Below, one piece after another: positions 1-64,000 of a stretch of DNA of 64,000 nucleotides. Source of the DNA: Kalmusia sp. IMI 367209 (taxonomy: Eukaryota > Ascomycota > Dothideomycetes > Pleosporales > Didymosphaeriaceae); the NCBI GenBank assembly GCA_027946365.1, contig JAPEUQ010000008.1:248001-312000 (forward strand), given 5' to 3'. Position numbers and translations under genes: made by a program. The notes under the pieces are model-generated. The model had not been told where the DNA came from. It saw only the letters and a program-made list of their open reading frames with translations, and searched no databases. The number at the start of each line of letters is the position of its first letter. The stretch's first letter is position 1.

Positions 1-1520
1 AGCTTCATTTGGTCTGTATATTTCGATGGCAAGTGCTACAATGGAATAATTACTCACTTTCACCTCGGTCTCTAATACCTATCAACCTTCCTATCAGACA
101 GCATCCGAAATCCATCGATCGCAGCGTATTTGCTCCGCTACTGAGCTATTTTCTGGCGGAAGCACCGTGTCTGAAACTTCCTGTTTGAGCACAAATCTGA
201 AAAGTGTTGATCGTGGTGATAAATTGTGAAGCGAGATGCCGTCACGTGCCCGTCTAGGGTGGATTGGATTGCTGCCCGCTGTCCAACAATCTATCTAGCC
301 AATCTCGAAGAGTGGAGTAGTCTATTTTCATGTGCTGTGTGCGCAACATATGCTGCGCGTCGTTGTCGATATGCTTTCTTTCAGAAAGATGTCGATTCGG
401 CGTCGGATGAGCCATCGGTGCGAGATAGCGACCGAGAGCTCGGCCGATGGCGAGCATCCAATACACCTACTTGGGTAGTTTTGAAGTGTATGAATGGCTG
501 TGCTGCTCGTCAGCAAGCACGCCCCTGATCGGCTGATGCCGCGCCTTCCGTGGATGTACGAGGGACCTTCAAAGCAAGTATTGGGTTGGCTGAATGTGCA
601 TTCTGCTTTCTCAAGAGATATTGAACGCGACGTAGGCATTTCGTGGGGCAAGTGCTGCCTGATAATTATGGCTGGGAACGAAGGTGTCTAGCTGGAATAA
701 GTTGAAGCAGCCTCCCAAAGATATTAAGCGAGTGCAAGAGGGTAAGTCTTTACGTAAAACTTGGTTGTATAAGGAGATGGAAAATCAACCGTTGTAATAG
801 GTACGTTCTAAGTGCATCTTCATTCGTTCTGACCAAGTTGATCGTCAAGAAGAAGAGGGGGCTGATCAAGCACATGTGAAACCAGGGTAGACGTTCTATA
901 TATCAAGAAAAACATATCACGCTCAGACTTCCGTTCCTCCACCTCCTCTCAAAACAAATTGTAGATTTTCAATCTTACTTACTCAAGAATGCATGACTGA
1001 GGCATAGCATACTATGCTTACCCCATTTGCTAGTCTTGCTGGGGGTGAGACGACGCATAGAGCCCAACAAATCGAGGATGCGTCCTTGAAAAATTCCATC
1101 CTGAGTTGGAGAACGTGGTAATTCACCATAATAAATGCAGGGCCAAAATAATCGAGAAGATGACATCTTTCAATGATAGCGTTGGCCCGATAATCCTAGG
1201 CTTTATGCTTCATTCCCACGTATTTTTCTAAAACCTCACAATAGGGTATTTTTAAAATGAGCTTAAACAACGTGCTTTGACAACTGCAAGCGCGATGTCT
1301 TTACGTGGCATTTTCGCTACTCGTTTGATCACTATCAACATAGATGAGGTTTGGTAGAATTCTTCCAATATACTTGTAGATTTAATAACAATTATATGTC
1401 CTTCGTGGAGCTGAAAATTGCAGAGCTATTTGAATGCTCACCCTGATACCCCTGTGGATCGACGACGAACAACGCCACTACAGGTTTAGTCCGATCGTCA
1501 TGCTATATGTTTCTATTTCT
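1..1520. other. Gene-poor stretch, no supported gene
   Basis: Only short overlapping open frames on both strands are present and none shows a recognisable domain or convincing splice sites. The stretch leads into the aquaporin relic and may carry more of its lost 5' part. Confidence 0.5.
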
Positions 1521-1524
1521 TTTA

Positions 1525-2190
1525 GCTTCGGCCTAATGGTAAACGTGTGGATTCTCTTTCGGATATCGGAGGGCTTGTTCAACCTTGCAGTAAGTTCACC
1601 TCTGCGCGTGTGATTCATAAAGTCACTGACCAATGGCGTTGAAGGTGACACTAGCTTCGTGGGCCACTGGTGCCGTAGGTGCTATCCGGATAATTATCTC
1701 TTTGTGTCGCAAGTAGTCAGCAGTATCACTGCATCCACCCTCATCTTCGCCATGGTCCCAACACCACTGACAGTGCGCACGACCTGATCCGAAGGCATAC
1801 CCCTCACCTTTGACAAGGCGTCTTCATCAAAGTTTTAATGATTGCTGGGCTCGTTTCCACTATGATGGTGTTCATAAAAGAGAAGCACAAATCTACATTC
1901 GTCGTATGGTATCAGGCTGGCATTGTTCATTACATAATCTATCAGCATGTACTACACAGGTAGCTCACCCAATTCAGCCCATAGCTTGGATCATTATGTA
2001 GTGATCAAGAATTACGACACTGAACAATGGGTTTACTGGATCGGCCCTAGTATTGGCAGTCTCCTCGCCATCAGCTTCTACAAGTTCCTCAAGATGCTTG
2101 GATACGGGATGGCGAACCGGGACAAGACGGTGACAATAACATTGACCCAAATAAGAACCTCACCAATGGTGAAAGAGAGAAATAGTGCAT
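1525..2190 (+). pseudogene. Decayed aquaporin (MIP family) relic
   Basis: Translating successive frames gives the second half of a fungal aquaporin in the right order. A segment near 1525-1595 reads FGLMVNVW...EGLFNLAVS and corresponds to the first NPA box, with Pro lost. Then come transmembrane-like pieces (TLASWATGAVGAI; SSITASTLIFAM), KEKHKSTF near 1880, a second box near 1950-2000 reading YYTGSSPNSAHSL where the family has TGxxxNPAR(S/D)F, and YWIGPSIGSLLA near 2030-2060. A shift of frame then leads to GEPGQDGDN, like the usual fungal C-terminal tail. Several stops and at least two frame changes break it, and both NPA boxes are mutated, so it cannot encode a working channel. Some of the substitutions (Pro to Ser, Arg to His) are the C-to-T/G-to-A type expected from repeat-induced point mutation, but that cause is inferred. 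The homology call is firm; the exact limits are not. Confidence 0.75.
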
Positions 2191-2199
2191 GATGACCGC

Positions 2200-2720
2200 G
2201 AAGGTACTTTAGACATTGAGATATCTAGGGTTTGAGGAAGGACAAGTACAAGCGTCTCTGGAGACTTTCAGACAGATCGGAGAAAGTAGCTACGGTGATA
2301 GTCGTGTAGCATTGGTGTTGGGCTCAGATGAGCCAGAAAGAAGTATGAGTCGAGGTCTAGCTCTTTCGACGGTGGCTTCGATGAGCGACATGCATAGCCC
2401 CGTTCGACTCGAATTCACACTTTCGGAGACGACATCTCTGGAGAAGAGGACGAGTATGTGATACACGCAATAAAAGCAGAAGAAAAAAAGAGTATAATAA
2501 TGGAAGAATGAAACCGGTGTTTCCGGATTTGACAGGCCGGAAAAGGTATTATACGCTACGTGGGACTAGATCTTGTCACTGCAAGGTGGATGACAAGTGA
2601 GCAATTCAAGGCGAACAATCTTATTGCAAAGCGACTAAAACAGTTCGGCCCCCAACTTAAATCAGTAAAAAGTCGGCAAATCGATTCTATGGATGAGCTG
2701 CCATCTCGTTACATGCCTCA
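2200..2720. other. Intergenic between aquaporin relic and peptide precursor
   Basis: Two short plus-strand frames (2216-2461 and 2560-2742) have no recognisable domain. The first might be a remnant of the aquaporin C-terminal extension. No other signal is visible. Confidence 0.4.
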
Positions 2721-2723
2721 CAT

Positions 2724-3376
2724 CTACTCGCTGTTCGCTTGAATCCACGCCTGGCAAGGTTCATCCTCAATCAAGCAGCAAGCCAACTCACTCTCATCCA
2801 CAACTTGCCCATCACGCTTCTCAAACACATCCCTCTTGATAGACACCGCATTCTGCTCAATGACCTTCTGGCAACGGGCATCCGAGATGAGGCAGCACGC
2901 AAGTTCGCTCTCATCAACAAGCTGTCCATCGCGCTTCTCAGACTTGGGTAAGACGCTGCTAACGTAGAGAACAGCCGGGTCGGCCTCAGCGTTACGCTTC
3001 TCAGACTTGGGGAGAACAGAGGAAACGTATAGCACCGCAGGGTCCGCCTCACGCTTTTCAGATTTGGGGAGGACGCTGCTGACATAGAGGACAGCTGGGT
3101 CGGCCTCACGTTTCTCGGATTTGGGAAGAACGCTGGTTACGTAGAGGACAGCTGGGTTGGCTTCGGCATCGCGCTTCTCCGACTTCGGGAGAACGCTGCT
3201 AACGTATTGAACGGCCGGGTTGGCTTCAGCCTCGCGCTCAGCAACTGATTTGGCACGTCAACATCGAGCTTTGCCGCGAGATCAATGTGGTATGCGAGCA
3301 ACTTACTTCCATTGGGAAGAGCAGAAGTAAAAGCCACGAGAGTAGCAAGGCTGACGATGATCTGCTGGCCGTACAT
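2724..3376 (-). CDS. Repeat-containing, Kex2-processed secreted peptide precursor (dikaritin-like RiPP candidate)
   Basis: Exons 3376-3307 and 3244-2724 flank a 62 nt intron (GTAAGT donor, CAG acceptor) and encode 196 residues. Residues 1-19 form a signal peptide (MYGQQIIVSLATLVAFTSA). Five tandem cassettes follow at residues 28-48, 49-69, 70-88, 89-107 and 108-128, with consensus EADPAVLYVSSVLPKSEKR; the first has Q for L before Tyr and the second has T for the first S. Each ends in a Lys-Arg kexin site, and a Glu-Ala or Asp-Ala-Glu-Ala spacer precedes each core. Two further cassettes share DGQxVDESELACCLI (residues 129-161 and 168-196), each with three Cys. Known family logic: fungal dikaritin precursors (UstA, PhomA, AprA types) have a signal peptide, repeated Tyr-containing cores and KR sites, and sit beside UstYa oxidases; two HxxHC proteins lie just downstream here. 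The product is inferred. A mating-pheromone-like precursor is the main alternative, though no usual alpha-factor motif is seen. Confidence 0.85.
2727..2930 (-). repeat. Two Cys-containing C-terminal cassettes of the precursor
   Basis: Copies at 2930-2832 and 2813-2727 share DGQ(L/V)VDESELACCLI followed by a third Cys (DARCQ, DEPCQ). They are separated by a six-residue piece, DVFEKR, itself bounded by Lys-Arg. They are unrelated in sequence to the five Tyr cassettes. Confidence 0.9.
2931..3233 (-). repeat. Five tandem Tyr-core cassettes of the precursor
   Basis: Units lie at 3233-3171, 3170-3108, 3107-3051, 3050-2994 and 2993-2931, 57 or 63 nt each. The third and fourth encode identical 19-residue peptides although 12 of 19 codons differ, all synonymously. 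The unit length varies only by a two-residue (N/D)A addition to the spacer. Confidence 0.95.
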
Positions 3377-4447
3377 ACTGATCGAAGTTTGGGTTGAAAC
3401 CGTTAATCGGGATTGTGAGGAACTTCTGAAAGGTGGATGGAGTTTGAATCTGGGGATTCTCTATTTATATAGGCGGCTCAGTCAGTCTGTCTTCTTTTCG
3501 CTGAGTACTTCGGACATCCGTGCGCCGTGAGGTGGTCCAGTGATGATCCCTATCCCCTATTCACCCATATCGCGCTTCCTGCCAAGTAAAACTTTCCAAC
3601 CGAATTTTGCGTCTCGGTTGTGACAAGTTGGCATTCCTGTCATCTTTACGGCTGCCTAGCGTACTGTTGGATAACTCTATTCTCGTGGCCCATGGTCAAA
3701 CGTGAATCAGCATCAGTGGCACTACCTAGATGATGCGACTCGCTGCTAGTCAGACGCAAGCTACATCATTAATATATTAAATCGTATTCAATACGACTCT
3801 ATCTGACACATAGTATTAGTGTGGGTTTTGAGACATTTATTAGCCTGTTGCGCAAGTCGCTGATCTTGTTCTGAACATGTGCACTAAACGTATACTGCCA
3901 ATCCACTTATCTACCGGTCTACACAACGCTTTGCGCGCTTGCCGAACTAGCAACCCAGCCCCACATTGAGGATTGCGGGGCGATTAAGCCTTGTAAACTT
4001 GTAACCTTATACCCGGTAAGCAATTCCTGCATCCTGCGATCCTCGCGATATCTAGACCGAGTGATCGGGACGCCTGGGTAATCCTAGACATGTATATCAA
4101 TCTCAAAGCCAACATAACTTCGCTTACATCGTAAGAGGACTAGGCCTACGATACCAATCCCTTTTGGGCACAAGGTCGTGAGGTTTTAAATAAGTATTAG
4201 CGAGAGGAGATATAGGTTTTGAGTAATATTTTGCGGTAGCGAAATGTGTGATCAACAAGGGAAGCATTAGGTGCATTAGTGCGACGTTGTCATTGTGTTT
4301 TGCTTATCGCGGACTACTGCCTACTAGAGTATGCCTCCAACAGAAGAGAACATGTCAATTGAATTTCCTGCTATCAGTGAGGGCACTTGTACAGTTAGAC
4401 ACTTGTTCTCACCTCTCCGCTTTTCTTTCTCAAATCTGTCGCTCAAA
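3377..4447. promoter_or_regulatory. Divergent intergenic region between precursor and UstYa-type gene
   Basis: About 1.07 kb separates two genes reading away from each other. It holds the precursor TATA box and otherwise AT-rich sequence without a supported gene. A shared bidirectional promoter would allow co-expression of precursor and oxidase; this is inferred from layout only. Confidence 0.5.
3461..3471 (-). promoter_or_regulatory. TATA box of the peptide precursor
   Basis: The minus strand reads TATATAAATAG about 85-95 nt upstream of the precursor ATG at 3376, a normal fungal TATA position. It suggests a strongly inducible promoter. Confidence 0.6.
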
Positions 4448-5416
4448 ATGAGTTTCATTTCTGCTTGGAGGGAGAAACGGTACGATGCCCTACCTGATGA
4501 TGAATCCAGTGGTTCTCATTCACCATCACCGCCCTTCAGTCGAGCGGGAATTAATAATAGAGGCCTCCTTTATGGCTCAACGTCCCTTTGTCTCACACTC
4601 GTCATATTGAACATTACTCTGTTCTTCATGTCTCTTGTGATCCTCGCCATATCCACCAACGGTTCTGTCTGGGGAGAAACGAACCTTGCATGGAGAAACG
4701 CAAACGAATACTGTGAGTTTATCCAGGGCCATTCTAGACCCCTAGACACTAAACTGCCCTCTACAGCTCCCATAGTCGACTCCATACCCATCCCTCTCGC
4801 CACTCAAAAAATGAAAGGCACCCTGATTGACTACGCCCACGACATCTTCCGGCAGCCCCCCTCCCGCGAAGTAGATGCCGCCTGGGATGCACTCACAGCT
4901 CACGGCTTCACCTACGTCTCCGAGTCCGCCGCCCAAAAGATGGGCTGGGACCTCTCCGTCACGGCTCAGCTCCCCTCGCACCTCCTCCCTGAGACCGCTC
5001 AGGGGCCGCACTACTCGGGCGAAACAGATATGATCCACAAACTACATTGCCTCGACATGATCCGCAAAGACGTCTACTTCGACTACTACTGGCTGGAGAT
5101 GTATCCTAATCGCAACGTGTCGGAAAGGCATCGCATACACAGCAGCCATTGCTTATATATTATATTGCAAGCGTTGATGTGCGATGCAAATACGGATCTC
5201 ATTCCGCATGTGTACTTGGAAGATTATGCGTGGCCAGTACCTGATTTCGAGATCAAGCGGAAGTGTGGGAATTTCGAGGGCGTGAAGGAGTGGCAGCAAG
5301 CGCATGATATCCCGCTCAATGAATCGACTACGAAGGCACTGGAGAAGAAGCCAGGGCAGAAGTCGCGGCCGATAACTGATGAGTTTAGACGGTTATTCGA
5401 GGTAGATGAGCCGTAG
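4448..5416 (+). CDS. UstYa-family (DUF3328) membrane oxidase
   Basis: A single exon of 322 residues. I chose the ATG at 4448 because its context (AAAATG) is good and the protein then starts like family members: a short cytosolic tail with RYDALPDDE, then one transmembrane helix at about 43-69. An in-frame ATG at 4331 would add 39 unconvincing residues. The luminal part carries the two diagnostic motifs, HKLHC (197-201) and HSSHC (231-235), the latter followed by MCDANTDLIP. In ustiloxin, phomopsin and cyclochlorotine pathways, UstYa proteins catalyse oxidative cyclisation or other oxidation of ribosomal peptides in the secretory route. Next to a KR-repeat precursor containing one Tyr per core, the likely substrate is that peptide; the exact reaction is inferred. 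The frame is intact and the length normal. Confidence 0.9.
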   Translation: MSFISAWREKRYDALPDDESSGSHSPSPPFSRAGINNRGLLYGSTSLCLTLVILNITLFFMSLVILAISTNGSVWGETNLAWRNANEYCEFIQGHSRPLDTKLPSTAPIVDSIPIPLATQKMKGTLIDYAHDIFRQPPSREVDAAWDALTAHGFTYVSESAAQKMGWDLSVTAQLPSHLLPETAQGPHYSGETDMIHKLHCLDMIRKDVYFDYYWLEMYPNRNVSERHRIHSSHCLYIILQALMCDANTDLIPHVYLEDYAWPVPDFEIKRKCGNFEGVKEWQQAHDIPLNESTTKALEKKPGQKSRPITDEFRRLFEVDEP

Positions 5417-6114
5417 ATGTGGTTACTTCCTGTGCGTACTGTACAAATAGAATCTCGTGTGTATTCCTTTGATATTCTACATACAGTCGTGTTTCCCAAG
5501 TTGTGCCATGCCGTAATTCTTGAACCATATTATTGTCCCATGCTACTCCTGGGACATACTAAGCACCAACTTCCTGATATCGGACCATCATGATAATTTT
5601 GCTCCCTCCGACTCATCCACCGACTCCGAGATCCTCTTCGATCCCTGTTCGTTCTGCATGAACCAGATTAAGTTCGTTGATCGTAGGGCTTGAACCAAGC
5701 GCTAGATCCTCCAGGATAAAGTGCGCCCGTGCACATTCCTTCTAGAATACGGGCTTACTCATTGAAGCAAGAGGTGGTCGCCTGGTGGTATAATCAATGC
5801 GATAGGTGCAGTAATTGGAGCAGAGTCGACTTAGTACAACAATGGTCGACTAATGCTCACACATCTATCTATGGCCGCATTAATACGAGATGCATCTGCC
5901 TCGCAGACTACTACCTGTTGTATCTGCATACTCTTATTTTTGGGAGCGTGCCATTGCAGCCATTCCATCTGGTCGAAGACTGAGACAGTCTGTTTAGACA
6001 GGCCTGGATGACCTAGGAGCAGTGGGAGAAACAACGCCTGTCTTGCAAGCTTGGGAAAGCAGCCCCCTTTCTTTCTGCGACAGTCTATTCTTTGCGACGA
6101 TACCAGCTTTGAAT
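5417..6114. other. Intergenic within the peptide locus
   Basis: About 700 nt between the two HxxHC genes. It contains the 3' end of the first gene and the promoter of the second. Short frames here show no domain and I found no tRNA or repeat. Confidence 0.5.
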
Positions 6115-6877
6115 ATGGCCTCCCAATATCGAATGTGAGTACCTTCACAATACAAGATTCAAAGATTCTACATCTAAGCCCCACTACAGTTCCTCAGAAG
6201 GCTCCTCAAACGACAACCTCTTGCCCTTCGATGAGACCTCCGACGTTGAAAGCAACGACTGGAAAGCATTGGAAAAGCCTCGCGCAACCCAGCACCCCAA
6301 CAAAAGGCTGCGACTCCTCCGCATAGCCAAAGACATCGCCCTCTACCTACTCGCCTTCCTCGGCCTAGCCGCCTCAATCTCCTACTTCGCAGCCCAGCGC
6401 CATGCACCTCAGTACAACGCCACCTACGACGCCAACTTCACTGCCAGCTACTCAACTACACCGTGCAACTGCGGAACCTCCGTCACCGAAGCGCGTAACC
6501 TCGGCTGCATCTACGACGAGCTGTCCGCAGGCTGGTTCCCTCCACACTGCCTCGACACCCAACTCTCGGCCGAATTTGCATCGCTCGGAGACAATCCTGC
6601 GGGAGGGTGGCTCTACTGGGTGGACAAGAATCACACGCAATCGCTTACGTTGGAAGAAGCGAGTTTGTACGCAGACAAACAGCCCGAGAATTTCCACATG
6701 AGTCACGAGTGGCATGTGCAGCATTGTTTGTTTCTGTGGCTGAAGGAGCATCGGATGAAAGCGAGGGGGATGGTGTATGATCCGAGGAGCGACAGCGAGC
6801 ACCATATCAGGCATTGCATGCATATTCTTATGACACCAGCCAATGGGACGGCTGCGGGAGCAACTTTGATCGGGTAG
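6115..6877 (+). CDS. Second HxxHC membrane protein (UstYa-like, short type)
   Basis: Exons 6115-6134 and 6190-6877 with a 55 nt intron (GTGAGT/CAG) give 235 residues; without this 20 nt first exon the long frame has no upstream ATG. A basic stretch (KRLRLLR) precedes one transmembrane helix at about 53-74. The luminal domain has CNCG (99-102), SVTEARNLGCIYD, WFPPHC, and then HVQHC (182-186) and HIRHC (212-216). Two HxxHC motifs are the hallmark of the UstYa group, and this CxCG...GC(I/V)YD form is a recurrent fungal family of the same general plan. Known dikaritin clusters often contain two UstY proteins that act together, so a partnership with the 4448-5416 gene on the 2.7-3.4 kb precursor is the simplest reading. 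Family relation by motif is good; its catalytic role is inferred. Confidence 0.8.
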
Positions 6878-7102
6878 TGTATTATGGAGATCTCGCTAGT
6901 AAATGTTCGCGAGCTCAGAGGCTCTATATTCGTTTGTTCCTGAACGCTATGTTACTTTTCCTGCCATCTATCGTGTGTATACCGAACTCCGTTGCTTCCT
7001 ACATATATGCCATTATTTTGCTTGCGGCCTGCGCAGCGGATGTGCTTCCGTATTACTATTCTTCAATTAGTGTGAAGTGGATACTCATGGACTTGGTCGC
7101 AC

Positions 7103-8931
7103 TTACAAAACATATTCGTCGAGACTCACGAACCCAGGTTCTGAAAAAATCAGATAAAAGTATTTCAGCGTCTCCGCCATCCAAAAGCTCTCGCATTCGT
7201 CAATCTTCGTTGTCCATTGCGCCTTGGAGACAGTTACGTCCTCGATGGCGGAGTGGGCGACTGCGGTTTCAGTAGCGTTGGTGATGGCGGTGAACATGCG
7301 CCATGCCGCATCTTGGAGGGCCGAGTCGCCAGTGATACGATAGAGGATGAAGACTGATTCGATGGCTTCCGGTCTGGAATCGTTAGCAAAACATACCGTA
7401 GGAGGGAGACTGGGAGCTTACCGCAGTAGAAACCTTTTATCTTCAATTTTGGTCATTCCAGGTAGCAGTCCGTCTTCCTTGATAATTTGAGGTGCGTCTC
7501 TGTGACTTCCGAGCACACGTTGCTGTAGAACGCCACGATGCCAACGCTCTGTACTCCAATCGCAATCAAGTGGGTCTTCGCATGGGACAACATGGAAGGT
7601 CTCAGGCATGATGTTTGTCGGTGTAGAATCGTAGGCCCAGATGCATCCATCGACTAGCTTTCGCGCAACATCAAGTTCGTCTGTCCGATTGAATATCTTA
7701 GCGCCGATGCCGACCATGCCACCAGCGAAGCAAGCGAGATGCTGTGCTTCAGGGTCGAGCTTGACCATACCCAAGCTGCTCCTATGGACGTTGCCGGAGA
7801 TAAGGATGTCTTGGTTTTGAGGGTTCAGCGGTCGGAAGAACATGTGCTTTTTGGCTGCATTGATGGCATGTTCGTAGAGGGCCCGGTACTGTGGTTCGCG
7901 CCCACCGAGAAGCATGTACTCTTTGGGGAAGTACTCGTACAATGAATCCGACATAGCACCGAATGTGAAAGCCTTGTATGCAGTCAGATCATTGTCAACT
8001 GGGCTGACAGTGATGGGAATGAGGCCAGGAATTGCAGTAGAGTTCTGTTGCTTTTCTACTAGATCGGATATTCTCTGTACAGCATCGTAGTATTTGCCAT
8101 CCCCGGTTAGCTGGGTGAGCCGTGTGAACTCCAAGCTCAGAGAGCCTATCTCGGCACTCAAAGCGCTCATCGGGGCTTCCTGATCTTCTTGAAGCGCACC
8201 GCTGCCATAGATTAGCTAACAGACAAGAAAAAGACAGAGAAGACGTACTTCACCCAATCCCAGCGTGTAATGGGCAAGCGGTTGGGAGTATCAAAGGCTC
8301 CGTACAGCATGTCTCCCAATTGCACTGCCTTATCGAGCAATACGCGGTGTTTTGCTTCGCTTAGGTCATATGCACTCAACAATCCTCCCAGGTATCGGAT
8401 GTTCGTTTCGAAGATGTTGAGCACAGGTTCTGCCGTAGTACTGAAATCGATGTTTCGTATCGCTCTAAGGGCTAGCTCGAAGTCATCTTCCAAGCCCATA
8501 ATCAACAGGGTATCTAACGAGTCGACCAAAGTGGCGCCACGGTTTCCAAATGAGTTCTTGTAACTCGCGGAAAGCGGAGTGACCTCATCTTGTAGCCATG
8601 CATGCTTTTTGTAACCTTTCCACGAATGCACAAATGCCTCCTTTACTGCTGCTTGTCTTTGTAGCCTCTCCTCCTTATTGTTTTCCGTCTCGACGCCGAA
8701 CTTGTGCTGGATACGTGGAATGGGTAACGGAGTCCCCTTTGGTAAGGGGATCATGGATGAAACGGGGTAACGCTGCGGAAGTTCTTTCCATTGGACCGGA
8801 CTAGTGATCAATGACGACGAAGTCTCGTTCAGAGGAAGAGGCTCTGTTCGTAAGGCGAGCTGCCGGTAAACTAGGAAAAGGAGGGCTGTCGTGGCACAGG
8901 CAATGGCGAAGCGGCGAAAAAAGAAACCCAT
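7103..8931 (-). CDS. Class I alpha-1,2-mannosidase (GH47)
   Basis: Exons 8931-8249, 8201-7422 and 7373-7103 (introns of 47 and 48 nt) encode 577 residues. It is a type II membrane protein: a short cytosolic tail MGFFFRR, a signal anchor at about 8-25, then a lumenal (alpha/alpha)7-barrel domain. Family sequences visible are GNRGATLVDSLDTLLIMGL, FGAMSDSLYEYFPKEY, HLACFAGGM and, in the last exon, PEAIES followed by ESFWMAETLKYFYL. GH47 enzymes trim terminal alpha-1,2-mannose from N-glycans in the ER or Golgi using calcium; the length and N-terminal anchor match. It lies tail-on to the peptide locus and divergently from MED20, and I see no reason to assign it to peptide biosynthesis. ER/Golgi trimming enzyme versus an ERAD mannosidase-like member cannot be settled here. 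Confidence 0.9.
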
Positions 8932-9400
8932 GGTGCGGGGTGTAGAAGTTCAATTGGATAATATCATTGAAATTGAATAGCTGGCAGCTCAAAGAGAGGT
9001 GCTGTCGAGTGAAAACGTCGTACTCAGGCAAATGCAAGTGAAACAAGGCGTGTAAACGATGATGTCACGCACGGAACAGAATTGTAGAAGAAGCCCTAAA
9101 TTGCAGAAGAATCAAGGTCCTCGAAGAGAAATTGAGAAGTTGACAGACAGATAAATGTAACGACAGTCAGGGAAAGAGCGAGGGGGGAATTGGTGAAAGA
9201 GGCTGTGAAGTGTCGGAGAAAGAAAGCTGGGGCTGCCTTGCTGTCTGTCATCCCCGAGGCGTGCATTATCGATAAGGCGACGGTGGAGGCGCGACGCGTC
9301 CCGCTAAAAGCTACCCCGGCCGCCGATCTTTTTGCGACCGTCAACACCGAGACATTCGCTTCACCTGGACACATCCAGTGCAGCTCACTTCGCCTTCAAC

Positions 9401-10241
9401 ATGAAGTATCACGGGTATATCCAGTCCTCGACTGTGTCCTGATAAAGCGCTTACCAACCGTTGCAGAATATACTACATTTCCAACCCCAGCGGGCAACTG
9501 CAAGCGTCCATCGACTTCGTGAAGGCCATCGTAGCTGGCATCGAGTCCAACTACCCGCGCGTCGACAAAGCGGGAGCCTGGGCGCTCAATCATCGCGTGC
9601 TTCGCGACGTCCCTCCCCATAGCGACGATGCACGACCCAACTACGCATATTCATACCAGCACCTCTTGCATGTAACCACCATCAGTGCAGATCGAACCTA
9701 CAACCTCATCCAGTCGCCCGCCCAGAGGCTTCAGAATGGCACCGGTGCCCAATCTAGCCTGACGCCACAAGCTTTGATAGCTTCGATTCCTCTGAGCCAA
9801 ACGGATGCTCACTTCGCCCTGCTCGTCAATCAGATGCCGCTCCTCTGGAGCCCACAGCGCTTGCTCGACGTCACAAATGCCAACATTTACCAGGCGGGCG
9901 AATTCTTCATTCATGTTGGCGAGCTGCGGTCTAGGCGACAAGGTCACGCGAGCAATACCAACAACTCGCCAGGTGTTGTGGTCTGCATATGTACACATGT
10001 TGGCAGCCCCGAGGCCGACATCGATGATTCATCCATCCCAGCCGACGAGTCACCAACTGACTTCGAATACGCCCAAGAATCGATACGCGATATCTGGAAC
10101 ACCATCAAGAAGGACCTAATTCTTGGACGATCCGAAGTCCGCGAATACATGCAGATTGCCCAGGATTTCGGTCGCGATGAAGAGCAGGCGCGTGAGGCAG
10201 TTGTGCGTGTGTGGTGCGAGGCATTGGGTCCGCGACCTTGA
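9401..10241 (+). CDS. MED20: Mediator complex subunit 20
   Basis: Exons 9401-9414 and 9467-10241 (52 nt intron, GTATAT/CAG) encode 262 residues. The N-terminus MKYHGIYYISN resembles the short beta-strand start of fungal Med20. The middle has QMPLLWSPQR followed by HVGELRSRRQG and PGVVVCI, a pattern I recognise from fungal Med20/TRF-type proteins, and the C-terminus has AQESIRDIWNTIKK...EVREYMQIAQDF. Med20 is a head-module subunit that contacts Med18 and helps RNA polymerase II initiation in the nucleus. The 14 nt first exon was chosen because it alone supplies an ATG in frame. The gene is divergent from the GH47 mannosidase, sharing about 470 nt of promoter DNA. Confidence 0.8.
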
Positions 10242-11009
10242 TTGAGACCATGACTGCCTACTTGAAGCATGATATCCCCTATCAACAGTGGTACCGTTGT
10301 TTCGTCGTCGCCCAATGCCGGCCAATATGGGCCTGCGGACTAAAACGAAGCACGTAGCAGTTTGCCAAAAAGCCAGCGAGGAACTTCTCCAGAAGCATAA
10401 AGTGATGATTTGCGTCAAACTCCAGTTCATCAGCGTAGACGAACCATTCACCAAGTCACCATCTGACCGTTTTCATTGGGTACTTACTATGGATGTCGTT
10501 CCCCAGCACCTGTCCGCCGTTACGTTTGTTCCTATCGCGCAGACGTCGTCTGCGACTGAACCCTGCTTCTCGCTCGGTCTGCACCCTATGCTCGATCAAT
10601 AAGAAACCTTGCAGGCCGTATGGAGCTTCGCAAAAACGGCCTGTGCATTCAAGGTGCCAGAATTGTCACCATTGCAAAATCAAGTATTTCTGCAATGGCT
10701 TAATGCCGTTCGACATAGATCCCTATGGACATGGTGTGAAGGAAGGAATTGCGTGCCCTCTTATTTCGCATGCCATCGACTTCTACCATTTATAATATGA
10801 TTCCCGTATAGGGAGGGGTGTTCAAGGCCTAAAAGGGCGGGTACGCATATCTCGAGATACGTTCAACCTCGACATCACATCCAATCTCAGTGTTAAAGCT
10901 CATTATGACCGCCAAGCTGTTCAAATGATATGAACAAGGTAGATACATGATTCTCAACAAAACAAGTTCGCTGTGGCATAGTTCAAATCCATACATCTCA
11001 CCCTCATCC
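10242..11009. other. Intergenic, MED20 3' side to rhodopsin-like gene
   Basis: Convergent intergenic DNA. Overlapping frames of 63-112 codons on both strands show no domain, biased composition or splice logic. Nothing else is seen. Confidence 0.5.
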
Positions 11010-12498
11010 TCAGAATTTATTCGCAACCTCCCATTCCCTCGTGACAACAATATCCCTCGACAAATCACCCTGCCTCCCCTGCCCCGCTTGCCCCGTTACC
11101 TTCGTACTATACCTCCCTAGCCTCCCCAAAACATCCACATCCATCTCCAAAGTCTCTTTACTTTCCTTGTACCCCGCACTAGCATGACTGTTCTTATCCA
11201 CATCGACGTCTCGCCCACCTGTCCCCGTCATCTGCTGATCCATCGTAATCTCTTCATCGCTACCCCATTTCGTCGGCAGACTCAGCGGATGCGCAAATCT
11301 CTTCTTCTTCCCTGCATCTCTGCTCTTTTCGTGTGAGCCTGAAGAGGGTTTGCTCCGCTTATCCTGGCTGTCGAGCTGGTAGGACTGATTTTTGGAGGAA
11401 GAGGCGGTGAGAGACGTCAACTTGAGGAGGTAAAGCTTAAGGAGGGGCACGACGACGGGCGCGTTGGAGACGAGGACTGCGAGGAAGGATTCACGGACGG
11501 ACCAGGGCCCCGATTGGGAGACTTCGTATTCGCCGGTTGTGACGAGGGTGACGCAGCGGACGATGCCGAAAATTACGACGACCCAGGAGAGGCTGAAGAG
11601 GATGAGCAGGGAAATTTTGGTCCGCGTGTCGAGGCGCGCTTTCCAGATGATCTACGTGGTGGGTGTTAGGTTGAGCTGAGATGATTGTTAAGGGGATTTA
11701 CCGGGATGGGAATCGCCATTAGGTAGAGATCTGTGATGGTGTTGCAGCCCATGATGAAGGAAACTTGGAGGAAGGAATATGCCGGTTGGCACTGGTCTGC
11801 GGGCGTGGTGTGTTAGCGAGTCTTGGGCGGGTGCAGTAATTGAAGGCAGTGAGTTGGCTTACTCCCTGGATTCGGATTGATCTGCCAGTTCCTATTGAAT
11901 GGACGACACTGGAAGACAATGACGCACATACATGCCAGAAATGTGCTTGCGAGCATAGCCCAAGCGATCTTGATCCTAATGTCCATCCTGTGAATGCCGT
12001 CCCTAAGTATTCGATTAGCACTCCCGGCTTGTACTTTTCCATGGCGAGACACACGTCATTCTTGAATAGAAAATCGTCCAGCACGACTTCAACAACCAGA
12101 ACAAGCACGTATACGTGAACCATCCCACGATGTTCATCTTACTCCCCTTCACTCTCGTCGCCCACTCTTCCGAGTGCGGGTCCAAGGCAGCTCGATACTC
12201 GGGCGTCATGTTGTTATTCCCTAGGCCCATCCATGTCACGATCATGTGAGCTGCTGAGGTCTCGGCTGCATAAAAGACCTGACCAGGTGCATGGCATCAG
12301 TATTCGATCGTTGGATGTATGAGGGGAACGAGAATGGCGAGGAAGAGGAAAGTTCACCAGAGCAAGCACCATCAACCCATCGTCCAAGGCTAGTTTGCGC
12401 CATCCGGCGTGTTGAATTCTGAAGACGAAGCGGAGGATGATGACAAAGGCGCAGACGCCGACGTAGGACCATGCTTCGTGGAAGAAATCGAGTACCAT
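11010..12498 (-). CDS. Fungal rhodopsin-like seven-helix integral membrane protein
   Basis: Five exons: 12498-12358, 12278-12055, 11987-11863, 11796-11702 and 11651-11010, joined by introns of 79, 67, 66 and 50 nt, all GT-AG, giving 408 residues. The start is the first ATG (MVLDFFHEAW). Family features include LALDDGLMV after helix 1-2, GLGNNNMT, GSKMNIVGWFTYTCLFWLLK, CRPFNRNWQINP and TDLYLMAIPIPMIWK. This is the large Pezizomycotina family of rhodopsin-domain membrane proteins (PTH11-related, function mostly unknown). The C-terminal 130 residues are a hydrophilic, Ser/Lys-rich tail, presumably cytosolic. A second member lies at 48987-50269. Confidence 0.85.
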
Positions 12499-13874
12499 GA
12501 TGCTCTGAATCAAGAAAACAAATCTGAAATGAAGGAGATACTGAATGAGTGAGACGTCCGCGTCAACTAATCAACTGCGAGATATTGAATATAAAGATGA
12601 CAAAACCAGTGTGTCACTGCAGAAGCTCACGGGCTCTGCTGCTCCTCATATCAAATCGTGATCGACACCTCGAGCCCCATTATCACCCTCCCTGCGTACT
12701 TCTCGAGATGCCCGTTAGGAGTGCGAACTGACTGACAGGTGGCCATGTCGCACATGCGGGAGACGATTCCCGGCGACATGAGTGAGCGCTTGGCGTGAAT
12801 TTCAGACTACATTGAGCGTTGCATTCCGAAGGGCATCATCCTGATTGGCTCCTGGGCTGCTACAGGTTGATCGACGGTGCAGAGGCGCCTTGCGGGCTCC
12901 TGCGACCGGAGAGGCCCTCCGGTCCAACGGTCTGTCACTGTGGGTATGACTCGAGCGGAGAACGCCACTCGATCAACGATGTAGGTATGATTATATCGTT
13001 GTACAAATGGTTAGGTATGGTAGTGAAACGAATGTGACGTTCATCGAAGAAATTTTCTGGTGACGACGTAAAACTGACACATAGGGAATCGGGGAGGATG
13101 CGCTAGGAAGCCTTGCGAGCGTCCGTGTGCGGTAAGAGTGAGCTTCCTCTGGTGTGCAGTGGCCTACAGTCCTTCGAGACTCCAATATTGTGTTGCGGCC
13201 GAGAACCATGTGTAGATTTTTGTTTCTCGAATGAAACGCCTCATCTCGCGTCTCCCAATTATCTTTCGTAGCTTCTGGATAGATGATGCAATAACAAGGT
13301 TACTAGTCTACATCCAGGTCGTTTGAGTAGATGTCCGAAGTAGTAGTGATTTCGACATTCAAGCGTATGAATGTCATCGCTTGCGCACGCCTCACTCTCT
13401 TACGGCACATGATCTTCGCTTCCCAACCTATTGGCATGGTGCTGCCGGCAATAGTTTCCCGATAACATGGTCTTTGCTCAAAAAAATCTCTGCAGCATAG
13501 GCATAGGCACGAAATGCATTAATTCGCGTAGGAAATGCATGTTGACGCGAGTCATACTTCATGCACATGTGCCTGCAGACATTCCCATACCTAAGCGAAC
13601 AAGGCACGTCCCGCTATGAAGGAGTCGAGTAACATTCTCAACCGGGCGGCGACAAATTAGCAGAAGATTCTCCAGCAGGATTCTGGGGTAATTATGATCA
13701 GCCATGTCTTCGCCGCAAGTAGCCTCAGAAACCTGTATGGAAGTATACTGTGGAGTAATGACTTAATTGCACGCTCCTGCACTTCTCTTTCTTACACTTG
13801 GGTTGCTGTCTGGTCCTGGAACCTCACTGATCGACTCGATTCACTTGTTTCACTTTATTACCTCAAGCGCAAAC
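12499..13874. other. Intergenic, divergent promoters
   Basis: 1.4 kb between the divergent rhodopsin-like and GNAT genes. Only short frames without recognisable features are present. No repeat or RNA gene was recognised. Confidence 0.5.
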
Positions 13875-14663
13875 ATGCCCAATTTCAAAGTCCAGTCCTG
13901 CGCAGAAGCAGATATCCCCCGCTTCTTCGATATCATCTCGGACGCTTTTGCCCATGACCACGAATATGTCGAAGCCGTGTTTCACAAGCACGAGACTCCC
14001 GAAGGGCGCAAGAAAGGCACTGAGCAAATGCTCAACATCTACCGCCACGATCCCAATGGCCACTTTCTTAAGGTCGTTGATGAGACCACGGATAAGATGA
14101 TCGGTGCAGCGAAGTGGAATATCTATAAGGCGGGCGAAGTACCTCCGCAGCCTCAACTAGGAGGTGATTTTTGGCCAGATGAGGAAGAGGCCGAGTTTGC
14201 CAAGGAGATATTCAATGCGTTCTTTGCGCCAAGACAGAGGATTCTAGAGGAGAATAATGGGCGATTGGTTGGTAGGTTGCAGTTCCCAAATTCCGTGTTA
14301 TGTCATTCAGCTGTTGGCATGTTAATCAACGTATACAGCTCTCGAAATGCTCATGGTGGACCCGACTTATCATGGCCAGGGTGCAGGTAGATTACTAGTC
14401 AAATGGGGAACGGCACACGCCGATAGACTAGGCGTTGAGGTAAGCTTCTCGTTCTTCCTCCTGAGAAGGTTCCGAGCTGACTAGGCAAGGCCGTTGTAGA
14501 AGGTTCGGAAAGGGGCCGGAGGCTGTACCAATCAGAAGGTTTCAAAGGGCCCCATTACATCGTACCTGTACCTAAGAAATTTGCAGCACGACGCAAGCAA
14601 ACGTACTACATGTTGAGGCGGCCAGCGCAGACCAAGGGTCCAGAATCTGCTCCTAAAGCATAA
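13875..14663 (+). CDS. GNAT-family N-acetyltransferase
   Basis: Exons 13875-14271, 14339-14439 and 14490-14663 encode 223 residues. The third exon needs an AAG acceptor at 14487-14489, which keeps frame and avoids a stop. The start MPNFKVQSC follows an AAAC context; a longer in-frame start at 13767 would add an unlikely hydrophobic leader. The acetyl-CoA site is visible in exon 2, where LEMLMVDPTYHGQGAGRLL matches GNAT motif A (Q/RxxGxG/A), and exon 3 has RRLYQSEGF (motif B). The protein would transfer acetyl groups from acetyl-CoA to a small amine or other acceptor in the cytosol; the substrate is unknown. Confidence 0.85.
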
Positions 14664-14806
14664 AATGAGTAGTATAGACATTTATGCATAGTCGAAAGAA
14701 AAAAGCACATCGTATGATGAAAAGAATAATCATTTACCATTTAATATCAAATAATGACATGCGAAGTGCTTTGTATTGTGTTATTCAAGCGACATCTCCC
14801 CCTATA

Positions 14807-16268
14807 TCAATCGACTAGCTTGAATGCCCCAGGAACTTGACGCTGAAATACTCCACGAGGGTCATACTCTTTAGCTTCACGGCGCAGGAAGTCCTTATTC
14901 TGTGTACCATAGCTCGATATAGGCTTTTGGACAATGTTTGCATAGTTTGCATATACAAAATCACGCAATAGACCCATGTCCTGCGCTGCTGCATTGATTG
15001 AGCCCAGTAAAGATTCTGCCTTTTGATGAACCAGAGAACTAGATTCGACGTCAGACCATGATGCCGATAAGAGGAGAATCATTCCGTTGCCTTCTACAGT
15101 GGATAGTCCAAGAACGTTTTCGGATGCGCCATGCGAAACGAACACCGTTGGCAACGGCTCGAATGTAGCAATCCATTGAAGTGAGCCTGTGACCTGAAAC
15201 CCGTAAAGCGTATCGTTACAGATGTCGAAGATGCTTTTAAGAAGCTTTGCTGAGGCTCCATACGTTGCGGTCGAAAATAGCTGGTTCGTCTGCACGATAG
15301 CACTCTCATTCGCTAGAACGTGCAGCGGTGTGATCTGCAATGTGTTGGACACGCTCGGTACGGCCAACAACTCGTTATACACACTAGGCTTGGCCTCTGG
15401 CTTCGTGTATATGGGCGCGGAAAGAAGTGTCCAGGTTTTCGTAACGGAATTGAACACCGTGGAAGTCGTGATAGACGCATGCACATCATACTCTTCCGCA
15501 TTTGCAATATTAGCAAATGCATCAAACACATCTCCACGATATGCAATATCGTTCACTACGCGACCACCCAAGATCTCGCCAACAGGCAGCGTGTTGAAAT
15601 CGATCCTAGTGACCAAACCAAAGTTGTTCAACCCGCCTTTGAGTGCGCGGAATAAATCTGAACGGGAAGTTGCATTCGCATCCACGAGATCGCCGTTTGC
15701 AAGCACAAGCTCGAAGTTGATGGCCGAGTCGCACGTGAAGCCTACTTGCGGCGAAAAGTAACTGATTCCGCCTCCAAGGGTTAGGCCCCCAACGCCTACC
15801 CCGCCGTTCCTGCCTCCGGACACAGTTTTGTTAAGAGGATCCAAGAACGTATATACGTCGAGCCAGCTCGCGCCGGTGCCGACGTAAGCAATAGAAGCAT
15901 CTTCGTTCGTGGTGACAGCATTGAGCTCCGTCAGATCGATGGTGATACCATTATTGATGTTGGCGAAACCGGCAGCCGGGGCGTGGCCTTGCGATTTGAT
16001 GGCAAATGGGCAGTCGTCGCGCTTCACGATTGTTGCAATGATGCTGGCGACGTCTTCGGAAGATCTTGGCCTTACGATGCAGGCAGGAGTAAGCGAAGCT
16101 TCTTGCAACGACCAGTACGCGCTTTCCGTCGAGGCATAAGTGGTACTGTTAGGCAAAGCAACATTCAGACCGCTGTTTGCACTCAATCGCGCACACTATG
16201 CTCGTGATCAGTATATTGGGGATTTCTCAGGAAAGTTTTCTTACACAAGAAGGCGAGTATGCGGTCAT
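14807..16268 (-). CDS. Berberine-bridge-enzyme-type FAD-linked oxidoreductase
   Basis: Exons 16268-16245 (only MTAYSPSC) and 16195-14807, with a 49 nt intron, encode 470 residues. The tiny first exon is supported because an in-frame stop lies immediately upstream of exon 2 and the join gives the Cys-Cys start common in fungal homologues. Domains: FAD_binding_4 with SYWSLQE-like AYWSLQEASLTPACIV near 34-49, the FAD-linking His79 in KSQGHAPAAG, then GGRNGGVGVGGLTLGGGISY and GFTCDSAINFELVLANG; the C-terminal BBE tail has DPRGVFQRQVPGAFKL. The enzyme should oxidise alcohols, sugars or aromatic metabolites using covalent FAD. No signal peptide is seen. Such genes often sit in secondary-metabolite clusters, but housekeeping genes separate it from the RiPP locus. 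Confidence 0.85.
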
Positions 16269-16603
16269 CACGCTTATACTGATGATCTAAGAGGCCAAGA
16301 AGTCGAGAGATACCTTGGCAGACTTCAATGTCAGAAACTTGGCGGAACTTTGGAGAACAAGAATCCTAATTCTCAATGAATTTCTTACTCAGCCGTAGGG
16401 TCATCATCTCGTAGGTTAACTACCTAATCTAGTAAGGCAATTCATATAGGTGCCTACACTAGCGTACTTATACTACCCCATAAACTCAACTCAATACCAA
16501 CATCAAAATGCTATTTTGATTTCCTGAGGACCATGTAGGTTAATCATCAAGCACATATTTATACACATTAACCACATTAGCCAGGACCACCAATGTCTCA
16601 AAA

Positions 16604-17387
16604 ATGGACGAAGAGAACAGCCACAGCCAACCAGAACAGGCTGCCACAAACCCTATGGTAAAATCACGACTGCTACTGCTCCCCGGAGAGCTCCGCGATC
16701 AAATCTATTCATTCATATGGGACAACACGGAACCATTCGACGTGATCTATGAGCGCGTGAAATACAAAGTCTACCCTACCCTATCATCTCCACTCCCACC
16801 CTCCCCACCAAAAGCGCCCAATATCTCCTGGATCCGCACCAACAATCAAATCGCTCGGGAGAGCCTACACGTGCTAAAACAGCGCGCACACTGGACCATC
16901 ATCGTCAGGGAACTCAACAAGCACCACCGCAACAAAGTACGAGGCATCCTACGCCCATTCGAAGCCCGAACCCTATCCCTCGGTACCATCGGCGGGAGAA
17001 TGCAGGGCGGCCCGCCCAGTCGATTTCGACCGCAGTGTGCGACTCCTCGAACTCGTTGCGAATTGGCTGGCGTACAATCCTTTCACTGCGCTGGAACATG
17101 TCTCGATGCGCTTCGCCATTGACAACTTCCGTTTCGAGGATATTACCGATCCTGTTAAAGTCGACCTGGATTCTTATTGGTATCCTGAGGCTCCGTTAGC
17201 GCATTTGTTGAAGAGCGTGACGGCGGAACTAGACTATCGGAATATGATTGCTTGGCCGCATACTGGACGTAAGGGTGCATATGATGGTTTGGCAGAGGGC
17301 ATGGATTTCTTAGGAGCATTTCTTGTTGGAGAGAAAGGAGAGCTGCGACTAGAGGGTGACGATAAATTTGTGTATGAGAGGACGTAA
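16604..17387 (+). CDS. F-box-like/2EXR-type protein, reading frame broken
   Basis: The first frame (16604-17122) begins MDEENSHSQPEQ and has LLLLPGELRDQIYSFIWD, the short F-box-like helix typical of many fungal proteins of unknown function, then ISWIRTNNQIARESLHVL. The second frame (17037-17387) continues the same type of sequence with SVRLLELVANWLAYNPF, MRFAIDNFRFED and a C-terminal tail. The two are offset by one base, and no GT-AG intron near 16980-17036 restores phase, so a single-base indel around 16990-17030 is likely. It is either a young pseudogene or an assembly error. Function unknown; a substrate-recognition role in ubiquitin ligases is only the general expectation for F-box proteins. 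Confidence 0.55.
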
Positions 17388-18208
17388 ATGCGACGGGACT
17401 CTTTCTGACTAGAGTTCTTTGCCTAGTATATAAGTAGCTAATCGGTTTGCCATAATGTGCCTGCGGGAAGAAAACCTCTAAATATCATCGCGGGCAGTAT
17501 GTAATCTAATGATGACCCACACCCTTTCCAAATCTTCTAGCGACATGTCTACAATACCATACATCTCAAGCTACCCCAGCTCATACTACACTTCCACTCC
17601 TTGTTTGAACTTCACATTTACAGTCTAAAGACCCAGACATAGCCCTCATATTCAATTTTTGCTACAGGAACTCCGCCTATGATATCCTTGTCCATCATCC
17701 TGATTCTAAGCCTCTATTCTCGGATCTAGAAACACTCCTGTGTATCGAGCGCCGCAGAGCGACTCATTCTACAATCCAGTTTAAGCTTTACCACAGCCGC
17801 ACCACCCAATTTACAAACCTAGCCGCGTTTCTCATACCTACCGTAAATCCTAGTACACCTCAGCCCACGCTACAAGATGCTCTACAGCTCTTACACAGAC
17901 ACACTCGCATCACAATAATAGGAGGGCGGTCTTCACAAGCACCACGCATTTCAGGCTGGCTGGCTCAACGAATACTTGATCGATAAATCCTAACCTAGAA
18001 CCAAAAGAACGGGTATCTTAAAGAAATTCTAAACGCCTGACCAGTTCCAATCCGAATGCCAATTCCAAGCCAGCCAGGCTTACGGATAAACACACCCAAA
18101 GCCTTTCGTCCCTTGCATAAATACGCTGCAGTTCACTGAAAGCCGAATGTACTCGAGCTACACTGTCCACCTACGTGGCCTTCTAAACTCAACATGCGAG
18201 TTGCCTTT
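17388..18208. other. Convergent intergenic region
   Basis: About 0.8 kb between the convergent F-box-like and SGF73 genes. No coding or RNA feature is seen beyond presumed 3' ends. Confidence 0.5.
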
Positions 18209-19685
18209 CTAAGCGCCACTCGCCACACTGGCTATACTTCCCTTTCTCTGCGGGCCCGGTCCAGGCAGCTGCCCAGGTAAAATCTGACGGGGACCCGCCG
18301 AGCCGGCCATGCTGATAGCACTCTGCCTCCGACTCCCAGGGTTCTCGAGGCCCGCGCTCAGCGGAGGCGCGAAGCTACCCATGCCGCCCGCGCTGCCAGG
18401 GAAATTCTCTGCGGTTGCGCTGCCGGGTGCGCCCATCATGCCTAGAGCTAGACCCCTGGCAGTGCCCATAGTGTCTAGGGGCGTGGCTGTGGGGTACTGT
18501 GAGTTTCCTGGTGGTGTGCCGAGGCAGGAGCGGAGCATCTCCTTCATCCTGCGATGCTGGTATTTGTGGGGGAGCGAAACGTGTGTGAAGGTGACTACGG
18601 GTTTAGGACGATGACGAGCGAGGGCGGCCATGATGACTTCTTTCTCTTCGTCGGAATCGACTGCGCCCGATGGCTCGAGATCTTCGGGGAGAGGGGCATT
18701 TGCGTCGAGTGCGGCACCTGTGACGGAATGAGCATACGTTGTGTGAAGAGGAACAATCTGTACTTACGTTGTTGCTTCGCCTGGTTCTTCTTCTGGTACT
18801 GTGCTAATAGCATGTCGTAGGGCAGGCTTCTTCCTGGTACAGCCCTCTTCAAGCCCATGCTGTGGCTCTTGCACGTTAGACTTCGAGCGCAAGAGCCGCC
18901 GTTCGGCAGCGCGACACCGCATTGTTTCTCAACATCGACAGGACCCTTGGGCTTAGCTGTCTTCTGCTTAGGCTCATCCTTCTTCTTTTTCTTGGAAGCA
19001 GGCTTCCCATCGTCTCCCTCCAGCTTCCTCTTCTTCCCCTTCTTGGCACCTTCTCCGTCAACGACTGCACCCTTGACTGCCTTCCGTGCATTTTTATGGT
19101 TATCGTCATCCTCCCCCTTCTCTTTGCGCAGCGCCGCGTCCTTAGCTTCTTTGGCCTCCTTCTTTTTCTTAAGTTTCTCTTGCTTCTTGTTCAAGCACTC
19201 GCGGATGTGAGACGCGGAAGAGGCTCGGAGTACGGGGCGGCGACAGTGCTTGCACTGAACTACGTCTACTTTATCCTCGACCGGGCGGCCACTCGGAAAG
19301 CCTGCGAGCGTCTTCTCTTCTTGTGCATTGACGATTGGGGAGGTGCTTCCGGCTGTGATAGAAACTTTGTCCGCATCTAGATTGTATTAGCCCACGAATC
19401 TTAGAGCATGCGATTATAAGCAGTGTGTGGAAGGCAAGGCATACTGATTGTCTCGCTCTCCTTCCAGTTCCCCGATATTGACGGCTTTGGCACGGGCTTC
19501 TTGATCTTTAGAACAATGGACTTCTCTTTCTTCTCGCCTAGGCCTTCCTTCAGAGCGCTTGTATCGACAAGGCCATTCTTCGTAGACGCCGCGGGCGTGG
19601 GAGGTGCTGTGGTACATGAGCTAGGCTGCGGAGGAGTGGGGTTGTAGCCGAACTCACCTTTGCGAGCTGCGCCGTTAGCAGCCAT
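18209..19685 (-). CDS. SGF73: SAGA complex subunit Sgf73 (ataxin-7 homologue, SCA7 domain)
   Basis: Exons 19685-19445, 19376-18768 and 18717-18209 (introns of 68 and 50 nt) encode up to 452 residues. An N-terminal zinc finger reads CKHC...HIREC at about 122-141, a long Lys-rich stretch follows (about 145-225), then the SCA7 zinc-binding domain with KQCGVALPNGGSCARSLTCKSH (Cys at about 233, 243, 249; His 252) and GRSLPYDMLL. The C-terminal part has HVSLPHKYQHRRMKEMLR and a Gly/Pro-rich tail. Sgf73 anchors the deubiquitinating module (Ubp8, Sgf11, Sus1) to SAGA in the nucleus. Nine codons after the start, a 51 nt stop-free GTGAGT...ACAG segment could be an in-phase intron, so the protein may be 17 residues shorter. 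Confidence 0.9.
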
Positions 19686-20630
19686 CGCGGAGTCGCTGCA
19701 GAGGCGTGCGGAGTGCTTCGGTGGTGTTGTAAACGACACAAGCGATCGAGGAGATTGTAAAAGTGATGATGCAGGTGTCGGGACGGCCCGCGCTGATGAA
19801 AAATGGCGGGTGCTTGATGCCTTCCGCCTTGTCTACACTGGAGCGCGATCTTATCCCAACAAGCCACGTGATATTACGCTAACCGAAAGCAGCCAGTACA
19901 TCAAGCACCGTAAGTGACGAAAAGATCCGGCGCCCTGGACATTAACTGTATTGCTATCTTGTTTTATGTTCCGCCTTATCACATGTAATACAAAGAGTCT
20001 TGAAACATGATTCACGCCCTCGTTGCGCCCGATGTAGTATTCGAGGGTTCCTTCACCTTTTGTGGAGGGAGAGACACCAATGCGATTGACCAACGTCGAC
20101 TTAAGAGTCTAACACGTTCGTCTATATATCCGGATGTAGTCTCATGTCTCCCCTGAATCAGGATAGCCCAACTATAAATTCTAACAGGGGCTTTCAGGCC
20201 AATATGAAAGACATTCGACGCAAACGGCGTGAGCCAGCCAGGTCGAAGTTGAGTGAATGTATCTTCCGCACATGCATATTGTGAGAAATTGCAACAGATC
20301 AGGTGGTGCATCCTACAGAATTACAGATACACGAACACAGATAAATAAGCCTGTCCATGTAATGCAAGCCTCCATTCGGGCTAGACTGAATACCGATGCC
20401 TCAAATGAATAGATCCCGATATTGACACATCCACCTACGCCAGTCAGTCACCGAGCAACGCTAAGTTGCCATCGATCTATGTTTTGAGCGCCTTGAGAAT
20501 GATCAAACTCCGAGAAAATGCACAGTACATCGAACCCTGAGGCAAGGGGTCTACATATAGAACAAAACGCCGTGTACACCATCATAAATCGTAAGGGAAC
20601 TGGAGCACCCGAACGGAACCGAGAGGCAAA
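19686..20630. other. Intergenic, SGF73 promoter and ITC1 3' side
   Basis: About 0.95 kb with only short frames of no recognisable content. Confidence 0.5.
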
Positions 20631-23600
20631 TCACCTTCTTCCCTTTCCTTTGGTAACTTTTGCTGTCCCCTTCTTGACTCGCCTCGGGGGTTCGTATTCT
20701 TCGATGTGATTATGGCCTTCCTTTTCGCGCATGATGCTGTTCGTCCAAAGCAAGCACTTCGGTTGCGCCTCTTCGCTAGTCTTCTCAACATTGGCCCTAT
20801 TGCGGGTTGAGACGCGCGTCACAGTCTCCTCCTCTTCGGCTTCGGACTTGTCCGGCTCTTGGAAATGCTCCTTCACCTTGGTCATGTATTCAGCAATCTT
20901 GTCCTGAAAGATGAGGAGTTCTTTGCGTAGGGCCTTTTCACGGACACCGCGCTCGTCGAGCCACGACAGTAGCGTTTGAATGTCCTCGGGATCGTCATAG
21001 TAGCCCCAGTCGGCAGATGTGGCCAGATGAGTCGAGCCCTCTTCCCTCTCCTTACGCATCGGGACTGTCCACCCGAATTCGGCCATGTCCTGTGACAATG
21101 CGGGTTCCTCTAGGTTGGGTTGTATCTCCAACTCGTCTGGCCCTTGGACCCACACTCGACCATTCGCGTATCCGTACTCTGCCGTTGAGCTTGTAGGTAC
21201 GCCACCGAATGGCATCCCGTTGTGTTCGAACCAATAGTACTTGTTCAAGAATCGGTCCTTACCCAGAATCTTGGAACGGTGTACCATAGCCTCACGTAGG
21301 TCGTCATCAAGCTCGTTGATACTAGCTTCACAGCTCCGGAGCTCATCCTTCTTCTTTTCGATAGCCTCCAAAAGCTTCTCCCAATCTTTCTGTTGTTTGG
21401 TCTTGGCAGCCTCCGCCTTCGCCTTTTTTGCCTTCTCTTTCTTAGCCACCTCGCTCTCCCGCTTGCGTTTTGTCTGCTTCGCAGCATTACGCATTTTACG
21501 AGTATTTGCTTGCGGTTCTGCTGACGAGTCACTTCCTTCTTCCACGTCTTCTTTATCGTTGACATCGATCATAGAGACGTCCGGGGTCTCTTTAGTATCG
21601 GTAGGCGACGCTGGTGTATTTAAAGGCAGCTGGATTTTCCGTTCAATGTCAAGCTTGAACATCTCATCGGCTCTGCATAAAGGTGAGCTATTACTGGGAA
21701 CAAGAAGCTTGAGAAAAACATACAGTTCTTTGCGCTTCCTTTGGAAATCGATCTTCTCCTTTCGGAGGGTCGTCATCTCTTGAGCAGCAACCGTAAGCTG
21801 TTCGCGGAATTGTTCAGTAGTGACTGTGAGGCGCAACACAATCTCCAACGCAGAGATGCGCAGATTTACATCAAGGTTGACATAGTTGATCGCGATGTTC
21901 TCAACAGACGGATCTTCGTCCGGAGGGACCAACTGGGCGAGTACTTCATCGCAGGCCTCTTTGTTCGATGGGTTGTACGATAAATGATGAAGCACCCCTA
22001 CCAGAATGGCTTGCCAGCCGCCGTCTCTAAAATTTCGGATCTTGCACTGCTCCACCCAGTTGAAATCTGCGAGGAACTCAGCAGCTTTGTGGAGTTGTTT
22101 AGGTGGCTCGGGCGTAGGCATTCGCTGTTTTGCTACAATTTGATTGGCTTCAGATTTGCGCAAGCTGCTGCGTGTAGTCCGGACTGGTGGCTCCGGCTCA
22201 GGTGTAGTTTCTTTACTGCTCTCTTCATCTTCAGACTCCTCCTCGTCTATCATACGGGGAAGTTGGATTTGGAGCTTGCCAGAGGTATTGACGTATTGCT
22301 TGAGAACGGCGCAATGTGCCTCGACCAACAACTCGCACTCTACCTCATCAGATGAAAACCCCATGGCTTCCACAAAATCGTCTATTGTGAACGAATCAAG
22401 CGAATAGACTGTGTCGTGAACATTGAGCGTCTCCCAAATGCATAACAAAGGACCAACGCTCTTCATAAGTAGTCCTGTTTTCTCGTCGTCCTCAGGTGAT
22501 TCGACGCCATCTGGAACGTCATCAGAAAAGAATTTCAACGGAGGTCGCGCAACAGAGACTCGCGGCTGCTTGATCCTTAGATCGTCAATGGGGTACTTAA
22601 TCGGCTCGAAGGGTCGCGGAGGAGGCGGTGGGGGTTGAGGCATGTTCGTCGGCGCAAGTGCTTGGTACTGCATGAAGTTGTTTTGAAAGGGCAGGCTAAT
22701 GGGTAGTCCGGAGCCTGGATGTGGCATTTGCTGGGTGAGATGTGGCGGTAACTGATGAAGAGCAGCTATGGCGGTTGGAGGATTGGTAAATTGGATAGAC
22801 GGTTGTCCATTGTATTGACCCGATGGCCCATTATATTGCATTTGTGGTCCTGGATACTGGAATGAAGGATGAGAAACGGGCATATGAGGGTGCTGGTTTG
22901 CTGGATATAGATGCATTTCGACTTGTCGTTGGCCGTTCCCGTGCATCGGTGGCCTTACGCCGTTCGTTTGAGGATGACCGGCATTTGGGAAGTTCAATGG
23001 TGGTGAAGCACTATCCGCATGGGCAGTATTTGCTGCCTTTTTCGCAGCTATGACAGCTTCTCGGCTTTTGGCGTCTGGAATCTTGGTAGGTATGTTGTAG
23101 CGCTTTGCCAGATGATCCTTGACCATCCACGGAGCCCCAACCCATGCGTCTCGCGAAGTGGAACTTCGCAAGAACTGCTTTAAGATGATCTTGGAATAAA
23201 CCCTTCGGTCGCGCTGAAGTTCGGAAGCCTTGTATCTGGTGAGTTCTTCTCCATTGGGTTCCATTTGCATGATATAAGTGTATGACCGGAACATGTCATC
23301 ATTTATTTGGCCATTGAACATATTGTGGAGCCTGGAGGTGTCGGTCATGTTCTTGATTACGCCATATCGCTTCCCGGCTTCTGTATCAACAGCTACACGG
23401 TCACCAACCATGTAATGCTCGCGGAAATGCTAGAATGATGTTAAAAATGGTTTCAATGCACGGTAGTAGAGTTGACATACATCATACACCTGATTCACTG
23501 CGATTAAAGTTAGTGACTAGCCGAGATTGGTTACCTTTCGTAAACTTACCCAGGTCATCCATACGCGCAGTCGTCCGGAATTGTACGAACTCCAGAACCC

Positions 23601-24157
23601 GCGAGCGCAGACCCTCCGGGAATATACTATCAATCTCCTCCGAAGCTTCTTTCTGGTGGGTGGTTACGCTCTGGAGAACCTCGGCCAAGGAGCGACCCGG
23701 ACGTACCTCGCTCTCCATCGCCTCAAAGAAGGTAAAGCCGGAGTGTCCGGTGGACTCGCAAGTGAAGATTCGCTGTATCCTGTTAGATTATATTTGATTG
23801 TTGCGGTTGTTGTTGGGGGAGGGGGCGAAATCGGGTTGTGGTGGGGTTCTTGCCTGCTGGTAGAAGTCGCGCCTACATTCACGTTAGCAACGTCACTCCT
23901 CTGCTACACGACCAATACATGCCTATTCAAAAATTTCTCATAGTCTGTGAAGACCTCTCCGGTCGCCTCGATGACCCAAACCTATCCGACGCGCTTAGTT
24001 TACACGGTAGGCAATATATACGCAATGAGGACGCACCTCAGTGTTGTCATCGATGAACGGCGGTAGTGATTCGGGCTTGACGGGTTTTCGTTTGTATTGG
24101 ACCTGTCATTGTTAGTCATGTACACTTGGTGGATCCTACAGACGCGTTCTATACCAT
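20631..24157 (-). CDS. ITC1: ISW2-type chromatin remodelling subunit Itc1 (WAC/DDT/WHIM protein)
   Basis: Rebuilt exons: 24157-24155 (ATG alone), 24102-24037, 23981-23923, 23872-23854 (19 nt), 23772-23550, 23497-23481 (17 nt), 23429-21724 and 21672-20631, total 1044 residues. The N-terminus reads MVQYKRKPVKPESLPPF, then a WAC domain with VWVIEATGEVFTDYEKFLNR, TGHSGFTFFEAMESE and FVQFRTTARMDDL. A Pro/Gln-rich linker follows. The DDT domain is near residues 460-525 (DDFVEAMGFSSDEVECEL), followed by WHIM-type segments (GGWQAILVGVLHHLS; MVHRSKILGKDRFLNKYYWFEHNG) and a coiled, Lys-rich stretch. Itc1/Acf1 proteins partner the ISWI ATPase and position nucleosomes. Two consecutive introns appear to use GC donors around the 19 nt exon. 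The last intron (51 nt, 21673-21723) is in phase and stop-free, so it could also be read through as 17 extra residues. Confidence 0.88.
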
Positions 24158-25251
24158 CTTGCCCGACGTCTTAGCTCATCGGAAGCTCCGTGAAGTATGA
24201 GGTGTCGCGTCGCAGGCTTCGGCACTATCGCACTCCCGATTGCGCGCGAATTCGAGGGTTTTGGGGCGTTTTTTCGCGATGGGAGGCGACGATAACCTCT
24301 CTTGAGTTTAATTTGGACGGTGTCGAACGGTATCGCGCGCCGGAGGTAGTCCTGGAGAAAGTTGAAGTATTCCGCAAATCGATCCGAAGGGCGTTCCGAG
24401 ACGCGTCAAGATGCGCGTTGCGTACCGTCTGGCTGGCAGGGTCGATCGCGAGCGTGGTGGAGTAGCGGTGGGTGAGAAGGCGGTGGAGAAGCAGAAGTAA
24501 GAGACAGGCGATGAATGGAGGGTCAAAGGTAGCAGTTCAAAAATGCCCAGCGGCGCGGAGGTCCCTCGAACTAGCCCTTACTGGGACAAGCACTTTTGAC
24601 GCTCCTTCTCCCACCGTGAAGCCACGCGCACGTCTGCACACCAAACCCAACATATTTGGAGTCATTCTAATGCTAGAACTTGGAAAATTAGACTAGAAGA
24701 AATCAATTACCAGTAAGATTTGATCCCTTCAAGATTCGTGGGGCTACGCGAAGGGTCCCTACACATGACGCCTCCATGTCATTGAGCCACCCCAGACAAC
24801 AGCCTGACCCACTTCCATGACCGAACCACCCCTACCACGCAATTGCCCGCATCCGGCCACGTCGGGGTTAATAAAGTACATAGACTTTATTTACAAGTCC
24901 TACTGACCATTTTGCACTATCAGAAGCAGTCAGGGGGAATTATCTCATCATGGGATGTTTGTCGGGCATCCTCATCTTCGGCCTCCCTACTCCCTAGAAG
25001 TTTGTGATAACCGAGTCTTCCGCGACACTGCTAACTGCACCATAAAGTCGTAACCCGATCCCCCAAAATTGTTTGGACTGGCATACTGGCCTAGAATTGA
25101 CCCACATGAGAAAGATTAAGATGAGATGTAGCAATGCCGTGGCAAACGATGTAGGAACGTTCTGCTCCACAAACGTTGGATGGGGACGAACAACGACAAG
25201 AGTTGCTCTCTAATGGAAATGCTAAACAAGAATTGCATTTCGTGGTCGACT
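24158..25251. other. Intergenic, ITC1 promoter and ALG8 3' side
   Basis: About 1.1 kb, no supported gene; short plus-strand frames at 24190-24696 lie over the ITC1 promoter and show no domain. Confidence 0.5.
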
Positions 25252-27065
25252 TTACGAGTCCATGTATACCACTGAGAATCCAATCCAGCTCCCCACTACT
25301 CCTATGGCTGAGTACGAACTGATGAACATGAGTGGCAGAAACTCATACTTTTCGCCAAAAACAATGCTGTGAATCAGTGAGCAGTATGCTATCAGAGGGA
25401 TCGATAGAGCGATGTAGTAGAAGGAGAAGCGATCGAATAGGAAAACTCGGAGTTGCGACGAGCTATTCAGGAGTTAGCATGGTACAACAAAGAGCTTGTT
25501 CTACTTACGCGGGAGCGAGTCGATCAAAGGCCAACAGGAATGCTACAAGCCATAATATGGTGTAGACTGTCTTGACTGGGAATTCGGCTGGGGTGAAAAG
25601 TAGGGGGAAAAGCGATACGTGCCCTGCCACGGCCAAGGGTCTAAACGCGCTGAAGTATCGACGATCCCTAAGTGCCACCAGGCTGAAAGGGATAATGACA
25701 AGAAGGATAGCCTTCTCATGAACATGCCAACCAAACAGAAAAGAGGCATAACCACAGAGGGTCACTGCGCCAATGAAAGTCTCCCAGGTTGGCCGGAAGA
25801 GAAGTCGGATGAGGAAGGGCTGAGCTCGGTCAGTAGTGCGTCATCCAAACGAATGCAGCGATCTTACAACTTGAAACCCCACCGTCAGTAGGAAGCATGT
25901 TAATGGGACGACGTCCGGAAGCACAGCGAAGGAGGTGTCCCCTACGAGTCCACGTGTTACGCTATTAACGGCCTCACGATCGATTTCCAATCCGAGGTAC
26001 GGAGCCACTACGAATGTCAGCAATGATCCGTTGGTTTCTTGGTCGCGTTACTCACAATAGATCAACAGTCTATCAGTAAATGAGTACATGGCCCATATGT
26101 TGGGTGCCCAATAAGCGTGACATAGTCCCCTAGAGAAGGGAAACAGACGACGGAACACCTGCTCCAGCTGGCCCCAGAGTGCAAAGGGTCCAAAAGCTGA
26201 CGCAAATACAGCAACAATACCGACCCCTAGTTTGATGCAGTTGAAGAATCGGATCCGGAAATACGGGAATGCCGATCGTTCTCCCAAGCAGTATGCGCGG
26301 AGGAGGTAAGCGAAGTAAGCAGGTGCAAGGTAGAGGTAGATGTGCTTGAAACACAGAAGCACGGCAAAGAGCAGACCGCTCAGCAACAGTGTGGAATTGT
26401 TGCGGGCGAGTACCAGTGATAGGACCAGGATGCCGTACATGAAGCCATTGTATTGGAAGTGGATGTGGTCAATGATGAGCAGTCCAGGTGACAGAAGCAC
26501 GGAGAGCGCAGCCGCATGAGCAGTTGCCTTTGACTTGGAACCTTTGACATAGCTAGATGGTTTAGTGGCTTGAAATGATGGAACGTGAAGAGCATACAGA
26601 TGCAATGCATAGACCAAGACTAGCTCGGTGAAAATAACCGTCGCGCGTTGGAAATAGACCGTTTGCCAGCTGTCGTAACCTAGGGCCTTGACATTGAGAA
26701 GAGCAGGCTCAAAGTAAAGAGCGACCTGGGACATGAGCCATTCGAAGTAGGCAAAGAATGGGGGGTAGTCGAGCGTCCATTCCGAAGTTTTCTACAGGAC
26801 ACGTCAGCACGCATTCGAGGGTGAGTAGCTTTTTCGCGGAAACCATCACCTCGTAGTACCATTCCTTGACCGACAGTGAATGGGTTAATGCTAACCAGTT
26901 GCGATGCACTTCAAAGTCGGTTGACTTGCTGCCGGTAACAGTGAGCATGCGATGCAAGGCGTAATCGAGTGTTCACCGCTACACATACTACGCAGGAAAC
27001 AGGAGGACCTTTAGCGCTGTAGCCACAACGGCGCACTGCGCAATGGACGGATACAAGTCTGGCAT
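25252..27065 (-). CDS. ALG8: Dolichyl-P-Glc:Glc1Man9GlcNAc2-PP-dolichol alpha-1,3-glucosyltransferase
   Basis: Six exons: 27065-26989, 26928-26850, 26791-26056, 26007-25868, 25819-25509 and 25462-25252, with introns of 46-60 nt, give 517 residues. This is an ALG6/ALG8 family multi-span ER membrane enzyme. Sequence marks are [13 protein letters not shown] (conserved first lumenal loop), [63 protein letters not shown] and [16 protein letters not shown]. The start [11 protein letters not shown] was chosen as the only ATG in phase before helix 1. Alg8 adds the second glucose to the lipid-linked oligosaccharide in N-glycosylation. ALG6 is the closest alternative; the [13 protein letters not shown] segment and the overall N-terminus favour ALG8. 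Confidence 0.9.
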
Positions 27066-28614
27066 GAGGATGTCGGCTGCGCGTGGTGGACCGGATGGAG
27101 AATTGCATCTCTAGTAGTGAGGTTAGAGACACGTGACTATTTAGCGAGACTAGCGGGGGCTTTGATTGGCCGAAGCATTTGGATGCCGCAGACTATCGTC
27201 AGACAGCCTCACGATATTGCCATGCTTCCACGGTGATAAATTTCGGTTCGTCAGGCAAACGAAGCTGGCTAGGATAGTTGAAGGCAGATGGCTACATGTG
27301 TGTTCACCGGCTGACTGATACTACTTTAGGACCTCACGCGAACCGGATCCGACGTCGCAGGCGTCTGTCTAGCTCCCATGACAGCGCGTTCGAGCGAGCT
27401 ACTCCACGTGAAGTAGCGCCCGCCCGGCGAAACAGCGCGCCCAGCGGGCACGGTGCGGCACCCCTGAGCAAGAGACTTCTTGGCTCTGGGTCTCGGTCTG
27501 TAGCACGACAAACGCTCCAGGTCGACGGATGCGCCCTGTCAAAACGCCATGCTCTTTCGATGGAACTGCGGCACCGTCCTCGCCGCGCTGGGTGCCGGAG
27601 GATGCACGCAAGCGGCTCTAGTCAGGAACAGCAACGTGTTGCTGCAGCCCTGAGCGCTGCAGAATTACCCGACGCGTGCTGGCCATCGCTGAGCCGCTTC
27701 GAGAGTGACACGGCGCCCGTTGCGTGCCGCAAAGGACGGCATGGCGCTGCAGGCAAGCATCTTGGTGGCGCACAAGGCGCCTGGCGCTCTCTTGGAGCTG
27801 GTGAGCGTTGGTGGTTTGGATGATTTGGGACGGATGGGCACGCGCGTTTAAAATAAGCAGGCGCGCTATGCCTGATGGGGGCGGCCTCATTTGCGCCTGC
27901 CTCCTGTCTCTGGCTGCGCTCCTTCGCTTTTCTCCAGGGCTCGTCCTTTTCGCTCCAGCTCTGCTGTCCTTTCGATCCCATCCGCTCATTATCTATCCTT
28001 CTCCAGCATCGAGGTCGCGGACAAAGATCACCTCCCTGCGCCCTTCATTATTATTGTGCTGTCGTTCTTTCAGCCCGTTCGCATCTTCAAAACAAACCCC
28101 GAGGCCCGTCCTCCGCACGAACAGCTCACACCCCCCCGTAATTTGGCCCTCCTGCGACCGGCCGGGAACTTGCTGCAGCTCTATTCACCATCAGGGCATG
28201 CTCTAGCTGTGCTTCCTTGACTTAGCCTGCATCGTTCGGCGGCATTGCCCTCGTAGCATCATCCGGATCTATTGACGACCGACCGACTAGCTGGGCTCCT
28301 TGTTCACCTTCGATTTGGTGCCTTCAACCTTGTATTAAGTGCCGGATTACAATTTGAGTTGCTCTGTAAGTGCCTACCTCCCCCTGCTCTGCCACATCAG
28401 TGCTGATTTCTGCTAGCTTAATCTCTACGAGGTTTAATACACATTTCCATTCGCGCTCACCTCCCCCGACCCCCACGGTTCGGACGTATATCTTCTGCCT
28501 TACATACTTCACAGTCCGGGACTCTTTCGGCTCCGGACGCAGTAATACACCGTCGCCACGGCTGTCCTATCCCAAAACGCGCGGGACAACTTCCTGCCCC
28601 CGCACCTTCTCGGA
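27066..28614. other. Divergent promoter region and long leader of the four-RRM gene
   Basis: Between ALG8 and the downstream RNA-binding protein. 27.3-27.85 kb is GC-rich with open frames on several strands, a composition effect. From about 27.87 kb the plus strand becomes pyrimidine-rich (C/T tracts), typical of fungal promoters and 5' leaders of highly expressed genes. No separate gene is supported. Confidence 0.5.
28366..28416 (+). other. Candidate 5'-UTR intron of the four-RRM gene
   Basis: GTAAGT donor at 28366, a TGCTGATT branch-like sequence, and a TGCTAG acceptor ending at 28416 give a 51 nt intron of typical size about 200 nt before the start codon. It is judged from sequence only. 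Confidence 0.45.
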
Positions 28615-31101
28615 ATGCAGCACCACGATGGCGCCCCGACCGCGCCGAGCGGACCCCGCCTTCAGCAAAGCTTTCAGAAACAGTTGAACGGAGGTAACAC
28701 TGGCTTCTCGCACGGCGCGTTCCACACCAACCAGCCCGGTGGGTATGCCGACAGGCACCCCGAGCGGTCGAACATTCCAAGCATCAACACCGGAAGGCTT
28801 GCTCCGGGCAATCACAACACCGAGTTGCAGACGCCCGGGACTGGATTCGACATGAACTTCACCCCGCTGCTTCCCTCACAGCTCCTTCTTGGCAGCCCCT
28901 TCCAACCAGGCTCGCCGAATGCCTTTACCTCGCCACAGTTCCAGAGCTTTGCGAACTTTGCCGGTCAGAATCAGGTGCAACAGCAACAGAACCAACATGG
29001 GCAGATTGGTAGCCCCGTTCAGATGCAGCAGCCGCTTTCACCTGGCCTGTACCAGGGGCTCGTTTCACCAACGAGCATGAATGCACCCGGATTCTTTGGT
29101 GGACCCCAGTCCCCTACCGGAGGCTTTTCTGGTTATGGTCCTCAAGGTCTTGGCGGCCTTGGATCGTCCTTGCCCATTGCCCCGGGTCTGGTCTCAGGAA
29201 CGAGCCGAACGGTGTACTTGGGCAACATTCCGCCAGAGACGTCCGCAGAGGAGATCCTTGGCCACGTGAGGAGTGGCCAGATCGAATCCGTCAGGCTCCT
29301 GCCGGACAAGAACTGTGCTTTCATCTCTTTCCTTGACAGCAGCTCAGCTACCCACTTCCACTCTGACGCAATCTTGAAAAAGTTGTCGATCCGTGGCCAG
29401 GACATCAAGATCGGGTGGGGCAAGCCTTCGCAAGTCCCGACCTCGGTTGCGCTTGCTGTACAGCAGTCGGGTGCCTCTCGCAACGTGTACCTAGGTAACC
29501 TGTCCGAGGATGTTACTGAGGAAGAGCTGCGCGAGGATCTGAGCAAATTCGGTCCGATCGATACAGTCAAGATCGTGCGTGAGAAAGCCATCGGCTTTGT
29601 CCACTTCCTGTCTATTGGCAATGCCATCAAAGCCGTTGCCCAGCTTCCTCAGGAGCCCAAATGGCAGGCACCCAGGCGTGTGTACTATGGAAAGGATCGA
29701 TGTGCGTACGTTTCCAAGACCCAGCAGCAGAATGCGGCCCAGTACCTAGGTATTGCCCCCGGATACGCCCATGTATTGAACGGCGCAGATCGTGATATGA
29801 TCTCGAATGCTCTTGCCCAACAGTCGGTCGCCGCTGCCGCAGTCGCGACCTCTGCTGGGGGCGTGAACAATCTGGGCAACCGGACAGTATACCTAGGAAA
29901 CATTCATCCCGAGACGACGATCGAAGAGATTTGCAATGTCGTTCGCGGCGGCCTGCTCCACCACATTCGGTACATTCCTGATAAGCATATCTGCTTTGTG
30001 ACCTTCATTGACCCCACCTCTGCTGCGTCATTCTACGCCTTGAGCAATCTTCAGGGTCTGATGATTCACAACCGCCGTCTAAAGATTGGTTGGGGTAAGC
30101 ACTCTGGTGCCCTCCCTCCTGCGATCGCCCTCGCCGTTAGTGGCGGTGCTTCGCGCAATGTCTACATTGGCAACCTTGACGAATCCTGGACGGAGGAGCG
30201 CCTGAGACAAGACTTCTCAGAGTATGGCGAGATTGAGCTGGTGAACACTTTGCGTGAGAAGAGCTGTGCGTTTGTGAACTTCACTAACATTGCCAATGCT
30301 ATCAAGGCCATCGAGGCTGTGCGAGGACGCGAGGAGTACAAGCGGTTCAAGGTCAATTTCGGCAAGGACCGTTGTGGTAACCCACCTCGCCAGATGAACA
30401 ACCAACAAGGCCAGCCCCATCATCCTGGAAGCGACGGCGTCCAGTCACCCTCTCCCACCAGTGGCCTTCACCCCAACCGCAGCAACACAGGTCCATCTGT
30501 CTCTCCAACTGGCTCTGCCGCCCCTGTCTCTAGTGGAAGTACCAACGGACAGTTCCCTAGCATCCAGGCCCCCACTCCGTCTACAATCTTGAACACGGGT
30601 GTGAACAACCCTTTGATGATGTACCTCCAGGCGCAACAAAACCAGCAGCAGCAACAAGCCGAAGTCAGCCTTCAGCAACAGCAACAATCTCAACAGCAAC
30701 AGCAGCAGGGATACCCATCCCCACAATCTGCCTTCTACAGTGCTGACCTGAACCCCTCGCCTCAACCGCACACTTCACACACCTCTCACAACAGCACATC
30801 AAGCTTCAGTCTCATCAATGGTACCTCAAGCCAGTCTGGTGCGACAACTGTCGGTGGCCTTCTAGCTCCTTCGAATCTGAATGCACGTGCTCAGCACTCG
30901 CGTGCCGTCAGCCTACCGGTCTTTACCCAGGGGCCCTTCACCCAGCCTGTACAGCAGTCGCAGGCCCCCCAGCAAAACTCTTTCGGTAGCCTGAGTTCCG
31001 GCATTGGTGGCTTTGGTAGCGGAAATGGCGGTTACGGTCTCGCTATCCAGGGTGACGGTGGCCTTCCTGGATGGGCGGAGGAGGAAGTCGGTGCGCAATA
31101 A
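28615..31101 (+). CDS. MRN1: Four-RRM RNA-binding protein, Mrn1 type
   Basis: An uninterrupted 828-residue frame. Four RNA recognition motifs start near residues 198 (RTVYLGNIPPE), 289 (RNVYLGNLSED), 423 (RTVYLGNIHPE) and 514 (RNVYIGNLDES). Each has an RNP2-like VYLGN hexamer and an RNP1-like octamer such as CAFISFLD, IGFVHFLS, ICFVTFID or CAFVNFTN. Motifs 1 and 3 are each followed by KIGWGK. The N-terminal 190 residues are Gln/Gly/Pro-rich, and the C-terminus has Gln tracts (about 675-705) and Ser/Gly-rich sequence, so both ends are probably disordered. The motif order matches yeast Mrn1, which binds mRNAs and affects their fate, including under stress and for mitochondrial transcripts. The long pyrimidine-rich leader suggests translational control. 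Confidence 0.85.
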   Translation: MQHHDGAPTAPSGPRLQQSFQKQLNGGNTGFSHGAFHTNQPGGYADRHPERSNIPSINTGRLAPGNHNTELQTPGTGFDMNFTPLLPSQLLLGSPFQPGSPNAFTSPQFQSFANFAGQNQVQQQQNQHGQIGSPVQMQQPLSPGLYQGLVSPTSMNAPGFFGGPQSPTGGFSGYGPQGLGGLGSSLPIAPGLVSGTSRTVYLGNIPPETSAEEILGHVRSGQIESVRLLPDKNCAFISFLDSSSATHFHSDAILKKLSIRGQDIKIGWGKPSQVPTSVALAVQQSGASRNVYLGNLSEDVTEEELREDLSKFGPIDTVKIVREKAIGFVHFLSIGNAIKAVAQLPQEPKWQAPRRVYYGKDRCAYVSKTQQQNAAQYLGIAPGYAHVLNGADRDMISNALAQQSVAAAAVATSAGGVNNLGNRTVYLGNIHPETTIEEICNVVRGGLLHHIRYIPDKHICFVTFIDPTSAASFYALSNLQGLMIHNRRLKIGWGKHSGALPPAIALAVSGGASRNVYIGNLDESWTEERLRQDFSEYGEIELVNTLREKSCAFVNFTNIANAIKAIEAVRGREEYKRFKVNFGKDRCGNPPRQMNNQQGQPHHPGSDGVQSPSPTSGLHPNRSNTGPSVSPTGSAAPVSSGSTNGQFPSIQAPTPSTILNTGVNNPLMMYLQAQQNQQQQQAEVSLQQQQQSQQQQQQGYPSPQSAFYSADLNPSPQPHTSHTSHNSTSSFSLINGTSSQSGATTVGGLLAPSNLNARAQHSRAVSLPVFTQGPFTQPVQQSQAPQQNSFGSLSSGIGGFGSGNGGYGLAIQGDGGLPGWAEEEVGAQ
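30640..30712 (+). repeat. CAG/CAA-rich tract coding polyglutamine
   Basis: CAR codon runs encode two Gln tracts inside the C-terminal disordered part of the four-RRM protein. CAA and CAG are mixed, which limits slippage. Confidence 0.85.
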
Positions 31102-31815
31102 AGGGGTACACTTGGTGGATTTCCTTCCCTTCCCTTCCACTGTGCGATACTTGCCCGACTTAACCACCTTTAGTGTCTTGGTCAACCCACTTGTCTACCT
31201 TCTTTTGTATTCCCCTTTTGCATCTTGGGTTCCTGGCTTTCGTCTTGGAAATGGTGTTTTGAGTATTTTGTTGTAATTCAAATTGTTGCAATTCGTTCGA
31301 AATGTTTACACTCACTCCTTAATACTGCTCTGCTTCATTCGCTCACACATTCTTTTTCATTTTTCTGTTTTACTGTTGCGGCTCTATATGTTGGGAGCTT
31401 GTTGAGTGAACGACGAGCAATTGAACTCGATGCGGGTTCGTGTGTAGTATTAGATACCTGTATGAATGCGGATATGGTGGCCGTTGGGTGGATACCTTGG
31501 AACAAAAGATGGGATGGGTAGCCGGGTGGTGGAAATAATATGATCTTATTACTATTACTGCGACTTGTTCCTTCGTGTGATGTTGCAGTCGCTTACAAGG
31601 CATTCAATAATCCCGATTCTCCCGAAGGACACCTCACAGCCCTTGGAGCTCTCGCGCAATTTTATCGAGGAGACCCAAGTCGGCAATCTAATCGATGAAC
31701 CGTCACGGATTTCAGATGGTTCTTAGGAATTCGTCCTCCTTAATTCTATGCATCGATCCTTAGCCATGCAACCACAAAAACACTCCCCACCCAAGATGAA
31801 AGCCAACGCTCACCA
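31102..31815. other. Convergent intergenic region
   Basis: Holds the 3' region of the four-RRM gene (T-rich near 31.13-31.4 kb). No gene seen. Confidence 0.5.
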
Positions 31816-32388
31816 TCATACTACATTACTCTCTCCCTCCGCACATCCAACATCCGGGAACAAACACTCATCGCCCACTTGAATCACAAACCAGTAATGC
31901 TCAACAACCTGCTCATCCCCACTCGCATTACACCCCGTACTTTCGACCGCAGCCCCATCTTCTACTACTCCAAATCGCTCCCGCACTTGCAGCCCCCTGG
32001 TACTTGCTATGTCTACGGTTCCTTCAGCCGCTCGACACTTCGTGATCAGGCTGTTAGCCTCCATGAACAACGTCTGATCCGCTTCCTCAAAGTCGCGTGT
32101 AACTTGCAGCAAGCGCAGGTCGTACTGTGTAGACCAGATACGGTATATTTGGTTGTCGAAGGTGATGAGCTCGCCATCGTTATCGTAGGCGCCCGTGGTG
32201 CGAAGCCAATCTGGCACAGGGACGTACGGTTGGATACGCAGGGTGGGAATGGAAGGAATGGGAGTGTGATACGTAGAGGGGTCGTCTTGAGTCATGTTTT
32301 TGGAGGGCGGACTGGCGGGGGAGAGAAGAGGCGGGTGGTGGATGAAGTGGTGGATAACGAGGTAGAAGAATTCGGTCGAGGGGGCCAT
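31816..32388 (-). CDS. Hypothetical protein, paralogue of the next gene upstream
   Basis: A 190-residue single frame starting MAPSTEFFYLVIHHF. I recognise no domain family. Its second half aligns by eye with the product at 32701-33558: FDNQIYRIWST with INGQAYRILST, VTRDFEEADQTLFMEAN with VSKDIDTADRELFADAN, and VVEHYWFVIQVGDECLF with VWGHYWSVWKVSAERLF. The shared pieces look like a small globular domain of about 110 residues. No signal peptide or clear membrane helix is evident. The tandem arrangement on one strand, 312 nt apart, points to a local duplication. Function unknown. Confidence 0.6.
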   Translation of the reverse strand: MAPSTEFFYLVIHHFIHHPPLLSPASPPSKNMTQDDPSTYHTPIPSIPTLRIQPYVPVPDWLRTTGAYDNDGELITFDNQIYRIWSTQYDLRLLQVTRDFEEADQTLFMEANSLITKCRAAEGTVDIASTRGLQVRERFGVVEDGAAVESTGCNASGDEQVVEHYWFVIQVGDECLFPDVGCAEGESNVV

Positions 32389-32700
32389 ATTGATTGAGGC
32401 GAGAGACCGTTGAAGGGGAGGGATTCTTGATATGGAAGTATATGTTCTTATACACGAGACATATCGTTGTTGTAAGTTTCCATATTATATAGGGAACAAT
32501 CATTGTAGTTGTCTTTGCTATCAAATACAAATTGAAAAGACGCGTCCCTTGCAAACTCACTCTACGCAATTCCACATATCTGCATGCCAACCATAGACCA
32601 TTCTCGCTAAATCATTCCACATCTAACATCGACCACCATAGTATATGAGAAACGAGAATCCGCACTAACTCATCCACAACATTAGCATGACTAACACTCA
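32389..32700. other. Spacer between tandem paralogues
   Basis: About 310 nt serving as promoter of the downstream paralogue and 3' region of the other. Nothing else seen. Confidence 0.5.
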
Positions 32701-33207
32701 TTAGTTTTCCTCTCCCAGCATCCGCTGAAATAACCTCTCGGCAGAAACCTTCCAGACAGACCAATAATGCCCCCAAACCTCATCACCACTCCAATTCCCA
32801 CGTGCCACTGCAACGTCAAACGCAACACCAATCAAACCATCTCCGTCTTCATCTTCCGCCTGCTGGTGGCTCCGTGCGCTCCTGAACGTAATCTCGCCTC
32901 CCTCCTGTTCGCACTCTCTGTAGAAAATGTTCGCGTCAGCGAAGAGCTCCCGGTCTGCAGTGTCTATATCCTTTGATACGTGAACGATGTGTATAGTAGC
33001 GTTTGTGGAGAGGATGCGGTAGGCTTGGCCATTGATGTGGATTGTAGGTATGGATTCTATAGAAGATTTTTCCTTATGGTCGTCATTGCCATCATTGTTA
33101 TTGTTGCCGTTGTTGCCGTCATTGTCATCAATGTCGTCGTTGCCATTGTTATCTTCATCGCCGTTGTTTTCATTGTTGCCATCATTTTCATCATTGCTGT
33201 CGTTGTT

Positions 33208-33240
<33 letters not shown>

Positions 33241-33558
33241 ATTGCCGTTGCTGTTGTTGTCGTCGCCGTTGTTATTGTCATCATCGATGTCATCGTCGTC
33301 ATTATCATTGTAGAGCTCAATGAAAAGGTAGTCAAGAGGGTTAAAAGGGCCTTCGTTTGCGGAACAAATGTCTGTGGAAACGTTGGAAGGAGAAGTGGGA
33401 GTGTAAATGGGTGAGAGTAGGGTGGGTGTATGTGCGATGGGGAGAATATATCTATCTTCTAATAGATCTGTTGAAGGGTATCTCGGGGACGAAATTGTAG
33501 GACTTTTCTTGAGGGAGCGGCGGAGGCCCAGGTAGTAAGTACTGGACGATTGATTCAT
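32701..33558 (-). CDS. Hypothetical protein with Asp/Asn/Gly repeat tract, tandem paralogue
   Basis: A 285-residue single frame from MNQSSSTYYLGLRRSL. The N-terminal 80 residues are Ser/Pro-rich; residues of about 82-165 are almost only Asn, Asp and Gly; the C-terminal 115 residues are the domain shared with the 31816-32388 product (INGQAYRILSTN, ADRELFADANIFYRE, WGHYWSVWKV). The low-complexity tract lies where the other copy has a short Pro-rich linker, so it is an expansion inside one duplicate. Hydrophilic and acidic; no targeting signal is obvious. Function unknown. The frame stays open through a slippage-prone repeat, which argues that it is translated. Confidence 0.65.
33076..33312 (-). 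repeat. Trinucleotide/hexanucleotide repeat coding Asn-Asp-Gly tract
   Basis: On the plus strand it is a run of GTTGCC/GTTGTC/ATTGTC-like units, purest near 33210-33245 where GTTGCC repeats several times. All units are multiples of three, so length change would not break the frame. Confidence 0.9.
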
Positions 33559-33999
33559 CTTCGTTGTAGAGGCAAGTGAATTGATGAAAGGACGTGGATG
33601 TGCTCTGGGAAGGTTATACGAAGGTCATCGCGATATGCTTTATATTTGTGATAGACTTGTGTGATGTGCTGCAAGCTTTGTTTTCATTTTCCTTCTAAGT
33701 TTAAAAGCTCTTGCTACCTAGTGTGGTTTGGTGGAAGTGCTTGTACTGTGGGTCTTGAGCTAGGTTTTCTGTGTGTTGTAAAGGATTTACCCTGATACTA
33801 GAGCATCAAGATAAGAAATTTTGGTTCGCACAAGCTTGTAAAATGTATAAGAGAATGATTTAGCATGTAACATCGTCTTTTAATTCAATTTATTTATAGA
33901 AGCCGAAATACACCTATAGAGAGCCTGTAGCTGTGTAATGTATACTGTGCGGCAATTCGCTCGCAGAGAGCCCAATATGTAATGAGCCTTGGTGTGATC
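33559..33999. other. Intergenic AT-rich spacer
   Basis: AT-rich promoter side of the repeat-bearing paralogue and 3' side of the F-box gene. No feature recognised. Confidence 0.5.
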
Positions 34000-35187
34000 T
34001 TACCGTCGCCATAATTTCAATACATGCTGGCTCCAGAACTCGTTCGCCTTCAGACGGCACAACCAGGTAGTCCTACAGCTTGATGATAGTACTTCGTATG
34101 CATCATGAGCGAAGCAATATCTTCGAAAAACGCTCCGCGAATCATTTTCTGAGTCTTTATGCCCCATTCCTCGTAATACCAAAATGACTCGAGCTCTTTG
34201 CGGCAAAGGCCACAGAAGAAGCCCATATCCCCCTTGTACTGGCCTGACGCTGTCTGGCTCAACCATGGCGCAAACACAGCCGGCAATTTCTCAAGACCCC
34301 TCCTGATCCAAGTAGATGGCACGATGCCCTTGTCTAGTCCTTTGCCATGGAGGAGTTTCGCGACTGCTCCGCTGTCAACATACACATGGCCTTGCTCGTA
34401 AGTTTCAAGAGTGAAATCATCTGGGATCCAGTAGATACCTGGCAAGGAGTGGAAGGAAGGGAGCTGAAGGCAATCAGACCTGAGGCCATACTTGACCCAA
34501 TCGATATCATCTATTCGGAGCAGGTTGTCCCAGGCCCGTGCATCGCAAAGTCCGCCTGTGTCAAGACAGCGGCGCTGGAGGACGAAGAGATTGAGGTAAG
34601 GGGCGAAACTGTTACAATAGAAACATCGGCGATGGCCTAGTGCTACTGATAGCTGTTCGATTGTGTAGAGGTGCGTGGTGTTGATAGCGATAGCCATGCG
34701 GATAGTATCAGGCGCGCAAGTCATGACCTAAACTATATGAGCAGAGTGTTAGGCAACGTCATCTAAATCTTCACCATACCTTACACCAGTGAGAGAGACC
34801 GTTGATATCTTGTACGGCGGTTCGATTGACTTGGCTGAATGCCAGCAAACTCTTCATATCGAGTTGCTCTAGTACCATAATCCTGAGCTCTGGTGGGAGC
34901 TTTTCCATGGACCCTAGGCCGTCCTTAGAAGCATCTGGAGTTTTGGCATCGACGAAGCGCTCTAACGGCCAGAAGAAGAGGAGTTTGTCGCTATTGGGGA
35001 GGAAGTTGCGGAGGTGACGAATGCTGTTTTGTTGAACCTCACAAGCAGCTTGCTCAAGAAGCGACTGGTAACTGTCGTTGGCGTCTCCAGTCGGATTGTT
35101 GTTCAAGCATTTGGCAACTGTTTGGACGTTGTTTGTGTTGCCGCTCATGCCGCTACCTAGTATGCCGCCGGTGGTGTCGCTGTCCAT
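34000..35187 (-). CDS. F-box protein with C-terminal frame break
   Basis: Exons 35187-34780 and 34727-34050 (52 nt intron, GTATGG/TAG) encode 361 residues to the first stop. The F-box is MEKLPPELRIMVLEQLDMKSLLAFSQVN near 100-127, ending at the intron. The following Cys-containing part has HRRCFYCNSFAPYLNLFVLQRRCLDTGG and FFCGLCRKELE, a pattern of a fungal F-box family with several Cys pairs. The frame stops at 34050 after YYHQAVGLPGCAV, but the next frame continues CRLKANEFWSQHVLKLWRR to 34000, which fits as the natural C-terminus. A two-base duplication (TGTG, 34058-34061) accounts for the shift. The protein probably recruits substrates to an SCF ubiquitin ligase; the target is unknown. Confidence 0.7.
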
Positions 35188-35241
35188 TTTGGGTGTCGGG
35201 CCAAGTTGGTCGAGTCCGTCCTCCAACACGGTGTACGAGTC

Positions 35242-35252
35242 TTTATATAAAG
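35242..35252 (-). promoter_or_regulatory. TATA box of the F-box gene
   Basis: The palindromic TTTATATAAAG lies 55-65 nt upstream of the ATG at 35187. Confidence 0.5.
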
Positions 35253-36167
35253 AGAGAGGAAGAGGTCTCTACCTAACAGGGTCTAGCCGGGCCCTTGTAC
35301 CACGATGGCGTAGTGCTGCTGCCAAAATGATCAGCGGGCACAACGTACTAGGCGTCCCAGCGCTGGATAAAGGACTCGAGCGAGTGAACCTTGGATTGTC
35401 ATGAATTACTACACAGCGTGTTAGGAGCTTTTTCTGGATGCTTCATTCAAGGCACGATTGAAAGAATTCGACCAGCGTCTAATGCCGGCGAGTCGCACCT
35501 GGTTCAGGCTCGAGTCTACGTGCATAAATCCAGAGATGGTTTTCTTGTATTTAATACTGGTGTTAAACTACGTAAAGGCATACCCGGGAAGGTATACGTA
35601 CTTGATACAGGCAGTTAGAAATAGCAGATATCCCTCCTGTTAAATTACTAAGTTAGAACATGTGTGTTCTATATGCTTGATTTAACTCGGCCCGCAAAAA
35701 GCCTCATGGCTTATATCCTGGGACTGCGACGTCTCTCAGTATGGACAAACATGACTCTGCCCACCCGTTTGATGATCTGATGATTATCTATTCCCGAGAA
35801 AGCGATAGCACCGTATTTCACACCACGACACGGAAGATAGATTGGGAAAGCTGAGATTGACGAGGGCAAGGAAAAGATACATCCTGTCAAAAAAAGCAAA
35901 TATTTTGGATATTGAACTTAGATAAAGGTATCTACGTATGACACAGCGCTAGAAAGACTAACACCAACTCTCGACTTCCTATCAAGAGATAATGGCATGC
36001 ACTAGTACGCGGCGATGAGCATGTCGAATACGCAACGCCTATCCAACCTATCAACATAATCTATACATTTCGGAGACGAACGTCGAGATGGTGCATGATC
36101 TGCGGGATGGGCACGGAGTGACAAGCAGAACAAGCCTTCAAATCCCACGGAAAGCGACGGCAGCACC
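35253..36167. other. Intergenic, F-box promoter and deadenylase 3' side
   Basis: No supported gene. Short frames without domains only. Confidence 0.5.
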
Positions 36168-38108
36168 TCAAATATCCCAATCACCAATTTTCAGGACTGC
36201 CTCCTGCGTTCCGTATACGCGGAATGTATTACCGAAAGTCTTCCAAAATGATGAATTCCATGCAGGAATCAACTCCATAGGCTCACGCTTCCTTGTCTCA
36301 ATAGGGACCCAATTTTTGGTGTTGGGGATGTATGATTCATCTTGCCAGGAAGGCGTTGCCGCTTGGTCAGCATCGGAAGCTTTGTCTTGCTCGTTCTCCG
36401 GATTGAGATCCAGGCCACGAAGATTGTCGAACATATTGCTAGTATGAAAGCGACGCTGCGCCGGCTTTACGGAGAATTCGCCCTTGCTCTTCTTCTTATT
36501 CATCATACCTTTCTTTGGCCGCATCTCTTGTGGTAGTGGCAGAAGGTGCTCTGTTGGTGGTGGACCTACTTCAGGCTTGTTGTGGCTGATCACTAATGTG
36601 CTATGTTCCTCGACCGCGGACTTGAAACTTCGTTCCGAATCGCTATCCTGCTGCTGGTGGTTGTCAGCGTCTATTTTGGTGGAGAGACGTAGTAGGATGG
36701 TGGCCGTCAGGAGACTGTCGTATCCAGCTTCGTGAAATGGCGCAGTATCATGGTACTTGGGGTGGTCGGCATGTGTTACGATATTCGGGAGCGGTTGTTT
36801 CTCTATCCTCTCCGCAATTTCTTGCAATGTGGGTGACGCATTCAGATCCCCCCTCCGCGTGAGTGGCAAGGTATTTCGTATCCACGATACGCGGAAATAA
36901 CTCATGAAGGGCAGCACAGAACCCGTCCAGAGTCTCAGGAAGCTCGCCGACAAAAGAGCGGTAGATATACACGATGTCTGTGAACAAATTGTGCCCCACC
37001 AGGACTGGCTGATGCTTCAAAAGACGTTCCCGAGCTCGATCAAACCGCTCTTTGACATCGATATCATCATGAGCAATGATGCTCCCATTCACGCCAGCGT
37101 ATGGGCCAAAATGGAACGGATTTGCTTCGTGAATGTCTCCACCAGCGAGAGCTTCGAAGATCCATCGAAACCCCGTCTGTCTAGCGATCTGCTCCTTGAC
37201 TCGTTTCTTGATGCGGCGCTTGTTCTCCTCTTCGCGGTCCTGGTCGTAATGTATGATCCTTATACATTCTTGCCTATGTGCCCGGATTTATGTCAGCATA
37301 TCTGAAAATAAGACAGGCGCCATGAAAATGTTGCAAGCAAGCGCGCACGGTTAATCTAAGTGCCGCAATTATGTGCTCGTGCCTGGATCTTACGTACCTT
37401 CCAATTGCCACCAGCTCTGGATATTCGGCTCGCACAAGCTGATGCACAAGCCGCTTTTCGAAGCGAGATATAGCAGGGTCTCGAGGATGGTCCTGCTCGG
37501 GGAGGCCAGTATGGGTCGTGATCTCCAACATGTGAACGTCGCTTGTCTTCCAGGCATCGATGGCCCCCCTAATGCGCCTGACGAAGCCTAGAGATTCGAT
37601 GTCCTTTTCTTTGAGCTGCATATCTTCAAATTGGGGCTTCTCTAATCGGTCGTTCACAATCTGCGTAGCACGTGCGGCCTCCTCCCCGTGAAAGGTACTG
37701 CACGCCCCTCGCGAACGGAGCTCCCATGTCGAAGCCATTGCTTAAGAGGAACGTAGCAGCACCGCTCTGAATGTGGATTTCTCGTTCAATGTTCAGCTTC
37801 TCGTTGAGGAGAGGACTGAGGATGATGTTGTACGGTCGGAGGACATACTTGTTAGCAAGGTAGTCGAAGCGAACGCAGGTGATGCCAACTTGAAGAATTT
37901 GATAGCGATTCGCAGCAAGTCTTGTCTCTTGGTAGCGATCTTCGAGGGTCTTCCTGCCGCGTTCGACCCGTGGCTTCCAAGGCTCTTTGCCGGGAAGATG
38001 CGAAGGTATGCCCGTCAGTTCGAGGTCAAAGGAAACGAAATCAGCTTCAGAGATGTGGATCAACAAGCCCAAGAGCTGGTGAGGGTACGACTCGGAGTCA
38101 ACATCCAT
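36168..38108 (-). CDS. PARN-type poly(A)-specific ribonuclease (CAF1 family), two frame breaks
   Basis: Exons 38108-37398 and 37273-36168 are joined by a 124 nt intron (GTACGT/TAG). The product, about 604 residues if both breaks are ignored, is a DEDD exonuclease of the CAF1/PARN family. It has FVSFDLELTGI (first Asp and Glu), YQILQVGITCVRF, the segment FLLSNGFDMGAPFARGV, GFRWIFEAL, LVGHNLFTDIVYIYRSFVG (second Asp) and FHEAGYDSLLTA (last Asp). Such enzymes shorten poly(A) tails and trim small nuclear and nucleolar RNAs. One extra base in the G run at 37684-37687 shifts the frame after YLSR, and another in the six-G run at 36848-36853 shifts it after HAEG. Family-like sequence resumes directly after each. 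Both sites are homopolymers, so assembly error is as likely as gene decay. Confidence 0.75.
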
Positions 38109-38676
38109 GACGAAATGGTGACGGATACTTTCGCGACCAACAGGTGACAGAAAATAGGCGTGTGTAAAGCGTATTTGGAGTGACAAGGCTCACGATTCAA
38201 ATATGGAAAAAAGTGCAATATCTGGTCTTCTTTAGGCACCCGTTGTGTGTAATGGCGAAAGAGACAGGTCGCGCCTCAAGCTGGTGCTGTAGTGAGTCGT
38301 TTGATTGTTAGTGAAAGAGCGAAGCAAGACACTAGATGAGACTTTTGGACGACCTAGACAGGCTTGATGCGAGCGACGCGTTTGACAAGCATTAGCCACT
38401 CGAATCGCTGGCCTCAATTGCGGACAAGCAAACATCGACACAGTACTCCATGTTGCGATGGATATCGCCGTGTTTGGAGAGATGAGATGAGGTGTGGCTG
38501 GTGAACGGGCGGCGCCAAGGCTGTGATGGCTGCGACTTCCGAACCTCGGCTGACGGCTCGACCTTTCACATTCCTCGTCGGCTTGGTCAACTAGGGACAC
38601 GCACGCGCACTGCACGAGACATGGCGTCTGCTGGACCGTCTCAATAGCTTCACTCTCTCCCACGTACCCACCCGCC
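38109..38676. other. Divergent promoter, deadenylase and PEX26
   Basis: 570 nt between divergent genes. No other feature recognised. Confidence 0.5.
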
Positions 38677-40016
38677 ATGGCTACGCTGTATGAGGACCTG
38701 AGCAGCTCACGCACGCTCGGGGCCTCGGTGTCGTCCCTGTCCTCGTCCCGGCAGCACTCGCAGCAGATCGCCAAAGCATACCGCCAGGCCGCCCAACTGT
38801 TCCTCACGCGTCGCCTGCCCGAGGCCCTCTCCACCATCGAGCCCATAATTACGCCTGCGGCCCAGGAAGACGTCAATGGCTCGCACGACGGCGACCTCTC
38901 CGGCTATGCGCCTATAGCAACCGCGTCGCGGGGCACGAGGGTCAAAGTGTGGAGCTTTTACCTTACCTTCCTCAACTCGGTCGTCGACCTGGGTGCTGAA
39001 GAGGGCAAGCTCGCATTTGGCAGCACGCAGTGGAAGCAATTGGTGTCCAAGTGCCGCGATGGCAGCGTGTGGGACGACGTGGTACGCGACGGATATGCCG
39101 GCGTCGAGGGCGACGTCGACGCCGAGGTCGTAGTCAACTTGTGCGTCTATTCAAGATTACTCGATTGCTCCAGCTGACATGTTGTAGGGCGACACTGCTG
39201 CTCACACACTCACCGTCCCAGCGGCTGAACCAACACAAGCTGGAAACATACCTCTCTGCCTCGGCAAATCCCACGTTCGATATCTCCTCCCACATGTCCT
39301 CATCCGCATACCTGCAGCGCCGTCCTAGCCAGCAGAATAACGGAACAAACACACCCCGGGATCTCAACACCCGGTTGAAGCTCCTTGAGCTATACACCCT
39401 CCACGTGCTACCGCGCAACGAAGAATGGGACTATGCGCGGGAATTCATAGCCATGTCCGAGGTCTTGGATGACGAGCGCAAAGAAGCTTTCCTGCTCGCC
39501 CTGCACTCGCTCAAGGAGGAGAAGGAGGACGCGGAGAAGCGTGAGGAAAGGCTACGTCAGCAGCAGCAAGAGCAGCTAGAGCAACGTCGAAGAGAAACGG
39601 AGGCACGCCGTCTGGAGCAGTCCCGAGCAGAAGACGAGCGAAGAAAACGTGAAGAAGAGAATAGGCGTCAACCCAGGGGCTCCGACGAAGTCTTCCGGAA
39701 GTCTAATGCCAATCGTCAAGCACCATCCACATCATCACGAGCATCGCGTCCAGCCAAGAAAGCTGTCAGTCCACCCCCTGGCCTGTACCACCGCGCTACG
39801 GCCCTCCTGTCATCGATGCAAGCAATGATTACGAACACGGCGCACTCTATGACGGCGAATCCGATGGCTTTCTTCCGTACTCTCCTCTTTCTTCTTGCTT
39901 TTGCCCTGGCGTTTGGACGGCGGGACCTCCGTGAGCGCATCATGCGCATTCTACGAACTGGGTGGGACAAAGTCCGCCGTACTGTGGGTATGGGTGTTAA
40001 GGTTTCGTATATCTGA
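38677..40016 (+). CDS. PEX26: Peroxin 26-type peroxisome assembly protein
   Basis: Exons 38677-39140 and 39188-40016 (47 nt intron, GTGCGT/TAG) encode 430 residues. The N-terminal domain has IAKAYRQAAQLFLTRRLPEALSTIEPII, characteristic of filamentous-fungal Pex26, then LETYL and LELYTLHVLPRNEEWDYAREFI. A Glu/Gln/Arg-rich coiled coil spans about 300-350, followed by a Pro/Ser linker and a C-terminal hydrophobic helix (FFRTLLFLLAFALAFG) about 30 residues from the end with Arg-rich flanks. That is the tail-anchor layout expected for the peroxisomal receptor of the Pex1-Pex6 ATPases. The assignment rests on my recognition of the N-terminal motif plus this architecture. Confidence 0.75.
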
Positions 40017-41129
40017 TATTCATTGTCATGAAGGTAATGCCCTTCTTGTATCATATTTTGGATCCAACGCTCCGACCTGCTTAGTTGGCTTATATAGCCA
40101 GAATAATATCAAACATTTACAGTACCAATTGTTCTGCGTGCTGATGCTGACACTGCATCAAGATTCAACATTTGCTTGGACCAGACTCTACCTCTCACCC
40201 GTACCCGGTTTCCCGCTACGTATAAAATCTTCATCTCCTTTTCCTGTTTCCAATCTGACCGTGAATCGCTGTCCATCATATTTCAGGGAAACACTTGTCA
40301 TTCATAGAGTTCACTGCGACTACCACGCGTTTCGAAGGCTTCGCTGACTTATATTAACCCCAGCCTGCGACAGGCAACACATTTGCTTATGCGTTGGCCA
40401 ACAACCGTTCCCCAAGTCTATTGTGCCGCCCATTGCTGAAGCCCAGCGATATCCATGGTAAGAACCAGCCGGCGATCCAAATATGATCGACCTCTGGATC
40501 TTGCTACTGTTTCATTTGGCATCAAGTGCAATACACGTACACATAAGGTACATTTGCCATTTGAGCTTCCCTCTCTCCTCGGCTACGCGCCGGTTTTCGC
40601 CACGGAATTTCGCCCAAGAACAGGCTCTTCGTACGCAGAACGCCGTCAACATGCTGCTTGGATTTAACATCCCGCATGTTCCCCAGCCTGAATATGTTTA
40701 TTTTAGGCTCGTTTGCTCTAAGAGGCGAGCCGCGTGGTCAAATGGAGGAATTGGATGGCGTTGGTATAATTGAGGTGACACTGGAGATATGTGAGCGTGA
40801 GTTAGGCCATATGCGATGGGTTTCAGGGATCCGGAGGCGCTGAGGATATCGAGGGTGGATCAGATGGCGAAGGTTGTTTGGGTAGACTAGAGCGTGGATG
40901 ACGCAGTTGATGAGAATGATTGAGTGTAAATGGTTGCTCTTGGATGCCATGTACTCATATTTAACGCATTCGGTAGCGTTAGGTGTTGAAGTCTGGCTCG
41001 AAGGGGCATCGCTCCTAGTGCAGGACACCGGCCTTCAAGTCGCTTCCCCGTCACTACATCGAGTGGACGGTTGACTGATACCCGATATCTAAGAATAAAT
41101 TCATGAAGCGTTGACATGCACATGTTGCA

Positions 41130-41603
41130 ATGTCCTCGCCGACGACGCAAGCCATGCAGAACGCAGTTCTAAATAACATGGAAGCACTGCTGCGTGAGTC
41201 CCTCTCTCGTATACATGCCGGACGTGAGCACTTCCCGTTCTCGGACGGTGTGTGGATCGTGTGTCTCGCGCAGCGCCTCCGTGGCAAAATATACCCGCCT
41301 GGCACGGACTGTATGGAACAGCAGTGTAGCACATGGCGGCTGCTTCGCGCACGGATCTTGCAGTTTCGTATCTCCTATCCACTTGCTTGTCCTATGGATA
41401 CGGGCTTACTCCAGAATGTGGTCGTTGGGTCGTCACTGACGTTCAGCGTGCACGTCGACTGTAATCTTCTGCCTTCGTCACATGAGGATAAAGATGACCC
41501 TCTTGCTTTCACGTGGTGTGAGAATGGATCTGTGTGGTGCTTGGAACGTCCCGCAACGTACGCGCAGGGCGGTACGGAAGGGAGCCGTTTGAAGTGGGTG
41601 TGA
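41130..41603 (+). CDS. Doubtful hypothetical protein
   Basis: A 157-codon frame starting MSSPTTQAMQNAVLNN. No domain is recognised, there is no signal peptide, and overlapping frames exist on the other strand. It includes eight Cys and a Trp-rich end (FTWCENGSVWCLERP). It may be a real orphan gene, a fragment of a decayed one, or chance. Confidence 0.25.
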   Translation: MSSPTTQAMQNAVLNNMEALLRESLSRIHAGREHFPFSDGVWIVCLAQRLRGKIYPPGTDCMEQQCSTWRLLRARILQFRISYPLACPMDTGLLQNVVVGSSLTFSVHVDCNLLPSSHEDKDDPLAFTWCENGSVWCLERPATYAQGGTEGSRLKWV

Positions 41604-42160
41604 GCGGCAATTTAATGGTAGTAAAGATCGAGACTAGGGGAGAGATATAACGGTCTGAGGATGGGAACTTTGTGCAATATAAGATCTTGCTTGAAGACAG
41701 TGTGTCGGTGACAGTGGAAATCAGGGGTGTTGACGAGATTGGGAGGCTGATTGTTAGATATAAGGATTTGAGGGCGCTGAGGAGGGAGAAGGGGGGAGCC
41801 GTAGGAGAGATTATTGTGGATTTGATGCATAGAGCAGTGGATTAGGGACTGGATACTAGTGGCAAGAGGGTGGACTTGCGTCGTGGACAGTGGAGATGTA
41901 TAATCACAACATGCACTCATACCATCGAGGCTCGGTAAACTTTCTCTCAACGTTATTGTAACTTTTTAACTGCCGAGGAAGGTATGCCGAGCATGCATAC
42001 CTGAACGAGTAACCCACACGCGTGTGGAATACGAAAATACACTCATTGGCCGAGCCCCGCATGGCGGACACGTTAGTGCGCTGTCAGTCCCCATAATCCC
42101 AAGTATACTAACGGCTCCCAAGTACTCATAGGCCTCACCATGTGATCACAAAAGCTTCGA

Positions 42161-42167
42161 TATAAAG
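42161..42167 (+). promoter_or_regulatory. TATA box of the transaldolase gene
   Basis: TATAAAG about 90 nt upstream of the ATG at 42253. Confidence 0.5.
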
Positions 42168-42252
42168 TACCAGGATACGTGCTCGGCACTGAAGACTGAA
42201 CATCTTTTTTCGAATTCGCTCCTTAAAGCACGATCACATCAGCAATAGGAAC

Positions 42253-43517
42253 ATGGGCAGCGCTCAAACACAGACATGGCTACAGGAGCTAGACGAGCAG
42301 CGTACAACACCCTTCCTCAGCTCATCTCCAAACCATCAGGACTGACGGCCCCCAGTGAACGTCGACGTCGACTGGATGGACCCCGCCTTCTCTAAACGCA
42401 TGGCCTCGGAATTCGGCGTCGTCCCAAACGACATGACATCCAACAACATCTGGGCCAACGTGCAAATGTCCCACCCAGACAACAAGACTCTGCTTGAGAC
42501 TTCTGCGCGCGACCTCAAAGACGAAGGATGGCTTGCCGTCTACAATCGCGTCTGCGTGGGCATGTGCAAGGCGAACATCGACAACATCAAGGGCCGTGTT
42601 GCGCTGCAGATCAATCCGCATGAGGCGTATGATACGCAAGCTGTGCTGCAGCATGCGAGGGCGTATGCGAGGGAGTTTGAAAGAGCGGGTATCCCCAAGA
42701 CTAGATACTTCATCAAGATCCCCGCAACAGGACCCGCACTCAATGCAGCCCCGGTTCTGGAAGCCGAAGGCATCCGGACGCTGGGCACGGCGGTGTTCAG
42801 TCTGGCACAAGCAATTGCATGCAGCCAGGCTGGGATGCTGTACATCAGTCCGTACCTAAACGGTTGTGTCTCCAACTATCCGCCACCAAGCCAGCTTTCT
42901 AACCTAACACAGAGGTCCGCGCACACAGCGACACTAGCCTGTGGCCTGATGTCGAAGACCCAGCTACGCAGCATCCAAACTCGGCACGTATATGGCAGAT
43001 CCTCGAAACGTACAGGAGACTGTACAAGGAGACTGGAAAAGAGCAACCATTACTGAAGAACGCAAGGTCAGTCTGCCCCCTCTACACGCCTTGGCCACCG
43101 ACATCTCACAGACTCAGCATACTCTCCCCCAAAGAAGCTATGGCATCCGGCGAGATGGGCTGCCATTCGGCCACCATATCCCACACGTGCATTGAAGCGC
43201 TCGCCAAGCTGACCTACGACGGCACGCAGCAGCCGGGCGTCGGGGCGCCGAAGCCGCTGCACGTCTATCAGACGCCTGGGCCGACGCCGGAGCGGCTGAA
43301 GCAGTTGATGCGTGTGGATCCGCTTGCGTCGGCGGCGTGGGATGGGAAGCTCGCGAGCACTGACGTGGATTATCTTGCGGACAGCGGCGCGGAGCTGGAG
43401 AAGGCTATTGAGAGTGATGCGATTAGTGTTGCGCGGTTGGAGGATGCGCTCAAGTTGTTCCAGGATGCTATTGATGAGAGTAAAGGGAAGATCGAAGAGG
43501 TGCTGAAGGAATTGTAA
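42253..43517 (+). CDS. Transaldolase-family protein
   Basis: Exons 42253-42301, 42356-42862, 42913-43066 and 43118-43517 (introns of 50-54 nt) encode 369 residues. Family sequence includes NVDVDWMDPAF early on, then TRYFIKIPATGPALNA, where Lys137 is the expected Schiff-base lysine, followed by GIRTLGTAVFSLAQAIACSQAGMLYISPYLNEV and GEMGCHSATISH. Transaldolase transfers a three-carbon dihydroxyacetone unit in the pentose phosphate pathway in the cytosol. It is somewhat longer than classical Tal1 and its MTSNN/WANVQMSHPDN start differs from the housekeeping enzyme, so it may be a divergent paralogue with a different sugar substrate. Confidence 0.85.
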
Positions 43518-43768
43518 ATCATACGAGCTGTCACGGTTGAGATGGTCGGGATATCAAGGGATGGAAGTGGCACATGGGCGCCCAATCAGTTGATAGTGGT
43601 TGCCCAAAAGGAGCAGAAAAAGAAGAATCGTAATGTTTTTTGATATCCTGACCATCAACACCAAGCCGCCAAAAGTCGTAAAAGTATCTTTCATTCAATG
43701 ATTTCCGCGAACCCGCACTTCGTTAATAACGCCTCGGCCACAGCCCTGCCTGCGAGCAGCCAACCTTA

Positions 43769-44659
43769 CTACTCCGTCATAGTCAAAAAGTCCGTGTAGC
43801 TGTGCACAGCGACGCCTGCGAACCCGCTGCTCTTCTTCTTTGCGCTCGTCTCCACCTTGACCAGGTCGGTCAACATGGTGCTCAGGCCCTTCTCCGCGTA
43901 GCTGATCAAGCTCACGTCCGAGCACGTGCTGCTCGTCTCGACGGACAGCCAGACGGGCTTGGACGAGTCGACGGCCTTGACCGCCTTGAGCACCGGATCC
44001 GCAATGCCGAGCAGCGAGCTCGCCGTGTTGCGGTACGTCATAAAGGTGACCGAATCGAGCTTATCCAGGAGACAAGTGTCCAGCGTGGCATCTCCGCAGG
44101 CAACCGTGTTGGCCCAGAAGGGGAGGTCAGCGCCGACAGGGAGATCGAGCGACTCAGCAGTCGTCTTGACCTTGCCGACGATGTCGACGAGCGCCTCGAC
44201 ATACGTCGCCTTGTTGGCGTCGAAATCGTCCAGACTCCCAGGCTCGACGTCCAAATGGATGCCCGCCAGCTTCGCATCCGACGACACCTTGGCCTGGTAC
44301 TGCTTGATCCAGCTCAGCTCGTGGTCGAGCGTGGGGCCGTCCTCGGTCGTCTTGCCGAGCACCCACTGGGCATCGCCCATGAGGGCCTCGACCTTGAGGC
44401 CCGCAGCGGTGCACTTCTTGACGAAGGACTCCCAGGCGTCGAAGCCCATGTCGCGGTCGATGAGGGCCAGCACCGTGGAGAAGGCGTGGTCCTTGGCCGT
44501 CATCTTGGACAGGAAAGTAGCGACCTGTGCGTCGCTCTGGATGATGTCTGAATTCCAGAGCCAGATGGCGCGGTCAGTTGGCTCGGCTGTGGAGCGAGGC
44601 GCGAGGGGGAGGGACAGCGCTGGCGCGGCCAGGGCGAGGAGATAGTTGCACCAGTGCAT
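43769..44659 (-). CDS. Secreted TIM-barrel-like protein, possible glycoside hydrolase
   Basis: A single exon of 296 residues. I chose the ATG at 44659 because it gives a clear signal peptide (MHWCNYLLALAAPALSLPLA); the frame extends upstream to 44797 without one. The mature part has AIWLWNSDII, KVEALMGDAQW, AGIHLDVEPGSLDDF, LPVGADLPFWAN, VTFMTYRN and GFAGVAVHSYTDFL. These look like successive beta-strand ends of a TIM barrel, with an acidic DxE at the end of strand 4, as in glycosidases such as GH18-like enzymes. I cannot name the family. Two Cys pairs may form disulfides. Likely extracellular. Confidence 0.7.
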   Translation of the reverse strand: MHWCNYLLALAAPALSLPLAPRSTAEPTDRAIWLWNSDIIQSDAQVATFLSKMTAKDHAFSTVLALIDRDMGFDAWESFVKKCTAAGLKVEALMGDAQWVLGKTTEDGPTLDHELSWIKQYQAKVSSDAKLAGIHLDVEPGSLDDFDANKATYVEALVDIVGKVKTTAESLDLPVGADLPFWANTVACGDATLDTCLLDKLDSVTFMTYRNTASSLLGIADPVLKAVKAVDSSKPVWLSVETSSTCSDVSLISYAEKGLSTMLTDLVKVETSAKKKSSGFAGVAVHSYTDFLTMTE

Positions 44660-45738
44660 GATAATTGTGTTTAAAAAAACAAAAAAAGGAATGGCTACGC
44701 AAAAAGTTGCGTCAATGTTGTGAAAGGAACGACGAAGAAAGGTAGTGGGGGGGTAAGGAGTGGAATAGCTACAGCTACATGGGAGGGGGGGTATCACGAA
44801 CGAAACGGGAAATCCTGAAACTTATAATGGCCAGCGGAGCGGGTAATGAGGAGGAGGTGAGGCGTTCGGCGGTATTACAACAGACTAGACTATAGAGATT
44901 AGAGGACGCGGCGGACTTCCTGGGTGTTTCGGCTAGCTGGGCGCCATGCTGAGACTACCGAGAGCTACGGGAAATTGTAGCGCGCGCCACTTGCTAGTAT
45001 CCACCGGTCGAGCGTCCGGGTCATCTTTAAAAGTCTAAATCGGATCCAAGGCGCGTTGCGTACGTGGGCAAAGGCAAATTAGTGAGGGGTTATTCCGCAA
45101 TTTACTTCCTCCCGTGGCGCAGCGAGAATCGGAGTCGGGCACTGTGCGTGAGGCGGAAGCGCCCAGAAAGAGGAAACTGTCTCCGTATAGACATCAGAAG
45201 CTTGTCGTTGCAATGGAACATCCTCCGAACAGTCCTGGAATGTTTCGTTTCGTAGACATGGCAAACATTCTTGATCTCTGGTTGATCCCCCAGTTTTCGC
45301 GAGCCGCCCCTAGCCCGAACCAGACCAAACGGGCGAGGCACGACATGTGTATTGGCTACAGACATGGGTCCGTGAGCATGGTGCGGCATCCAGTACACTG
45401 TGGCGTAGCGCCGGGTGGATCTCCCCGCTTACCTGGGTCGATTATGTTTCTGAACTTCGGGCACGTTGGGCGTTTGTTTGATGAGCGTTGAGTATCACGA
45501 CATACTGACCGCCGTTCTAGGCGAGTCTATGCGCCTCTCACATTTCCACATCTTGGCAAAGCTCTGCAGACTGCAGTCGTACATCAAGGAACTTAGATAG
45601 TAGCGCAAGCGATTGCTTCACGTCCCGGCGGGCGCGTTATTTGCGAAGTTAGATTAGCTTACGTATGTACAGGATGCAGGTACCACCAACGAAGAATCTC
45701 AGCTGCACTAAGCAGCATGATCACGAAGGTTGGCCGCC
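44660..45738. other. Intergenic, TIM-barrel gene promoter and permease 3' side
   Basis: The promoter side has poly-A/T and G-rich tracts near 44.67-44.8 kb. No gene supported. Confidence 0.5.
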
Positions 45739-47328
45739 TCAGAAGCAGAACCACGTCCCCACCCTCTTAGCCCAACTCTTCACTCCCTTCTCTTCTGGCT
45801 CGATATCCTCCTTAGTATACACATCCGTGATCAAATCCATCTCATGCGCCCTCACGAACTTGGTCCTCTTGACTAGTTTCCAACCCACGATCATGAGCGC
45901 AAAAATGGGTAGCTCGATGTAGTAGCTGACAAAATCCACGGGCGCGAAATCTGGACTGAAGCAGCTCCACCCTTGCACGAGCACGATGAAGCCGTTCAGC
46001 ACCACGGCGATGATGGGTCCCCAGGGGTAGGTCCAATTCTTGAAGGGGAGCAGATGTTCCTTGTTCTGAGCTTTGAGGCCTGCGCGGAAGCGGAGGGATG
46101 CGATGCCGATGGAGATCCAAGAGAGCTGGTTGGATACACCGACAATGTTTTGAAGCCACGTCCAGAGCTGGCCTGCTCCGATGAAACTAGCTCCGAAAAG
46201 AAGACCTGATAGGACACTTGTGAACAAGACGGCGACCCATGGTACTTGGAAGCGGGTGAGCTTGGTGAACACTTTCGGCGCATGGCCGTTCACACCCAAA
46301 GTGTAGAGGAGCCTGCTTCCTGCAAATAGCGCATGGTTGCCGGCCGAGATGACGCTAGTGAGGATGACAGCGTTGACGAAAGATCCCGCGACATTCGACC
46401 CAGCCATTTGGAAAGCGATTGTAAATGGTGATGTGACTGTGCTCTTAGTCTTGAGGCCCGGGGTGTTGTATGCGACATTGAGGCCAATCATGAGCGCTGA
46501 AAGCACATAGAAGAGTAGGATGCGCCAGAAGACATTTTTGACGACGCGCGGAAGCTGTCGCGCGGGATCACGAGTCTCTCCGGCAGTGATTGCAATGGAC
46601 TCGGTGCCACCGTAGGCAAAGGACGCGGTCACGAAGACGGATGCAAATCCACCAATGCCGCCAACGAAGGGTGCGTCGCCGATGTGCCAATTCCTCCCTC
46701 CGATGTAGTCGTGGGATGTATTACCACCCGCATTGACTGCAATGCTCAAAATGATAAAAATGATGATGGTCACGACCTTGAGCAAGCAAAGCCAGTATTC
46801 CAGTTCGCCATATGCTCGGACGTTGATAATGTTGGCCAGGACGATCAGCACCCAGACAATGAGCCCAAGCGCGTACCAGGGAAACGTATCGGTCCAGTAT
46901 TCCATGAGAAGCTGGAGCGCAACAAGATCGGCGGCCGTCGATACTGCATCGTTGAACCAGTAATTCCAGGTAAGAGCGAATCCGAAAGCGTCGTCAACGT
47001 AGCGACCGGCGAACGTGCAAAAGGATCCAGCCACCGGGACAAAGGCGGCCATTTCCCCCAGACACATCATGGTCACGAAGACGATTCCGCCGACTATCGA
47101 ATAGCACAGAAGCAACGAGGCAGGCCCACCGGTCGCGAGCGCCTTTCCCGTTCCCAAGAACAGCCCGGTACCGATGGTCCCTCCGATTGCGATCATCTGG
47201 ACCTGTCGTGGCGAGAGCGCGCGACGCAGCTTGTCCGCAGCGACGACATGCTCGTGGTGGTAGCCATCATACTCTGGGGACGCTGTCGTGGCGCCTTCGT
47301 AGTACGGTCCCTTCTCGGTGTCGGCCAT
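45739..47328 (-). CDS. Amino-acid permease (yeast YAT/APC family)
   Basis: An uninterrupted 529-residue frame with about 12 transmembrane helices. The N-terminal family signature reads RQVQMIAIGGTIGTGLFLGTG, then MMCLGEMAAFVPVAGSF, TWNYWFNDAVSTAADL, SFAYGGTESIAITAGETRDPARQLPR, VISAGNHALFAGSRLLYTL and SWISIGIASLRFR. It ends in a short cytosolic tail terminating in WFCF, as fungal permeases often do (an aromatic end needed for ER exit in yeast Gap1-type proteins). It should import amino acids across the plasma membrane with protons; specificity is not readable from sequence. Confidence 0.92.
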   Translation of the reverse strand: MADTEKGPYYEGATTASPEYDGYHHEHVVAADKLRRALSPRQVQMIAIGGTIGTGLFLGTGKALATGGPASLLLCYSIVGGIVFVTMMCLGEMAAFVPVAGSFCTFAGRYVDDAFGFALTWNYWFNDAVSTAADLVALQLLMEYWTDTFPWYALGLIVWVLIVLANIINVRAYGELEYWLCLLKVVTIIIFIILSIAVNAGGNTSHDYIGGRNWHIGDAPFVGGIGGFASVFVTASFAYGGTESIAITAGETRDPARQLPRVVKNVFWRILLFYVLSALMIGLNVAYNTPGLKTKSTVTSPFTIAFQMAGSNVAGSFVNAVILTSVISAGNHALFAGSRLLYTLGVNGHAPKVFTKLTRFQVPWVAVLFTSVLSGLLFGASFIGAGQLWTWLQNIVGVSNQLSWISIGIASLRFRAGLKAQNKEHLLPFKNWTYPWGPIIAVVLNGFIVLVQGWSCFSPDFAPVDFVSYYIELPIFALMIVGWKLVKRTKFVRAHEMDLITDVYTKEDIEPEEKGVKSWAKRVGTWFCF

Positions 47329-48986
47329 GCTGAGATCGAAGCCGACGGGAGGGCAGGGGCGAAGGCGAAGAAGAAGGAGAGAGAGAAGGAAGCTTCATCG
47401 CTGACAGGCGAAGCTTGATATTATCAGTCGCCATGGCGCCTACGAGCACGCAATATAGGCAGATGCGGATTGGTTGTGATGGTGTTGCATGGGCCTAGGC
47501 GAGGTAGCATTCGAACGGGTTCCGGGTTGGTCGTGCTTGGCCTGCACCTGCCTAAATCGTCTCGGACGGTACAAAGGGTCCTGCGGCTGAAAACTCTGCG
47601 TTTTTGGTGCTGAAGGAACAAATGACGAAATAAAGACGATGCGTCGTGAAGAGGATCTAAGCCTGGTGGCTGCACCAGCGTGCTGGTCGGTGGCGCCATG
47701 CGGGGGGAAGCTCGCGCTAGCCAACGGCTCGGTTGGGCGCCGTTCACGGCAAGCATCTTGGCCAAGTACATGGCAACGCTTCGTCGACGCCTTGTATCGA
47801 TCCACTGCGAAGTCCCACATCAACCGTCTGCCATGATGGACAAGGAGCTGGGCTCTTGCGCAGCTTTCTAGCGTCTCCAGGCTCGCTGAAATATTGTCAA
47901 TGCGGCTCTACAGTGCTGGAGAAATATTCGTCGACCGCTGGTGGCTCACTGTCGCGCGTGACGAAAAAGCATTGCGTGCATACTCTATCTATCACTCGGT
48001 ATCTGGATTCTGCAATAAAATGCAACTTGGTAGTCGTCTGCGTAAGTATGTCGATTGGGAGGGCATTCCAGCATTCGTTGTGTAGTGAAGACACGTGGTG
48101 GTCCAAGGCTGGGAAGTTTTCCGTAAGGCAAACCTTATACATACGATGCGCTGTCAACTGTCTGTAGTATCATAGTTCTGTGGGTAGGATATATCTCTCA
48201 TTCGCTCCTTTATAGCTTACTACCGGGCACCTCAACCTTGCCGCTGACTTCTCCTCACTCCAACATAGCTGCTCATGCTTCGTACGGAAGTGTGTCGGCA
48301 ATCACCAAACACAAGCCATTGACTCGCTAACTTTATTCACCATTGTTCATTTTTGCATATACTATCTGGTCGGAGAACCCATTTTCAAAGTTTCGAACAG
48401 GCAAAGGGCTGGTTGCGAAGCACTGGATGCTAACCGCTGGACACGATAGACCTTGCACTCTGGCCCCCCAACTTTTGAATTGATCGACGTCCCAAGTACT
48501 GCACGTCGTACATTTGCCATCATTCTCCGATCCAGAATGCAGGCTCGAGATTTGCTGCTTGGAGCCCGTAGAGGCAGACAAAACGCACCACAAAGGTTGA
48601 TCACTGTCCGATATAGAACATGTTATCAGCTGCAGCTCCCAGCGAGACGCATCAAGTCTAGCGCTTTAACCGTGCGCGATGTTCACAGGCTGCTTCGAGA
48701 TGGCCATGCGGGGAAATCGTGGCCCCATGCTGGGGGCCGTCCCATTCGGTGTTCAACCTCATGCATATAATATCTCCCGCCTATTAGATGAAATATCACT
48801 CCCGGGTATGCAACCCTCACAAATGCAAGGCTGAAGAAGGCTGAGGAAGTCTGCCTCTTGAGGGCGTTTGCCTGATCTGGTGATGGTCTACTAAATGGCT
48901 TCTATGTCGCATCGTGTCGCGCACCATTTCTTCGCACTGAGCCGTACGCCTCCCGTTGTGGAAGACGCGGCCCCAGACACACAACG
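47329..48986. other. Gene-poor stretch between permease and rhodopsin-like gene
   Basis: 1.65 kb with short overlapping frames on both strands and no recognisable domain, RNA gene or repeat. Confidence 0.5.
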
Positions 48987-50269
48987 ATGAATGTAATGGA
49001 TCCGGAAACCACGCCTGCCCAGACGCCGCCAGATGGAGTATTGTCAAACTTCAAAAACCCGGACAACTACATTATGGTGGCGAGATTAGCGCTGTGGCTG
49101 TGTCTGGTTACGAGCTCGTTGCTAGTGTTTATGAGGATTTGGTCGCGATTTGTGATCCAAAAGGCCTACCAATGGGATGATTGTAAGTCGAGGCTTCGTC
49201 CATTTCAGATACCTATAGGGTATGCTACTCGGGGCCTCTCTCCTTAGCTGACTCTGCTGCAGATTCCATGATCCTCGCCTGGGCCTTCAACGTCGCGTGG
49301 ATTGGCCTCTGTTTCCACGCCACTCGATACGGCGGCGGCGTATATCACTTATGGGATATATCACAAAGCCATCTGTCCATCTTTTTGAAAGTATGCATCA
49401 TCTTCAGCCAAGCCCTCCTCTCCCAAGTGCGAACTGACGGTCCGGACCACACCAGATAGCCAATCATCTAGAGATACTCTACAACATCGCTATATTCCTG
49501 ACAAAGCTCTCCATACTCCTACAGCTTATCCGTCTCCTCTGCCCCCACCGTACCGGCTGGACCTACTTCATCCTGTGGTTTCTCATCGTCGTCGACGCGC
49601 TGTTCTACTTCGCCATCAACATCGCCACCATTTGGTCGTGCAACCCTAGGAGCAAGATATGGCACCCGACCGACGACGGAACTTGCATCAATTTGGCCGC
49701 GCTGCTGATCATCGGCGCGGTCGTCAATTTCATCTCCGATATAAGCATCCTCGTGCTGCCCATCTGGAAAGTGTGGCAGCTGCAGCTGAGCACGGCGAAG
49801 AAGATCGGCGTGACGAGTGTCTTTTCGACAGGGCTATTGTAAGAATTGCTATGATTGACGCTTCGGATTGTTTTTAATGCTCTGATTACAGTGCGTGCAT
49901 AGCGAGTATCATGCGCTTGTTCGTCACCACGCGCTTCATCGCTAAGCAAAACGATGTCACACTTCTCGTACCAGCTGCTTTGTGGGCGTGAGTCCCCTCT
50001 TCGACCATCTTCGCATGATCATGTGAGTCTGACTTTGGTATAGCGAAGCCGAGATCACCAGCGGGATAATTTGCGGTTGCTTGCCCGCGGTACCTGCAAT
50101 CTTTCGACACTTCGTGCCCAAGTTGAAGAGCTCGATCGGTAGCCGGAATACGAAGCGGAACATGGCAACGTCCGACGTGAGGGGTGCAACAGACGAGGAT
50201 AAATACGGAAAGGGTTCTTATATCGAATTGTACGGGAGGATAAAGAATGATTCCGACGAGGTTCTTTGA
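48987..50269 (+). CDS. Fungal rhodopsin-like seven-helix integral membrane protein (second copy)
   Basis: Exons 48987-49182, 49263-49390, 49456-49838, 49892-49987 and 50044-50269 (introns of 53-80 nt) encode 342 residues. It shows the same family plan as the 11010-12498 product: AYQWDDYSMILAW after helix 2, NHLEILYNIAIFLTKLSILL, a CNPRSKIWHPTDDGTCIN loop, NFISDISILVLPIWKVWQLQL and SGIICGCLPAVPAIFRHF. The C-terminal tail is short, unlike the long Ser-rich tail of the other. Function unknown; some relatives are PTH11-like receptors. All joins keep frame. Confidence 0.85.
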
Positions 50270-52135
50270 AGAGTCCGTGGCCATACCTCGTAAAGTCAGG
50301 CGAGGATGTGGGAGTATGAAGATTGACAATGTACAGATGATGAATATTGCATGCGAGAGGATAGTGGCAAAGTACAATGATAGAAGGCGTCGCACTAACA
50401 CGAAAACATCGGAAAAGACGTATCTCCGCATACAGGTTTTCAGAGCAGCTACACGAGGCGAATATTGTCCGGCAGGCTTAGGACGTCGTTCCGCATTGAT
50501 AGGCAGGGCGACGATATCCGAGCTGGGGTTCAAAAACGTTTTTACTGCGGCGAAAAGACGTTAGCTATCGATCCAATCAGATACCAAGTCAGAGACGTGA
50601 TCAAAGACGAAACGTTATAGTGAACATGACGAAGGAACGAATTCACTTACGATACATCCACCCCGAACGCTGCGCACCCACGTTCCTCAATAGCAATCTG
50701 ACCGTTCTTGTCAATGGGTGAGAGGCGGCGGCGTCGCGTTGCTCACTATGAGGCCGGCCTGATACACATTGTCCTGCCACGAAGGGAGCAGCCTCTCGTT
50801 TCGCGGGGATCGCAAAGCTTCTAGTCTTGCCAAAGCCGATGGCAAGCTTGGCGTCATGCTGCTGGACGTTGGAATCGAGAATGTCAAAGGTCAGAATATG
50901 ACCAGATGAGGGCTGTTGAGAGACTCCCCGTCGTTTGGTTTCGGGTTTCGGCGGGACTAGGAGATTGCTTGGTACCAAAGGTACAGCAGTCATGGAGGCG
51001 ATCAGAGCCGGACCGGTCATGCAAGAGTTGGAGAGCATTGTTGTAGGAGCAATTCACGAAGCGAGGATCAAGGAATTTAGGGACTTGCGTAGGAAGTGAT
51101 GGCAAAGAGTGAAGAGCAAAGATAATCTTGTTTCTGTTGTTTGGAAGATGATGACGTGACAGCGAGACTAGGAGTACGCATACTTCACACTCGGTGGTTG
51201 GTATTAAGCGTGATGGGACACATAAGACCACATTAAACGAAAAGGGAGAAGACTAACTCCGGAAAGCAATCTCTGGACCACCAAATTACCCTTAGGGGAT
51301 AATAGTAAATCAGCAGATTGAAACAGTGAAACACTTGATAGACGAAAGAAGCATGCATTTTTCTGTAAGATATATTTTTCGATAAAATGTATCGGAAGCT
51401 TGAATAAAATTTGTGACTTGAAGCCAATTAGTTTGTTTATTTCCTAGATGGGCTTGTGGTCGTGCGATGATCGGGCACGTGTGTATTTGTGAAGGAGTCA
51501 GCTAAAAGGCACTAGCCAGACCAAGAGCTAAGAAGGATGCGCTGTTAGAAATGAAAATTGATATAGGATTGGACTTGAAATTTGGCTCTGTTCAAGTGTT
51601 CCTTGGAAGCTCTTTGCAGTGGCCCACGGGGGTTCTTTTGTACTTGGGAAGAAGCATGTAGGCTGAAGATACAAAATCGGCCTATGCGAGATCTGAAGAG
51701 TAAATTTCATCGTCAAATCTTGAAAATGAGGTATTACACCTTCAATTATGAAGAAGGCGAATGAAGCGTAAGCCATGTAGATTTCGACGGCTAGTGTGAT
51801 TACCTAATATTTGTCTGTTGCGGCTTGGCTTGCGCTCAAATTGGCCCACTACTCACTCCATGCGCTCCAACAACCATCTGCCGATACACTTGCGGAACGT
51901 CATGTGAAGCGTTTGTATACATCGTGAAACTAATGCTCGTAGTTATGTGGCAAATCACTACCTTGAATGGACAATAGCCGTGTCCAAATCATTATGACGA
52001 CATGACAAGAACGCCTCCCATGCCTGCTGGGCTTCATAGGGACCCTGATGATATCTAGGACTGACACCAGCTCTGACATACGCAGAACCACTTTATTCAT
52101 CTGTTCAATTACCATCTTTCCCCTAGGGAATCATC
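50270..52135. other. Gene-poor AT-rich stretch
   Basis: 1.9 kb. A minus-strand 131-codon frame at 50643-51038 has no recognisable domain and overlaps other frames; I do not support it as a gene. 51.2-51.9 kb is AT-rich. Confidence 0.45.
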
Positions 52136-53174
52136 ATGACTGCACTAACCGGCAACAAGTTCGACCCAAACACAGACATTCCTGACCTAAGCGGAAAAGT
52201 GAGCTCGCCAATCTGTCCACAATTAGCTAAAAGTAGACTGACACGTATCACAGGTATATGTCGTGACAGGTGGTTCCGCAGGTATCGGGTTCGGCATCGT
52301 CGCGCATCTCCTCCAGCATAACCCCGCGAAGATCTACCTGCTTTCCAACAAGGAAGCGCACGCCGAAGAAGCACAACAAGAGCTCGCAAAGACATGGGGC
52401 GATGCAAGCAAGGTTGAATGGCGGCAATGTAACCTCGAGTCTCTCAAGCAGACTGACGAAATTGCGCGGAACCTGGCAAGAGAGCTCACCAGGTTAGATG
52501 GCCTCGTTTGTAACGCAGGACTGGGCGTAGGTCCATACAACGAGTCGGAGGACAAATTGGACACACATATGCAGGTCGACGTCTTCGCGCAGGCGCATAT
52601 TATATTGACGCTGTTACCGGTGCTGCAAAAGACGACCGACTCGCGCATCGTATCCCAATCGTCCGATATGCACCGGGCAGCCCCGTCGTCCGTGACATTC
52701 GAGTCAATCGAAGAGATCAATCAGGATATCGGGGCTACATATTTGTACGGCCGCACTAAACTCGCGCAGATTCTCTTTTCCAATGAGCTGATCAAACGTA
52801 TCAAGGTGGGCCAGTTTGGAACTGTGAGCGCGAATGAGGGTCTGCCGTGGATCAATTGCACACATCCAGGGGCCATAAAGACAGACCAGCAATTCCAGGC
52901 CGAGGAAGCCTACGGTACACTGGGCAAGATTGGTGTCGCGGCGGTCCGACCATTTTTGGGCGACCCGGTGGATAAGGGCTGCCGTTCTGCGTTGTTTGCT
53001 ACGACAAGCCCCGATATCGTCCAAGAGCAAATCCAGGGCGCGTACATCGTGCCTGATTGTAAAGTCACGGATCCGTCTAGCCAGGCGAAAGACGACATCT
53101 TATCGGCCAATCTCTGGAAGTTGACAAAAGGAATTCTGGAAACAAAAATTGGTAACCTGGATTATACCATGTAG
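52136..53174 (+). CDS. Short-chain dehydrogenase/reductase
   Basis: Exons 52136-52198 and 52254-53174 (55 nt intron, GTGAGC/CAG) give 327 residues. The Rossmann nucleotide site is TGGSAGIG (26-33), NAG is at 108-110, and the catalytic Tyr186 and Lys190 lie in YLYGRTK. The C-terminal part has NCTHPGAIKTD, the usual PG motif after the active site. It is a classical NAD(P)H-dependent oxidoreductase of the retinol-dehydrogenase/WW-oxidoreductase-like subgroup, judging by the KxYLL(S)N helix after the glycine motif. The substrate is unknown. A HAD-family gene follows on the same strand 525 nt downstream. Confidence 0.9.
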
Positions 53175-53698
53175 TTGGGGGCCCGAGGGGCCTGATAATA
53201 TCAATGTGATGATTGAAATGCTCGCCAACCTCCCACGCCCTATTGTATATACCAGAAGAGGAAATAACATTCATCTCATCGATTGCAGTGACAAGTACAA
53301 GAGGGCGTGGTTGCGCCCTACAGCGAGCGCATCCCCGCTCAGGAGAAGTCGCCACTACGAGAAGGGACGAACCCCTCGCATCGGCGTCTACGGCGGCATG
53401 GACATGTCGATACAACCCAAAGAATCATACTGCACGTACGATAAACAAATTGCGTTCTGGCATGATTGCGATGCCCTTGTAAAGCGCAGGGCGCACTCGT
53501 TTACGCTACGTCATCGGGTATCGTTGGCCGGCTTACCTTATACAGAAAGGAATCTCCCCAGACCTACCCCACAATATGAGGGTGGCTTTGATCAACAACA
53601 GATATAAAAGCCTTGCATACTAGATATCATCTGAAGACAATCGATCATACCTATACCGTATTGTCCTCGCGCTTCACATTTCCACAAATCTGTACAAC
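53175..53698. other. Intergenic, SDR 3' side and HAD promoter
   Basis: Contains the HAD gene TATA box. Frames at 53149-53607 overlap the SDR end and show no domain. Confidence 0.5.
53603..53610 (+). promoter_or_regulatory. TATA box of the HAD gene
   Basis: TATAAAAG about 90 nt upstream of the ATG at 53699. Confidence 0.6.
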
Positions 53699-54427
53699 AT
53701 GTCGAGACTCACCGACTTCAAGCTTCTGTCCTTCGATGTCTACGGGACTTTAATTGACTGGGAACGCGGCATCGTCAAAGCGCTGCAGCCCATTCTCGAG
53801 AAGTCCGGCAAATCCGACGTGGATCCAAAGCACATCCTCAAAGTTTACCGCCTGCTCGAAGCTCCGGAACAGGTTGAAAACCCCGGTTTGGGATATGCCA
53901 AACTTTTAACTGCGCTGCATCCCAAGGTATGCAAGGAACTCGATCTCGAGGAGCCCACGCAAGAAGAAAGCAAAGCCTTCGGCGACAGCGTTAAAACATT
54001 CCCCGCGTTCCCCGACAGCGTGGCTGCCCTCAGACGTCTATCAAAAACCTACAAAATGGTCGTTCTGTCCAACGTGGACAACGCGTCTTTCGCCGCTAAC
54101 AACGCATCGTCGCTGCAGGGCTTTGAGTGGGACCTTGTGCTAACGGCGGAAGACATCGGCAGTTACAAGCCCGACCTGAAGAACTTCGAATATATGCTAA
54201 AGTCAGTAAAAGAGAAATATGGTGTAGAGAAGAGCGCCGTGTTGCAGACAGCGCAGAGCCAGTTCCATGATCATCATCCGGCGAAAGATATGGGGATTAA
54301 GAGCAGTTGGATCTATAGGCCGGGAGCGATTATGGGGAATCGCGATGATCCGGTGTACAACTGGAAGTTTGACACGTTGGAAGACATGGCGGATGCGGTA
54401 GATGAGGAGCTGAAGGCGACGGGATAG
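53699..54427 (+). CDS. HAD-superfamily hydrolase, 2-haloacid dehalogenase type II-like
   Basis: A single 242-residue exon. Motif I is SFDVYGTLIDW with the nucleophile Asp13; motif II is MVVLSNVDN; the motif III Lys is in SYKPDLKNF; and the later acidic region is HDHHPAKDMGIKSSWIYR. The order and length match the L-2-haloacid dehalogenase-like branch common in fungi. These cytosolic enzymes hydrolyse 2-haloacids or, more often in fungi, unknown small phosphate or acid substrates. A strong TATA box and a good start context (ACATG) suggest regulated expression. Confidence 0.9.
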   Translation: MSRLTDFKLLSFDVYGTLIDWERGIVKALQPILEKSGKSDVDPKHILKVYRLLEAPEQVENPGLGYAKLLTALHPKVCKELDLEEPTQEESKAFGDSVKTFPAFPDSVAALRRLSKTYKMVVLSNVDNASFAANNASSLQGFEWDLVLTAEDIGSYKPDLKNFEYMLKSVKEKYGVEKSAVLQTAQSQFHDHHPAKDMGIKSSWIYRPGAIMGNRDDPVYNWKFDTLEDMADAVDEELKATG

Positions 54428-54873
54428 TGGGCGTATTTGTAGGATTTAGGATTGCTGCTATATATATATGCAGTCGTTACGAGCAACGATAAACGATTTT
54501 CCAGCACAGTGCCCAGGCTATACTACGTCATGTCGTAGATCCAAGGATCGATTGGCACTTGGCACCCCACGTGCGCTCACTCTCTGCCTTCCTTCGCCAA
54601 TGAGACATTCCTGAATCCTCAATCCATCATTCAAGCCACCTATTTCCTCATCAGCCCCTTAATCGAACCCGCGTACACGCCAATTTGCGCCCGGAACATA
54701 ATTGGCTCGCACTTCGTAGCGGACGGGTCACGCAGGGGTCCCGCTCTAGATCGCAACACAAGCTTTTGCTAAGCCTCCACTAAAAAAGCCAAGCGCTTAC
54801 CCGCGCCCCATTTGGAGCTGAACGTTGGACCCCAGCTTCCACTTCCGTCTTCCATCATTCCTGGAGCGATGCC
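54428..54873. other. Intergenic, HAD 3' side and carboxylesterase promoter
   Basis: No feature beyond a short TATATATATA run near 54460. Confidence 0.5.
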
Positions 54874-56832
54874 ATGTCCTCTCATTCACCCCCCCTTATC
54901 TCTCTACATCGAAGAAAAAGTGCCTTGAACACAACGCAAGCCGATCCCGACGCGATGGCGCCGAGAGCGGCCACGCCTCTACTTGCGGCAGAAGATGGCC
55001 GCGATTCACCTTTGCACTTCTTATCACCGTCATCTTCTTCGGCGCCGTTGCTGCCGATGGATGAGGAGGGTTCGAAGCACTATGGGTATAGGAGGAAAAC
55101 ATTCTGGAGTCGCAATCGAAGGCGACTTATCGTGGGAGGTTGCATTTTATTCTGCGTCTTCCTACTCGCCGGGTACTTCGCCCCGGCGAAGCGGAAACGT
55201 GATCCGACACTACAGCTTCCGGATCAACCGCTTCTTGTTACACTTCCAGGCTATGGCAGTTTCCGAGGCACAAGGGTCATCAAGAGCAAGCAGAATGTTG
55301 CTTTCGACGAGCCGGTCGAGGCTTGGCTCGGCGTCGAGTACACCACACAACCTATCGGCAAAGATCGCTTTGCGCTACCCAATTGGCCGAAGCAGTTCAA
55401 TGGAACGAGGAATGCAACAGAGTATGGGAAGGCATGTATGCAGAATTGGGGCTGGAACCCAGAACACCATTCAGAAGCCTGCCTGACGTTCAATTTGTAC
55501 CGACCACAAGGCATACCTTCCGACCAGAAGCTACCGGTTTTCGTCTGGTTCCATGGAGGCAGTTTCGTGGTCGGCGACGGGAAGAGCTTAGATGGTGCGA
55601 CTTTTGTTTCAAAAAGTAAAGAACCGCTCATGGTGGTCACCGTGCAGTACCGGTTGGGGGCTTTGGGGAGCCTTCCGAGCAAACTGTTCGAAGAAGAAGA
55701 TCTACTAAATATGGGCATGAGGGATCAGCGGATGCTACTCGAGTTTCTCCAACAGTATCTGACGGATTTTGGGGGAGATGCGGATCGCGTCACACTTGGT
55801 GGGCAAAGCGCGGGCGCGCATGCTGTAGGTCTCCATCTTTTCCACGAGTACGGCGACACCAAAGACAGGAAGCTATTCAGCCAGGCGATCATAGCCTCAG
55901 GAGCTCCGACCGCACGATCGTTTCCCACGCCGACATACCCACTCTACGAGCGCTACTACCAAGAGTTCATGGAACACGTTGACTGTCCGACCACGCTCAA
56001 CCGCACAAACGCCGAAACACTCGAATGTCTCGAAGATGTTCCAATGAGCACGTTACAACACGCGTCCGGCAAGATATACACTGCCTCTAACTACAACATC
56101 ACCTGGCCCTGGCAACCTAACTCGCCTGGGCCCCTCCTCGAGAAGCGCGGCTCTCAATCTGGCATAGACGGCACCTTCTACAAGATTCCCCTCCTCATCT
56201 CCTCCGTCACTGATGAAGGTAAAATGTTCGCGCCCAAAGACCTCTCCACAAATATTGATTTTGTATCGTTTATGGCGAACCTACTCCCGGGGTTGACCTC
56301 CGACGACCTCGCTGAACTCGATGAACTTTACCCTGATCCCTCAGACGGCCAAGGCCCTTACGCGGACCACGTCGGCAAATTTATCTCAACGCAGTTCGAA
56401 CGGATCAGTGCTGCTTATGGTGATTACTCTTACATCTGTCCCGTCCAAGAGACCGCCATCCGGCTCGCCGGTGCCGGCGTCCCCGTATACAAAGCGCGTT
56501 TCAACACCCCGAACGGCGCGTCCCCACAAATGGGTGTCCCGCACGCATCTGACCACGGCTACTTCAATGGGCACACCAAAGTGCAGCATCCCGAGATCAG
56601 CGAAATTTACCACAGTTATTTTGCGAGCTTTGTCGTAAGCGGCGATCCCAATATGTATAAGAGTGAGAAGGCGCCGCGCTGGGACCGGTATTGGCAGGAG
56701 GGAAGCGGACAATTGGCTGTTGGGAATGAGGAGAGAGGAGGTGTAGTCATGGAGGAGGAGAGGGAGGGTATAAGAATGGTCGAGTGCAGATGGTGGAGGG
56801 ACGAGGCGCGGATGGTGAGGTTGAATAAATAG
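54874..56832 (+). CDS. Membrane-anchored type B carboxylesterase
   Basis: A single exon of 652 residues; an in-frame ATG at 54955 (MAPRAATPLL) is an alternative start. A basic cytosolic tail (RRKTFWSRNRRR) precedes one helix at about 85-103, so it is a type II membrane protein with a lumenal or extracellular catalytic domain. Alpha/beta-hydrolase features are the oxyanion HGGS (227-230), YRLGALG, nucleophile Ser312 in GGQSAGAH, the acid in SVTDEGKMF, and His in HASDHGYFNG. Type B esterases hydrolyse carboxylic esters; most fungal members are secreted, so the anchor is a distinguishing feature. The substrate is unknown. Confidence 0.9.
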   Translation: MSSHSPPLISLHRRKSALNTTQADPDAMAPRAATPLLAAEDGRDSPLHFLSPSSSSAPLLPMDEEGSKHYGYRRKTFWSRNRRRLIVGGCILFCVFLLAGYFAPAKRKRDPTLQLPDQPLLVTLPGYGSFRGTRVIKSKQNVAFDEPVEAWLGVEYTTQPIGKDRFALPNWPKQFNGTRNATEYGKACMQNWGWNPEHHSEACLTFNLYRPQGIPSDQKLPVFVWFHGGSFVVGDGKSLDGATFVSKSKEPLMVVTVQYRLGALGSLPSKLFEEEDLLNMGMRDQRMLLEFLQQYLTDFGGDADRVTLGGQSAGAHAVGLHLFHEYGDTKDRKLFSQAIIASGAPTARSFPTPTYPLYERYYQEFMEHVDCPTTLNRTNAETLECLEDVPMSTLQHASGKIYTASNYNITWPWQPNSPGPLLEKRGSQSGIDGTFYKIPLLISSVTDEGKMFAPKDLSTNIDFVSFMANLLPGLTSDDLAELDELYPDPSDGQGPYADHVGKFISTQFERISAAYGDYSYICPVQETAIRLAGAGVPVYKARFNTPNGASPQMGVPHASDHGYFNGHTKVQHPEISEIYHSYFASFVVSGDPNMYKSEKAPRWDRYWQEGSGQLAVGNEERGGVVMEEEREGIRMVECRWWRDEARMVRLNK

Positions 56833-57017
56833 GGGCGGTGCTTAGTCTGCATAGCGAGTTGCATATTGGGGTACGGCGTTCTATAGACCATGTACTTTTA
56901 GTCTTTTGCTCATGAAATACACCTGTTCTGCATATATAACATTCAGGACATTCAAAGACTCATAATTCCTGGGCTATGGCTCCCCCAAGGGAAATTGTAT
57001 AGTTGTATGCTTTCCTG
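56833..57017. other. Convergent intergenic gap
   Basis: Short shared 3' region of the convergent esterase and glycosidase genes. Confidence 0.5.
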
Positions 57018-58522
57018 CTACGTAAGCCGGATTTCGTATGCGAACGCGGTAGAATTCGTTGGCGGGTCGTGCGGGAAAGTAAGCTTACGAAAGAAATCAA
57101 ACACATTAGCACCTTCACCCTGATAGATACTTATGAAACTCACCTGGTTCGAAGAATAGTCATATGGAAATGTGCCCAAGTCCAACGCATCATAAATCAG
57201 CCCTTGGGCACCAGCCCAATCAAATTGGTACCTGTGAACCTGCAGAGTCCCCTGCTCGGGCAATCCAAGTTCACGAAACCCCGTAACAGTGACATCATAT
57301 CGCTCTTTGACCGTCCTTGTACCTGCGATGATCTTAAGATAATTATCCGACAGAACAGCGAAAGCGTCGAATTTCAGATCGGAAGAAGCGGACGTCGCAA
57401 GCCGCTCGCCGAGCATGTTTGCGTAGTATTTGTAAAGATGCCATTCTCCATTGGGATAGTATCCTTGGTCGTTCTTCGCAACTAAGTTGCCCATGTAGTC
57501 GTGGAGATCGGCACCGCCGCCCCAATTAGCGCGCAGGCCGCGGATGTTGTGACGTTCAAGCTGAGCTATGTAATAAGCTGAGTTGGCAGGGTTTTGCTCA
57601 TCTGGCCATGCGTACTCGTTCACATCGATGGGCCTCTCCGGGAGTGAATATTCGGCTCGAAGGGCGTTGAAAGAGGGGATGGTCGTGTCGGGTTCTCGCT
57701 CCCATGCGCCAATCTGGTGCCAGGAATAGATATCGGGAATGGTATTGTTTCTAGCGATGGCATCCATCCAGACCCTCCAATTGTTGTCATTTTCAATCGG
57801 TGACTGTGACGATGATGGCCCACTGGTTCTGATTTGGGGTAATTCTGCTCTATTCATTCGGTTAGCTGTATGAAAGCAAGTCACAACTGTGAATTAGAAA
57901 GAAACCATTACCTCAGAATCTTGGAAGCTCGAACAAAATACTCAACGTATTGTGACCATGGGCGGTGCCAGAAGCCATCCAGGTCAGGTTCATTCCAAAT
58001 GTCTATTATCAGGCCGTCGAGCATATCGTTGGCCTTGACATCGGAGATTATGCGTCGGATGAATGCTTCCATCTGGGACCAGTCTCCATTGTCGCCTGGG
58101 AAAGGGAAGCTTTCATCCGCGCCACCTTGGGCACCCCAGATATCATGCGGGAGTAAGATAAACTCCCCTCCGTACTTGCGGGTGGAGCGATAATTAGAAA
58201 GGGTTGAGTCAAAACGCCCCTGGTATCCCTCTTCACCTCCAATTGCCCAACCAGCTGCTGCGATCTGCGCACCACCGGCACGACAAGTTCTGAATTTGAT
58301 GTCCGTGATGAAATGGTCAGGGATCGAATTTTGAGCGTCTCGGCCGTTGTCCGGAAAGCCATAGATGAACCCAGATGCGAGAAATTCGGCTGTACCTGAC
58401 TTTTTGGACAGATCAACCGTGGCGGTTCCTTTGCTGCTCTGTCTCGGCGCTATGGTTGCTGCGAGTAGAGTCGGCGCCGCTGCGAGTGCAGCAAGGACGA
58501 TGCTGAGAGTCGAAATCTTCAT
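57018..58522 (-). CDS. Secreted clan GH-A glycosidase, GH39-like
   Basis: Exons 58522-57912 and 57849-57018 (62 nt intron, GTAATG/TAG) give up to 480 residues. A signal peptide (MKISTLSIVLAALAAAPTLLA) leads to a TIM barrel with FIYGFPDNG, the acid/base region LIIDIWNEPDLDGFW (the NEP motif), SWHQIGAWERE, DVNEYAWPDEQNP (the second Glu is a candidate nucleophile), and a C-terminal beta-rich domain. A 60 nt in-phase, stop-free segment at 57084-57143 has a GTGAGT donor and a GCTAATG branch-like site; removing it joins YDYSSNQ to LTFPHDPP, which fits the family's end better (460 residues). It is likely a plant- or fungal-polysaccharide-degrading enzyme; the exact substrate is not readable. Confidence 0.8.
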
Positions 58523-59105
58523 GACCCCGGTGAGATGTTGTGATACAGTAAACTTAGGCGCGTAGACCAGCTTTAGTGTCGTTAATGAAAGGAAAAGAAA
58601 TAGTGTGATCAGACTTAAATTTTGTACCAGATTTGTACTTGGTAAATAGGTAGAAATCTGAGTGGAGATTAATCGAGAGATAAGACGTTAACCACAGCGT
58701 ATATAAGTGCTTCGACACTTCAATCTTTCCTTCGAGCTGCATACCCCATACCCCATACCCCACCTCCACCTCCACCTCCACCCCGCGCGTGCCCTGGGCC
58801 CCATCGGGCTTGGCTCCTAATACGGGGATGACCCAGATGGGATACGGTTTATCCTGTTATATCATTGAGCTCCGATACTCCCAAGATGATCCATTACCCT
58901 TAGCGCTGTTACTTCCCAGCAAGCACTCGGTATATGCTTAATCTGGAGGCGGCAGGATATGGTTGAAGGCCAGGGGTCTATCAATTGATAACACTGGATG
59001 TACTATAGCTACTATCTCTCCGACCAAGCTCTCTCGACTACAACAATATCACTAACATTCCTTAAAATGCAAAAACATTATGACAACCTGGTGAGCACAC
59101 ACCTA
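58523..59105. other. Intergenic with short C-rich repeats
   Basis: Upstream of the glycosidase. It contains the ATACCCC and CCACCT runs listed separately; otherwise no feature. Confidence 0.5.
58740..58783. repeat. Short tandem repeats (ATACCCC)3 and (CACCTC)n
   Basis: Three ATACCCC units run directly into about four CACCTC units on the plus strand. It sits about 220-260 nt upstream of the glycosidase ATG, within its promoter. Confidence 0.8.
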
Positions 59106-60582
59106 TCAGACAAACCTGAGCGGTTTACCGGTTTTGTACCCAGTTCCCTCATCTCCAGTCCACTTGCCATGCCCCTGCTTACTAACCTCCTTTGAACCAC
59201 TCCCCTTTGCTTCACTCTCTTTTCCCCCACACCTCAAACATTTAAACCCGTAACGTCCGCCAACGGCATCAAATGCCACCGTAAATCCCCAAAGGAGTTT
59301 CCTCCCCGTATTCACGAACGGGGCCTTGCCACTCGTCACAGGCTCCACCCAGGTAGGCTGGCTCTTGAACTTCTTATCGCCCACCTTGAAATCGTATCCT
59401 GCAAGGCCTTCATCCCCCAGGCTCGGGAATCCGAAGCTCAATTTCGTGTCCTTCTTCACTACGGTGATTTGCTTCTTAGATGTCTTGGACGACTCGGACG
59501 ATTTGTCCGATTTGTCCGACTCGGCTGACTTAGCCGACTTGGATGATTTGGACGACTCGGATGACTTGGGCGACTTGGACGATTTGGATGAAGATTTGTG
59601 GAATGTGTCGCTCACAGTGGCGTTGGGCAAGCTACCCAGCGGAGAGGCTTGGATATACATCTCGCCGATGCTGGTGTCGATGACAGCACTTCCGGGATAC
59701 GGCCCTTGATCGTCGACTTTAAAAGCTGTTTTGACCATAGCCCAGTCGTGCTTATCTGACGTGGTCCCCTTATCTAGACCCACCCAGTTGAACTCCTCCG
59801 TGTTTTTCTTCGTAAGACCAATGTGTATGCCCTTGGTGGAAACTATGTATCCGTTGCGGAACTTCTTGTCGGTCACGTGTACGCCATTCACGGATACGAT
59901 GTTGAGCAGGGGGTTGTTGGATGGTATCGCGTTGGGGCTGCCGCTTTCAAGCGCGTTCAGCCCGAACCCAATACCCATGTGTAGTATCTTCCCTACATCG
60001 TTTTCCTTCGTGATGGTACACTGGTCTCCACCTTTGTACCCGGAGCATATGACGCTCTTGTCGACGATAAATGCAGGGACTTCAGCGCGTGCTTTGGTGC
60101 CATTGACGCCGAGGAAGTTGATGCTGATTTTAACGAAGCGGCCGGTGTAGAGCAGTTCCTTCTTGGCGATGTATTCAATGGCAGGGAAGCCGGCCTTGGT
60201 TGGGATGAAGGGTACTTTTGGGGCACCGATTATGCTAGATGTGGAGGAATAGACTTAGTATAGATTGTAAGAGTGGGACATGGTACTTAGCTGTCCTTAT
60301 CCAACTTTATGTTCGAAGGACTTGAGAATCATTTTTCGTTGGTAATGAGCTGAGTGAGACATCCATCTTGAAATACGATTCTACTTACAGACCGGTACTG
60401 CCAGTGTCAACGGGAATGACGTATGGCTTGTTTTTTATCGTGCAACTGATGGTAGGTGTGTGATTGGATGAGAATTTAGAGGCATACGGGATGAAGACGG
60501 CTTTGGTGTAGGATGAAAGATCATTTGGGTCGTCGGCAAGGACAAGGGCGAGGAAGAAGGCTTGTAGAAGTATATGAAGCAT
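59106..60582 (-). CDS. Secreted aspartic-protease-like (A1 family) protein with Ser/Lys/Asp-rich tract
   Basis: Exons 60582-60389 and 60234-59106 (154 nt intron, GTAAGT/TAG) encode 440 residues. A signal peptide (MLHILLQAFFLALVLA) is followed by IPVDTGSTGLIIGAP, the first active-site motif near 58-64 in the mature order of pepsin-type enzymes. The second lobe has GSAVIDTSIGEMYI, with DTS where pepsins have DTG, and ends in FVNTGRKLLWGFTVAFD. Between the second site and the C-terminus, about 50 residues are repeats of SSKS, SDKSDKS and SAKS. The C-terminus is basic and Gly-rich. Many fungal homologues of this divergent type have unknown substrates; whether it is an active protease is uncertain. 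The intron is long for this window. Confidence 0.75.
59490..59600 (-). repeat. Nine-base-type repeats coding SSK/SDK tract
   Basis: Plus-strand GACTTGGAC/GATTTGTCC/GACTCGGAC-like units repeat in phase within the aspartic-protease-like gene, giving Ser-Lys-Ser and Ser-Asp-Lys runs. Confidence 0.8.
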
Positions 60583-60748
60583 GGTGAATGCCGTGGTGAG
60601 ATGATGTGCAATGAGGGCAGGTAATGAGACAAAAGTATGGCAAGACTTTGTTTGTGGCGAATGTTGTGAGGAATGCTGGTGTAACATTGGAAAGCGAAAA
60701 GGCCTGTAATTCTTACCCTTAACTCCAAAGCGCCCCTTCGTGAAACAC

Positions 60749-62224
60749 TCAAGCCGCAGCACTAATCTCCTGCACACCCACCTCACTCATCTTGACAGCC
60801 TCAGGTTTCTCGGGCTCCTTCTCCTCTTCCACATCTGTCAACTCCATGTATTTCAGGTTACCCGACCAACCCAAATCATCGCCGAAATAGCCCTGCATGA
60901 CCTCAACGCCATACTTCATACCTCCCTCCGCGCCCCACGTGAGGCACTGCTTGCCAATTGCGATTCCAATTACAGGACCCCAGTGGCTTAGAGAGATGGG
61001 CTTGTACTGCTCCTCTGAAGGTCCGTTCGTGATTTCTGAGTTAAGGATCGCAGCGTAGATGTTGTGCGCAGCTGTCTGGCCCATGACCATCGCGGAACCT
61101 GCGCGTTTGATGCCGGTCCAAGCGACTACGTCGCCGACACCGAAGTGCGAGGCTGCGTTGGGAATCTTGTCTTTGAAAGAGAGATCGAGGTTCACTTCAA
61201 TTTCCTTGTCCTCATTGAGGCATGCGTCGGGAAGGACGCCAGTAGTTGGCTCGCCTTTCTTTGTGGAATCAATTACAAAGTCTGCAGTGAGGATGCGGCC
61301 GTCGGCAAGCTTAATTTCGAACTCGCCGTTGGGCTGCTCGGTGATGGAGGCACGGTTGCCAGTAATGACTTCAACACCCTCTTCAACGAGGATGTCCTTC
61401 ACTTTGTCTTTTACTTCTGAGGGAAGAGGCTCGGATGAGAGGACTTGATCGCGAGAATGGATGAGTGTGACGTTGACGCCAGGGTAGTAGTTCTTGATCT
61501 CGCCCGAGAATTCGACACCAACAGCTCCAGCACCGATGATGACTACTCTCCTTCCCTCTTGCGGCATTTGTGGGTCCCCGCCAACGATCTTGGAAATGAA
61601 CGCCTTGCTGTCTTTCAAATACTCCTCATATGAGCCCGACTTGGGCACCGCAGGCCAATGTCTCTTCAAGCCCGTGGCCATGACGAGGTAGTCATATCCT
61701 TGTTGATGTGTTTGACCGCTGCGATCTAACCACTCTGCAACCTTTGATTCAGGATCCACGCGCTTGATTGAACCATGTCTGAAGTGTAGACTTGGGTGAC
61801 GGAGTTCGTTGCAGTGCGAGAAGCGCTTCCACATGTTTGCTGTGTGCTTGGGTGTTGTATGCGCTAGAGGCGCACCGACAGAATGAACTATTATATGTAA
61901 TTAATACTATGGATAGAGCTCATTTGCGATAAAATGTGTATATAGGTTTGATGTAGTGACAGCAGGGAACTTACAATATCCATTTCGTTCATCAATGACC
62001 GTAATCTCTACACCCCTTTTACTTCTCTTGTCCTTGAAATTTGCAGCCTCAAGGTTATAACTTTCCCTCAAACCCTTTCCCTTCTCGCAATCCAACAAAT
62101 TGACAACCGCGGAGAGGCCTCCGTAAGCGGCACCCACCACCAAAACCTTATGCGGGGTGGACAGCGACAGGTTCGCCAACGGAGATATAGGGTTCAATAC
62201 ATCTGAGATAGCTCCTAGCCTCAT
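60749..62224 (-). CDS. AMID/FSP1-like FAD-dependent NAD(P)H oxidoreductase
   Basis: Exons 62224-61975 and 61887-60749 (87 nt intron, GTAAGT/TAG) encode 462 residues. The FAD-binding Rossmann site is VLVVGAAYGGLSAV near 27-40 and a second NAD(P)H-binding site is RRVVIIGAGAVGVEFSGEI. DYLVMATG is the usual ATG motif and FGVGDVV the C-terminal FAD contact. The order matches the apoptosis-inducing factor-like AMID/FSP1 group of pyridine-nucleotide oxidoreductases, which reduce quinones at membranes. A C-terminal acidic tail (DVEEEKEPEKPE) replaces any membrane anchor. A mitochondrial signal is not evident. Confidence 0.85.
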
Positions 62225-64000
62225 CTTGGCGATAGTATACAGCTATGCAGGTCAAAACGTGGGAAGGTAATACGAGATGATCTGATAAGATGCTGCGAGC
62301 AAATGCCGAGGGATGGCGCCTTTTAAGTGCCCCCCCCACCGACATCGGATTCGCCACCGTGGTCGGTTCGGTCACGTAAAACCCCATCATCTTTAATTAA
62401 TCGGACCACAACGCAGGGCCTCGGAATGGACGGTTAATCGTTAGGCCTTGTGGGTTGCAGTGGGGAGTGATTGGAGGGGAATGACATCTTGAACGAATTG
62501 GATTATCAGATCCGCTGAAGATTTTATCTGATCCGCTGCTAGCGTTCTTGGCGCCCCGCTCGATGTGATGGGTGCCTGAGATGGACACAAGAGAACCGGT
62601 TTCATGAGTCGCCGTAACGAGGAGAGAGCCTAAGGCCATAGCGGAGAAATGCGTTCGAATTGAGAGTACTTATCTATTGTGTGTAGATGGAACGCTTGTT
62701 TGAGAAAAGGTGCTGTGGAGATGTCTATGACATCGGCTAGCGCGGGTACATGGAACCGCGACGTGCCGTGTCTTCTCTTACCGAAATCCCACTTAAGCAT
62801 TTCACAATTTCGCCCACCGCTTGCAAGGCATACAATTCTTGCCGATAGTTAAAAGCTTAGACACGGCTCAGCGCGGAGTCAAGCCCGCACATTCCGCACA
62901 TGCATACGGTTGACAGCAGTGTATTCGACATGCTGACTCAAGATGCAAGTTGTGCCATAAGTACACTTAGATGGACATACTCATGAGAATGGAGCAGTGT
63001 GTAATTGCGATTTCAAATAGTATAGACGAGGAGCATTCTCATATGAAACGACGCTTATATTCAGGCACTATTCCACATGTTCGAAAAAGCACAATCCACA
63101 TCTCGGCTATAGGAGATTGTTCGGAGATTATGAGGGCTATGCTGTCATCTCACAGCTGGGAATTTATACTGCTTACTAATCTTACATGGAATACGAGGTC
63201 CAAAAGCAAGGTTTCGGGTTTCGCTCTAGATATATATAGTTGGAGAAAAAATGAGGTAGATTAGTCAATCGAACGCTTGAAGTTCATCTTATAACTACGA
63301 TGTGAGTTTGTCAGGCTACAGGCTGAGCAAGTACATCGAACGCTGGGCAGAGCAGAGGTGTCTAATATCGAATGTAAGATCAACGAAGCATGTAGGACAG
63401 GATGAGCTTGATATAGACAATCAACAATTAGGGATCAATGGACCGGATCATTAGATCATCTTAGATGCCTTTGCTATTCGGGAATCCTCCAGAGGTGCTT
63501 TTGAAGAGAAGCAATCAAAACGTCCGAGGTCGGTGAAAAGACATGTATTTGAATGAAAGAACATGTTTTATCTAAATTAGTAGCGAACTTTAAAAACTTT
63601 TCGCATTTAACTGACGGAAGCATTGTGTTCAAAACTACGCTTGCGGTCATGAAATTACCCCCAACTTAGACATTGAATAAGATAAACGCGGGCTCAAGCT
63701 TTTCAAGAAGACAGAACAACAACATATTGGTACGAGAACATCTTTCTGTCCCACTTCCGATGGTGACAATTCTTTGCACTCTGTTTCATTATTATATCTT
63801 TCTGAATGTCAAACAAACTGACAGTCTAGTAAAAGGACTGATGATGTTATAAACGTTTCGGAGAGAAGAACCATAAGGTTTGCCACCACGATTTGTATCC
63901 TCATGGCCGTGACGCTTCTCTATGTAACCATAAGCACCAACTGAAGCATAAGTGTTCGTGTTCAATTGGAAACCAGCCCTGCTAAATTGGATAGGGGTGC
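62225..64000. other. Right-end stretch without supported gene
   Basis: 1.8 kb, AT-rich after about 62.95 kb. A 97-codon plus-strand frame at 62971-63264 has no recognisable domain. I see no tRNA or repeat array, and any gene beyond the window edge is not visible. Confidence 0.45.

Follow-up and report, generated by a model that had tools for sequence, protein, structure and literature searches.

The locus considered here raises the question of whether a precursor gene with Tyr-bearing repeats and two neighboring genes for HxxHC proteins form a RiPP locus of the dikaritin type. It lies within a window of 64,000 nucleotides (the whole stretch of DNA that was analyzed) from cf. Kalmusia sp. IMI 367209 (Pleosporales), an endophyte. 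An initial annotation had put it forward as a new dikaritin-type locus with cyclised or oxidised cores.

The precursor gene and its relative in a second fungus

The precursor gene is located on the minus strand (2724-3376) and encodes a Kex2-processed repeat protein of 196 aa. A single intron with GT..AG boundaries (3306-3245, 62 nt) separates exon 1 (3376-3307) from exon 2 (3244-2724). Exon 1 codes for an N-terminal hydrophobic (signal-like) segment, MYGQQIIVSLATLVAFTSALPNG; the secretion signal was judged from hydropathy alone. With this qualification the secreted repeat precursor of the initial annotation is indeed present, and each of its five repeats (2931..3233, minus strand) contains one Tyr. 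The repeats follow the pattern (X-Ala/X-Pro)n + A-V-(L/Q)-Y-V-(S/T)-S-V-L-P-K-S-E-K-R. They had been described as five KR-bounded units with the core LYVSSVLP, which needs to be corrected in two respects. All five are closed by KR, but KR also lies upstream only in repeats 2-5, as repeat 1 is preceded by ER. The LYVSSVLP core occurs in copies 3-5, whereas copy 1 has QYVSSVLP and copy 2 has LYVTSVLP. Two C-terminal Cys units, also on the minus strand, complete the protein. Unit 1 (VDESELACCLISDARCQ, 2832..2930) is flanked by KR sites; unit 2 (VDESELACCLIEDEPCQAWIQANSE, 2727..2813) has a KR site before it and extends to the protein end. The gene is seemingly unannotated in the source organism, among whose public proteins none matched the precursor (the protein search returned only P0001). 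No relative of P0001 was found in viral contigs, and an Rfam search of the whole window gave no match.

The precursor peptide is under selection, since a comparison of its five repeats (each of 15 codons) gives proportions of 0.70 for synonymous and only 0.08 for nonsynonymous differences. For instance, both core serines have TCN codons in copy 4, and AGC is used in copies 1, 3 and 5.

A full-length relative of the precursor is present elsewhere (57% identity), as are relatives of the two neighboring proteins described below, UstYa (72%) and U2 (59%). For each of the three the recorded contig measures 7308 bases, and from this equal size we infer that they share one contig. Relatives of UstYa and of U2 are likewise each found on a contig of 213671 bases. 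A second fungus therefore very likely preserves the linkage of the three genes; the initial annotation had named conserved linkage as a test of its own proposal, and the outcome speaks in its favor. In the one pair of sequences compared, 12 of 15 repeat positions are the same in both fungi. Two of the three differing positions directly follow Tyr (V-S versus T-A), which does not favor a fixed crosslink right after this residue.

UstYa and the second HxxHC protein

The UstYa (DUF3328) gene (4448..5416, plus strand) adjoins the precursor gene in divergent orientation, as had been claimed, and consists of two exons (4448-4712 and 4767-5416) with an intron of 54 nt (4713-4766). Its product of 304 aa matches PF11807 with an E-value of 7.4e-47, the top PF11807 match of the whole genome. 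Residues 179-183 (HKLHC) and 213-217 (HSSHC) form the two expected motifs, and hydropathy indicates a single hydrophobic (membrane-like) segment. DUF3328/UstYa proteins were described in 2025 as binuclear copper enzymes: CctR, a membrane protein with the HxxHC(x)nHxxHC arrangement, binds two coppers per monomer and needs the HxxHC residues for activity (PMC12435403). CctR hydroxylates a non-ribosomal peptide (PMC12435403). The AlphaFold2 model of UstYa, built with 13 sequences, is poor (mean pLDDT 51.7).

Further downstream, the second HxxHC membrane protein of the initial annotation corresponds to U2 (235 aa; 6115..6877, plus strand; exons 6115-6134 and 6190-6877, intron 6135-6189 of 55 nt). 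It has HxxHC motifs at 182 and 212 and, by hydropathy, a single hydrophobic (membrane-like) segment, but it falls outside PF11807 and matches no Pfam or NCBIfam family. Both motifs are invariant across nine aligned U2-family members. N-terminal to them lies a CxCG...C...C arrangement, and this half of the protein (CG...C...W...C.D) differs from that of CctR/DUF3328 enzymes, to which no sequence homology was detected. In the profile scans for U2, P0015 and P0016 were without any Pfam family at E<=10, and P0017 and P0018 gave E-values of 2.6 and 1.2 against PF11807, reaching no cut-off. Nor did any of nine U2-family proteins match NCBIfam, a collection built for prokaryotes, over the cut-off. 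The idea that U2 is a diverged UstYa finds no support in the sequences: profile comparison gave a 2.5% probability and no homology, although with 4 versus 13 sequences the test is a weak one. The sole links between U2 and UstYa are the HxxHC motif pair and one sub-threshold PF11807 score (E 0.077), that of a U2 paralogue in another locus (L019). The AlphaFold2 model of U2 (4 sequences) is likewise poor (mean pLDDT 47.2), and in the PDB we found no sequence relative, the one match (E 0.86) being noise. Passages of PMC12871659, PMC12625553 and PMC13311259 contain nothing on U2-like proteins.

Repeat precursors at UstYa loci across the genome

The U2 family was found at six loci of the 42.8-Mb genome, and all six also have UstYa and a Kex2-repeat precursor. 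Thus, a family absent from Pfam was found in the source genome only together with a precursor and UstYa. The genome has 54 UstYa loci in total; among the 18 examined, a Kex2-repeat precursor is present at 11, the weakest being those of L023 and L032, where copies are few or imperfect. At the other seven no repeat precursor is seen, and a RiPP therefore cannot be concluded from the presence of UstYa by itself. We did not count as a precursor a 318-aa frame in L018, whose repeat words look ankyrin-like by eye, nor, as further precursors, frames in L020, L023, L030 and L034 that are antisense or overlapping. A control repeat scan of 65 kb, covering positions 9001-64000 of the window and L035, without a UstYa match, returned two frames, one of them encoding a long protein in which RNA-binding motifs recur, and on inspection no Kex2-repeat precursor. 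The scan of the whole window, which used different repeat rules from the control, revealed besides the precursor only one low-complexity Cys/His frame. No PF00264 (tyrosinase) match is located nearer than about 158 kb on contig C29, which fits the reading of a minimal locus. A tyrosinase gene lies near the precursor in the ustiloxin and phomopsin loci (PMC7329392) but is not class-defining.

These counts also bear on novelty. In a survey of 1461 fungal strains, 1758 Kex2-repeat proteins had a gene for DUF3328 within the nearest 15 genes (PMC7329392). Considering these together with the 11 of 18 examined loci in the source genome, the dikaritin-type part of the initial proposal is supported, on account of the Kex2-repeat precursor and the adjacent UstYa, but its novelty was overstated. 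A literature search, with the supplementary tables of two Kex2-repeat surveys outside its scope, gave no match to the core strings, the Cys-unit strings or the locus tag.

Nature of the locus and its likely product

Several lines of evidence converge on a dikaritin-type RiPP locus of a minimal, three-gene kind: the architecture of the precursor, the purifying selection on it, the PF11807 match with both HxxHC motifs, the precedent of CctR as a copper enzyme of this family, the likely conserved linkage, the frequency of precursors at examined UstYa loci compared with none in the control, and the company that the U2 family keeps at all of its loci. We consider this reading probable. Dikaritins (ustiloxin, phomopsin and asperipin-2a) share with the Kalmusia locus a secreted Kex2-repeat precursor with a Tyr per core and one or more adjacent UstYa-family genes with two HxxHC motifs. 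Unlike them, the Kalmusia locus has a Ste13-type dipeptide ladder, paired C-terminal Cys units and a non-PF11807 partner; it is without a nearby tyrosinase, and no further tailoring gene is shown to belong to it. The Kalmusia core is not known to match the ustiloxin, phomopsin, asperipin or victorin cores. Le Marquer et al. (2019) described a conserved Kex2-repeat motif, DADAATXYV[A/V]D (PMC6339444). Its likeness to our repeats (acidic-Ala-acidic-(Ala/Pro)-Ala-(Thr/Val)-x-Tyr-Val) is by eye only, and as printed it has no counterpart of the SVLPKSEKR half.

The ladder counts against the dikaritin-type reading, since it has been reported as characteristic of linear pheromones and not of dikaritins. 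The pre-core spacer consists purely of X-Ala/X-Pro dipeptides in all nine repeats of the two fungi (21/21 dipeptides), and this Ste13 signature has been reported to be, as a rule, reserved for the alpha-pheromones of Ascomycota (PMC6339444). The precursor might accordingly yield a linear alpha-pheromone-like signalling peptide through Kex2, Kex1 and Ste13, with the HxxHC genes as uninvolved neighbors. The precursor does share with Ascomycete alpha-pheromone precursors a signal-like segment, Kex2 sites and a ladder ahead of each copy. Moreover, neither the exact Pleosporales pattern PYG[LM]P[IV]G nor WCxxxGQxCW (one form among the two-Cys pheromones) is matched in the genome, a relaxed PYG pattern is at chance level (36 matches versus 31 in the reversed control), and the MF_alpha profile matches only below its cut-off. 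The mating pheromone of the fungus was thus not located by these patterns, an outcome that decides neither for nor against the pheromone reading. However, the Kalmusia core itself has neither the PYG nor the two-Cys motif, the Pfam scan of the precursor gave no MF_alpha profile, and the protein carries C-terminal Cys units. X-Pro ladders also occur in another UstYa-linked precursor of the same genome (L024). The precursor gene has UstYa and U2 as neighbors here and very likely in the second fungus, whereas among the Kex2-repeat proteins of the pheromone group just 3 of 216, and of the yeast alpha-factor group none of 227, have a DUF3328 gene within the 15 nearest genes (PMC7329392). We therefore regard a purely linear pheromone as unlikely.

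It could also be argued that the actual product, or an effector, lies in the Cys units and that the Tyr repeats are mere spacers. Judging from one pair of sequences, these units appear at least as conserved between the two fungi as the repeats (18/20 and 22/25 residues kept, versus 12/15), and dibasic sites precede them in both. Yet the repeats outnumber them and are under strong purifying selection, Tyr and SVLP are retained in 9/9 copies, and the two units of one precursor diverge more from each other (pS 0.76, pN 0.23) than the repeats do, which makes this explanation quite improbable. Fibril-forming peptides derive from some fungal Kex2-repeat proteins (PMC9769878), but a structural (wall or repellent-type) protein placed beside UstYa genes by accident is hard to reconcile with the likely conserved linkage, with similar precursors at 11 of the 18 loci, and with short, Tyr-bearing peptides that have a processing ladder. 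We give it very little credence.

For the dikaritin-type reading we propose the following scheme. The precursor would enter the secretory pathway, and the membrane-anchored UstYa, by family a binuclear-copper oxidase, would oxidise each repeat in the lumen of the ER or Golgi. The invariant Tyr is the most likely site or mediator of this reaction. U2 may work with UstYa as a partner subunit or as a second oxidase. Kex2 would cleave after KR, a Kex1-like enzyme would trim KR, and a Ste13-like dipeptidyl peptidase would strip the ladder, in line with its pure X-Ala/X-Pro make-up, to leave approximately AVLYVSSVLPKSE or something shorter. Probably the Cys units either form a duplicated segment for recognition or tethering by the enzymes or are a second peptide product. 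The initially proposed cyclisation or oxidation of the YVSSV core is a hypothesis. The computed linear [M+H]+ values are 1391.778 for AVLYVSSVLPKSE, 1405.794 for AVLYVTSVLPKSE and 1406.753 for AVQYVSSVLPKSE, and an oxidative crosslink or desaturation would correspond to -2.016 per linear repeat-peptide ion (computed).

The interest of the locus lies in the U2 family and in the pheromone-like processing. Speculatively, U2 might found a small family of two-HxxHC membrane copper proteins that are obligate partners of some RiPP UstYa oxidases, either in a mixed-subunit copper oxidase or as an electron/copper donor; such a donor was postulated for CctR by its authors (PMC12435403). The UstYa-U2 pair might here act on a pheromone-style, Ste13-trimmed peptide, which would become an oxidised signalling peptide, and the Cys units might dock the precursor onto the enzymes. 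We offer this as a tentative idea, well short of probable.

The locus represents a compact system of one precursor, one UstYa and one partner. It also draws attention to a separate HxxHC family that is easy to miss and that in this genome was found nowhere but at loci carrying both UstYa and a repeat precursor. RiPP oxidases may thus be undercounted by mining that relies on Pfam. Finally, that a UstYa-linked precursor has a pheromone-type ladder is relevant to the hypothesis in which linear peptides such as mating factors came first and modified cyclic ones later (PMC7329392).

Gene content and conservation of the locus

The window sequence and the family search bear out all three genes as initially annotated: a 196-residue Kex2-repeat precursor (2724-3376, minus strand), a UstYa gene (PF11807/DUF3328; 4448-5416, plus strand) and a second gene with two HxxHC motifs, here U2 (6115-6877, plus strand). 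In the five precursor repeats the peptide is kept and the DNA has drifted (pS 0.70, pN 0.08; ten pairs). The sole precursor relative found, P0001, is 57% identical over its entire length. It carries four repeats, AVLY/AILY-TASVLPKAEKR, followed by the same two Cys units, and its N-terminal part may contain an unspliced intron. Tyr and S-V-L-P are unchanged in all nine repeat copies of the two proteins, and the two residues following Tyr vary between the fungi (V-S/T versus T-A).

P0001, the UstYa relative P0005 (72% identity over 66% of the query) and the U2 relative P0018 (59% over 80%) each come from a contig of 7308 bases. A second UstYa-U2 pair, P0004 and P0017, each come from a contig of 213671 bases. 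From the equal sizes we infer a single contig in either case; the relatives search with the window precursor found no precursor for the 213671-base contig. Of the four U2 proteins found, three (one of them from the window's genome) are matched by a UstYa protein on an equally sized contig, and the fourth (Paraphoma chrysanthemicola) has no such partner among the 13 UstYa matches. The conserved synteny proposed earlier as a check is very likely present in a second fungus, given the precursor, UstYa and U2 relatives from 7308-base contigs.

The source assembly (G000) comprises 42,784,582 bases in 30 contigs, with the window at C29:248001-312000; cf. Kalmusia sp. 367209 is listed among endophytes, with 30 contigs and 42.78 Mb, in PMC10027605. 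Strain IMI 367209 is placed in the Didymosphaeriaceae. UstYa is 100% identical to its protein N0V90_007745, across 80% of the longer gene model made here, and U2 is 100% identical to N0V90_007746. The precursor gene seems to be unannotated, since the protein search returned no match for it among proteins of this strain.

The right flank holds domain matches of housekeeping type, namely a GH47 mannosidase (within 7418-8949) and a Med20-like gene (9405-10241). On the left lies the C-terminal part of an aquaporin (MIP, PF00230, E 2e-8; 1938-2189), where the surrounding frames appear, by eye, interrupted. An MFS transporter (C29:246033-247881, also numbered L035:8033-9881), roughly 3 kb to the left of the precursor gene, may or may not be part of the locus. 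No tyrosinase match occurs within about 158 kb of the locus on C29. Further along the window, the protein encoded at 32701-33624 (minus strand) has a long low-complexity tract of Asn/Asp/Gly; a shorter frame beside it (31816-32484) looks similar by eye, and the two are possible paralogues.

Processing ladder and C-terminal Cys units

In all nine repeats (five in the window precursor, four in P0001) the stretch from the preceding Arg to the core consists of X-Ala/X-Pro dipeptides only (21/21). That Arg is part of KR in seven repeats and of ER or PR ahead of each precursor's first repeat. By its sequence, the ladder matches Ste13-type trimming. Le Marquer et al. describe this signature as, in general, specific to the alpha-pheromones of Ascomycota (PMC6339444), and in Umemura's survey just 3 of 216 proteins of the pheromone group had DUF3328 within their 15 nearest genes (PMC7329392). 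The window precursor combines both, a pheromone-type ladder and a DUF3328 neighbour. Among the ten other UstYa-linked precursors seen in this genome, L024 shows an X-Pro ladder at 3/3 sites read, five (L020, L023, L030, L032 and L034) start with X-Ala/X-Pro at only some sites, and four (L016, L017, L019 and L022) at none. The exact patterns PYG[LM]P[IV]G and WCxxxGQxCW have zero matches across the genome, and the mating pheromone was not located with these forms.

The precursor ends in two units, VDESELACCLIxDxxCQ. Between the window precursor and P0001 they keep 18/20 and 22/25 residues, compared with 12/15 in the repeat, and the linker joining them differs. A genome search for further copies returned only the units themselves and one chance match (E 2.2). 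The units seem to be under constraint and may be a recognition segment, a tether or a second product.

The U2 family, its probable role and the proposed chemistry

U2 matches no Pfam family (E<=1, and also E<=10) and no NCBIfam family. Searching the genome with four different members (E<=0.01) yielded about ten genes at six loci, on C29 (the window), C25, C6, C26, C4 and C27. At 6/6 loci the U2-gene span has a UstYa match at a distance of 0 to 2.5 kb and a Kex2-repeat precursor at 1.2 to 2.9 kb. Sequence lying no more than 10 kb from any of the 54 UstYa loci makes up 2.7% of the genome; taking loci as independent, the chance of 6/6 is about 4e-10, or about 1.4e-8 for 5/5 without the window locus, the starting point of the search. 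Nine aligned members share 14 invariant columns, including both HxxHC motifs and CG...C...W...C.D. An old common origin with UstYa is possible, because the L019 member scores weakly against the UstYa profile (E 0.077, below cut-off). Adjoining U2-family genes, L017:2974-4131 (minus strand) is a 386-residue open frame with a long N-terminal part and then two HxxHC motifs; it has no Pfam match above cut-off.

What is known of the UstYa family comes from CctR, a dimeric enzyme with binuclear copper that is anchored in the membrane, works on the lumenal side and uses O2 and electrons; the CctR authors hypothesize an accessory protein that supplies electrons or Cu(I) (PMC12435403). By analogy, UstYa would act on the precursor repeats, perhaps earlier than Kex2 cutting. 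Should a Tyr crosslink form, the Ser or Val at the third or fourth position beyond Tyr would be the better candidates, because Tyr and S-V-L-P are invariant and the two positions directly following Tyr vary. For U2, the most likely role is that of a partner or a second oxidase.

RiPP background of the genome

Of 54 UstYa loci we read 18: all six that have U2, plus a further twelve chosen non-randomly by list order. Kex2-repeat precursors occur at 11 of them, at 6/6 with U2 and 5/12 without (one-sided Fisher p 0.025; 5/5 versus 5/12, p 0.041, minus the window locus). The other seven gave none by two scans, and introns might conceal some. Besides the window precursor, then, ten more adjoin UstYa, the same ten compared for their ladders, and their cores are all different; they include TNIYPGIKYLGDED, AVAVGPIIEEAGEGYES, APTVDEGFSKIIY, ARTPIGQFISIWYGEDGDD, VDQAFVNVAYFGLKE and TEFAPWYRATNILPASD.

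The locus of the initial annotation, dikaritin-type by its genes, stands as real, selected and very likely linked. As a class it is ordinary; what sets it apart are the ladder, the Cys units and the putative partner family U2. With precursors at 11 of the 18 UstYa loci read, it is therefore one among many, the genome being rich in RiPPs, and the ten additional precursors possibly represent a broad RiPP repertoire in one endophyte.
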